NCBI GenBank assembly: GCA_021201395.1
Contig: JAJQFB010000001.1
Location: forward strand, 1-39,093
Direction of reading: 5' to 3'
From: Clostridiales bacterium
GTDB taxonomy: Bacteria; Bacillota; Clostridia; Lachnospirales; CAG-274
Length of the DNA: 39,093 bases
Part shown: one piece after another, positions 1-39,093 of the stretch
Numbering within the stretch: the stretch's first letter is position 1
Layout: every line of letters starts with the position of its first letter
Translations under genes and position numbers: made by a program
Notes under the pieces: model-generated
What the model saw: the letters and a program-made list of their open reading frames with translations, nothing else
Database searches by the model: none
What the model was told of the DNA's origin: nothing

Positions 1-52
1 ATCCATTTCATAACCCCATCGGTGCCTTTCGCAGAAAGGTGGATTTATAAAT

Positions 53-760
53 ATGATTAAGTATGAAAGGGATTTATATGAGCCTGTAAAGACGCTTTTT
101 GAGTCTCAGGGCTATAAGGTCAAGGGCGAGGTTAAAAACTGCGATATTGCGGCCTGTAGGGGAAATGAAATTATTGTCTGCGAGCTTAAGCTTCACTTTA
201 ACCTAAAGCTTGTGTATCAGCTTCTTGAGCGTAAAACCGCAAGCCCCGTTGTCTACGGAGCCGTTCTTATGCCCAAACAAAGACGAAACCGCCAAAACAT
301 ATTAAGGCTCATAAAGGAAGTAGACTGCGGCCTTATTTTTGTTTCGGAACAGACAGCCCTTGCGGAAATTGCCTATAATCCCTCCGGCGGAAAAAATAAG
401 GACACCAAAAAGTCAAAGAGGCTTAAAAAGGAATTTGACAGCCGAAGCTTTGACAATACCGGCGGCATAAACAAAACAAGCCTTATGACAGCCTATAGGG
501 AGCAGTCAATTAAGCTTGCGGTCTATCTCGAAGCTCTGGGAGAGGCTTCCCCTAAGAAGCTGAGAGCCTTAGGCTTTAGCGAAAATACAGGAGCTGTATT
601 AAACGATAACTATTACGGCTGGTTCAGCAAAGTAAAACGGGGAGTATACACACTTTCCGACTTAGGCAGGGCGGCCTTAAAATATAAGGAGTATGAAAAA
701 CAGACGGAGTTTTTCCGTTGCGAAAGGGAGGAAAAAAATGTACAGATTATCGAGGAATGA
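53..760 (+). CDS. DUF2161 family protein with PD-(D/E)XK nuclease-like fold
   Basis: 235 aa. The N-terminal part (residues about 5-100) reads like the DUF2161 family: a beta strand with Asp31 followed by Glu44-Leu-Lys46 (CELK), the D...ExK layout of PD-(D/E)XK phosphodiesterases, and a conserved segment around LLERKTASPVVYGAVL. The C-terminal part (about 140-220) resembles a winged-helix-like module. GGTGG at 38-42 sits ten bases before the ATG. The end overlaps the next gene by 23 bases, so the two are probably co-translated. Substrate is unknown; a DNA/RNA hydrolase role is inferred from fold only. Family call fairly sure, function not. Confidence 0.8.
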   Translation: MIKYERDLYEPVKTLFESQGYKVKGEVKNCDIAACRGNEIIVCELKLHFNLKLVYQLLERKTASPVVYGAVLMPKQRRNRQNILRLIKEVDCGLIFVSEQTALAEIAYNPSGGKNKDTKKSKRLKKEFDSRSFDNTGGINKTSLMTAYREQSIKLAVYLEALGEASPKKLRALGFSENTGAVLNDNYYGWFSKVKRGVYTLSDLGRAALKYKEYEKQTEFFRCEREEKNVQIIEE

Positions 761-1607
761 CAAATGTTGGTGCGGCAGCGGCAAAAAATATAAGCAGTGC
801 CACGAAAGGTCAGACGAAAGAATATTGATGCCCCTTAAAAGACAGGGCTACCCCATTCCCCCTCGCAGGCTTATTTTAAATGCCGAACAGATTCAGGGAA
901 TCAGGGAAAGTGCCAAAATAACAGTGGCTATTTTGGATAAGCTTGAAGATTTAATTGAAGAGGGCATTACCACGGAGGAAATAAATACATTTGTTCACAA
1001 ATACACTCTTGACCACGGCGGAGTCCCTGCGCCTTTAAATTATCAGGGCTTCCCCAAAAGCTGCTGCACATCAATAAACGATGTTATAGCCCACGGCATT
1101 CCCTGCAAAACCGCTCTTAAAAACGGCGATATTATAAATGTAGACATAACAACAATCCTAAACGGCTATTACTCCGATTCAAGCAGAATGTATATGATAG
1201 GAGACGTAGCCCCCAACGCAAAAAAGCTTGTTGAGGTAACAAAAGAGTGTATGTACGCAGGAATTAAGGCCGTAAAGCCCTACCGCCCCGTCAGCGACAT
1301 AGGCAACACAATAAATGCCATAACCGACAAACACGGCTACGGCGTAGTAAGAGACCTCTGCGGTCACGGCGTTGGCATAAAATTCCACGACGACCCCTTA
1401 ATTGAACATTACCGCCAAAAGCGGCCCACAATGATAATGGTTCCCGGTATGGTTTTCACAATAGAGCCTATGATAAACGAAGGCACGTGGAGGGGAGTAA
1501 CCCTTTCCGACAACTGGACCTTTAAAACACAGGACAAAAAGCTTTCAGCCCAGTGGGAGCATACGATAGTCGTTACTGAGGACGGCTGTGAAATACTTAC
1601 AAAATAA
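738..1607 (+). CDS. map: Type I methionine aminopeptidase with N-terminal SEC-C zinc motif
   Basis: 289 aa from the ATG at 738, chosen because GGGAGG lies seven bases upstream; an earlier in-frame start at 693 has no such site and would lie deep inside the previous gene. Residues 7-22 (NDKCWCGSGKKYKQCH) are a SEC-C zinc-binding motif, known from SecA C-termini and from a subset of Clostridia and Bacillus aminopeptidases, where it may help ribosome association. The rest is an M24 pita-bread metallopeptidase with ligands visible in NVDITTILNGYYSDSS, CGHGVGIKFHDDP, FTIEPM and QWEHTIVV. It removes initiator Met from nascent cytosolic proteins. Probably co-transcribed with its neighbours on both sides. 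Confidence 0.95.
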   Translation: MYRLSRNDKCWCGSGKKYKQCHERSDERILMPLKRQGYPIPPRRLILNAEQIQGIRESAKITVAILDKLEDLIEEGITTEEINTFVHKYTLDHGGVPAPLNYQGFPKSCCTSINDVIAHGIPCKTALKNGDIINVDITTILNGYYSDSSRMYMIGDVAPNAKKLVEVTKECMYAGIKAVKPYRPVSDIGNTINAITDKHGYGVVRDLCGHGVGIKFHDDPLIEHYRQKRPTMIMVPGMVFTIEPMINEGTWRGVTLSDNWTFKTQDKKLSAQWEHTIVVTEDGCEILTK

Positions 1608-1631
1608 TAAAAAAGGAGGAAATGCGGAAAT

Positions 1632-2360
1632 ATGGAGCTTAAACCTATTTTAAGAAATGACGGCCTGCTTCACCCCGGTCTTATAATTATTCCCGGCGGC
1701 GGCTATAACCACCTGTCAAACCACGAGGGAGAAAACGTAGCCGAATATTTTGGGAAGCCGGGCATAAACTGCTTTGTTTTAAAATATGACTTTATGTTCC
1801 CTCAGTCCCTCTATGACGTAAAGAAGGCTGTCCGCCTTGTCCGCTTTAAGGCGGAGGAATATAACACAGACCCCGAAAGAATTGCCCTAATGGGCTTTTC
1901 CGCAGGAGCCCACCTTGCAGGCCTCTGTGCAGAGCATTTTGACGCCTTTGAGACGGAGCCTAAAGAGCCTTTAGACACTCTGTCCGCAAGACCCGATCTC
2001 TGCTGCTTCTGCTATCCCGTTGTTACTCTCTCTAAGCCCTACGGCCATATGGGTTCAAGGATAACCTTAAACGGAAGAGATGATTTAGCCGAGACTCTAT
2101 CCCTCGAAAGCTCCGTCCGCGCCGATATGCCCCCTGCCTTTATATGGCACACTTTTGAGGACAAAAGCGTTCCCTTTGAAAACAGCGTGGAGCTTGCAAA
2201 GGCTATGGCCGCCGCAGGAGCTGAGTGTGAGCTTCACATCTTCCCCAAGGGCAAACACGGCCTTGATTTAGCCCAAAACATACCGGGAGCGGAAAACTGG
2301 CCCGCTCTTTTTGCCGATTTTCTTAAAAGGCATAATTTTTTACAGACTGTAAAGTCTTAG
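1632..2360 (+). CDS. Alpha/beta hydrolase (esterase/acetyl xylan esterase-like)
   Basis: 242 aa. An HGGG-type oxyanion segment is seen as IPGGGYNHLS (about 20-29) and the nucleophile elbow as GFSAGAH (about 88-94, Ser91). The late WHTFEDKSVP and FPKGKHGL segments supply the likely catalytic Asp and His. This layout fits the BD-FAE/dienelactone-hydrolase-like esterases found in gut Clostridia, often active on acetylated carbohydrates. No signal peptide, so cytosolic. AAGGAGGAAA lies 11 bases upstream. The gene follows map by 24 bases and probably ends the operon. Substrate unknown. Confidence 0.85.
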   Translation: MELKPILRNDGLLHPGLIIIPGGGYNHLSNHEGENVAEYFGKPGINCFVLKYDFMFPQSLYDVKKAVRLVRFKAEEYNTDPERIALMGFSAGAHLAGLCAEHFDAFETEPKEPLDTLSARPDLCCFCYPVVTLSKPYGHMGSRITLNGRDDLAETLSLESSVRADMPPAFIWHTFEDKSVPFENSVELAKAMAAAGAECELHIFPKGKHGLDLAQNIPGAENWPALFADFLKRHNFLQTVKS

Positions 2361-2484
2361 GGCTTAACATTTCCACCCTGTCTCTTGTGTAATTTCTATT
2401 TTTATTTTTTTATTTTTTACTGAAGTAAAAAGTATATTTCCACTTTGAAAGAGTCAAAAAAAGAAGCGGCAATTACTCTTACAA
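2361..2484. other. AT-rich intergenic start of a 1.2-kb decayed region
   Basis: No gene. The T-rich tract around 2396-2420 could help end transcription after the hydrolase, but no clear stem precedes it. From here to 3548 the DNA holds only transposase fragments and repeats, listed separately. Confidence 0.4.
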
Positions 2485-2750
2485 AAGGGCAGAAATGATG
2501 ATTCATGGCTGCTTAAAAGAAATTAATGTTACAATTAATAATTGGGAATTGGATACAGTTGTGGGAAAACAGGGTACAAAAACCGTACTGCTTGTTTTAA
2601 CAGAGCGAATGACAAGGCAGGAAATAATTATAAAATTGGCAGCAAAGTCAGAAAATAAACCGTAATAACGGTTGCGAAAACCTCGGCTTCGAGGGGACGG
2701 AGCAGTCAATATATGATAATGCCAAAAGAACAAAGATATATTATGCACAC
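2485..2750 (+). pseudogene. IS30-family transposase remnant
   Basis: Reading the frame of AGG GCA GAA at about 2490 gives a peptide containing NNWELDTVVGKQGTKTVLLV and LTERMTRQEIIIKL, the start of the IS30 DDE catalytic domain (the Asp of WELDTVVG is the first catalytic Asp). It runs into a stop at about 2664. Further on, near 2712-2736, RTKIYYAH reads like the later IS30 segment around YYAHPYSSWERGSNEN, with the middle of the gene missing. No intact ends are visible. This is a dead fragment, not a working transposase. Confidence 0.75.
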
Positions 2751-2938
2751 CGGGAACTCGAAAGACATCGAGCAGCGTGAATTTGTTTCTTCGGAAAAAT
2801 AAATTGTAGAAACAAAATCACACTTGCAGGCGGTTTTGCCGGGGGCAAAACTTCTGAGCAAGAAAAACCACCCTTGAAGAAAGAATAGATATTGTAAATT
2901 TCTGTATTGCCAATGGCAGGGATTATAGGCTGACTATA

Positions 2939-3099
2939 GGGAAGCGATGATTAATTCGCCGAAGCAGATTTGCCGCAGATTTTTTCGAGTGCGAGGAAAG
3001 CATTTGAGGGCATAGCCGGAGCCTATGTCGAAAATGCGTGACGAAGCAATCGGAAAAATCGGCGGTGAAGATGCGAAAAGCTAATTAATCAGCGGTTCC
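2939..3099 (+). repeat. MITE family A, copy 1 (161 bp, long form)
   Basis: Begins GGGAAGCGATGATTAATT and ends with the inverted AATTAATCAGCGGTTCC. The interior carries GCAGATTTGCCGCAGATTTT and GGCATAGCCGGAGCC, a palindromic-rich body shared with the copies at 7623 and 29342. No ORF. Terminal inverted repeats of about 17 bp with one asymmetric base (CGATGATT at one end, CGCTGATT at the other) and multiple copies point to a non-autonomous mobile element. Confidence 0.85.
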
Positions 3100-3146
3100 A
3101 TAGAGAATTTTTCAGAAGTTTTCCTACGGAAAACCGAGCCTATATC

Positions 3147-3195
3147 TGTGAATGTGTTTTTTCATTGATAGCTTTATTGAGAAAACACATTCACA
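3147..3195. repeat. 14-bp perfect inverted repeat (hairpin)
   Basis: TGTGAATGTGTTTT at 3147-3160 is exactly repeated in inverse at 3182-3195, with a 21-nt loop. There is no gene directly before it, so it is unlikely to be a useful terminator. It may be the end of a decayed insertion element. Confidence 0.6.
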
Positions 3196-3351
3196 GTGAA
3201 TGAGTTTTTTTATTTAAAATGTATGGTAAAAACTCATCCGGAGCGGATGTCTTTCGGGTTCCCAATGATGAAAATACATATCAATCGTAAATATGATAAA
3301 AAGTACAGTCATAAGCCTTTTTCTTTATATTCTGCCATAATATCAGGCGGT

Positions 3352-3404
3352 GTTGTATTTCAATTATATTACATTTTAAATAAATTTTTCGTGCGTTTGT
3401 CCTG
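3352..3404 (-). repeat. Solo end of element family B
   Basis: These 53 bases are the inverse of 7093-7145, with only two mismatches that I can count. They end in the CAGGACAAAC-type terminus, so they are one end of the inverted-repeat element found complete at 7093-7271. No second end was seen nearby. Confidence 0.8.
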
Positions 3405-3548
3405 ACACATTCCGATCATATGGACATCAGCTTCTGCATTGTTAACGTTTGGTGATAACTGCATTATACAATCATTTAGCGTTGATGCCTATTTTTGTGC
3501 AGCTTTTTACGGCTTATGAGAACAACTTTTAACGGAAAGGAAATAAAT

Positions 3549-4433
3549 ATGAAAATTACGGAAACAAATAAGGGAATATTGCTTACGGAACAGAACAGCT
3601 TTAATATAGGGCAGATTTTGGAGTGCGGTCAGTGTTTTCGGTTTGAGAGGATAGAGGAGGGCCACTACAAAATAACAGCAAAAAACAGAGTTTTATACAT
3701 AAAGCAGGACGGGGACGGAATATTGTTCTATCCCTGCAATAAAGAGGATTTTGAAAACATATGGTATAATTATTTTGATTTGGGAACGGACTATTCCGAA
3801 ATTAAGGCGGTTCTTTCGGCAGACAGGGTTCTGAAAGAAGCGGCGGCTTTCGGAAGCGGCATAAGGCTTTTAAACCAAGAGCCCTTTGAATGTCTTATTT
3901 CATTTATAATATCCCAAAACAACAGGATACCTATGATACAAAAGGTAATAGGAAATATTTCAGAAAGATGGGGCGAAAAAGCCGGAGATGATTTCCTCTT
4001 TCCCACTCTCGAAAGGCTTAAAGATTCTGACGGCATAAGCCTTATGGAATGTAAAACGGGCTTTAGGCATAAATATATTACAGACTGTCTTGAAAGGCTT
4101 TCAGGGGGAGAAATAAGCCTTGAAGCCCTGAAAAATACAGATACCGTTACCGCTAAAAAGGAACTTATGAAAATAAAGGGGGTAGGGAGCAAGGTGGCGG
4201 ACTGTGTTCTTTTATTTTCTTTCGGCAGAAGAGAGGTTTTCCCTACGGACGTTTGGATAAAGAGAGTTATGGAGTATTTCTACTTTGACGGAAAGGAAAC
4301 CCCCATTAAAGAAATTCACAGCTTCGCCTACGAAAAATGGGGATCCCTTGCAGGCTATGCCCAGCAATACCTCTTTTACTACGCAAGAACCCTCCAAATT
4401 AACGCAGGAAAAAATAAGCAAAAAAGAAAATAA
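3549..4433 (+). CDS. OGG1-like 8-oxoguanine DNA glycosylase/AP lyase
   Basis: 294 aa from the ATG at 3549, which follows GGAAAGG; an upstream in-frame start at 3495 lacks a site. The N-terminal half (about 5-100) matches the OGG_N domain (CGQCFRFER). The C-terminal half is an HhH-GPD glycosylase: the hairpin KIKGVGSKVADC carries the catalytic Lys (about residue 215), and FPTDVWIKR carries the conserved Asp. The enzyme excises 8-oxoguanine and nicks the abasic site in base-excision repair. Length and order are normal for the Clostridia version. It stands alone, 115 bases before the groESL promoter. Confidence 0.93.
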   Translation: MKITETNKGILLTEQNSFNIGQILECGQCFRFERIEEGHYKITAKNRVLYIKQDGDGILFYPCNKEDFENIWYNYFDLGTDYSEIKAVLSADRVLKEAAAFGSGIRLLNQEPFECLISFIISQNNRIPMIQKVIGNISERWGEKAGDDFLFPTLERLKDSDGISLMECKTGFRHKYITDCLERLSGGEISLEALKNTDTVTAKKELMKIKGVGSKVADCVLLFSFGRREVFPTDVWIKRVMEYFYFDGKETPIKEIHSFAYEKWGSLAGYAQQYLFYYARTLQINAGKNKQKRK

Positions 4434-4507
4434 ATGAAAACGAGAGAAAAAATGAGTAAAAATGAGCTTACGGGAGTTAATGCAGTCAAAACGGCTTATT
4501 TGGGCTG

Positions 4508-4536
4508 TTGCATTGCTTCCAAAGTTGGACTATTAT
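4508..4536 (+). promoter_or_regulatory. Sigma-A promoter of groESL
   Basis: TTGCAT at 4508-4513 and TATTAT at 4531-4536 are separated by 17 bp and stand just upstream of the CIRCE operator. Confidence 0.75.
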
Positions 4537-4548
4537 ATCCTTTAGAAA

Positions 4549-4575
4549 TTAGCACTCAATAAAGGCGAGTGCTAA
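4549..4575 (+). promoter_or_regulatory. CIRCE operator for HrcA
   Basis: TTAGCACTC, nine bases, GAGTGCTAA: a perfect CIRCE element. HrcA binds it and represses groESL until heat stress. It lies between the promoter and the groES ribosome site, so it is within the 5' leader. Confidence 0.98.
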
Positions 4576-4600
4576 CAAATCAAAACAGGAGGTTAAAAAT

Positions 4601-4885
4601 ATGAAATTAGTTCCACTCAGCGACAGAATCGTTCTTAAAGAATTTGCAGCAGAAGAAAAGACAAAAGGCGGCATAATCCTTACAACCGCTCAGCAGAAAA
4701 AGCCCCAGGAAGCAGAGGTTATAGCCGTAGGCCCCGGCAGAATCGAGGACGGAAAGCTTATCCCTATGGACGTTAAAGTAGGCGACAAGGTAATTTACGC
4801 TTCATACGCAGGCACAAAGGTTGACCTTGACGAGGAAGAATTTATAATCGTAAGGTCAGAGGATATTTTAGCTATAGTAGAATAA
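4601..4885 (+). CDS. groES: Co-chaperonin GroES (10 kDa)
   Basis: 94 aa, the usual length. It starts MKLVPLSDRIVLKE and holds the mobile loop (EEKTKGGIILTTAQQKKPQE) and GPGR and DKVIYASYAGTKV segments typical of Cpn10. It caps the GroEL ring and helps fold proteins in the cytosol. AGGAGG lies about ten bases before the ATG. First gene of the CIRCE-controlled operon, 15 bases before groEL. Confidence 0.98.
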   Translation: MKLVPLSDRIVLKEFAAEEKTKGGIILTTAQQKKPQEAEVIAVGPGRIEDGKLIPMDVKVGDKVIYASYAGTKVDLDEEEFIIVRSEDILAIVE

Positions 4886-4897
4886 CAGGAGGCATAA

Positions 4898-6526
<1,629 letters not shown>

Positions 6527-6580
6527 TGATGTAATCAGAAGCCTTGTTATACTCCAAACTTTACACATAATATAAATTCA

Positions 6581-6630
6581 AAAACCGATTATTTTCATTT
6601 GTACAGTGAAAACAATCGGTTTTCTTTTTC
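6581..6630 (+). terminator. Rho-independent terminator of groESL
   Basis: AAAACCGATT at 6581 pairs with AATCGGTTTT at about 6614-6623, with a partly pairing TTTTC/GAAAA interior, and is followed by CTTTTTC. Ends the groESL transcript. Confidence 0.85.
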
Positions 6631-6824
6631 CTTTTATTCACTTTAACAAAAAGATAGCGTTCTGCCTGCTACACACCATTGAGACATTCTCTAAATCAAA
6701 AAAACAAATATTATATGGAGAGAAAAAAGTTGAAAACGCTGTTGAATACGGTATTATAGACTTTGTACAGGGGAATAAGTGAAAACGCAGAGGCCTTGCG
6801 GCTTTACGGGCGGTTGTGTTTTCT

Positions 6825-6842
6825 CCCAATCGGAAGATTGGG
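6825..6842 (+). promoter_or_regulatory. Hairpin abutting the ribosome site of the small toxin-like ORF
   Basis: CCCAATC-GGAA-GATTGGG forms a 7-bp stem with a four-base loop. Its 3' arm runs into the GGGGGTGG ribosome site at 6840-6847, so the hairpin can hide it. Type I toxin mRNAs often mask their start this way. Confidence 0.55.
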
Positions 6843-6852
6843 GGTGGTAATT

Positions 6853-6915
6853 GTGACAGATATACAATTAATTCTGATATTAATACTGTTGATAATTATC
6901 ATATCAAAGAAATAA
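6853..6915 (+). CDS. 20-aa hydrophobic peptide, putative type I (holin-like) toxin
   Basis: GTG start at 6853 after GGGGGTGG. The peptide is a single very hydrophobic helix (DIQLILILILLIIII) closed by SKK, the build of the Firmicutes small membrane toxins annotated as putative holin-like toxin. What supports it most is the downstream context, a CCGCC/GGCGG hairpin and a GGGAGAGATA-CCGC...GCGG hairpin, a layout I recognise from those loci, where the antitoxin RNA is read from the opposite strand. Too short for certainty; the peptide could also be a decayed copy. Confidence 0.5.
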   Translation: MTDIQLILILILLIIIISKK

Positions 6916-7019
6916 CCGCCCTATTCTGACCAATAAGGCGGCTTGGATAAAAATCATATTTTTGTCTATATCAACTTTTGGGAGAGATACAGCCGCTTTC
7001 ACTTAGGCGGATTGTTTAT
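6916..7019 (-). ncRNA. Candidate antisense antitoxin RNA region of the type I toxin-like locus
   Basis: Two hairpins follow the small ORF: 6916-6941 (CCGCC...GGCGG, which with the TTATTT following on the minus strand looks like an antisense terminator) and 6992-7019 (CCGC...GCGG followed by ATTGTTTATTT, a plus-strand terminator for the toxin mRNA). Overlapping converging transcripts are the hallmark of TxpA/BsrG-like systems. The antisense promoter was not pinned down. Confidence 0.4.
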
Positions 7020-7092
7020 TTAACATTTCGCTCCCTTGTATTTTTATTATAGCCGGTTTTTGAGCAAATGTCAATATCAAAACAGCAATTCA

Positions 7093-7271
7093 CAGGACAA
7101 ACACATGAAAAATTTATTTAAAATGTAATATAATTGAAATACAACACAGCCCAATATTATGATGTTGGGGTCAAAACTATAATTACTACATATATTTAGT
7201 TGGAACTGTTTGGCAGAATACCTTTTGACCCCGGCATCATGTAATATATAACTTTTCGTGCGTTTGTCCTG
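7093..7271. mobile_element. Element family B, 179-bp MITE-like, complete
   Basis: Left end CAGGACAAACACATGAAAAA and right end, read inversely, CAGGACAAACGCACGAAAAG form roughly 22-bp terminal inverted repeats with few mismatches. Inside is a second inverted repeat: ATGATGTTGGGGTCAAAA at 7159-7176 against TTTTGACCCCGGCATCAT at 7223-7240. No ORF. One of its ends recurs at 3352-3404. I could not identify a clear target duplication or the parent transposase. Confidence 0.75.
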
Positions 7272-7324
7272 CGAATGTGTTCACACTAATTGATAAAACA
7301 AAAACACTGTGATATAATGTATAT

Positions 7325-7490
7325 ATGAAGATTACAGAAGAACAATATAAGCATATAGAGGATTACTTTCCTTATATAGCAAGGAAATGTAAAAATCGGA
7401 AATCTCCAACTATTAAATGCGGTATTGTATGTTTTGAAAAATGGCTGCAAAGGGAGGGCATTGCCGGAATCCTACGGAAATTGGCATAGG
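7325..7490 (+). pseudogene. IS5-family transposase N-terminal remnant
   Basis: ATG at 7325 gives MKITEEQYKHIEDYF, the usual opening of IS5-type (DUF4096) transposases. After a frameshift the other frame reads YVLKNGCKGRALPESYGNWH, matching the family signature around NGCKWRALPxxFGNWH. The match stops at about 7490 and the catalytic domain is absent, so this is a dead fragment. A TATAAT-like box sits just before the ATG (about 7311). Confidence 0.75.
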
Positions 7491-7622
7491 GAACCCGAAG
7501 GTGCAAGTCCGTTTTTGCCGCAGGTAAACAAGCTGTTTAACAATAGTTTATCTTCGGTTCCTAAGCTCTTGTGCCCCTTACTTGTTAAATCCTACATAAA
7601 TATCAGTCCGGTTAAAAATTAT
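7491..7622. other. Unassigned stretch between IS5 remnant and MITE
   Basis: No gene recognised. A GGGAA...GGTGCAAGTCC run at 7488-7512 faintly recalls a cobalamin riboswitch core but the rest is missing. Confidence 0.3.
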
Positions 7623-7790
7623 TTAAGGAAACGATGATTAATTCGCCGAAGCAGATTTGCCGCAGATTTTTTCGAGTGCAAGGAAGGCATTCGCGGGCAT
7701 AGCCGGAGCCTATGTCAAGAATGCGTGACGCTGCAATCGAAAAAAGCAGCGGTGAAGATGCGATGAGCTAATTAATCAGCGATTCCTTAA
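7623..7790 (+). repeat. MITE family A, copy 2 (168 bp, long form)
   Basis: Starts TTAAGGAAACGATGATTAAT and ends with the inverse (ATTAATCAGCGATTCCTTAA). The interior matches copy 1 closely. The TTAA at both outer ends could be a target duplication or part of the termini. It lies about 110 bp before pgi and may carry or separate promoter sequence. Confidence 0.85.
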
Positions 7791-7902
7791 GGAAAAATTA
7801 ACAAAAAAATTAAAAAATATATGGAAATGCTGTGGGAAATATGGTAAAATAGATTTAAGGACTATTAAAAGTCTAACAAATACTTTACGGAGGGATTAAA
7901 AA

Positions 7903-9237
7903 ATGGCAATTAAACTTAAAATGGCAGGCGTTAAGAATTTTGTGAGAGACGAGGAATATGGTAAGATTGAAGCTATGGCAAAGGTTGCCGATGAGCTTGT
8001 TTACTCAAAAGAGGGTGCGGGAAACGACTTTTTGGGCTGGGTTAATCTTCCTTTTGACTATGACAAGGAAGAATTTGCAAGAATTAAAGCAGCCGGAAAG
8101 AAGATTCAGTCCGACAGTGAGGTTCTGGTTGTTATAGGTATAGGCGGCTCCTACTTAGGCGGCAGGGCAGCCCTCGACTTTATAAACGGTATGTTCTACA
8201 ACAGCAAAAAACACCCGGGACTTCCCGATGTTTACTTTGTAGGAAACAACATAAGCTCCGAATATCTTACAGACATAGTTGAGATGATAGGGGACAGAAG
8301 CTTCTCAATCAACGTTATCTCAAAATCAGGCACAACTACCGAGCCGGCTATAGCTTTCAGAATCTTCAAGAAGCTCCTTGAGGACAAATACGGCAAGGAA
8401 GAGGCTGTTAAGAGAATTTACGCCACAACAGACAAGGCAAGAGGAGCCCTTAAGAACTTCTCCGACAAAGAGGGCTATGAAACTTTCGTTATCCCCGACG
8501 ACGTAGGCGGACGTTTCTCCGTTCTTACTCCCGTTGGTCTTGTTCTTATGGCAGCCGCAGGCATCGACATTGACGCCGTTATGCAGGGTGCCACAGACGC
8601 AGCAAAGAAGTATAAGGGTCTTGACAACGACTGTGCTAAGTATGCAATTACAAGGGCACTTCTCAATAAGAAAGGCAAGGTTATTGAAATTCTTGCCAAC
8701 TACGAGCCCTGCCTTACAATGTTCGGCGAGTGGTATAAACAGCTTTTCGCAGAGTCCGAGGGCAAAGACCAAAAGGGAACTTTCCCCGTTTCCGCAAACT
8801 TCTCAACAGACCTTCACTCAATCGGCCAGTTTATACAGGACGGCACAAGGAATATGTTCGAAACCGTTCTCTGGGTTAAAAATTCAAAGAAAGACCTTGA
8901 GATTATATTTGATGAGGAAAATATCGACGGCCTTAACTTCGTAGCAGGCAAGACTATGCAGTATGTAAATTCAAAAGCTTACGCAGGAACCTACCTCGCT
9001 CATATAGACGGCGGCGTTCCCACAATGGTAATCGAAATAGAGGACACAAGTGCTTACAGCTTCGGCGAAATAGTTTACTTCTTTGAGAAAGCCCTTTCAA
9101 TCAGCGGCTATCTCCTTGCGGTTAATCCTTTCGACCAGCCCGGTGTAGAATCCTACAAGAAGAATATGTTCGCTCTCTTAGGAAAGCCCGGCTATGAAGC
9201 CGACAAGGAAGCCCTTGAAGCCCGTCTTATCGACTAA
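7903..9237 (+). CDS. pgi: Glucose-6-phosphate isomerase
   Basis: 444 aa, normal for the Firmicutes form. SIS-type sugar phosphate binding is seen in [16 protein letters not shown] and [14 protein letters not shown]; the catalytic region [16 protein letters not shown] and the C-terminal [12 protein letters not shown] are intact. Interconverts glucose-6-phosphate and fructose-6-phosphate in glycolysis and gluconeogenesis. ACGGAGGG lies 13 bases before the ATG. Single-gene unit between a MITE and its own terminator. Confidence 0.98.
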
Positions 9238-9305
9238 ATATCGGAAAACCGAAAGAATTTATTTTTTCAAAGGATATTACTGTTTTAAAAAGTAAATAAA
9301 ACACA

Positions 9306-9358
9306 AAAGTCACTGCATTTTTATTCGCTTAAGTAAATTTGCGGTGACTTTATTTTTT
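9306..9358 (+). terminator. Rho-independent terminator of pgi
   Basis: AAAGTCACTGCA pairs with TGCGGTGACTTT across a 22-nt loop and is followed by ATTTTTTA. Confidence 0.85.
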
Positions 9359-9485
9359 ATATCATAAAGTGTTGTAACGGAAAAGTAATAAACACGCAAT
9401 AAACCGGTTGTATAAAATTAACATTTTGTTAATTGACACACTTGTTTTTTAATTATATATTAATTATATAATAAGCTTTGCCACA

Positions 9486-9571
9486 TTAAGGAAACGATGA
9501 TTAATTCGTCGAAGCAATCGGAAAAATCTGTGGTGAAGCCGCGAAGAACTAATTAATCAGCGGTTCCTTAA
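9486..9571 (+). repeat. MITE family A, copy 3 (86 bp, short form)
   Basis: TTAAGGAAACGATGATTAAT at the left and the inverse AATTAATCAGCGGTTCCTTAA at the right. The interior keeps only GAAGCAATCGGAAAAATC and GGTGAAG, so the middle of the long form is deleted. Confidence 0.85.
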
Positions 9572-9586
9572 AGAAAAATGCGGTTT

Positions 9587-9700
9587 AAGATGGGCACAGC
9601 AGCCTAAAAAGACAGCCTGTCACGCTGATTCCGGTTTGGCTCCCGGAGGCTTCGGCAATCTAAGACACACTGCCGAAGCAAATTGCCGTACCCCCATCTT
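9587..9700 (+). ncRNA. 114-nt structured RNA candidate before the Ro60-like gene
   Basis: AAGATGGG at 9587 and CCCATCTT at 9693 close the structure with 8 bp. Inside are GACAGCCTGTC (9611-9621), CCGG-8-CCGG (9631-9646) with a T-arm-like loop TTTGGCTC, and a 9-bp hairpin GCTTCGGCA/TGCCGAAGC (9649-9679). An alternative stem CGGCAAT/ATTGCCG (9654-9688) excludes the last one. No ORF. It sits 126 bases upstream of a Ro60-like gene in the same direction, as bacterial Y RNAs do near rsr. A riboswitch-like leader or an inverted-repeat mobile sequence is not excluded. Confidence 0.45.
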
Positions 9701-9764
9701 GCGCTAAGGCAGTCACAGCAATTTACCCACCCTATCTAAAACAGGATTATTATACTGTCTTGTT

Positions 9765-9796
9765 CAAGGAAGTAATGTTTAAACATTGCTTCCTTG
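9765..9796 (+). terminator. Strong palindrome before the DUF2828 gene
   Basis: CAAGGAAG and CTTCCTTG flank AATGTTTAAACATT, giving a 32-bp near-perfect palindrome that can fold to a stem of about 15 bp. It is followed by AAGTCTTTATTTG, a weak U-rich tract, and then the ribosome site at about 9814. It could end the upstream RNA or be an operator. Confidence 0.5.
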
Positions 9797-9826
9797 AAGT
9801 CTTTATTTGCGAAAGGAGGCGTCAAA

Positions 9827-11360
9827 ATGAATATTATAAACGATTTAAAAAATGTTTTGGACAATGATTATAATGTTTCCGTTACGGAAAACGGAGCCTT
9901 AGGCTATAAAACAACGGGGAAAGAGCTTTTGGATATAAATTTTTCCGTTTCGTCTATGAGAAATATGGATGAGAAGAAAATTGTAAAACAATATATTAGG
10001 GCTTATTATGAAAATCCTCTGCTTGCCGTAAAATGGCTTTTTTACGCCGCCGATGTAAGAGGGGGTATGGGCGAAAGACGGCTTTTCAGAATTTGCTTTA
10101 AATATCTTGCCCAAAGTCACCCTGATATTGTGGAGGCTCTGCTTGATTTGGTATCTGAATATACAAGGTGGGATAATTTGTTTTGCCTGCTTGATACTCC
10201 CGTTTCCGACTCTGTTATAGGGCTTATTAAAAAACAGCTTGCTTCCGATATTGAAAATATGGCTGCCGAAAGGCCGGTTTCTCTTTTGGCGAAATGGCTC
10301 CCTTCGGCTAATACATCTTCGGCCGGGACAAGACGCACAGCCCGTCTTTTGATTTCAAAACTGAATATGACCAAAAAGGAATACAGAAAGCTTCTCTCAA
10401 GGCTGAGGGCTTATCTTAAGGTGACCGAAAGATATATGTCAGCCGGAGAATGGTCTGAAATTGACTATGCTGCGGTTCCTTCAAGGGCAAACCTGATTTA
10501 CAACAGTGTTTTTTTTGAGAAACGATGAGGAAAGAAGGCTTGCTTATCTTGACAGACTTTCAAGAGGCGAAACACATATAAACGCCGATGTTCTTTTTCC
10601 TCACGATATTGTCAATAAGTATCACGAAATAAACAGTTACTTTTATGATATAAAACCCTATGACGCAGCTCTCGAAGAACTTTGGAAAGCACTTCCCGAT
10701 TATGTTAAAGAAGCGGGAAATACAATCTGTGTGGCTGACGGCTCCGGAAGTATGACTTCGTCTATAGGCGGAACAAACGTAACCTGTCTTGACGCAGCAA
10801 ATTCCCTGGCAATTTATTTTGCGGAACGCTCATCGGGGGAGTTTAAAGATAAATACATAACATTCAGTGAAAGACCTCAGCTTGTGGATCTTTCGAGAGG
10901 AAAATCACTTAGGAATAAAATAGAAATTGCTTTAAGCTATGACGAGATTGCAAATACAAATATAGAGAGGGTTTTTGACCTTATTCTGACAACAGCTATA
11001 AAGGGCAATATGAAACAGAAAGATATACCGGAAAATGTACTTATAATTTCAGATATGGAGTTCGACTACTGTGCGAAAAGCGACAGATGGATGGATAAAA
11101 GGCTGTTTGAAGTTTTAGCGGAAAAATATAAAAGCTGCGGCTATAAACTTCCGAAGCTTGCTTTTTGGAATCTTTGCGGCAGAACAAGGACAATTCCCGT
11201 CAGGGAAAATGATTTGGGCGTCTGTCTTGTCAGCGGCTTCAGTCCCACTGTTGTAAAGATGGTTTTAAGCGGAAAAACAGACCCTTTCGAGTGTCTGCTT
11301 GAACAAATAAATTCAACGAGATATGACCCTGTGGAAGAAAGAATAAAGAAATTAATATAA
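9827..11360 (+). pseudogene. DUF2828/vWA (Ro60-like) protein, broken by one frameshift
   Basis: Two reading frames, 9827-10528 and about 10506-11360, join into one protein of about 511 aa if one T is removed from the T8 tract at 10509-10516, giving YNSVFLRNDEERRLAYL across the join. The N-terminal half is helical repeat DUF2828 (NPLLAVKWLFYAADVRGGMGERR, shown in part). The C-terminal half is a von Willebrand A domain with a MIDAS motif (ADGSGSM) and later IISDMEFD. Helical-repeat ring plus vWA is the plan of Ro60/TROVE RNA-binding proteins. GAAAGGAGG precedes the ATG at 9827. Both halves look well preserved, so the break may be recent, phase-variable or a sequencing error. Confidence 0.85.
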
Positions 11361-11378
11361 AATGTAAAACACCGTAAT

Positions 11379-11425
11379 AAACGGCCGAACCCCCAAATAG
11401 GAGATTCAGCCGTTTCTCTTTTATT
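11379..11425. terminator. Terminator between the converging DUF2828 and feo operons
   Basis: AAACGGC-C-GAA pairs with TTC-A-GCCGTTT across about 15 bases, with CTCTTTTATTTCTTTT after it on the plus strand and TTATTA after it on the minus strand. Probably acts in both directions. Confidence 0.7.
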
Positions 11426-11585
11426 TCTTTTCTTCTTTTTTGTCGTCAGAGGGGAAGCTGTGACAGGCAGCTCCGCAGTGGGCGCAGTCTCCGCCGCAGC
11501 CGTGCTTACCCTTTATAAGACTTCTTATTATAAGTACAACCATGGCAATAAGTATTGCCAAAACTACAAATGAGGGAAAGTTCAT
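11421..11585 (-). CDS. FeoB-associated Cys-rich membrane protein
   Basis: 54 aa. One N-terminal membrane helix (FVVLAILIAMVVLII), then a Cys-rich tail CGGDCAHCGAACH and a Lys/Glu-rich end. This is the FeoB_associated/virus-attachment-p12-like family that follows feoB in many Firmicutes and may hand on or sense ferrous iron at the membrane. It starts 35 bases after the feoB stop, in the same direction, and its end overlaps the terminator. Confidence 0.9.
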   Translation of the reverse strand: MNFPSFVVLAILIAMVVLIIRSLIKGKHGCGGDCAHCGAACHSFPSDDKKEEKK

Positions 11586-11620
11586 ATAAACACTTCCTTA
11601 TTTATATAAAGTTATGCAGG

Positions 11621-14128
11621 TTATGCGCTTACGCTTGCCTTTGCGTCAGAGGTCAAATTTTTCTGAGGTCTGAAAAGGAGATATAAAGCAAGAGCAATAA
11701 CAACAAGAGCAGCGATAAGACCTATAATATTGACGTCTCCGCTTAAGAGCAGGCCAACCTGATAGATTACGAGGGCTGCAAGATAAGCGAAAACACACTG
11801 ATAGCCGATAGCGAAAACCGTCCATTTAGCCGAGTTCATCTCTCTCTTTATGGCACCCATAGCGGCGAAGCAGGGAGCACAGAGGAGGTTGAATACAAGG
11901 TAGGAATAGCCTGCAAGGGCAGCATGGCCGCCGCTCATTTCGCCGAAGTTAGCCTGTAAGTTAGCCCAGATTTCAGCACCGTCCTCGGCTACTTCCGCAA
12001 GCTCGGGTCTGTAGAGAACGCCGAAAGTACCTACTACGTTTTCCTTTGCGATAAGGCCTGATACAGCCGCAACAGCGGATCTCCAGTCGCCGAAGCCCAA
12101 AGGCTTGAATATGAATGCTACGCAGTTTCCTATTGTTGCAAGGAGGCTTTCGTTCATATCAACAGCACCGAAGCCGTTTTCACCGAAGTCGTAGCCTGAC
12201 AGGAACCAAATAAGTATTGTAGCAAGGAGGATAATTGTACCTGCCTTTTTAATGAAAGACCAGCCTCTCTCCCACGTACTTCTCAAAACGTTTCCTACTG
12301 TGGGCCAGTGGTAAGCCGGAAGCTCCATAACGAAGGGAGCGGGGTCGCCGGCGAACATCTGTGTCTTTTTTAGAATAATGCCCGAAATTATAATCGCCGC
12401 AACGCCTATAAAGTATGAGCTGGGGGCTACCCACCATGCTCCGTCAAAGAGAGCGCCGGCAATAAGGGCGATTATGGGGAGCTTAGCTCCGCAGGGGATA
12501 AAGGTTGTGGTTATAATTGTCATTTTTCTGTCACGGTCGCTTTCGATTGTTCTCGAAGCCATAACGCCGGGGACGCCGCAGCCCGTACCGATTAACATGG
12601 GGATAAATGACTTTCCGGAAAGACCGAATTTTCTGAAAATTCTGTCCATAATGAAGGCAACTCTCGCCATATATCCGCAGGATTCCAAGAAAGCAAGGAA
12701 TATGAAAAGTATAAGCATCTGGGGAACGAAGCCCAAAACAGCGCCTACGCCGGCGATGATACCGTCAAGAATGAGTGAGGATAACCATTCGGGACAGCTT
12801 ATGCCCTCAAGAATATTGCCTGCTATTGTACCGATACCGGGGATAAATATGCCGAAGTCTGCCGGGTCAGGCTCTTCTGCTGCAAGAGCGGCCTCAAATT
12901 CGGCTATGTCAACATCAATGGTTTCTTCAATCTCGCCGTCCTCGTTTTCGATTTCAGCTACGGCGGAAACATCGTCTGAAGCTTCTATAAAATCGGCTAT
13001 AACTGCCTCGTCAGCCTCTTCCTCTTCAAGAGTGGCACCGAATTCTTCCGTGTCTATGCCTGCTTCTTCGGCAGCCTCTACAAAGGCTTCGATTTCGGCC
13101 TGAGCCGTGTCAAAGTCACCTGCCGCTTCTTCATAGGCGCTTGTACCTATTCCGAATAAGTGCCAGCCGTCGCCGTCAAAGCCGAACAGGCCGTCGTTTG
13201 CCCAGTCTGTAGCTATGCCGCCTACGGTTGTAACGGAGATATAGTAAACGATTATCATTACAATAGCGAATATAGGCAGCGCCAAAATTCTGTTTGTAAC
13301 GATTTTATCGATTTTATCGGAAACAGTGAGCTCGCCTTTCTTCTGCTTCTTGTAAATTCCCTTGAGAATAGAAGCTATGTAAACATATCTTTCATTTGTT
13401 ATAATACTTTCGCCGTCGTCGTCAAATTCCTTTTCAACTCCGCCGACTACAGTCTTTATTTCGGCTTTAACGCTGCTGTCAAGCTTTAAATCTTCGAGAA
13501 CTTTCTTGTCACCCTCGAAAACCTTAATAGCGAACCATCTCTCCTGAGATTTGTCGATTTTTCCTTTTAAAAGGTCCTCAATGTGGGCGATGGCGTGTTC
13601 CGTTTCGCTGCCGAAGGGGTGAAGAAGGCTTACTTTTTTAGCTTCCGCCGCCTTAACCGCCGTTTCCGCCGCTTCCTTTACGCCTGTTCCCTTTAAGGCT
13701 GAAATTTCAACAACGGGACAGCCCAAAAGCTTTGGAAGCCCCTTTGTGTCGATTTTGTCTCCTGCTTTTTTGACAACGTCCATCATATTGATGGCTACCA
13801 CAACGGGAATACCAAGCTCCATAAGCTGTGTCGTCAAATAAAGGTTTCTCTCAAGGTTTGAACCGTCTACTATGTTTAAAATAGCGTCGGGTTTTTCATT
13901 TATAAGGTAATTTCTCGCTACAACCTCTTCAAGAGTGTAGGGCGACAGTGAATAAATACCCGGAAGGTCCATAATTGCCACTTCCTTGCGGAATTTAAGC
14001 TTGCCCTCCTTTTTCTCAACAGTAACGCCGGGCCAGTTTCCTACAAACTGGTTAGAGCCTGTAAGAGCGTTAAAAAGCGTGGTTTTACCGCTGTTAGGGT
14101 TTCCGGCAAGAGCAATTTTGATACTCAT
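11621..14128 (-). CDS. feoB: Ferrous iron transporter FeoB with acidic extracytoplasmic insert
   Basis: 835 aa. The N-terminal G domain shows GNPNSGKTT (9-17), DLPG (54-57) and NMMD (114-117); a helical GDI domain follows, then the polytopic permease with the Cys-containing GTGCGVPGVMASR and FIPCGAKLPI segments. It imports ferrous iron across the cytoplasmic membrane. Odd feature: residues about 329-420, after the first membrane segment, are an Ala/Glu/Asp-rich stretch (YEEAAGDF, TLEEEEADEAV, ALAAEEPDPADFG), probably outside the cell, which explains the unusual length. AAAGGAGGAAAA precedes the ATG. Follows the two feoA genes. Confidence 0.97.
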   Translation of the reverse strand: MSIKIALAGNPNSGKTTLFNALTGSNQFVGNWPGVTVEKKEGKLKFRKEVAIMDLPGIYSLSPYTLEEVVARNYLINEKPDAILNIVDGSNLERNLYLTTQLMELGIPVVVAINMMDVVKKAGDKIDTKGLPKLLGCPVVEISALKGTGVKEAAETAVKAAEAKKVSLLHPFGSETEHAIAHIEDLLKGKIDKSQERWFAIKVFEGDKKVLEDLKLDSSVKAEIKTVVGGVEKEFDDDGESIITNERYVYIASILKGIYKKQKKGELTVSDKIDKIVTNRILALPIFAIVMIIVYYISVTTVGGIATDWANDGLFGFDGDGWHLFGIGTSAYEEAAGDFDTAQAEIEAFVEAAEEAGIDTEEFGATLEEEEADEAVIADFIEASDDVSAVAEIENEDGEIEETIDVDIAEFEAALAAEEPDPADFGIFIPGIGTIAGNILEGISCPEWLSSLILDGIIAGVGAVLGFVPQMLILFIFLAFLESCGYMARVAFIMDRIFRKFGLSGKSFIPMLIGTGCGVPGVMASRTIESDRDRKMTIITTTFIPCGAKLPIIALIAGALFDGAWWVAPSSYFIGVAAIIISGIILKKTQMFAGDPAPFVMELPAYHWPTVGNVLRSTWERGWSFIKKAGTIILLATILIWFLSGYDFGENGFGAVDMNESLLATIGNCVAFIFKPLGFGDWRSAVAAVSGLIAKENVVGTFGVLYRPELAEVAEDGAEIWANLQANFGEMSGGHAALAGYSYLVFNLLCAPCFAAMGAIKREMNSAKWTVFAIGYQCVFAYLAALVIYQVGLLLSGDVNIIGLIAALVVIALALYLLFRPQKNLTSDAKASVSA

Positions 14129-14164
14129 TTATTTTTCCTCCTTTAAATTTAAGGCTTATAAGGC

Positions 14165-14389
14165 TCAACCTTCGACCTGAATCATTTCGGCGTCTGCCTT
14201 TCTGATAGAAAGCTCATAGCCTCTTACGGTTACTTCAACGGGGTCGCCCAGGGGCGCAACCTTGCGTATGTCGATTGTAACGCCTTTGGTAATGCCCATA
14301 TCCATAATTCTCCTTTTTACGGAGCCTGAACCCGTCAGCTTAACAACCTTAACGGTTTCGCCGACTTTAGCATCTTTTAAAGTTTTCAT
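14165..14389 (-). CDS. feoA: FeoA-domain protein, second of two
   Basis: 74 aa from the ATG at 14389, which has AAGGAGGAAAAA just upstream; a longer frame to 14515 has no ribosome site. SH3-like FeoA fold: TVKVVKLTGSGSVKRRIMDM, then PLGDPVEVTVRGYELSIRK. FeoA is a cytosolic partner needed for FeoB activity. It ends 36 bases before feoB starts. Confidence 0.93.
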   Translation of the reverse strand: MKTLKDAKVGETVKVVKLTGSGSVKRRIMDMGITKGVTIDIRKVAPLGDPVEVTVRGYELSIRKADAEMIQVEG

Positions 14390-14486
14390 TTTTTCCTCCT
14401 TTATAATATAAACGCCTTTAAACCGCCGCGGAAAACAGCGGTATATTAAGGCATAGTTTACCTGTTTGAATATTGTATTATTGTGT

Positions 14487-14699
14487 TTAAACCATAATCT
14501 TCGAGGCCATCTCACGGCTTACGGCCACTCTTGCCTCTTTAACGTTGACAATAAGGTTTCCGCCTGTTGTGCTTATGACGGTAACCGTGCCGCCGGGGAC
14601 AAAGCCCAAATTTTCAAGGTGCCGCCGGGTTTCTTCCCCGCCGCCTATTCTCTTTATAATATTTTCCTCTCCCTCGGAGCAAAATGTTAATGGCATCAT
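14487..14699 (-). CDS. FeoA-domain protein, first of two
   Basis: 70 aa if translation starts at 14699. The more distal ATG at 14711 has no ribosome site, while GGAGG at 14709-14705 is well placed for 14699 (or 14696). Contains the FeoA core RRHLENLGFVPGGTVTVIST, GGNLIVNV and the end REMASKIMV. The divergence from the second FeoA suggests distinct roles, one possibly regulatory. First gene of the operon, directly after the promoter/operator. Confidence 0.9.
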   Translation of the reverse strand: MMPLTFCSEGEENIIKRIGGGEETRRHLENLGFVPGGTVTVISTTGGNLIVNVKEARVAVSREMASKIMV

Positions 14700-14738
14700 A
14701 ACAACCTCCATAATAAAAAATAAAGCATTAAAATTTAA

Positions 14739-14789
14739 TTAGCTTGTTCTAACTATAGTTAGTTTAAACTAATACGCCCGTTTTGTCAA
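14739..14789 (-). promoter_or_regulatory. feo promoter with tandem TTAG-N6-CTAA operators
   Basis: On the minus strand TTGACA (14789-14784) and TAAACT (14766-14761) are 17 bp apart. Two TTAG-N6-CTAA sites lie at 14739-14752 and 14759-14772, exactly 20 bp apart, and between them the halves form a further perfect palindrome CTAACTATAGTTAG (14749-14762). The sites cover the -10 box and start point. This fits a DtxR/MntR-type metal-dependent repressor binding as two dimers on one face of the DNA. The regulator is inferred, not seen in the window. Confidence 0.7.
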
Positions 14790-15052
14790 TAGAATTTTTA
14801 AATTTTAGGGTAAAAAAACTGTATAAAATTTGTGTGTTTTTACTTTTAAAAAGCTTGACAAAGTTTATTTTTTGCACTTGACAATATGGTGTTATAATAA
14901 TAGAGGGTAATTTTATGGTATATTTCTCTAAAAATCCAATTTAAAGAAAGCAGCTTATCTTCAAATCTATGAGAGTTTTTATGAGCCTAAATGAAAAGGA
15001 ACCGCACATATGTCCTTACGCAGTTTTTTATATATTATTTGTCCGCGATACT
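14790..15052. other. AT-rich gap upstream of the feo operon
   Basis: No gene supported. TTGACA occurs at 14855 and 14878 and TATAAT at 14893, but the spacing is poor (9 or 32 bp) and the only ORFs beyond are under 30 codons (14970-15056). Confidence 0.35.
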
Positions 15053-15140
15053 TAGGGAAGCGATGATTAATTCGCCAAAGCAGATTTGCCGCAGATTTTT
15101 TCGAGGGCGCAGCCGAAGTCTGCAATGAAGCAGCAAATTC
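15053..15140 (+). repeat. MITE family A, copy 4 (left part only)
   Basis: Starts TAGGGAAGCGATGATTAATT and follows the long form through GCAGATTTGCCGCAGATTTT and TTTCGAG, then diverges. No right terminus within 200 bp, so the copy is truncated or its end was replaced by copy 5. Confidence 0.75.
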
Positions 15141-15350
15141 ACGGCAGATGTCTTTTGCAGCTCTCTGCCCCTTGTCAATTTGGGTATAGTTGCCGAACCG
15201 CTTCTGTTTTAACACAGGGGGTTTTTGTTTTCTGCTTGAGGCTGAGGCCACCGGGGTCCACCTGCATAGCCGGTGATTTATTTTTCCGACTGCACAAGTA
15301 AAAGCCTTCCCTCCAAAAAGGAAAGGCCGAAGCGGCGGTAAAACTTAATT
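15141..15350. other. Unassigned stretch between two MITE copies
   Basis: No coding signal I trust. A GCCTTCC...GGAAAGGC stem at 15303-15328, read on the minus strand with TTTTA after it, could serve as a weak terminator for the spoVB-like gene. Confidence 0.3.
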
Positions 15351-15434
15351 AGTAAAACGATGATTAATTTGCCGAAGCAATCGGAAAAATCGGCGGTGAA
15401 GATGCAAAGAGCCGATTAATCAGCGGTTTCTTAA
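15351..15434 (+). repeat. MITE family A, copy 5 (short form)
   Basis: AAACGATGATTAATTTGCCG at the left and GATTAATCAGCGGTTTCTTAA at the right, with the short interior GAAGCAATCGGAAAAATCGG and GTGAAGATG. It ends five bases from the stop of the spoVB-like gene, so that gene's natural 3' flank has probably been displaced. Confidence 0.8.
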
Positions 15435-15439
15435 ACATA

Positions 15440-16969
15440 TTACTTTTTCAAAAAGGGGCTGATAACGGCGGCTATGTCTCTTTTTTTAACCGTCCCCGTC
15501 AAAATCAGGGAGAAAGCAAAAATCAAACAAAGCGCCAAACAGAGTATCAAGGCGGACAAAGCCGAGGAAAACAGGGGGGATATGTATGCTTTAAGGCGGC
15601 TTACGCTAAGGGAAGCCAAAGCCGATGACAGGAGAGGCTTTAAAATAAAGTCGGAAAGGTTCAGGCTCAGGGCGGAATTTTTGTTTACTCTGTAAAGATT
15701 TAAGGCCGAGGTTATAAGCATACCGAAAAGGGAGCCGAAAATATAGCCGTATATGCCGAACCGGGGTATAATAAACCACACGGATAAAAGACAGATAAGA
15801 GAGCCGGTCAGACCGTTTATAAAAATAGACATCTGCTCCCCCAAGCCGTTAAGTATGCCGCTTAAAATCACATTCAGATACATAAAGGGACAAAGGAAGC
15901 TTAACATAAAGAGAATATCACCTATTGTCTCTTCGCCGTATATAAGGGAGCTTATTTCACCCGGCAGGGTTAAAAACAAAGCGGCGGCTCCGAAGCCCGT
16001 TACAGTGGCAAAAAGCACGGATTTTTCGGAGGTTGTCTTTATTGCCCTTGTGTTTTTTGCGGCACAGCTTTCCGAAATAGCAGGGACTATTGTTATGGAA
16101 ACGGCGGTCAAAAAAGATGAGGGGAACATTATAAGGGGCATAGCCATACCGGACAGCTTTCCGAACTCACTTACGGCGGCGGTTTTTGAAAGGCCGAAAA
16201 CCTCAAGGCGTGAGGGTATAAGTATGTTTTCGGCAGCCGAGAGAAGAGAGGATATAAGGCGGTTAAGGGTCAGGGGTATAACCATAGCCAAAATAAGCTT
16301 ACAGGCGGAGGTTAGGCTTCGGCCTTTTAAGGCTCTTTTTCTTTCGGCACCCGTAAAAAGACTTATTAATATGTAGAAACAGGAAACAATTTCCCCTACG
16401 CACATACCCGTAACCGCTGCGGCGCAGGCGTATTCTATGCCCTTAGGTATTAAAATACCTCCTATAAGGAAAATAACCGCCATTCTTGTTATCTGCTCCA
16501 CGACCTGCCCCACAGCCGGAGGCAGGGAATTTTGCAGGCCGAAAAAATGCCCCCTTATACAGGAGCTTAAGGCCATAAAGGGGAAGCAAAAGCAAATAAG
16601 CCTTAAGGAAAGAGCCGTTCTCAGGTCGTTTAAAAGTCTTTCGGCAATAAAGTCGGCGTTTTTGTAAATGAAACACCCCAATATGACGCTTGCACCCACG
16701 GACATAGCTGCCGACAGCTTTAAAATAAGAGAGGGCTTCCTGCCGGTGGCCTTTTCGGAAGCCGTCAACTTGGAGATAACGGTTGAAAAGCCCGAAGAGG
16801 ATATACTCCAGACAAGCATATAAACAGGCACTATAAGCTGATAAAGTCCCATACCCTCGGCCCCTATAAGCTCCGCCATATAAACCCTGTAGAAAAAGCC
16901 CAAAAGCCTTGTGATTACGTTGGCTCCCGTTAATATAAAGGCTCCCTTAATAATTTTCCCCTTTTCCAT
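15440..16969 (-). CDS. SpoVB/MATE-type polysaccharide flippase
   Basis: 509 aa, about 14 predicted membrane segments throughout. It opens KIIKGAFILTGANVITRLLG, then YRVYMAELIGAEGMGLYQLI, the hallmark of stage V sporulation protein B and related MOP-superfamily lipid II/oligosaccharide exporters. In Bacillus SpoVB is needed for spore cortex synthesis; many Clostridia have several paralogues, so I do not fix the symbol. Single gene reading away from the LysR gene. MITE copy 5 abuts its 3' end. Confidence 0.9.
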   Translation of the reverse strand: MEKGKIIKGAFILTGANVITRLLGFFYRVYMAELIGAEGMGLYQLIVPVYMLVWSISSSGFSTVISKLTASEKATGRKPSLILKLSAAMSVGASVILGCFIYKNADFIAERLLNDLRTALSLRLICFCFPFMALSSCIRGHFFGLQNSLPPAVGQVVEQITRMAVIFLIGGILIPKGIEYACAAAVTGMCVGEIVSCFYILISLFTGAERKRALKGRSLTSACKLILAMVIPLTLNRLISSLLSAAENILIPSRLEVFGLSKTAAVSEFGKLSGMAMPLIMFPSSFLTAVSITIVPAISESCAAKNTRAIKTTSEKSVLFATVTGFGAAALFLTLPGEISSLIYGEETIGDILFMLSFLCPFMYLNVILSGILNGLGEQMSIFINGLTGSLICLLSVWFIIPRFGIYGYIFGSLFGMLITSALNLYRVNKNSALSLNLSDFILKPLLSSALASLSVSRLKAYISPLFSSALSALILCLALCLIFAFSLILTGTVKKRDIAAVISPFLKK

Positions 16970-17138
16970 AGTCCCAATAGCTCCGCTGCATACCCTTAAT
17001 AATAAAGCTTATGCAGTTTTGCCGATATTAATTACACCGAAAAAAGCTTATAATTTATTCGGGGCAGTTTGAAAAACAACTCTGCAAACCGTGTAAAAAA
17101 CTTTTTTAAAAAATATGTGATTTTTAGCAAAAAACTGC
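16970..17138. other. Divergent intergenic region
   Basis: Separates the spoVB-like gene (minus) from the LysR gene (plus). T/A-rich with no ORF. No terminator is expected between divergent genes and none is seen. Confidence 0.4.
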
Positions 17139-17167
17139 TTGAAAAAATTGTGAAATAATTATATAAT
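17139..17167 (+). promoter_or_regulatory. Promoter of the LysR-type regulator gene
   Basis: TTGAAA at 17139-17144 and TATAAT at 17162-17167 with a 17-bp spacer. The leader to the start codon is about 105 bases long. Confidence 0.75.
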
Positions 17168-17279
17168 TTTATTGGGAGATATTTTACAGGCGGTTATTAA
17201 AGAAACCTGTTCAGAAATTCCCCGCAGAGAAGGTTAAGAAACGGTTAAGAGAAGGTAATAAACAAGGGGGGGGTTAAAT

Positions 17280-18164
17280 ATGCTTGATTTCAGAGTAAAC
17301 ACGTTTCTCACGGTTTGTGAAAGCGGAAATTACACAAAAGCGGCTGAAAAGCTCGGATTAACTCAACCTGCCGTAACTCAGCACATAAAATTTCTTGAAG
17401 ATCGATATAAGGTAAGGCTTTTTGTCAAAGAAGGAAAAAATATGCGCCTAACCGGCACAGGTGAGATTATGCGTGATATGTTTACCACGCTTAATGCTGA
17501 CTGCCAAAAAATCGACAGACGTATAAAAAAATTAAACGGCGAACCCAAATCTCTGATTATAGGCGTGACAAATTCCATAGGCGAATATGTCCTGCCCTCA
17601 ATTCTCAAAAAATATTTGGAAAGGGAGCCTGAGGCAAAAATTTCCATAGAGATCGGAAATACGGACGGACTCCTTGATATGCTCAAAAAAGGCAGGGCGG
17701 ATTTCCTGATTTCAGAGGGGAAGTTTGATAAAAATACCTATTGCTGTAAGCTGTTTTCAAGGGAGAAATTTATATGCCTGTGTTCCGTCTCTTCGGAGCT
17801 TGCCGGAAAGAGCGTTTTTGTTGAAGGCCTTTTTCCTAACAGACTTTTCCTGGGAGAGACGGGCTCCGGCACAAGAGAAATTTTAGAAAATAATCTGAGA
17901 CAAACGGGCTATTCAGCAGATAATTTCAGTTCGGTTACGGAAATAGGAAGCCTTAATGCCATAAAAGCCCTTGTTGCGGATAATTACGGAATATCCTTTA
18001 TGTTTGAGGTTGCCGCCGCCGAAGAGCTTAAAACCGGCAGGCTTAAAAAGGTTGACATCAAAGGCTTTGATATTTGTCACGACTTTAATTTCGTATGTCT
18101 TAAGGACACAATGTTTATGGAAGATTTTAACAAGTTTTTTGATTTTGCGGTAAATAACATATAG
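17280..18164 (+). CDS. LysR-type transcriptional regulator
   Basis: 294 aa, typical length. Residues 1-60 form the winged helix-turn-helix (FLTVCESGNYTKAAEKLGLT, QPAVTQHIKFLED). Residues about 90-290 are the periplasmic-binding-protein-like effector domain, with LGETGSGTREILE, a segment often seen in CysB/CbbR-like members. AAGGGGGGGG lies directly before the ATG. Such regulators usually act on a divergent gene, here the spoVB-like gene, or on distant operons; the target and effector cannot be read from sequence. Confidence 0.92.
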   Translation: MLDFRVNTFLTVCESGNYTKAAEKLGLTQPAVTQHIKFLEDRYKVRLFVKEGKNMRLTGTGEIMRDMFTTLNADCQKIDRRIKKLNGEPKSLIIGVTNSIGEYVLPSILKKYLEREPEAKISIEIGNTDGLLDMLKKGRADFLISEGKFDKNTYCCKLFSREKFICLCSVSSELAGKSVFVEGLFPNRLFLGETGSGTREILENNLRQTGYSADNFSSVTEIGSLNAIKALVADNYGISFMFEVAAAEELKTGRLKKVDIKGFDICHDFNFVCLKDTMFMEDFNKFFDFAVNNI

Positions 18165-18170
18165 ACTATA

Positions 18171-18196
18171 AGGGACGGAGCAAGCTCCGCCCCTAC
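18171..18196 (+). repeat. REP-like palindrome, copy 1
   Basis: GGGACGGAGCAAGCTCCGCCCCTAC folds into a stem of about nine bp with an AAG-containing loop. It follows the LysR stop by seven bases and could stop transcription, though no U-tract comes straight after. A close relative lies at 19840. Confidence 0.6.
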
Positions 18197-18267
18197 AGTT
18201 GTAAAAAAAATAAGTTGACATTTTAAGGGCTTAGAGCTATAATAAACTTAAGAAAAAAATTTAAAAC

Positions 18268-18356
18268 TTAAATCCGGGGAGCTTTTACGGCTGAGAGGGA
18301 ATTTTTTCCGACCCGCAGACCTGATACGGATAATGCCGTCGTAGGAAGATGAGATA
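18268..18356 (+). promoter_or_regulatory. TPP riboswitch (THI element)
   Basis: Conserved THI-box pieces in order: CCGGGGAGC, GGCTGAGAGGGA, GACCCGCAGACCTGAT, CGGATAATGCCG, CGTAGGAAGATGAG. Binds thiamine pyrophosphate and controls thiC by transcription attenuation through the terminator at 18380. Confidence 0.97.
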
Positions 18357-18379
18357 TTTTTATAAATATATTTGTTTTT

Positions 18380-18411
18380 GACGGCGTGTCCTGTTTCAGA
18401 CACGTCTTTTT
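18380..18411 (+). terminator. Riboswitch expression-platform terminator
   Basis: GACGGCGTGTC pairs with GACACGTC across CTGTTTCA and is followed by TTTTT. Its 5' arm GACGGC (18380-18385) is the exact complement of GCCGTC (18335-18340) inside the aptamer, giving a ready antiterminator when TPP is absent. Confidence 0.85.
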
Positions 18412-18480
18412 AATGCAAAAAGCATTAAAAATAAAAAAATATACGGAGGTATTTATACGAGTTGTACTTATACTACACAG

Positions 18481-19770
18481 ATGGACGCCGCAAGGCAGGG
18501 AATTGTCACAAAGGAGCTTAAGGCCGTTGCCGAAAAAGAGGGGATTGAAATATCCGAGCTTACGGAGCTTGTTGCAAAGGGGCAGGTTTGCATTCCCTGC
18601 AACAAAGTACATAAATGTATAGAGCCAAACGGAATAGGCTCTGCTCTGAGAACGAAAATAAACGTCAATTTGGGCATTTCCCGTGACTGCAAGGATATGG
18701 ACGTTGAAATGGCAAAGGTTAAATCGGCGGTGGATATGGGCGCCGAGGCCATTATGGATTTAAGCTCTTTCGGGGACACGAGAAAATTCAGAAAGAAGCT
18801 TACCTCAGAGTGTCCTGCGGTTATAGGAACCGTTCCCATTTACGACGCTGTTGTATACTATCACAAGGCTCTGGGGAAGATTACAAGCGAGGAGTGGATA
18901 GACATTGTTAAAATGCACGCAGAGGACGGAGTGGACTTTATGACCATTCACTGCGGCATAAACAAAAACACGGCGGAAAGATTTAAAAAGAATAAAAGGC
19001 TTATGAATATTGTTTCGGGAGGCGGCTCCATTATATTTGCCTGGATGGAGATGACAGGCAGAGAAAACCCCTTTTATGAGCATTTTGACGAGATTTTGGA
19101 AATTTGCAGGGAGTACGACATAACCTTAAGCTTAGGCGACGCCTGCCGCCCCGGCTGTATAGAGGACGCAACGGACACAAGCCAAATTGAGGAGCTTATA
19201 ACCTTAGGGGAGCTTACAAAGAGAGCTTGGGAGAAAGACGTTCAGGTTATGATTGAGGGGCCGGGTCATATGCCGTTGGATCAAATAGAGGCCAATATGA
19301 AGATTCAGAAAGCACTCTGCCACGGGGCGCCTTTCTATGTTTTGGGGCCTCTCGTTACGGATATTGCGCCGGGCTACGATCATATTACCCCGGCCATAGG
19401 GGGAGCCATTGCCGCCACATACGGTGCTTCTTTCCTCTGCTATGTTACCCCGGCGGAACATTTAAGACTTCCCACTCTTGAGGACGTTAAGGAGGGAATC
19501 ATAGCCTCCAAGATTGCCGCCCATGCCGCCGATATAGCCAAAGGCATTAAAGGCGCCAAAGATTGGGATTATAAGATGAGCGCCGCAAGAAAGAAGCTTG
19601 ACTGGGATGCTATGTTCGGCCTTGCCCTCGACCCGGAAAAGGCAAGACGCTACAGAGCCGAGTCTAAGCCCGAAAAAGAGGATACCTGTACAATGTGCGG
19701 AAATTTCTGTGCCGTTAAAAATATGAACCGTATTTTGGACGGCGAAATTGTTTCCACATTCGATGAATAA
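18481..19770 (+). CDS. thiC: Phosphomethylpyrimidine synthase ThiC
   Basis: 429 aa from the first ATG, the short Clostridia form without the N-terminal extension. A radical SAM enzyme that rearranges aminoimidazole ribotide to hydroxymethylpyrimidine phosphate for thiamine. The C-terminal cluster motif CTMCGNFC is present, as are [15 protein letters not shown] ([11 protein letters not shown]) and [13 protein letters not shown] segments. Start problem: the strong GGAGGT at 18445-18450 is 31 bases too far from this ATG, and in-frame coding runs upstream as TSCTYTTQ before Met, matching the family's usual YTTQMDAAR opening. The codon at the right distance, 18457, is ACG, so the real start may be a non-AUG or mutated ATG there. 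Confidence 0.96.
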
Positions 19771-19839
19771 GATAAATAATAAAATGCGATTTTATAGATT
19801 TTATACAAAGCTCAGTTGAGGGCAGAACACAAGCCAAAC

Positions 19840-19863
19840 GGGCAGGGCAAGCCCAGCCCCTAC
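19840..19863 (+). repeat. REP-like palindrome, copy 2
   Basis: GGGCAGGGCAAGCCCAGCCCCTAC, with the same CAAG loop and CCCCTAC tail as the copy at 18171. Placed after thiC and before the CRISPR array. Confidence 0.6.
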
Positions 19864-19898
19864 GGATAGGTAAAACCGCTCTATATTGAGCATTGAAT

Positions 19899-20328
19899 AT
19901 TTCAATTCACACCCCTGCGAGAGGGGTGACTTTATTATTCGCCCTTGACAACTTCAGTGAAGTCTATTTCAATTCACACCCCTGCGAGAGGGGTGACAAA
20001 TGAAGAATTTCGGCTTGACGTTTTGGAATTGATTTCAATTCACACCCCCGCGAGAGGGGTGACGAGAATGTTGTTGCCAGTGAATTGAGTGATGAAATAT
20101 TTCAATTCACACCCCTGCGAGAGGGGTGACGAAGTTTTTAGCGGCTTATATTGATGAGTGCAAAAATTTCAATTCACACCCCTGCGGGAGGGGTGACTAG
20201 TCCGGTTGAATTAAGATGTTTTCAACAAGAAATTTCAATTCACATCCCTGCGGGAGGGGTGACCCGTTTTGGATAAATATTTTTGCAAAAACACTTATTT
20301 CAATTCACACCCCTGCGGGAGGGGTGAC
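19899..20328 (-). CRISPR. Type I-C CRISPR array, 7 repeats and 6 spacers
   Basis: Repeats of 32 nt start at 19899, 19966, 20032, 20099, 20166, 20232 and 20297. Read on the minus strand (the direction of cas transcription) they go GTCACCCCT..AGGGGTG then TGAATTGAAAT: 2 nt, a 7-bp stem, a 5-nt loop and an 11-nt 5' handle, as in type I-C. Spacers are 35, 34, 35, 35, 34 and 33 nt (left to right). The right end faces the leader, so the newest spacer is 20264-20296. Repeat variants: the three leader-side repeats carry GCGGGAG where the other four have GCGAGAG; the repeat at 20032 has CCCCCG for CCCCTG; the one at 20232 has CACATCCC for CACACCCC. Confidence 0.99.
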
Positions 20329-20516
20329 GGCAAATATGGTCAGTTTTAGGCGGCGATATTTGCTGCGATTTGTTTAATTCTCACAAATTTGTGAAGAATT
20401 ATTTGGTATAGTTGGTTTATTATGTTAAATAAGTCTAAAAGGAGACGGTTTTTATTGTGCCGAACATACGGGAAAATGTGTGTGGGCGAGGTCGGCGCAG
20501 ATTGTTTTGAGCATTT
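20329..20516 (-). promoter_or_regulatory. CRISPR leader with conserved hairpin and palindrome
   Basis: Lies between cas2 and the first (leader-side) repeat. At 20456-20500 (minus strand) TGCGCCGA...TTCGGCACA can pair around a CACACACA-TTTTCCC interior, a layout I have seen between cas2 and the array in other I-C loci. At 20376-20400 AATTCT-CACAAATTTGTG-A-AGAATT is a near-perfect 24-bp palindrome that may bind a host factor for spacer integration or direct array transcription. Confidence 0.7.
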
Positions 20517-20807
20517 TTAAAGCAGCAAGGGTTCTCCGGCTTGGATTTTTGAAGTTTTGCCCATTGTTTCTATTTTGTGTTTATAGGAATTGCCGAGGCG
20601 GTAGAAGCGAACAGAGTCTTTTTCGGAATCTATTACTTTTTTCAGGTCGTTTTTCAGCATTGTAAGCTGGGCGGCATCTACTAAAACCTCAAATACTGAG
20701 TTTTGTACACGTATGCCATAGTGTTCGCAGATTTTTGCTACTTTGCGAAGCCTTTTAGCTCCGGATTCACTTACTGCTTCCACATCATATGTAATAAGAA
20801 CAAACAT
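20517..20807 (-). CDS. cas2: CRISPR-associated endoribonuclease/adaptation protein Cas2
   Basis: 96 aa. Ferredoxin-like fold opening MFVLITYDVE with the conserved Asp, then KICEHYGIRVQNSVFE and a beta strand VRFYRLGN. It bridges the Cas1 dimers in the spacer-integration complex. Last gene of the cas operon, 42 bases after cas1, followed by the leader. Confidence 0.98.
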   Translation of the reverse strand: MFVLITYDVEAVSESGAKRLRKVAKICEHYGIRVQNSVFEVLVDAAQLTMLKNDLKKVIDSEKDSVRFYRLGNSYKHKIETMGKTSKIQAGEPLLL

Positions 20808-20849
20808 AGGTTTACCTCCGAAAAATAAGTATCTGCTGCTATCAAGTTG

Positions 20850-21878
20850 TTATCGCCAGACAAAGGGCGGATAGCGGTCTAAGTCACCCCTGAGAACCCT
20901 TGCAAAAAGCATAGCCTGAGTATGGGGGATTATGCCGATTTGAACCTTTTCGTTTAGGAATGGGTGGATAATGGTTGTTTCCTTTCGCTTCTGCCATGCG
21001 GAAATCAAGGTTCGCCTGCCCTTATCGTTTAAATAGACCTCTTGATAATTTGTGTCAAAATCCTTTTTTGTAAGCTGACCTTTGTTAAAAAGAGAAATCA
21101 CAAAGCGGTCGCAAAGAGGAGACCGCAGCTCCTCCATAAGGTCAAGGGCAAAGGACATTCGGCCGGGGCGGAGAGTATGAAGAAAGCCTGCGGCCGGATC
21201 TAAGCCTACGGTTTCCATGGCAGACTGAACCTCCCGGGTCAGCAGAGTATATGTAAGTGAAAGAGCCGCATTGACTTCGTTTTTAGGAGGGCGTCTGCTT
21301 CTTGTTTCAAATTTCAGCTTCGGGTCTTTGGCGCTCAGCATATCGTCAAACCGGGCAAAATAAACGGAAGCGGCGGCACCCTCCACACCCCTCATAGAAT
21401 CTATGGTTTCGCAGTCGGAAAGCTGTTTTGCCATTTGGCTTAGTATATTGCAGGCTGTTACAAGTGAATTCTGCTTTTGGGCGTTTTCGGTGTTTCTTGC
21501 ATATCTCAGAAGAACGGTTTTACTGTTATTGATTTTACAGTAAAGCAAGTCCTTTACAAAGTTCAGGGAGAAGTTCAAGTCATCCATAGCTTTATATTGT
21601 GCTTTTCTCAAAAGCACATTTCCGCTTACCGGGCCGCAGACCCGGGCGTAAAATCTTCCCGTAGGTGAGAGGAATGTTATTGTTATTCCTTTTTCGGCAC
21701 AGAAGCCTATGAGGGCAGTGGAAAAGGAGTTTTGACCGAAGCTTACTATAGCATCTATGTTGTGGGCAGGCACGCTCATTTTCTCTTCTCCGCCGACGTT
21801 TATGGCTATTGTTTCATTTCGGCAAAAAAGGCAGCTGTCCTGTGTCAGTACATAAAGTGTGTTTAAAAGCTTTTTCAC
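20850..21878 (-). CDS. cas1: CRISPR integrase Cas1 (type I-C)
   Basis: 342 aa, full length. N-terminal beta domain (LYVLTQDSCLFCRNETIAI), then the helical catalytic domain with the metal-binding Glu in RGVEGAAASVYF, the His of HTLRPGRMSFALDLMEE and acidic residues after it. Cuts and joins new spacers at the leader-side repeat with Cas2 and Cas4. Its start overlaps the cas4 stop (ATGA), which indicates translational coupling. Confidence 0.98.
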   Translation of the reverse strand: MKKLLNTLYVLTQDSCLFCRNETIAINVGGEEKMSVPAHNIDAIVSFGQNSFSTALIGFCAEKGITITFLSPTGRFYARVCGPVSGNVLLRKAQYKAMDDLNFSLNFVKDLLYCKINNSKTVLLRYARNTENAQKQNSLVTACNILSQMAKQLSDCETIDSMRGVEGAAASVYFARFDDMLSAKDPKLKFETRSRRPPKNEVNAALSLTYTLLTREVQSAMETVGLDPAAGFLHTLRPGRMSFALDLMEELRSPLCDRFVISLFNKGQLTKKDFDTNYQEVYLNDKGRRTLISAWQKRKETTIIHPFLNEKVQIGIIPHTQAMLFARVLRGDLDRYPPFVWR

Positions 21879-22558
21879 AGTTTGACCTCCTCTCTTGCGT
21901 CTTGTTCTAACTGCTTACAATAGTTTTGCGCCGACTGTTTTGTTTTTGGCAGACAATATTCCCTGATTGAACACCGTTTGCATTTCGGACTGTATTTAGC
22001 AGGCGGTATCTTGGCGTTGTCTCTGATTTTACGGAGTATATCTGCGGTTTCTTGTACTTTGCTGCGAAGTTCCGGCGTAAGAGTAACAGCCTGCCGTTTA
22101 TGGGAAGTAATGTAGAAAATCGCCCCCTCTCTAATCTTCGCTCCGTACATTTCTTCAAGACACATAGCCTGAGCACATAGCTGGATTTCATATTCCTCCT
22201 CCTGACGTACCAAACCGTGCTTATATTCAACGGGGTACAATTCAACGGCAAAATCGGCAGAGGGTATTTTACAGCCGGTTTCCGAGGCTTCAGCCTCTAT
22301 ACAGTCGCACTTTCCGTTTAGACCAAGTTTTTCCGAAAAAACGGGATATTCGTAAAGCTTAAGCTGTTTTCCTCTTCGTTCAATTCGCTGTGTGTGAACC
22401 CTTTCGTGTTCCGCCCGGCCCTTTGCCGTGTCGGCGCTTTCCTCCCAAATTCTTTCATTGAGAAGAAGGGCCGCACGTCTCAGGCAGTAGCCGGCCTGTG
22501 AAAGGAGAGGCAGAGGAAGATATTCCCTGTCATCATTCACAGCGGAACCAGCTTTCAT
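21875..22558 (-). CDS. cas4: CRISPR-associated exonuclease Cas4
   Basis: 227 aa. RecB-like nuclease with Asp in NGKCDCIE and the VEYKHG (E-x-K) motif; Cys25 and the C-terminal Cys193, Cys196 and Cys202 bind the 4Fe-4S cluster. In I-C systems Cas4 with Cas1-Cas2 trims prespacers and selects those with the right PAM. It overlaps cas7 by 26 bases and cas1 by 4. Confidence 0.98.
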   Translation of the reverse strand: MKAGSAVNDDREYLPLPLLSQAGYCLRRAALLLNERIWEESADTAKGRAEHERVHTQRIERRGKQLKLYEYPVFSEKLGLNGKCDCIEAEASETGCKIPSADFAVELYPVEYKHGLVRQEEEYEIQLCAQAMCLEEMYGAKIREGAIFYITSHKRQAVTLTPELRSKVQETADILRKIRDNAKIPPAKYSPKCKRCSIREYCLPKTKQSAQNYCKQLEQDAREEVKL

Positions 22559-23543
22559 CTTTCGGAAGGCTGCCCCAGCTTATAGGACCGTAAGGATTGG
22601 TTTGGAAGCCTATTTCAACACCTGACGGAGCCTTGTTAATGCTAACTTTTGCATCATAGTCTGTGAAGCTGCGGGGGAAGTCAACCTCCGGCTTCTTTTT
22701 TACCTCAACTAAGGAGAAAAGCTTGTGAGCCGGGGCACAGCCCAATTTTGCCTGACGGCTGCGCTGGGTTTCATCTGTGTCAGTGCCTACGTGCTTGAAA
22801 ATTATAAGGGGAGAAACAACAGCCATTTCGCCCTTGCTGGCGGAGTGATCATGTTCGTACATATTTAAAATTGCTTCAAAAAGAATCCTTAAATCTTCGT
22901 CGTCAAAGCCTGTTTCAGCTGCCAAATTTGCGCTTATGAACCCTCTGACCTCGTAAAGTCCGAAGGGTATAAACTGCTTGCGGCCCATTGTTCTGAGCTT
23001 GTCCTCGGAAGTGCTGTTTTCTAATTCAATATAATTTTTCACTGTTTCTTCTACATTGTTTTTAAGCTTGTCAGTTGAGGCCATACGGGTAATCGATATA
23101 TCTTGGGGCAGTATTGTATCTAAGCTTTTGCCGAATGTTATTTGAACAGGGCCTCTGACCTGACCGGCATTGGGACCTGTTGACATAACAGCACCGAATG
23201 TTCTGACATCGTAAAACATTTTGCATGCTTCCACTCTGCTTTTATAAATACTTTCTTTACCGGTAAATTTTTTACAGTCTTCTACTCCTGCTGCCCGTCT
23301 TGCTTCGGCAATGTGGCGGTTTATGTTTGTGGACTGCTGAATAATTATGTTCATACCGGGGCAGTTTTCATAGGCTGTGGTCACATAGTTGCGAATACGG
23401 CGTTTTGTGGCTACGTCGGTAATATAGCCCTTCATTGTCTGGGGGTCGATGCGAGGGGTGTTGCCCATATCGGGGTCGCCGTTTGGGTTTGCGTTTGTGC
23501 ATGAAACGTAGTACATAAATTCATATCTGTTTTTGATAGCCAT
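22533..23543 (-). CDS. cas7c: Cascade backbone protein Cas7c (Csd2)
   Basis: 336 aa. RRM-fold Cas7 with the family opening YEFMYYVSCTNANPNGDPDM, then PRIDPQTMKGYITDVATKRR. Several copies line the crRNA in the type I-C Cascade. AAAAGGAGG precedes the start. It sits between cas8c (14 bases) and cas4 (overlap). Confidence 0.98.
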   Translation of the reverse strand: MAIKNRYEFMYYVSCTNANPNGDPDMGNTPRIDPQTMKGYITDVATKRRIRNYVTTAYENCPGMNIIIQQSTNINRHIAEARRAAGVEDCKKFTGKESIYKSRVEACKMFYDVRTFGAVMSTGPNAGQVRGPVQITFGKSLDTILPQDISITRMASTDKLKNNVEETVKNYIELENSTSEDKLRTMGRKQFIPFGLYEVRGFISANLAAETGFDDEDLRILFEAILNMYEHDHSASKGEMAVVSPLIIFKHVGTDTDETQRSRQAKLGCAPAHKLFSLVEVKKKPEVDFPRSFTDYDAKVSINKAPSGVEIGFQTNPYGPISWGSLPKDESWFRCE

Positions 23544-23557
23544 TTTTAGTCCTCCTT

Positions 23558-25396
23558 TTATTGATTATCTGTTTTACCGGTCGTTTCAGCTGCCTTTTTT
23601 TCGGCATCTCTTTTCTTCTTTTCGGCATTGTATTCATTAATTATTCGTATAAGCTCTGCCTGCATTTGATAATAACCCAAAGAAAACAGGCTTTGCTGTT
23701 CAAGATTTAAGGTTGCGGGTATTTTATCGCCTATAGCCAAATAACAATCACTCAGCAGCTTTGTATATGTGTTTTTCCAAAATGTGCTTGTTATTTTTTC
23801 CTGATGGTGGGTTGACTGACGTGAAAGTGTGTCAATAACCAAAGCGGGGTTTTGACTTGCCAATGAGTAATATCTTGAAATCATAGATGCATTAATTTCG
23901 GGCATAACCATTTTTTGTATGTTTGCATATACGCACATCAAAGCTCCGCAGTGATATGCCGCATCGGGGTGTTTGGGGTTATATTCTTCCATTAAAAATT
24001 CCTCCTTGTTTTCCGATCTGTGTTTTCTCATAAGCCAGACCTTAAGCCACTGTACCGCTCTCGAATTGGGAATGCTAAGTGTTTTGTTCTCATCGTCTGT
24101 TTCCAACATTTGGGAACGAATGTAGGCAAGGGCTCTGACAGCGGCACTGTCCGGCAGGGGCGTTCCGCTTATAATCGATGTCAATGTAACAGCGGTTAAG
24201 CCGGAAAGCTCCTTTCCCATTCTTTCATCTGTTTTTTTCTTGCTGCTTTTCTGCTTTGTTTTTGTTAAAAGCCCTTGGAAGCGCCAATTAAGTGTATATG
24301 GTATAACCTTTCCCGAACCGCTTCGGTTAACAAGGGATAAGTCGCTGTTCCACAGATCTAAGCTTTTTTGTAAATCTTCGTAGGAGCCATGTTCATAGCG
24401 TCTGACCATAACTCTGCCGTTTACACCGGAAAGAAGCATTATTGTGTAAACACTTGCCAAAGCAGGGCTGTTTTCTCCTGTTGAAATGCTTTCTATTTTT
24501 TTATTTGCAAGTCGGCGTTCCTCATAGGGGTTCTTGCTGTCATCATATTCATCGGAATCATCTTCTTCCTCTTTTTCAACTTCAATGCCAAAACCGCTTA
24601 TTTCTATGGCAAGCATGTCGTTCTCTTCGGGAACTGGCTTGTCATACCAGTGAACAAACTTCATACCGGACAAAATTGGCGCATCCTTAAGTAGATTGTC
24701 AAGTCCGGCTTTTACATATGAAAAGGCTTCTTCCGAAACAGGGGCATTGGCGCTTTGCTTTAAATTGTATGAACAGAAGGAATTTTTATCGAAGCATATA
24801 AGTGAGCTGCCATTGCTGTTGCCACCTACATCCGCCAGACCTGTGACAGTTGGTACTGTGGCAACAGGAGCTGTTGGCTGACCGGTAATAAGGCAGAGAG
24901 TTTTGTTGTTATCGGTTTTAGTGCCTTTTAGCCGACTGAGGAAGCCCGGCCACCAAGTCTTAACGGCTTCAGACTTTAAAACAGAACCGCCGTTAACCTC
25001 AAAAGAAATTCTGTCAAGGGGCTTTATTTTTCTGTTTTTTGCTTCCTCGCAAATTTTGCTGAAGGTTTCTGTGTCTTCCAAGGCTTTAAGGCAGATAAGA
25101 AGATCAGGTTCAAAGCTGCCCCCTTCAGAGAGGGAATTTCTAAAAAATTTGCTTTTGAGCTGTGAGGGCTCTCCTAAGACAATGTCAGATTTTTCAGCCA
25201 AAATGTTGCTTTTGTCTTTGCCTCTGATAAGGCTGCCTGCATCGGGACACAGCACAGCCTCCGCACTTCCGGGAACAAAGCCCAAAAAGTCTCCGGCGGA
25301 AGAAAGGGAAATGTAATATTTTATTATTTTCGGGGCATATCCGGGAGGAACAGCCAAGCCCTCCCTTACTGCGTAATCATAAAGAGCCTTCAGCAT
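23558..25396 (-). CDS. cas8c: Cascade large subunit Cas8c (Csd1)
   Basis: 612 aa. Typical Csd1: MLKALYDYAVREGLAVPPGY at the start, CLITGQPTAPVATVPTV and a central acidic stretch (EKEEEDDSDEYDD), C-terminal helices with SLGYYQMQAEL. It recognises the PAM and recruits Cas3; in I-C an internal start usually also makes Cas11c from the C-terminal third, so that product may be hidden here. Start overlaps the cas5c stop by seven bases. Confidence 0.97.
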   Translation of the reverse strand: MLKALYDYAVREGLAVPPGYAPKIIKYYISLSSAGDFLGFVPGSAEAVLCPDAGSLIRGKDKSNILAEKSDIVLGEPSQLKSKFFRNSLSEGGSFEPDLLICLKALEDTETFSKICEEAKNRKIKPLDRISFEVNGGSVLKSEAVKTWWPGFLSRLKGTKTDNNKTLCLITGQPTAPVATVPTVTGLADVGGNSNGSSLICFDKNSFCSYNLKQSANAPVSEEAFSYVKAGLDNLLKDAPILSGMKFVHWYDKPVPEENDMLAIEISGFGIEVEKEEEDDSDEYDDSKNPYEERRLANKKIESISTGENSPALASVYTIMLLSGVNGRVMVRRYEHGSYEDLQKSLDLWNSDLSLVNRSGSGKVIPYTLNWRFQGLLTKTKQKSSKKKTDERMGKELSGLTAVTLTSIISGTPLPDSAAVRALAYIRSQMLETDDENKTLSIPNSRAVQWLKVWLMRKHRSENKEEFLMEEYNPKHPDAAYHCGALMCVYANIQKMVMPEINASMISRYYSLASQNPALVIDTLSRQSTHHQEKITSTFWKNTYTKLLSDCYLAIGDKIPATLNLEQQSLFSLGYYQMQAELIRIINEYNAEKKKRDAEKKAAETTGKTDNQ

Positions 25397-26037
25397 ATTA
25401 CCCCTCCTTTAAAAACTAAATCGCTGTCATAATCGGGAACTTCGATTACCCCCTGTTTCATAACAGCGTGATATAATGAAAGCTTTGTTTTTACTTTTTT
25501 GCTTACGGAATAATCGTGCAAGTCGAAAATATCATAAACCATATAACCTGCATCAAGATCAAAGGGAATAGGCTGTCTTATGCCGTCGCTTTCTTCAAAA
25601 TATGCGGCAAATTCCCTCAAGCCCAGCGAGGGCTGCATAAAGCACTTACCGCCTCTTATACGGCGAAGCGCCTGTTCGTAAAGCTGCTGCGGTGAGCCTT
25701 TAAAGCTCGGTCTGGGGCAGATTGTGGCGGTAATTCGATAGCGAACATCCTGCAGGGCTGTGGTTTGCCTTTGAGTTCTTTCATCGTCTGTGTAAATGGG
25801 TTTTAGCCGAACTGTTGCTTTAACCTCGTTTCGCTTAAAGCTTATGTAACGAATGGGGTTTAAGACCTCAATCCTGTTTATTTGCCAGTAGAACTCTACC
25901 GGCTTGCTGTAAATGGCAGAATACATCCCTCTTGCCGCCGAAGGAGTAGGAAAAGGATATGTCAGCCTTTCAACTTTACCGTAAGGGGGACCGAAACAGG
26001 CAAAGTCACCCCAAAATTCAACAGAAATTTGTTCCAT
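25390..26037 (-). CDS. cas5c: Cas5c (Cas5d) crRNA-processing endoribonuclease
   Basis: 215 aa. RAMP fold: ISVEFWGDFACFGPPYGKVE, then YPFPTPSAARGMYSAIY and the G-rich later part. In type I-C there is no Cas6; Cas5c cuts the repeat at the stem base and holds the resulting 11-nt handle. First gene of the cas5-8-7-4-1-2 unit, whose promoter and repeat-like leader lie at 26080-26179. AACGGAGGTG is about ten bases before the start. Confidence 0.97.
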   Translation of the reverse strand: MEQISVEFWGDFACFGPPYGKVERLTYPFPTPSAARGMYSAIYSKPVEFYWQINRIEVLNPIRYISFKRNEVKATVRLKPIYTDDERTQRQTTALQDVRYRITATICPRPSFKGSPQQLYEQALRRIRGGKCFMQPSLGLREFAAYFEESDGIRQPIPFDLDAGYMVYDIFDLHDYSVSKKVKTKLSLYHAVMKQGVIEVPDYDSDLVFKGGVIC

Positions 26038-26079
26038 TGGTTTAATTTCACCTCCGTAAATTAATGTTCAGTCTGTGAC

Positions 26080-26144
26080 GGAAAGCCGGCACAGAATATA
26101 TCATAAAATGGTTTCAATTCTCAGCTGACAATATTTCAGCTGTC
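26080..26144 (-). ncRNA. Candidate CreR/CreA-like crRNA: repeat-like hairpin plus spacer-like segment
   Basis: Minus strand from 26142: CAGCTGA-AATATTG-TCAGCTG is a 7-bp stem with a 7-nt loop, followed by the 11-nt handle AGAATTGAAAC (26121-26111). The true repeat has a 7-bp stem and the handle TGAATTGAAAT, so nine central handle bases are identical. A 31-nt spacer-like segment (26110-26080) comes next and is ended by GTCAC, the first five bases of a real repeat. Its first 18 nt, CATTTTATGATATATTCT, match the plus strand at 26145-26162 (CATTTAGTTATATATTCT) at 15 positions, over the -10 box of its own promoter. It could be a Cascade guide, a Cas5c-cleaved 5' leader, or both. Confidence 0.6.
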
Positions 26145-26179
26145 CATTTAGTTATATATTCTACAATAGTGCTTATCAA
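26145..26179 (-). promoter_or_regulatory. Promoter of the cas5c-cas2 operon and repeat-like RNA
   Basis: TTGATA (26179-26174), 17-bp spacer, TATAAC (26156-26151) on the minus strand, just after the cas3 stop. The expected start point, near 26144, falls directly before the repeat-like hairpin. The same 18 bp that include the -10 form an imperfect inverted repeat with 26093-26110. Confidence 0.7.
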
Positions 26180-26186
26180 GACCTTT

Positions 26187-28442
26187 TTAAAAAAAATAAT
26201 TTTTCGAATTTTGGCTTTGAAACTGTAAACCCATTGAATCGGTATATTGTGATTCTGCACCGGTATTTAATATGTAAACATCGCTTGAAGTTTTTCCCTT
26301 ATGGCCTTTTTCACGATAGTAAAGATATTCAACAGGATAACCGCTGTTTTCTAAATTTTCAAAGGTATTTACTGTAATAGGTGCCGCTTTCTTAAGCCAA
26401 GCGGCATCAATTCCATCTTCAAGGGGTTCACTTCGAAGTTCTTCATAAAACGCCATTTGCTTTTTGTAGGGAACCAAAGCCTTAAAGCCCTTATTGTTAA
26501 TAAGCTTATATTCCTTTTCTGTGGCTTTATAGTCCGTTCCCATTATTGCGTCTGTCAGCTTTTTGCTGTCATTTTGCTTTTCAAAAAGCAGCTCATAGTA
26601 ATTTTCTGTAACTGACGGATCGTTAATATCAAGCTCATTTTTTTGACTTCTTGAAAGTAAAACCTTAACCCTGCCTGCACCGGTTCCGTACCAATCGTCG
26701 GGGTAAAGCCTGCCCTCTTCTTCGGGCTCGAAAACAGTTACTTCTCCTGACTTCAGTTTACCGTTTCTGTTACATCTTCCTGCTGCTTGAATTACAGCTT
26801 CAAGAGGGGCCAAAGCCCTAAACAGTGTTTCAAAATCCAAATCAACACCGGCTTCTATACACTGGGTGGAAACAACCCGACAGCAAAGCCCGGCTTTTTG
26901 TCTTTCTTTGATTTCCGCTATAATATCCGATCTGTGGTCGGGGCAGAGATCGGTTGTTAAAAAATATGTACCTTCCCGGCCGCTAAGCTCCTTTATAGCC
27001 TCATAGGTTTTTCTGGCGTGTGCCCTCAAATTTACGATAATACAGGAATTATTTGATTTTGCGGCATCTTCGGCAACATCTTCCAAGGCTGTCGGTTTAT
27101 CCACAGACCATTTAACATCTGTACGCTTTAATGCCTTAAACATAAAAGCATTGTCCGGCATTATTTCCGTCAGCTTCCACTCCACATTTTCAATTGTATC
27201 AAACTTTGGCTGTGTGGCTGTGGAAAATACTATTGTGCGGCCGTAATGTTCGCAAAGCTCTTTTACAGCATAGATTGTTGCCCTTGTTAAATGCGAGGGC
27301 AGACTTTGGGCTTCGTCAAAAATAATTACACTGTTTGCAATATTGTGAAGCTTTCGGCAGTCTGTGGGCTTGTCGGCAAAAAGGGCTTCATAAAATTTAA
27401 CTGAGGTTGTTATTATAAAAGGAGCATCCCATTTTGCGGCGTGTTCCCTTGCGGCTTCATCAAGGCTGCTTTGGCTGTGATCCTGTAAAATATCGGGAAC
27501 AATTGAGGAATAAGCAGCGGCTGTCTGCTCTGTAAGGGATAAAAAGGGCAAAGCCAAAATGATACGTTTTTTCTTATTCTTAATGCAGTGGTGCAGGGCA
27601 AAATTAAGAAGAGCAAGAGTTTTTCCCGTTCCCGTAGGCGCAGTCAGCGTAAACAAACCGCTTCCCCGGTTTTCCCCGGCAGTACCGCAGGCTTCAAAAA
27701 GCTTGTTTCTTATGTCATTAAGCTCAGAATCTGAATCCGATGTTTTGCGTAAATTTTCCATATATGTATTTAAATTATTTAAAATAACCTCCGGCTTAAG
27801 CTCCAAAACCTCCGGCTCCTTTTCCGACGAAACGGTATAGTCCGCATCTACAAGGCAGGAAAACAACATTCTCGTATACATCATTTTTTTGACATAATAT
27901 TCAACGGTTTTGTTTTTATCCTCCAATATAAAGCTGAATTTTTTGAAATGTGACTTCCATTTCGGAAAATCCAAAACAAAGGCATGAAGAGCCTTTTCAT
28001 ATTTATCTTTACCCGACAAGGCGCTTGCTTTTCCGTCATTACAAACAACAGGATCCTCGTTTTTAAAATTATCATTTATGTATCCTTTAAGCTCATAATA
28101 AGGCTTAAGACTGCTGTGATGTGCGTTAACTGCTTCGATAGCTGCTTGATACACAGGAGAAATGTTTTTTCTTCCGATAAGCTTTGAAAGCAATGTTAAA
28201 ACAGTTCCGCCGCAAACGGCATGGTCAACCCCTGTTTTTGTTCCGTTGAGGACATCTTGAAAATCCTTACTATATTTTCCGAAATCATGAAAAAGTCCGC
28301 AAAGGGCAGCTTCGTCGCCTTGACCGAACTCACTGCCGTAAACCGCCGCCAGCTTCGAAACCTTTCTGCAGTGCTCCCCAACTGTCTCCCGGCTTCCGTC
28401 CTCCCTCGGAGACTTTGCGTAATATTCTTTAATTTCCGCCAT
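26187..28442 (-). CDS. cas3: CRISPR helicase-nuclease Cas3 (HD-SF2)
   Basis: 751 aa from the ATG at 28442, preceded by AAAGGAAG; a longer frame to 28508 adds 22 hydrophobic residues without a ribosome site. HD nuclease at the N-terminus (GEHCRKVSKLA, LFHDFGKYSKDFQ, VDHAVCGG), then Walker A TAPTGTGKT (about 267), FDEAQSLPS (about 377; DEAQ is usual for this subtype), STATQP and motif VI QAAGRCNRNG (about 551). It unwinds and degrades DNA marked by Cascade. It is separated from cas5c by 149 bases with a second promoter. Confidence 0.98.
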   Translation of the reverse strand: MAEIKEYYAKSPREDGSRETVGEHCRKVSKLAAVYGSEFGQGDEAALCGLFHDFGKYSKDFQDVLNGTKTGVDHAVCGGTVLTLLSKLIGRKNISPVYQAAIEAVNAHHSSLKPYYELKGYINDNFKNEDPVVCNDGKASALSGKDKYEKALHAFVLDFPKWKSHFKKFSFILEDKNKTVEYYVKKMMYTRMLFSCLVDADYTVSSEKEPEVLELKPEVILNNLNTYMENLRKTSDSDSELNDIRNKLFEACGTAGENRGSGLFTLTAPTGTGKTLALLNFALHHCIKNKKKRIILALPFLSLTEQTAAAYSSIVPDILQDHSQSSLDEAAREHAAKWDAPFIITTSVKFYEALFADKPTDCRKLHNIANSVIIFDEAQSLPSHLTRATIYAVKELCEHYGRTIVFSTATQPKFDTIENVEWKLTEIMPDNAFMFKALKRTDVKWSVDKPTALEDVAEDAAKSNNSCIIVNLRAHARKTYEAIKELSGREGTYFLTTDLCPDHRSDIIAEIKERQKAGLCCRVVSTQCIEAGVDLDFETLFRALAPLEAVIQAAGRCNRNGKLKSGEVTVFEPEEEGRLYPDDWYGTGAGRVKVLLSRSQKNELDINDPSVTENYYELLFEKQNDSKKLTDAIMGTDYKATEKEYKLINNKGFKALVPYKKQMAFYEELRSEPLEDGIDAAWLKKAAPITVNTFENLENSGYPVEYLYYREKGHKGKTSSDVYILNTGAESQYTDSMGLQFQSQNSKNYFF

Positions 28443-28854
28443 ATAAATTCTTCCTTTCGATATTAATATTATAAACTTAACTATACTTAAAATGCTGTCA
28501 AAAAGCAATAAGTAACTATCTGTTTCTAACTGTATTTATATTTTACCACTATAATATGTAAAAAATTTTACGCTTACAGCAAAAATAAAAAATATTTTTT
28601 GAATTTACAGTTGGTTATAATTTTGGATAAATCATATCATAGACAATTTTATGTTTTTTATTATAAACAGTGCTGAATATGAATAATATAGTAAAAAAAT
28701 AGGCAGGTAAGAATAATGTTTAGAATTAAAAAAATTACTGATATGTGTCCTTTTTCAGCAGAATGTTTACTGTGTTGATTTTCAGAGATTACCACAATAC
28801 TTTTGATTGAACCCACTCTTGATTTTGTCATATATTCGTAGGGTATCTCTCTTT
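28443..28854. other. AT-rich region upstream of cas3
   Basis: Very AT-rich; probably carries the cas3 promoter on the minus strand, though no single pair of boxes stands out. It contains one 20-codon plus-strand ORF, listed separately. Confidence 0.4.
28716..28778 (+). CDS. 20-codon Cys-containing micro-ORF, doubtful
   Basis: ATG at 28716 after AGGCAGGTAAGAATA; the peptide is MFRIKKITDMCPFSAECLLC, with a basic start and three Cys. GGCAGG is a poor ribosome site. No family recognised and no partner gene next to it. It may be chance. Confidence 0.2.
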   Translation: MFRIKKITDMCPFSAECLLC

Positions 28855-29271
28855 TTATTCTGTATACTCAAATCCCTCATCTGTACACCATCGAATTGCA
28901 ATCTGCTTATAAGCCTGTGCCTGATAATCATACCATTGCTGCTCAATACCATAATAATAAATTGTGTTCTTAAATCTTCGAAATGCGCCCTTGCCGCGAA
29001 TAGCATTCATCAATTCATTTCGTATTGCTGCCATATGGAAGGTGTCTGCAAAATCCTCCATAATACTGTATTCGTGTATATCAAATTTTGTGGGAAAACG
29101 ATAGAAATGGTTTTCTGATGTTTCTATTAATTTTTCGGTTTCTTCATTATCATCATCGAAATCGCTGTCTCCCAGCCAGACCGTTTCACCGGTTTGCGAA
29201 TCATAAAATCCTGTCCAATTGTCATCAGCCTCTTCTATAGCATCAATAACCTGCTGTAATTTTATTTTCAT
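28855..29271 (-). CDS. UPF0158 family protein
   Basis: 138 aa. Acidic N-terminal half (WLGDSDFDDDNEETEKLIE), then FPTKFDIHEYSIMEDF, a run ending FRRFKNTIYYYGIEQQWY and IAIRWCTDEGFEY; this order is the UPF0158 signature. Function unknown. Single gene between the cas locus and a MITE. Confidence 0.85.
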   Translation of the reverse strand: MKIKLQQVIDAIEEADDNWTGFYDSQTGETVWLGDSDFDDDNEETEKLIETSENHFYRFPTKFDIHEYSIMEDFADTFHMAAIRNELMNAIRGKGAFRRFKNTIYYYGIEQQWYDYQAQAYKQIAIRWCTDEGFEYTE

Positions 29272-29341
29272 AATCAGTTCACCTCAATTCCTTAAATGCT
29301 GCAATATGATTTCTGTCAAAAAGATTGATATAGATTTACCT

Positions 29342-29505
29342 TGGGAACCGCTGATTAATTAGCTCTTCGCATCTTCACCACCGATTTTTCCGATTGCTTC
29401 GTCACGCATTTTCAACATAGGCTCCGACTATGCCCTCAAATGCCTTCCTCACACTCGAAAAAATCAGCGGCAAATCTGCTTCGGCGAATTAATCATCGCT
29501 TCCCT
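29342..29505 (-). repeat. MITE family A, copy 6 (164 bp, long form, inverted)
   Basis: Same element as copy 1 in the opposite direction: TGGGAACCGCTGATTAATTA at the left and the inverse GCGAATTAATCATCGCTTCC at the right, with GGCTCCGACTATGCC inside. Confidence 0.85.
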
Positions 29506-29843
29506 TGCCAAATATTCAAATAAGCAGACATAACAAGATTTTCATATGTTCCTGTAATTCCTGTTTTATATTGCCGATTTTTATTATACCATATACGGTG
29601 ATTTTAAGTCAATTAACGCGGCGGTTAATTATTGAGTTAAACGGAGGCTCTCTTTGTAGTTGCGCGATTAAAAGTCCGCCTACTTGGCTATATCCCGGTT
29701 CAATTACAATTCATGGTACATAAATCTTTCCATAGTACATAAATCTTTCGAAAATGATAATGATATAAGAAACAAGAGCGTTGTCGGTAATAGTCAAATT
29801 ATAGATGCCGAATATATATTATTTAAAACTGCTTGTAATACGC
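29506..29843. other. Unassigned region before the antitoxin promoter
   Basis: No gene recognised. A direct repeat of GTACATAAATCTTTC occurs at about 29712 and 29734. Short ORFs here have no ribosome site or family likeness. Confidence 0.3.
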
Positions 29844-29872
29844 TTGCATTTTGCAGTCGGAAAGGTTATAAT
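29844..29872 (+). promoter_or_regulatory. Promoter of the antitoxin gene
   Basis: TTGCAT at 29844-29849 and TATAAT at 29867-29872, spacer 17 bp, 39 bases before the start codon. Confidence 0.75.
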
Positions 29873-29911
29873 AAGCCTATAAAATATAAATTTTTACAGG
29901 ATGGTGATATT

Positions 29912-30217
29912 ATGGCAAGAACATCAAATGTATTTGCAAGGGTTGAACCGGAAATAAAGGAACAGGCAGAAAGTGTATTAAATCAGCTTGGTGTATCAAT
30001 GTCAAATGCTGTCGGTATGTTTTTAAGGCAGGTTATTCTTCAAAGAGGAATACCCTTTGAAATGAAGCTGCCTGACAGGGCTCCTTTGGCAATGGGAAAT
30101 TTGACAAAGGAGCAGTTTGATGCGGAAATTACAAAAGGAATGGACGACATAGAAAACGGCCGGGTTTATTCAATTGATGAGGTTGAAAATGAAATGCAGA
30201 GGCTGTATGATGTATGA
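29912..30217 (+). CDS. RelB/DinJ-family antitoxin
   Basis: 101 aa from the ATG at 29912. The N-terminus, ARTSNVFARVEPEIKEQAES then LNQLGVSMSNAVGMFLRQVI, is the ribbon-helix-helix DNA-binding domain of RelB/DinJ antitoxins. The C-terminal part (TKEQFDAEITKGMDDIENGR) would wrap the toxin. These proteins repress their own promoter. The next gene overlaps by eight bases but is destroyed, so this is an antitoxin without a partner. Confidence 0.92.
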   Translation: MARTSNVFARVEPEIKEQAESVLNQLGVSMSNAVGMFLRQVILQRGIPFEMKLPDRAPLAMGNLTKEQFDAEITKGMDDIENGRVYSIDEVENEMQRLYDV

Positions 30218-30428
30218 GATGGAATATTAAGGAAGCAATGAACTGATTAATCAGCGGTTCCTTAAATTTTCAGTACAGTCTCGGGATGATTTAAAGGAAG
30301 TGCATGAATATATTGCCTATAGTCTGCTTGTGCCGGAAACAGCAGGCAGACAATTACAAAGAATTTTAAAATCAATACGAGGGCTTGACCGAATGGCACT
30401 TTTCAGTGGAGCAATACTGTTTGCTTGA
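30210..30428 (+). pseudogene. RelE/ParE-family toxin, disrupted by a 39-bp MITE
   Basis: ATG at 30210 overlaps the antitoxin stop, as is usual. It reads MYEMEY and then hits TAA supplied by the inserted element. After the element the reading resumes as KFSVQSRDDLKEVHEYIAYS, with LLVPETAGRQLQRILKSIRG next, the N-terminal half of a RelE/ParE toxin. It stops after GLDRM, where an unrelated frame begins; the catalytic C-terminal half is missing. The toxin cannot be made. Confidence 0.8.
30227..30265 (+). repeat. MITE family A, copy 7 (39 bp, minimal)
   Basis: TTAAGGAAGCAATGAA at the left and TTAATCAGCGGTTCCTTAA at the right: essentially only the two termini. Smallest copy in the window; it lies within the toxin gene. 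Confidence 0.8.
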
Positions 30429-30640
30429 TTTTGCGGATGACGAATATGAAACAGACGTAAAGTTCAGTGAGGTTTTGGCGGCAAAAGTCCGCGGGTCGAA
30501 GAAATGCGGAGCAGATTGGATGCTTGATTTAAAATAAAAACCATTGATACCGATGCACTGGCTGAGTATCAGGACGAGTAAAATATCCTATAACCTACAA
30601 TAACATAAACAAACTTTATTTTTGAGGAGAATAGACTGAA
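30429..30640. other. Decayed stretch between toxin remnant and SNF2 gene
   Basis: Open for short runs (for example a frame with LLDFADDEYETDVKFSE near 30420-30475), but no family recognised and no intact ORF. The end carries GAGGAGAA as the ribosome site of the SNF2 gene. Confidence 0.35.
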
Positions 30641-33250
30641 ATGACGGAAAATATGCGGGAACTTAATTTTATATTTACGGAAAATGATTTTTACCCCGAC
30701 GGAAGAGGGGTTCAAGACGGTGAAGGTGGGTGGTATCGGGCTTTTGATGCTGACAGATATTCAACTCTTTATCATATGGGTTTTAAAGAAAAAACGAAAA
30801 ATATGTCGGCTGCAGGAGAGTATCTTTATTTGCTGTTAACAACATTTTTTGATTGCCTTACAAGGCTTTCAGAGTTGGAACTTGCAAGAGAAGCTGTTAA
30901 GCCTCTGCTTTCAGAGGAGCAGATGGAGCAGCTTCTTTTTTCCGTTCCCTTTGCCGTAGGGGCGGAGTATATTGACGAAAACTGGATTTTACATATTTTC
31001 GAAAGACTGACAAAGGTTTTTGCCGATGAAATAGCGGCTTATGAAGGAACTGTTGCTATGTATTTGGCGGAAAACACACAGCAGCTTCATGTTCCCGAGA
31101 GGATATTTTTTCACCTTGTAGAGCAGAAAGACGAATTCTATCCCTTTGCTTTTCTTGCCACATACGCCACAAAAGAAAACAGCGGCAAAATCAGGCACAT
31201 GCCCCTGAAATATGCCCTGACGGAATATAAAAACGATAAGGCTAAGCTTCTTGCCCTTCTTTCCCGTTTAAACCGGGCTTCCGAGGTGTCGCCTTTAATC
31301 TGCGGCTTTGTTGAAAGCGGAGAAATGTTTCACCCTCTTCGTTTAACAGCGGAGGAGGCCTATGAATTTTTAAAGGATGTTGAAGCCATAGAAAAAACGG
31401 GAATTTTATGCAGAATTCCAAACTGGTGGAAGAAAAAATCAATGAGCCTTTCTATGTCGGTAAATTTGGGAGAAGAACGACCTTCTTTCTTGGGTTTTGA
31501 TACCATAATTTCTCTTAAGCCCCGTCTTACGGCTGAGGGAGAGTATTTAAGCGAGGAAGACATAAGGGTTCTTTTAGGGCAGACAGAAGGCCTTGCTCTT
31601 TTAAAAGGAAAATGGGTAGAGGTTGACCATAAGAAGCTAAAGGCACTTTTAAAGCAAATGGAGGGATTTCCCGAAGCAGTTACACTTAAACAGGCTATGC
31701 AGATGCAGCTGAGAGAGGATAAGCTGACAGCCGATGTAGGGGCGGCGGTTACAAACGGAAAATGGCTTGCGGAACTTTTCGCAAACCTGAGAAACCCGAA
31801 GAATATGGAGTCGCCGGCATTTCCGAAAGATTTTTGTGCCGTGCTCCGCCCTTATCAGGAAAACGGCTATACTTGGCTTAATTATATGGGCAGGCTGGGC
31901 TTCGGCGCCTGTCTTGCAGGCGATATGGGTTTGGGGAAAACAGTGCAGGTTTTGGCATATTTGGAAAATATGCGTGAAAACAACAAAGACGCAAGAACCC
32001 TTTTAATTGTTCCGGCTTCTCTTATAGGAAACTGGCGGAAAGAAGCGGAAAAATTTTCACCTAAAATGGATTTCCTGATTCTTCACGGTAAAACGGCATC
32101 GGCTTTAAATTCATATTTTGAAGAAAACAAAGCCTTTCTTACCATAACAACCTACGGTATGGCGGCAAGAATTAAGGCTCTTAAGAAAACAGAGTGGGAC
32201 TGTATCGTCCTTGACGAGGCTCAGGCTATTAAAAACCCTACTACAAAGCAGACAAGAGCCATTAAGGAAATTTCTTCAAAAGGAAAAATCGCTATGACAG
32301 GTACGCCTATTGAAAACAATCTTACAAATTTATGGTTGCTGTTTGACTTTTTAAATAAAGGTCTTTTGGGAACGTCCAAGGAATTTAGGGAATACTGCAA
32401 AAGGCTCAACGACAACCCCCAAGGTTATCAAAGGCTTAAGACTATGATTTCACCTTTTATGTTAAGACGGCTTAAAACGGATAAAAATGTTATTGCCGAC
32501 CTGCCTGATAAAATAGAAAGTATAGATTATGTTTCATTGTCAAAGAAACAGGTTGTTCTTTACAGAAGAGCCGTTGCCGAAACGGAAGAAAAAATGAAGG
32601 AAACCATCGGCATAGCAAGAAAGGGCATTATTCTTTCTGCAATTATGAAGCTTAAACAGATATGCAACCACCCCGATCAATATTTGGGGCAGAACAACTT
32701 TTCCGCCGATGACAGCGGAAAGCTTCAGCTTTTGAGGGAAATATGCTCTACAATTTATGAAAAAAGAGAACGTGTAATCGTTTTTACACAGTTTAAGGAA
32801 ATTACGGAACAGCTTGCTGATTTTCTTAAAACCGTTTTCGGCTGTGAGGGCTGTATTCTTCACGGCGGAACCCCGGTAAAAAAGAGAAACGAAATTGTTG
32901 AAGCCTTTCAGGGAGACAAATATATTCCTTTTATTGTTATTTCCGTTAAGGCCGGAGGAACGGGGTTGAATCTTACAAGGGCAAATCATGTTATACATTT
33001 TGACCGTTGGTGGAATCCGGCGGTTGAAAATCAGGCAACGGACAGAGCCTTCCGCATAGGTCAGAAAAAGAATGTAATAGTACATAAATTTGTATGCAGA
33101 GGAACAATAGAAGAAAAAATAGATGAAATGATAAGGTCGAAAACGGAACTGGCGGATAATATTATAGGCTCAGGCGGAGAACAGTGGATAACAGAACTGA
33201 GCAATGAAGAGCTTATGTCAATGCTTCGTCTGGATATAGGCAAAAAGTGA
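30641..33250 (+). CDS. SNF2-family DEAD-like helicase/ATPase
   Basis: 869 aa. Residues 1-385 are a SNF2-associated N-terminal region without known motifs. The ATPase core follows: LRPYQENGYTWLNYM, Walker A DMGLGKT (about 427-433), LDEAQAIKNP (about 525), TGTPIENN, then the C-terminal helicase domain with SVKAGGTGLNL and motif VI ATDRAFRIGQ (about 800). A DNA translocase of the kind found with SWIM-finger partners across Firmicutes; its target is unknown. The next gene starts 11 bases after its stop. Confidence 0.95.
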   Translation: MTENMRELNFIFTENDFYPDGRGVQDGEGGWYRAFDADRYSTLYHMGFKEKTKNMSAAGEYLYLLLTTFFDCLTRLSELELAREAVKPLLSEEQMEQLLFSVPFAVGAEYIDENWILHIFERLTKVFADEIAAYEGTVAMYLAENTQQLHVPERIFFHLVEQKDEFYPFAFLATYATKENSGKIRHMPLKYALTEYKNDKAKLLALLSRLNRASEVSPLICGFVESGEMFHPLRLTAEEAYEFLKDVEAIEKTGILCRIPNWWKKKSMSLSMSVNLGEERPSFLGFDTIISLKPRLTAEGEYLSEEDIRVLLGQTEGLALLKGKWVEVDHKKLKALLKQMEGFPEAVTLKQAMQMQLREDKLTADVGAAVTNGKWLAELFANLRNPKNMESPAFPKDFCAVLRPYQENGYTWLNYMGRLGFGACLAGDMGLGKTVQVLAYLENMRENNKDARTLLIVPASLIGNWRKEAEKFSPKMDFLILHGKTASALNSYFEENKAFLTITTYGMAARIKALKKTEWDCIVLDEAQAIKNPTTKQTRAIKEISSKGKIAMTGTPIENNLTNLWLLFDFLNKGLLGTSKEFREYCKRLNDNPQGYQRLKTMISPFMLRRLKTDKNVIADLPDKIESIDYVSLSKKQVVLYRRAVAETEEKMKETIGIARKGIILSAIMKLKQICNHPDQYLGQNNFSADDSGKLQLLREICSTIYEKRERVIVFTQFKEITEQLADFLKTVFGCEGCILHGGTPVKKRNEIVEAFQGDKYIPFIVISVKAGGTGLNLTRANHVIHFDRWWNPAVENQATDRAFRIGQKKNVIVHKFVCRGTIEEKIDEMIRSKTELADNIIGSGGEQWITELSNEELMSMLRLDIGKK

Positions 33251-33260
33251 GGTGTTTGCA

Positions 33261-33988
33261 GTGAAAAACTATTGGGAAACAGGAAACTATTCACAGCCGA
33301 CGGCAAGTGAACTTCGTTCAAAATCAAAGGCGAGCATAAATAAGGAAGAAAAAAAGGGAAACATACTTGAGCCTGTGGTTATAACGGGCAGAAAAATCAC
33401 CAAAAAGTGGTGGGGGACGGCTTGGCGTGAAAATCTTGAGCGATATGCCGACTATGAAAGCCGCTTAGACAGAGGGAAACGGTATGTAAGAACAGGCACC
33501 GTTGTGGATTTAAAGATTCAAAAGGGTAAAATCCTTGCCAGAGTTCAAGGTGCGAGAAAAATACCCTACAAGGTCGAAATTCGCATAAGTCCGCTGTCGG
33601 AGGAAAAGTTCAAAAAATAATAAAAAAATGCGGAAGAAAGATTCAAAATATGGAAGAGCTTATGCTAGGGAATATTCCGCCTGAGCTTCAGGAACTCTTC
33701 TGTGATGAGGACGGTCTCTTCCCAACCCCTAATGAAATCAGCTTCAGCTGCAGCTGCCCCGACTGGGCTATAATGTGCAAACACGTTGCCGCTGCCCTTT
33801 ACGGAGTAGGGGCAAGACTTGATGAACAGCCTCTTTTGTTCTTTGAACTCAGGGGAATCGATCCGGATAAATTTATATCTGTTGCTGTCGAAAACAGAGT
33901 TGAAGAAATGCTTGCAAATGAAAATAAACCAAGCCGCCGAATCATAACCGATACAAATGCTCTCGGCTTATTTGGCATTTCGGAGTAG
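33261..33988 (+). pseudogene. SWIM zinc-finger protein gene, broken by one frameshift
   Basis: GTG start at 33261 after GAGGTG. The first frame (to 33620) gives VKNYWETGNYSQP through YKVEIRISPLSEEKFKK and stops. The second frame runs on as QKIIKKCGRKIQNMEELM and holds the SWIM finger FSCSCPDWAIMCKHVAAALY. Restoring one base near 33609-33612 joins them into a protein of about 242 aa, normal for SWIM partners of SNF2 ATPases. Sequence on both sides is well conserved. Either recent decay or an assembly error. Confidence 0.85.
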
Positions 33989-34101
33989 GGATCTGTGTTT
34001 TGGGCTCGGTTGGTTTTGCGGGTAAAAAATGCAATAATGCAGATAGTTAAGCTGCTTGTTTATGTAAGAGATATATTTTTAGGAAGTGATAAAAAATCGC
34101 A

Positions 34102-34162
34102 AAATAAAGGGGTTTCACTAATCTGACAAAGATAAAGCCGGATAGTGAAAGCCCTTATTGTT
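34102..34162 (+). terminator. Terminator-like hairpin after the SNF2-SWIM unit
   Basis: AATAAAGGGGTTTCACT pairs with AGTGAAAGCCCTTATT, with one bulge and one mismatch, across a loop of about 27 bases, followed by GTTTACC. Weak U-tract. Confidence 0.55.
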
Positions 34163-34244
34163 TACCGAAGCATATTCAAATAGAAATTATTATGGAAATT
34201 TTTTTACAAAAAATATCTACTGTTACTCGTGGTAGGTATTTCAA

Positions 34245-34434
34245 AATATTTTATGATAAAAGCCATAATATTCTCATAATATAGTAAAAAACAGGTGGTT
34301 TAGAATGACAACTAAAATCAGAAAATTTATGGGTAACATTTGTAAAAATTCCGTGGCCGTGTATGCTTCGGTTTTGGGAACTGTTTGCCTTGCGGGGTTA
34401 TTAGGTATAAGACCGCTTATGCTGTTGAAAACGG
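34245..34434 (+). repeat. Diverged direct repeat, copy 1 (promoter and 5' end of a deacetylase gene)
   Basis: Aligns with 38862-39045: AATATTTTATGATAAAAGC, then CATAATATAGTAAAAA, CAGGTGGTTTA and the first 40 or so codons. I estimate about three quarters of bases identical. The Rpn and TOTE genes lie between the two copies. Confidence 0.75.
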
Positions 34435-34565
34435 CGGAGGTATCGACGGCGAGGAAGGCATTGCCGATTTATTGTGTGGACAGGGATGACAACAAGATTG
34501 CTATATCGTTCGATGCAGCTTGGGGAGCGTATAGATTAAGAAAGAATTTTACACACTGTGTGTAA
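34305..34565 (+). pseudogene. Truncated polysaccharide deacetylase (PdaB-like)
   Basis: 86 aa. A short basic start, a membrane helix (VYASVLGTVCLAGLLGI), RPLM and then LPIYCVDRDDNKIAISFDAA, the first motif of the NodB deacetylase domain (T/SFD carries the first metal-binding Asp region). Three residues later (WGA) similarity ends and a stop follows. The rest of the NodB domain is absent. AGGTGG precedes the ATG. Confidence 0.8.
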
Positions 34566-34578
34566 TAGCCCGAAACCC

Positions 34579-34679
34579 GCATAAATTAGCGAAAAACTGA
34601 GGTTTTGCTCATTTGCGGATCTCGGCTGATTTAATATTGTTTGTTAAATTAGCCGAGGTAAGACAGGAAAATTTATGCT
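34579..34679. repeat. Nested inverted repeats after the deacetylase fragment
   Basis: Outer arms GCATAAATT (34579) and AATTTATGC (34671) enclose a 14-bp near-perfect hairpin, CTCGGCTGATTTAA (34621) with TTAAATTAGCCGAG (34644). It marks the point where the deacetylase homology stops and the Rpn gene's upstream region begins, so it may be an element end. Confidence 0.6.
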
Positions 34680-34812
34680 AAATAATATGCAAATGTGTTT
34701 TGATTAGAAATATACCGCCTATATGGCTTGGTCGATATATGCGCTTAAAATTTTTTCTGCTGTACTTGTAAATTATGAGGTTGTGTGTTATCATTATATT
34801 ATAAAGAAGAGA

Positions 34813-34842
34813 CTGTAAAAAGTTTTACGAGGAATTTTACAG
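34813..34842 (+). repeat. Small hairpin in the Rpn gene leader
   Basis: CTGTAAAA and TTTTACAG, 8 bp perfect, just before the AGAGGTGG ribosome site of the Rpn gene. Confidence 0.4.
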
Positions 34843-34860
34843 AAATAAGAGGTGGTTATT

Positions 34861-35817
34861 ATGGGCAGGGCAGATATTTTGACTAAGAATTATGTTAAGA
34901 ATAAAAAGGTGTTTGCGGATGCTTTTAACTATTATATGTATGACGGCAGGAAGGTTATAAATCCGGATAAGCTGTATGAGGTGGATACGGCGGAGGTGAC
35001 TGTTCCTTATGGAGAGGACGAAGCAGGAGTTATTGTACAGCCTGTGCAGAAAATGAGAGATGCTGTTTATTCTGTTATAACTGACGATAATGCTGTTTAT
35101 ATGCTGTTGGGAATTGAAAATCAGTCTGAAAGTCATTATGCAATGCCTGTTAAAAACATGCTTTATGATGCAATGGAGTATGCGGCACAGGTTCAGGAAG
35201 CGGCGAGAAGCCATAGAAAGGCGGAAAACTATGGCAGCAGTGCCGAATTTTTGTCGGGCTTTCATAAGGATGACAAGCTTTTGCCGGTTGTGACATTAGT
35301 TATATACTGGGGAGACGGAGAGTGGCTTGGTCCGAAATGTCTTTACGATATGCTCAGTGTGCAGGATGAATCTGTACTTAGATTTGTGAGCAATTACAAT
35401 ATAAATTTGATAATACCGGATGAAATGACGGATAAGGAAGCGGAAAAATTCGGTTCTGATTTAGGCAAAGCACTTATGTATATTAAGAATATGCGAAGCC
35501 CTAAAGAATTGAGCAAAATGATTGTTGATGAAAGATATAAGACTATTGATGTTGAAACAGGCATTTTGCTAAGTGAGCTTATGAATTTTAAGTATACTGT
35601 TCCAAAAAATGAGGAGGCAATGGACATGTGTTATGCAATAGAATATCTTGTAAATGAAGCATCTGAAAAGGCTGCAAAAGAAGCGTCAATATTGACAACG
35701 ATTGATAACTTTCGTGAGTTTGGTGTTGATGATAAGATGATTGAAGAAAAGATTATGAGCAAATTTAATCTATCACAGGAAAAAGCCAAGGAGTATATGA
35801 TTGGTAAGAGTGCGTAA
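34861..35817 (+). CDS. Rpn-family recombination-promoting nuclease / PD-(D/E)XK transposase-like
   Basis: 318 aa from the ATG at 34861, which follows AGAGGTGG; a GTG at 34852 would lie inside that site. The N-terminal PD-(D/E)XK region contains AVYMLLGIENQSESHYAMPV (Glu-x-Gln in the ExK place, as in Rpn/PDDEXK_2) and LPVVTLVIYWGDGEWLG. The C-terminal third is helical and variable, ending in a helix-loop repeat (FNLSQEKAKEYM). Such proteins cut DNA and promote RecA-independent recombination; many copies often occur per genome. Its own terminator follows. Confidence 0.85.
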   Translation: MGRADILTKNYVKNKKVFADAFNYYMYDGRKVINPDKLYEVDTAEVTVPYGEDEAGVIVQPVQKMRDAVYSVITDDNAVYMLLGIENQSESHYAMPVKNMLYDAMEYAAQVQEAARSHRKAENYGSSAEFLSGFHKDDKLLPVVTLVIYWGDGEWLGPKCLYDMLSVQDESVLRFVSNYNINLIIPDEMTDKEAEKFGSDLGKALMYIKNMRSPKELSKMIVDERYKTIDVETGILLSELMNFKYTVPKNEEAMDMCYAIEYLVNEASEKAAKEASILTTIDNFREFGVDDKMIEEKIMSKFNLSQEKAKEYMIGKSA

Positions 35818-35858
35818 ATTGATTTGTAAAATTATAATCTGATAATTTTAGTGAAAGA

Positions 35859-35899
35859 AAAGGCATAGGTTCACATTTAAGTTGGATTTATGCCTTTTT
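35859..35899 (+). terminator. Rho-independent terminator of the Rpn gene
   Basis: AAAGGCATA pairs with TATGCCTTT, 9 bp perfect, followed by TT. It stands only 18 bases before the TOTE start codon, so the TOTE gene needs read-through or a promoter not seen. Confidence 0.8.
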
Positions 35900-35916
35900 G
35901 CATAAAGGGGATTTTT

Positions 35917-38855
35917 ATGAACAGGGAAGAAATGCTGCGGAAAAGAATAGATGAACTTGAGAAAGAAAACAGATATTTAAAAGGCTTGCTTGATGAGGCC
36001 GGCATAAGCTACGAAAAATTTGACTTTGAGAAGAGTAAAGAACCATATGATGAAAATCAAGGAGAAAGAATTATACACAGGGAGATAACTCCGGAGGACG
36101 CAAATTTGTTTTTCAGTATGTTTTGGGGTCGGACGGATGTTTACAGCAAGAGAGTTGTTAAAAAGGTTACGGGCGAGGTTGGTTACTTTCCTCAGTGTAC
36201 TAATTTTTGGAAAAGCGGCTGCCACAGAAAGAACGGAAGTAAAGTTAAGTGTAAAGATTGTACAAAGCGGTCTTATAAAAAATTGGAGAAACAACATAAA
36301 TAGCACATTTAAAGGGAGAATCTCCAAATGGAACAGATGTAATAGGGATTTATCCGCTTTTGGTCGACAACACTTGTCGATTTATTGTTTTTGATTTTGA
36401 CAATCACGGGAAAGATGGCGAAAAGTGCGATTTTGCAAATAGAGATGATGAGTGGAAGGAGGAAGTTGACACCCTCAGAAATATTTGCGGATTGAACGGC
36501 ATAGATGCACTTGCAGAAAGATCAAGGTCGGGAAAAGGTGCTCATTTGTGGATTTTCTTTCAGAAGCCCATAGAAGCGGCATTGGCAAGGAAATTCGGCA
36601 ATGCTTTGCTCAGAAAAGGTGCGGAAAGCTTTAATTTGAAATCTTTTCGGTATTATGACAGAATGCTGCCAATGCAGGATTATCTTCCGGCCGGCGGTTT
36701 GGGGAATTTGATTGCCTTGCCTTTGCAGGGACAGGCTCTGAAAGAAGGCAACAGTGCTTTTATTGATGAAAACTGGAATGCCTATCCGAATCAATGGGAG
36801 GTTTTGTTCAGCAAACACAAGCTTTCCAAGGAGTTTATCGAAAGTAAAATTAAGGAATGGGGCATTTCGAATTTTGTTGAAACAGGACAGCTTGAAAATG
36901 ATGAAAAGCCGTGGGACAAGGCTAATCATTTTATGCCGGAAGATGTAGACGGAAAAATGAAAATTGTTCTTGCAAATGGTGTTTATGTTGACACAAAAAA
37001 TTTAAAGCCGAGAATTCAAAACCAAATTAGGAGAATGGCGGCTTTTCTTAATCCCGTTTATTTTAAAAATCAGGTTATGGGATTGTCAAATTTTGCAAAT
37101 GCAAGATATTTTTATTTGGGTAAGGATGAGAACGGTTATATAAAAATACCGAGAGCTTTGCTTGAAGATTTGACTACCCAATGTGATAAATTTAATGTAA
37201 AATATGAAATGGAAGATAATCGCTGTAAGGGAAGCAATATAAGTGTTGAATTTAACGGTGAACTTAGGGAAATACAATCAAAAGCAGCGAAAGTGCTGAC
37301 TAAATATGACTGTGGAACTTTAAATGCGGCGACAGCTTTTGGAAAGACGGTTGTCTGCTGCAGCATAATTGCACAAAAGAAAGTGAACACGCTGATTATT
37401 TTACAGTCATCGGCATTAATGGAGCAATGGGCGGAAGCACTGAACAAATTTTTGGTTATAAATGAAGAACCTCCCGAATGTGAGACACAATCGGGAAGAA
37501 TAAAACGGCGAAAAAGTGTTATAGGAAGCCTTCAAGGTGCACACGATTCTACTACCGGAATTATCGATATTGCTATGGCAGGTTCTATTATTAAAAAGGG
37601 CGAGTACCATAAACGTTTGAAAGAATATGGACTTGTAATACTTGATGAATGTCACCATGCGGCTTCAGACACAATAGTTGATGTGCTTCAAGAGGTCAAT
37701 GCAAAATTTGTTTACGGAGTAACGGCAACACCTTTTAGGGGCGATGGTTTGGAGAAAATAAATTATATGCTGCTCGGACCTATAAGATACAAATTCACAT
37801 CGAAAGACAGGGCTAAGGAGCAAGGCATTGCCCATTTGGTTTACCCTCGGTTTACAAGAACAGTTGCACCAAGGTTCAAAACAGAGAAAATGCACCCGAA
37901 TGAAGCCTATGAAATTATAAGGAATAATGAGGATAGGGATAAGCTGATTTTGGAAGATGTAAGGAAATGTGGCGGCGAAGGCAGAACTCCTGTTGTGCTC
38001 ACAAAGTATATTGACCATGCAGAAAGACTTTACGAACAACTTAAAAACTGCGCTGACTATGTCTTTTTGATGACCGGAACAAGCTCTAAAAAGGAGCACA
38101 GAAGAATTTTGAAGGAAATGAATTTTGTTAAGGCTGATGAAAGTATGATTCTTGTGGCAACAGGCAAGTTAATCGGCGAGGGCTTTGACTTTCCAAGACT
38201 TGACACACTTATTATGGCGGCACCTGTTGCATGGAAGGGTGTTGTAGAACAATATGCCGGCAGACTTAACAGGGATTATGACGGAAAAGAAAGCATAATA
38301 ATTTATGATTATGTTGACGGTCATATACCAATGTTCGAAAAAATGTATCATAAACGGCTGAAAGCGTATAAACAAATCGGCTATGAGATTTTTTCGGAAA
38401 ACATGACTTCAAAGCAAAATGCAAATTCTATTTTTGACATAGATAACTATGAAAAAGTTTACAAACAGGGTTTGTCGGAAGCTGAAACAGAAATTATCAT
38501 TTCAAGTCCTGTTATCAGCGGCAAAAAGGTGGATGAGCTAATATTGTTCCTCAAAGAAAAACAGGAAGCCGATATCAAAATAATAATCGTTACATTTAAA
38601 CCCGATATGTACGGTTTTGGTGACAGCGGATACTGGGCGGGGCTTCACGAAAGAATGAGAATGGCAGGCTTTGAAATGAACCTAACGGAAGACTACTGCG
38701 AGCATTTCTGTATTATAGACCGAGAAATTGTTTGGTGCGGAAGTATGAATTTCCTCGGAAAAGAGGAGACTGAGGATAACTTGATGAGAGTTTGCAGCAA
38801 AAGCATTGCCGCCGAGCTTATGGAAATGACATTTGGACAGGCAAAAAGTAAGTGA
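35917..38855 (+). pseudogene. TOTE-type primase-helicase-PLD protein, broken by one frameshift
   Basis: ATG at 35917 after AAGGGG. First frame (to 36303): a coiled coil (LRKRIDELEKENRYLKGLLD) and a Cys/His cluster (CTNFWKSGC, CKDCTKRSY). Shifting one base near 36297 continues as IAHLKGESPNGTDVIGIYPL and on to 38855, in all about 979 aa. Next is an archaeo-eukaryotic primase domain with FDFDNH (about 158), an SF2 helicase with TAFGKT (about 473), LDECHHA (about 576) and EQYAGRLNRDY, and a C-terminal PLD-like domain whose HxK is HFCIID, so probably not a standard phospholipase D site. TOTE systems are thought to act in conflict with invading DNA. Otherwise intact, so break may be recent or an error. 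Confidence 0.85.
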
Positions 38856-38861
38856 CTGTAT

Positions 38862-39045
38862 AATATTTTATGATAAAAGCTGTAATCTTTTCATAATATA
38901 GTAAAAAAACAGGTGGTTTATAATGACAAACAAAATCAGAAAATTTATAAAGAAAGTTCGCAAAAATTCGGCTGTTGTGTATGCTGCGGTTTTAGGAGTG
39001 ATATGCCTTGTGGGTTTATTTGGGATAAGACCTCTTATGCCAATG
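38862..39045 (+). repeat. Diverged direct repeat, copy 2
   Basis: Counterpart of 34245-34434. Same promoter-like and leader sequence, then the membrane-anchor codons of a polysaccharide deacetylase. Confidence 0.75.
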
Positions 39046-39057
39046 TCATTTAGTTAA
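38923..39057 (+). pseudogene. Membrane-anchor fragment of a polysaccharide deacetylase
   Basis: 44 codons, MTNKIRKFIKKVRKNS then a membrane helix (VVYAAVLGVICLVGLFGI) and RPLMPMSFS, then stop. It equals the first 39 residues of the fragment at 34305 but lacks any deacetylase motif. AGGTGG before the ATG is kept. It may still be translated as a small membrane peptide, but I read it as a broken duplicate. Confidence 0.7.
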
Positions 39058-39093
39058 CATAACAAGATGAATAGCAAATTCTTCCATTTAGTG

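What the first reader, a model, noticed from the sequence alone, without database searches (positions are those of the whole stretch)
26080..26179. Repeat-like RNA between cas3 and cas5c that matches its own promoter: a type I-C CreR/CreA-like autoregulator
Seen: on the minus strand a TTGATA-17-TATAAC promoter starts a transcript at about 26144 that opens with a 7-bp hairpin and the 11-nt handle AGAATTGAAAC, against TGAATTGAAAT in the real repeat with the same stem length. The next 31 nt act as a spacer would, and GTCAC (start of a real repeat) follows. The first 18 nt of this pseudo-spacer agree at 15 positions (1-5, 8, 10-18) with plus-strand 26145-26162, which covers the -10 box of the same promoter; the three bases before that target are GTC, one off the I-C PAM TTC. 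Known: in other type I systems (best studied in I-B), CRISPR-resembling RNAs guide Cascade with partial complementarity to repress a toxin or the cas promoter. Inferred: Cas5c processes this RNA and Cascade, without enough pairing for Cas3 attack, represses cas5c-cas2. When Cascade is lost or blocked, the operon would switch on.
Basis: partly seen in the sequence, partly recalled or inferred. Interest (0 to 1): 0.95.

Follow-up and report, generated by a model that had tools for sequence, protein, structure and literature searches.

The report
CRISPR operon's own guide-RNA brake
Just in front of the cas5c gene of a type I-C CRISPR system sits a crRNA-like sequence whose guide part matches the operon's own promoter, and because guide and promoter change together in related bacteria it is likely a built-in brake that would let the CRISPR machinery shut down its own production.

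Summary
In the cas3-cas5c gap a promoter reads into a 7-bp stem, a near-copy of the repeat handle, and a guide matching the opposite strand of that promoter at 15 of 18 positions. Alone this is modest evidence (2 of 2000 shuffled guides do as well; seed only 8/10). Relatives settle it: the element is in 11 of 15 Cas5c-matched loci, own guide-target seed matches total 102/110, and 0 of 100,000 guide swaps equal that. Mismatches concentrate at positions 6 and 12 (10/11, 9/11), as expected for type I Cascade. In 11 of 20 more distant I-C loci a divergent version occurs; PAM-blind target picking gives TTC in 11/11, and matching stops after position 17. Array spacers almost never do this (0 of 123; 1 of 194). 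It works like CreR, the crRNA-like cas autorepressor reported for I-B, I-E and V-A. Corrections: no second repeat follows the guide, a hairpin does; GTT/GTC in place of TTC is shared by the clade; the guide lies in the cas5c mRNA leader. I saw no I-C report in the papers searched, but the primary CreR paper was not held. Processing, loading and repression are untested.

The parts
26174..26179 (-). -35-like box TTGATA
   Evidence: read from sequence; not listed by the scanner
26151..26156 (-). -10-like box TATAAC, 17 nt from the -35 box
   Evidence: read from sequence; not listed by the scanner
26145..26162 (+). target of the guide (protospacer-like), over the -10 box; 15 of 18 positions equal to the guide
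26142..26144 (+). PAM position: GTC
   Evidence: read from sequence; GTT or GTC at the best PAM-blind site in 10 of 11 clade members
26122..26142 (-). pseudo-repeat stem-loop, 7 bp, loop of 7
26111..26121 (-). 11-nt handle AGAATTGAAAC (array: TGAATTGAAAT); predicted Cas5c cut at 26122/26121
   Evidence: cut inferred
26093..26110 (-). guide; 16 nt left open in the fold (26110-26095)
26073..26094 (-). hairpin after the guide, in place of a second repeat
26049..26055 (-). ribosome-binding site GGAGGTG of cas5c
   Evidence: read from sequence
25390..26037 (-). cas5c, likely processor of the RNA
   Evidence: TIGR01876 above cut-off; PADLOC Cas5c
20517..25396 (-). cas8c, cas7c, cas4, cas1c, cas2: rest of the operon
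   Evidence: Cas8c 191 bits against a cut-off of 219; PADLOC Cas8c and Cas7c
26187..28508 (-). cas3, upstream of the element
19896..20328 (-). CRISPR array, seven repeats

Best explanation
The leader of the cas5c-cas2 operon encodes a crRNA-like sequence, a CreR-type element of a type I-C system, whose guide matches the operon's own promoter and is therefore predicted to direct Cascade onto that promoter and repress it. Steps: the promoter at 26179-26151 would transcribe stem, handle, guide and hairpin as the 5' leader of the cas5c mRNA (sequence shown, transcript inferred). Cas5c likely cuts at 26122/26121 and leaves an 11-nt handle (inferred from the I-C repeat). Cas5c, Cas7c and Cas8c would assemble on it (inferred). 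The guide matches 26145-26162 over the -10 box (match shown, binding inferred). Pairing that is short, gapped at 6 and 12, and next to GTT/GTC in this clade would allow blocking without attack by Cas3 (inferred). Immune crRNAs or anti-CRISPRs that take Cascade away would release the brake (by analogy with CreR). Guide and cas mRNA would be one transcript, so each cas mRNA would carry one potential repressor guide.
For: Element in 11 of 15 Cas5c-matched loci. Own seed matches 102/110, swapped mean 5.79 of 10, 0 of 100,000 permutations reach it; without L014 and L015, which share a target with L012, own 84, best of 200,000 permutations 81 (printed before that script stopped with an error). Position 6 mismatched in 10 of 11 and 12 in 9 of 11. 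GTT/GTC at the best PAM-blind site in 10 of 11. A divergent version in 11 of 20 further I-C loci, TTC in 11 of 11, matches at 1-17 then 2-4 of 11 at 18-24, position 12 mismatched in 9 of 11 and 6 in 7 of 11. Array spacers with PAM and seed of at least 9: 0 of 123 and 1 of 194. Stems differ in sequence but are re-formed in many loci. No better second site in the own genome. In type I-B, spacers of 24 bp or less repress without interference (PMC10989794, abstract and section 10).
Against: No RNA or expression data. The window's own seed is 8/10, a score that 822 of 2000 shuffles reach; L015 (8/10, 9/18) and L016 (7/10 in the homologous register) are weak. L011, L018, L019 and L020 lack the element. 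The clade's working PAM is unknown: no array spacer target was found. No convincing stem in L017; implausible picks by the automatic search in L012 and L014, where the fold does show one. The promoter is not in the scanner's list.
Confidence: 0.85

Rival explanations
1. Post-transcriptional control only: Cas5c binds or cuts the repeat-like stem in its own mRNA leader and so sets cas expression; the guide match to the promoter is incidental.
For: Stem and handle lie in the predicted leader right before cas5c, and a hairpin lies near the ribosome-binding site. Could act in addition to the main reading.
Against: It does not explain co-variation of guide and promoter, the gaps at 6 and 12, or the divergent version, which is not in the cas5c leader.
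Confidence: 0.07
2. An RNA decoy of Racr kind that ties up Cas5c or Cas7 and dampens CRISPR activity without targeting DNA.
For: Racrs are solitary repeat mimics, with a type I-C candidate that inhibits I-C (passages of PMC10651486).
Against: The element sits in the cas operon; its guide matches the cas promoter and co-varies with it, which a decoy does not need.
Confidence: 0.03
3. A DNA inverted repeat used as operator by a protein repressor, resembling a guide and target by accident.
For: In the window's clade the guide and its target are inverted copies in A+T-rich DNA.
Against: The match begins exactly after the handle and has gaps at 6 and 12; in L069 and L070 guide and target are in the same orientation; PAM TTC in 11 of 11.
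Confidence: 0.03
4. Chance resemblance or a decayed array remnant without function.
For: The window alone is not far beyond chance in the seed.
Against: Swap test, PAM and array-spacer controls.
Confidence: 0.02

Closest known systems
CreR, cas-regulating RNA, types I-B, I-E and V-A (Liu et al. 2023, doi 10.1016/j.chom.2023.08.005; not held, known here only through passages of PMC13131331, PMC12737573 and PMC12948488)
   Same: crRNA-like RNA outside the array, short match to the cas promoter, predicted autorepression of cas genes.
   Different: Type I-C with Cas5c in place of Cas6 as likely processor; one pseudo-repeat and a hairpin in place of a mini-CRISPR; in the window's clade within the mRNA leader of its own target operon and with GTT/GTC in place of TTC.
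CreA of CreTA (passages of PMC9458426; abstract start of PMC8501985 in a listing)
   Same: Degenerate ectopic repeats, partial match to a promoter, Cascade used as repressor, target PAM TTC in haloarchaea.
   Different: CreA represses an RNA toxin; here the target promoter is that of cas genes, and in the window no toxin gene lies between.
RacrIC1 and other Racrs (passages of PMC10651486)
   Same: Solitary I-C repeat mimic that engages Cas proteins.
   Different: Viral and inhibitory; no self-promoter match is needed.
Autorepression of SpyCas9 (one passage of PMC13131331; details recalled)
   Same: Effector represses its own expression and is released by anti-CRISPRs.
   Different: Type II effector and another RNA.

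Membership tests
CreR | repeat-like element outside the array, near cas genes | tested here: met
   stem and handle at 26142-26111
CreR | limited complementarity of guide to the cas promoter | tested here: met
   15 of 18 over the -10 box; co-variation across 11 loci
CreR | canonical PAM at the target | tested here: inconclusive
   GTC in the window, GTT/GTC in its clade; TTC in 11 of 11 of the more distant version; working PAM of the clade unknown
CreR | mini-CRISPR with two repeats (described so in a review passage; CreA may have one or two) | tested here: not met
   no second repeat; hairpin. I therefore say 'works like CreR' and 'CreR-type', not a proven member
CreR | RNA made, processed and loaded in the effector | not testable with these tools
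   needs RNA data
CreR | effector-dependent repression of cas genes | not testable with these tools
   needs a reporter
CreTA (CreA) | toxin gene under the targeted promoter | tested here: not met
   in the window only cas genes follow; a small RNA toxin was not sought
Racr | solitary repeat in a viral genome, not associated with cas genes | tested here: not met
   lies between cas3 and cas5c

The most novel reading that the evidence does not exclude
Type I-C systems have their own class of autorepressor in which guide and target operon are one transcript: Cas5c cuts the leader of its own mRNA and so turns it into a short, hairpin-capped guide that sends Cascade back to the promoter with pairing gapped at 6 and 12, enough to block but not to trigger Cas3. 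In more distant I-C loci the same kind of guide, divergent and with canonical PAM, holds down a cas operon that can also carry a DUF3990 gene pair, joining CreR-like and CreTA-like control in one promoter.
Probability: 0.5. Interest if true: 0.85.

Novelty: new variant of a known kind. Interest (0 to 1): 0.76.

Why it matters
It would extend RNA-guided self-control of CRISPR to a type I subtype that has no Cas6, show that one pseudo-repeat and a hairpin can suffice, and give a sequence rule (seed match, gaps at 6 and 12, end near 17) that tells regulatory from immune guides. That makes it testable by computer how often CRISPR systems could sense anti-CRISPRs through loss of self-repression.

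Tried and rejected
Second repeat after the guide (GTCAC): rejected; it lies in a hairpin and is shared only with L007.

Other targets of the window's guide in its genome: 11 sites at up to 2 mismatches against 14 for the backward control; in the cas locus only the guide and its target.

PAM of the window's clade from array spacers: four arrays against phages and six spacers against viral contigs gave no match. The array of the window itself was not searched.

Rfam: no family at the element. Promoter scanner: did not list the promoter.

More members by genome draws: relatives (61 genomes), order (392), class (391), phylum (398) and one family (100). Of L023-L052 without L034 (29 loci, some with short upstream DNA), only L047 and L049 gave a handle with a match within 400 nt of cas5c.

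Papers: the primary CreR paper is not held. Searches showed, in listings and the passages I read, no description of a type I-C CreR; [quoted passage not shown]

Dropped rows: L034 (poor match); repeats of one place: L022 (same gap as L007), L050 (same as L019), L053 (as L049), L055 (as L047), L056 (as L040), L062 (as L045). Of the f6 loci, G246, G309, G382, G1195 and G1260 were not fetched with flanks; two searches found no handle in the upstream DNA held for them (short for G382 and G1260). In one search the rows 'ectopic' WIN and L014 were read one or two bases off by my coordinates; their values come.

Full report
What is there. The window holds a type I-C locus on the minus strand: cas3, a 149-nt gap, cas5c, cas8c, cas7c, cas4, cas1c and cas2 and a seven-repeat array. 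In the gap the sequence reads promoter (TTGATA-17-TATAAC), 7-bp stem-loop, handle AGAATTGAAAC, a guide, a hairpin, and the ribosome-binding site of cas5c.

Chance. In the window alone 15 of 18 matches is reached by 2 of 2000 shuffled guides and 2 of 208 other 18-mers of the region, but the seed score (positions 1-5 and 7-11), 8 of 10, is reached by 822 of 2000 and 91 of 208. The gap is A+T-rich. On the window alone I would call the self-match likely, not proven.

Relatives of the window. A scan of genome contigs with Cas5c gave 14 loci. In 10 of them the DNA before cas5c carries the same order of parts; L011, L018, L019 and L020 do not. With the window that is 11 of 15. A PAM-blind search found the best site for each guide: in 10 of 11 it lies on the opposite strand and is preceded by GTT or GTC. 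L016 is the exception; in its homologous register it has 7 of 10 with GTC. Seed matches sum to 102 of 110 for own pairs and average 5.79 of 10 when guides are swapped; none of 100,000 permutations reaches 102. L012, L014 and L015 share one target, so the loci are not all independent; without L014 and L015 the result stands (own 84, best of 200,000 permutations 81). By position, 1-5 and 7-11 match in 9-11 of 11, position 6 in 1, position 12 in 2, and 13-18 in 8, 7, 7, 5, 4 and 6. L007 against the window shows it simply: guide CATTT against AGTTT, target CATTT against AGTTT. Not every locus is strong taken alone: L009, L015 and L016 are within reach of shuffles.

A second arrangement. I fetched 20 more distant I-C loci with flanks: 19 of the family called f6, and one, L088, of f2. 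One search listed 105 handles outside the main arrays; by my reading 15 lie outside any array. Eleven of these 15, in 11 of the 20 loci, have a seed match of 9 or 10 to a nearby site; L070 at 17004, L079, L082 at 10221 and L084 at 15931 do not have one with TTC. The site was picked by match alone, and all 11 have TTC, the I-C PAM (start of the abstract of PMC8406640 in the listing). None of the other 90 handles gave TTC (my reading). The element is divergent from cas5c in all 11. Matches by position are 11, 11, 11, 11, 11, 4, 11, 10, 11, 11, 10, 2, 10, 10, 9, 11, 8 for 1-17 and then 2-4 of 11. The high seed values are by selection, and the total broke ties; the PAM, the gaps at 6 and 12 and the end near 17 were not selected for. 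Array spacers tested against their own cas promoter region gave PAM and a seed of at least 9 in 1 of 194 here (no spacers were read for L076) and in 0 of 123 for seven loci of the window's clade. A looser search also listed matches at unrelated handle-like words, with mixed PAMs.

Shape of the RNA. The stem differs in sequence between loci but is re-formed in many: CAGCTGA/TCAGCTG in the window, CACCTGA/TTAGGTG in L007, CAGGAT/ATCCTG in L071, CAGGT/ACCTG in L076. In L012, L014 and L017 the automatic search picked implausible stems; the fold shows one of 6-7 bp in L012 and L014 but none convincing in L017. L009, L010 and L013 need loops of 31-48 nt, and L082 has only 4 bp with a loop of 18. After the guide, which leaves about 14-23 nt open where the fold is clear (not so in L015), comes a hairpin, not a second repeat. 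Hairpins follow in the second arrangement too, in L069 and L082 with a T-run as in terminators.

How it most likely works. Shown: the parts, co-variation, PAM pattern, gapped pairing. Inferred: transcription, the Cas5c cut at 26122/26121, loading, binding, repression. Each Cas7f binds 6 nt of RNA (legend passage in PMC10651486), and free positions 6 and 12 are those expected to be flipped out in type I complexes (recalled). In a type I-B system spacers of 24 bp or less repress without interference (PMC10989794, abstract and section 10), so short pairing fits a brake that does not cut. In the window the target covers the -10 box. Since the guide lies in the predicted leader of the cas5c mRNA, a cut by Cas5c would make a guide and a trimmed mRNA at one stroke; this is the least tested and most original part.

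What is known. CreRs that repress cas genes are reported for types I-B, I-E and V-A (passage in PMC13131331); [quoted passage not shown] The primary paper was not held. The searches showed no I-C case in what I read; the primary paper could hold one. I rate this a new variant: same principle; other subtype and likely processor, one pseudo-repeat, hairpin end, leader position, GTT/GTC.

Weak points. No RNA data; the window's seed is less perfect than its sister's; two of eleven clade members are weak; the clade's working PAM is unknown.

Noticed in passing
L075, L076, L079, L080, L081, L086, L087 (both genes) and L073 (second gene only), between cas3 and cas5c: A DUF3990 gene (PF13151; PADLOC PDC-M10A) and a partner (PDC-M10B) sit before cas5c in 8 of 20 loci; in six of the eight (not L079, L081) the ectopic guide matches a site upstream of them, so it would hold down this candidate defence pair together with the cas genes (families tested on L080 and L086 in Pfam, on L080 in PADLOC). 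That DUF3990 resembles ADP-ribosyltransferases is recalled.
   Followed up: partly
L082, 3768-3898: Here the element and its target lie in front of cas3, not between cas3 and cas5c.
   Followed up: partly
L079 at 5710, minus strand: An ectopic handle GGATTGAAAT with no seed match of 9 or more within 1200 nt: a guide with another target, or a decayed one.
   Followed up: no
window 18265-18364, plus strand: TPP riboswitch, 71.7 bits against a gathering score of 54.3, before the reading frame at 18481-19770.
   Followed up: no
window 34245-34422 and 38862-39040: Repeated stretches, 80% and 91% identical in families D2 and D3, 4.6 kb apart.
   Followed up: no
L085, 1189-4674 and 13133-13859: Two arrays with different repeat stems but the same handle GGATTGAAAT beside one I-C locus.
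   Followed up: no
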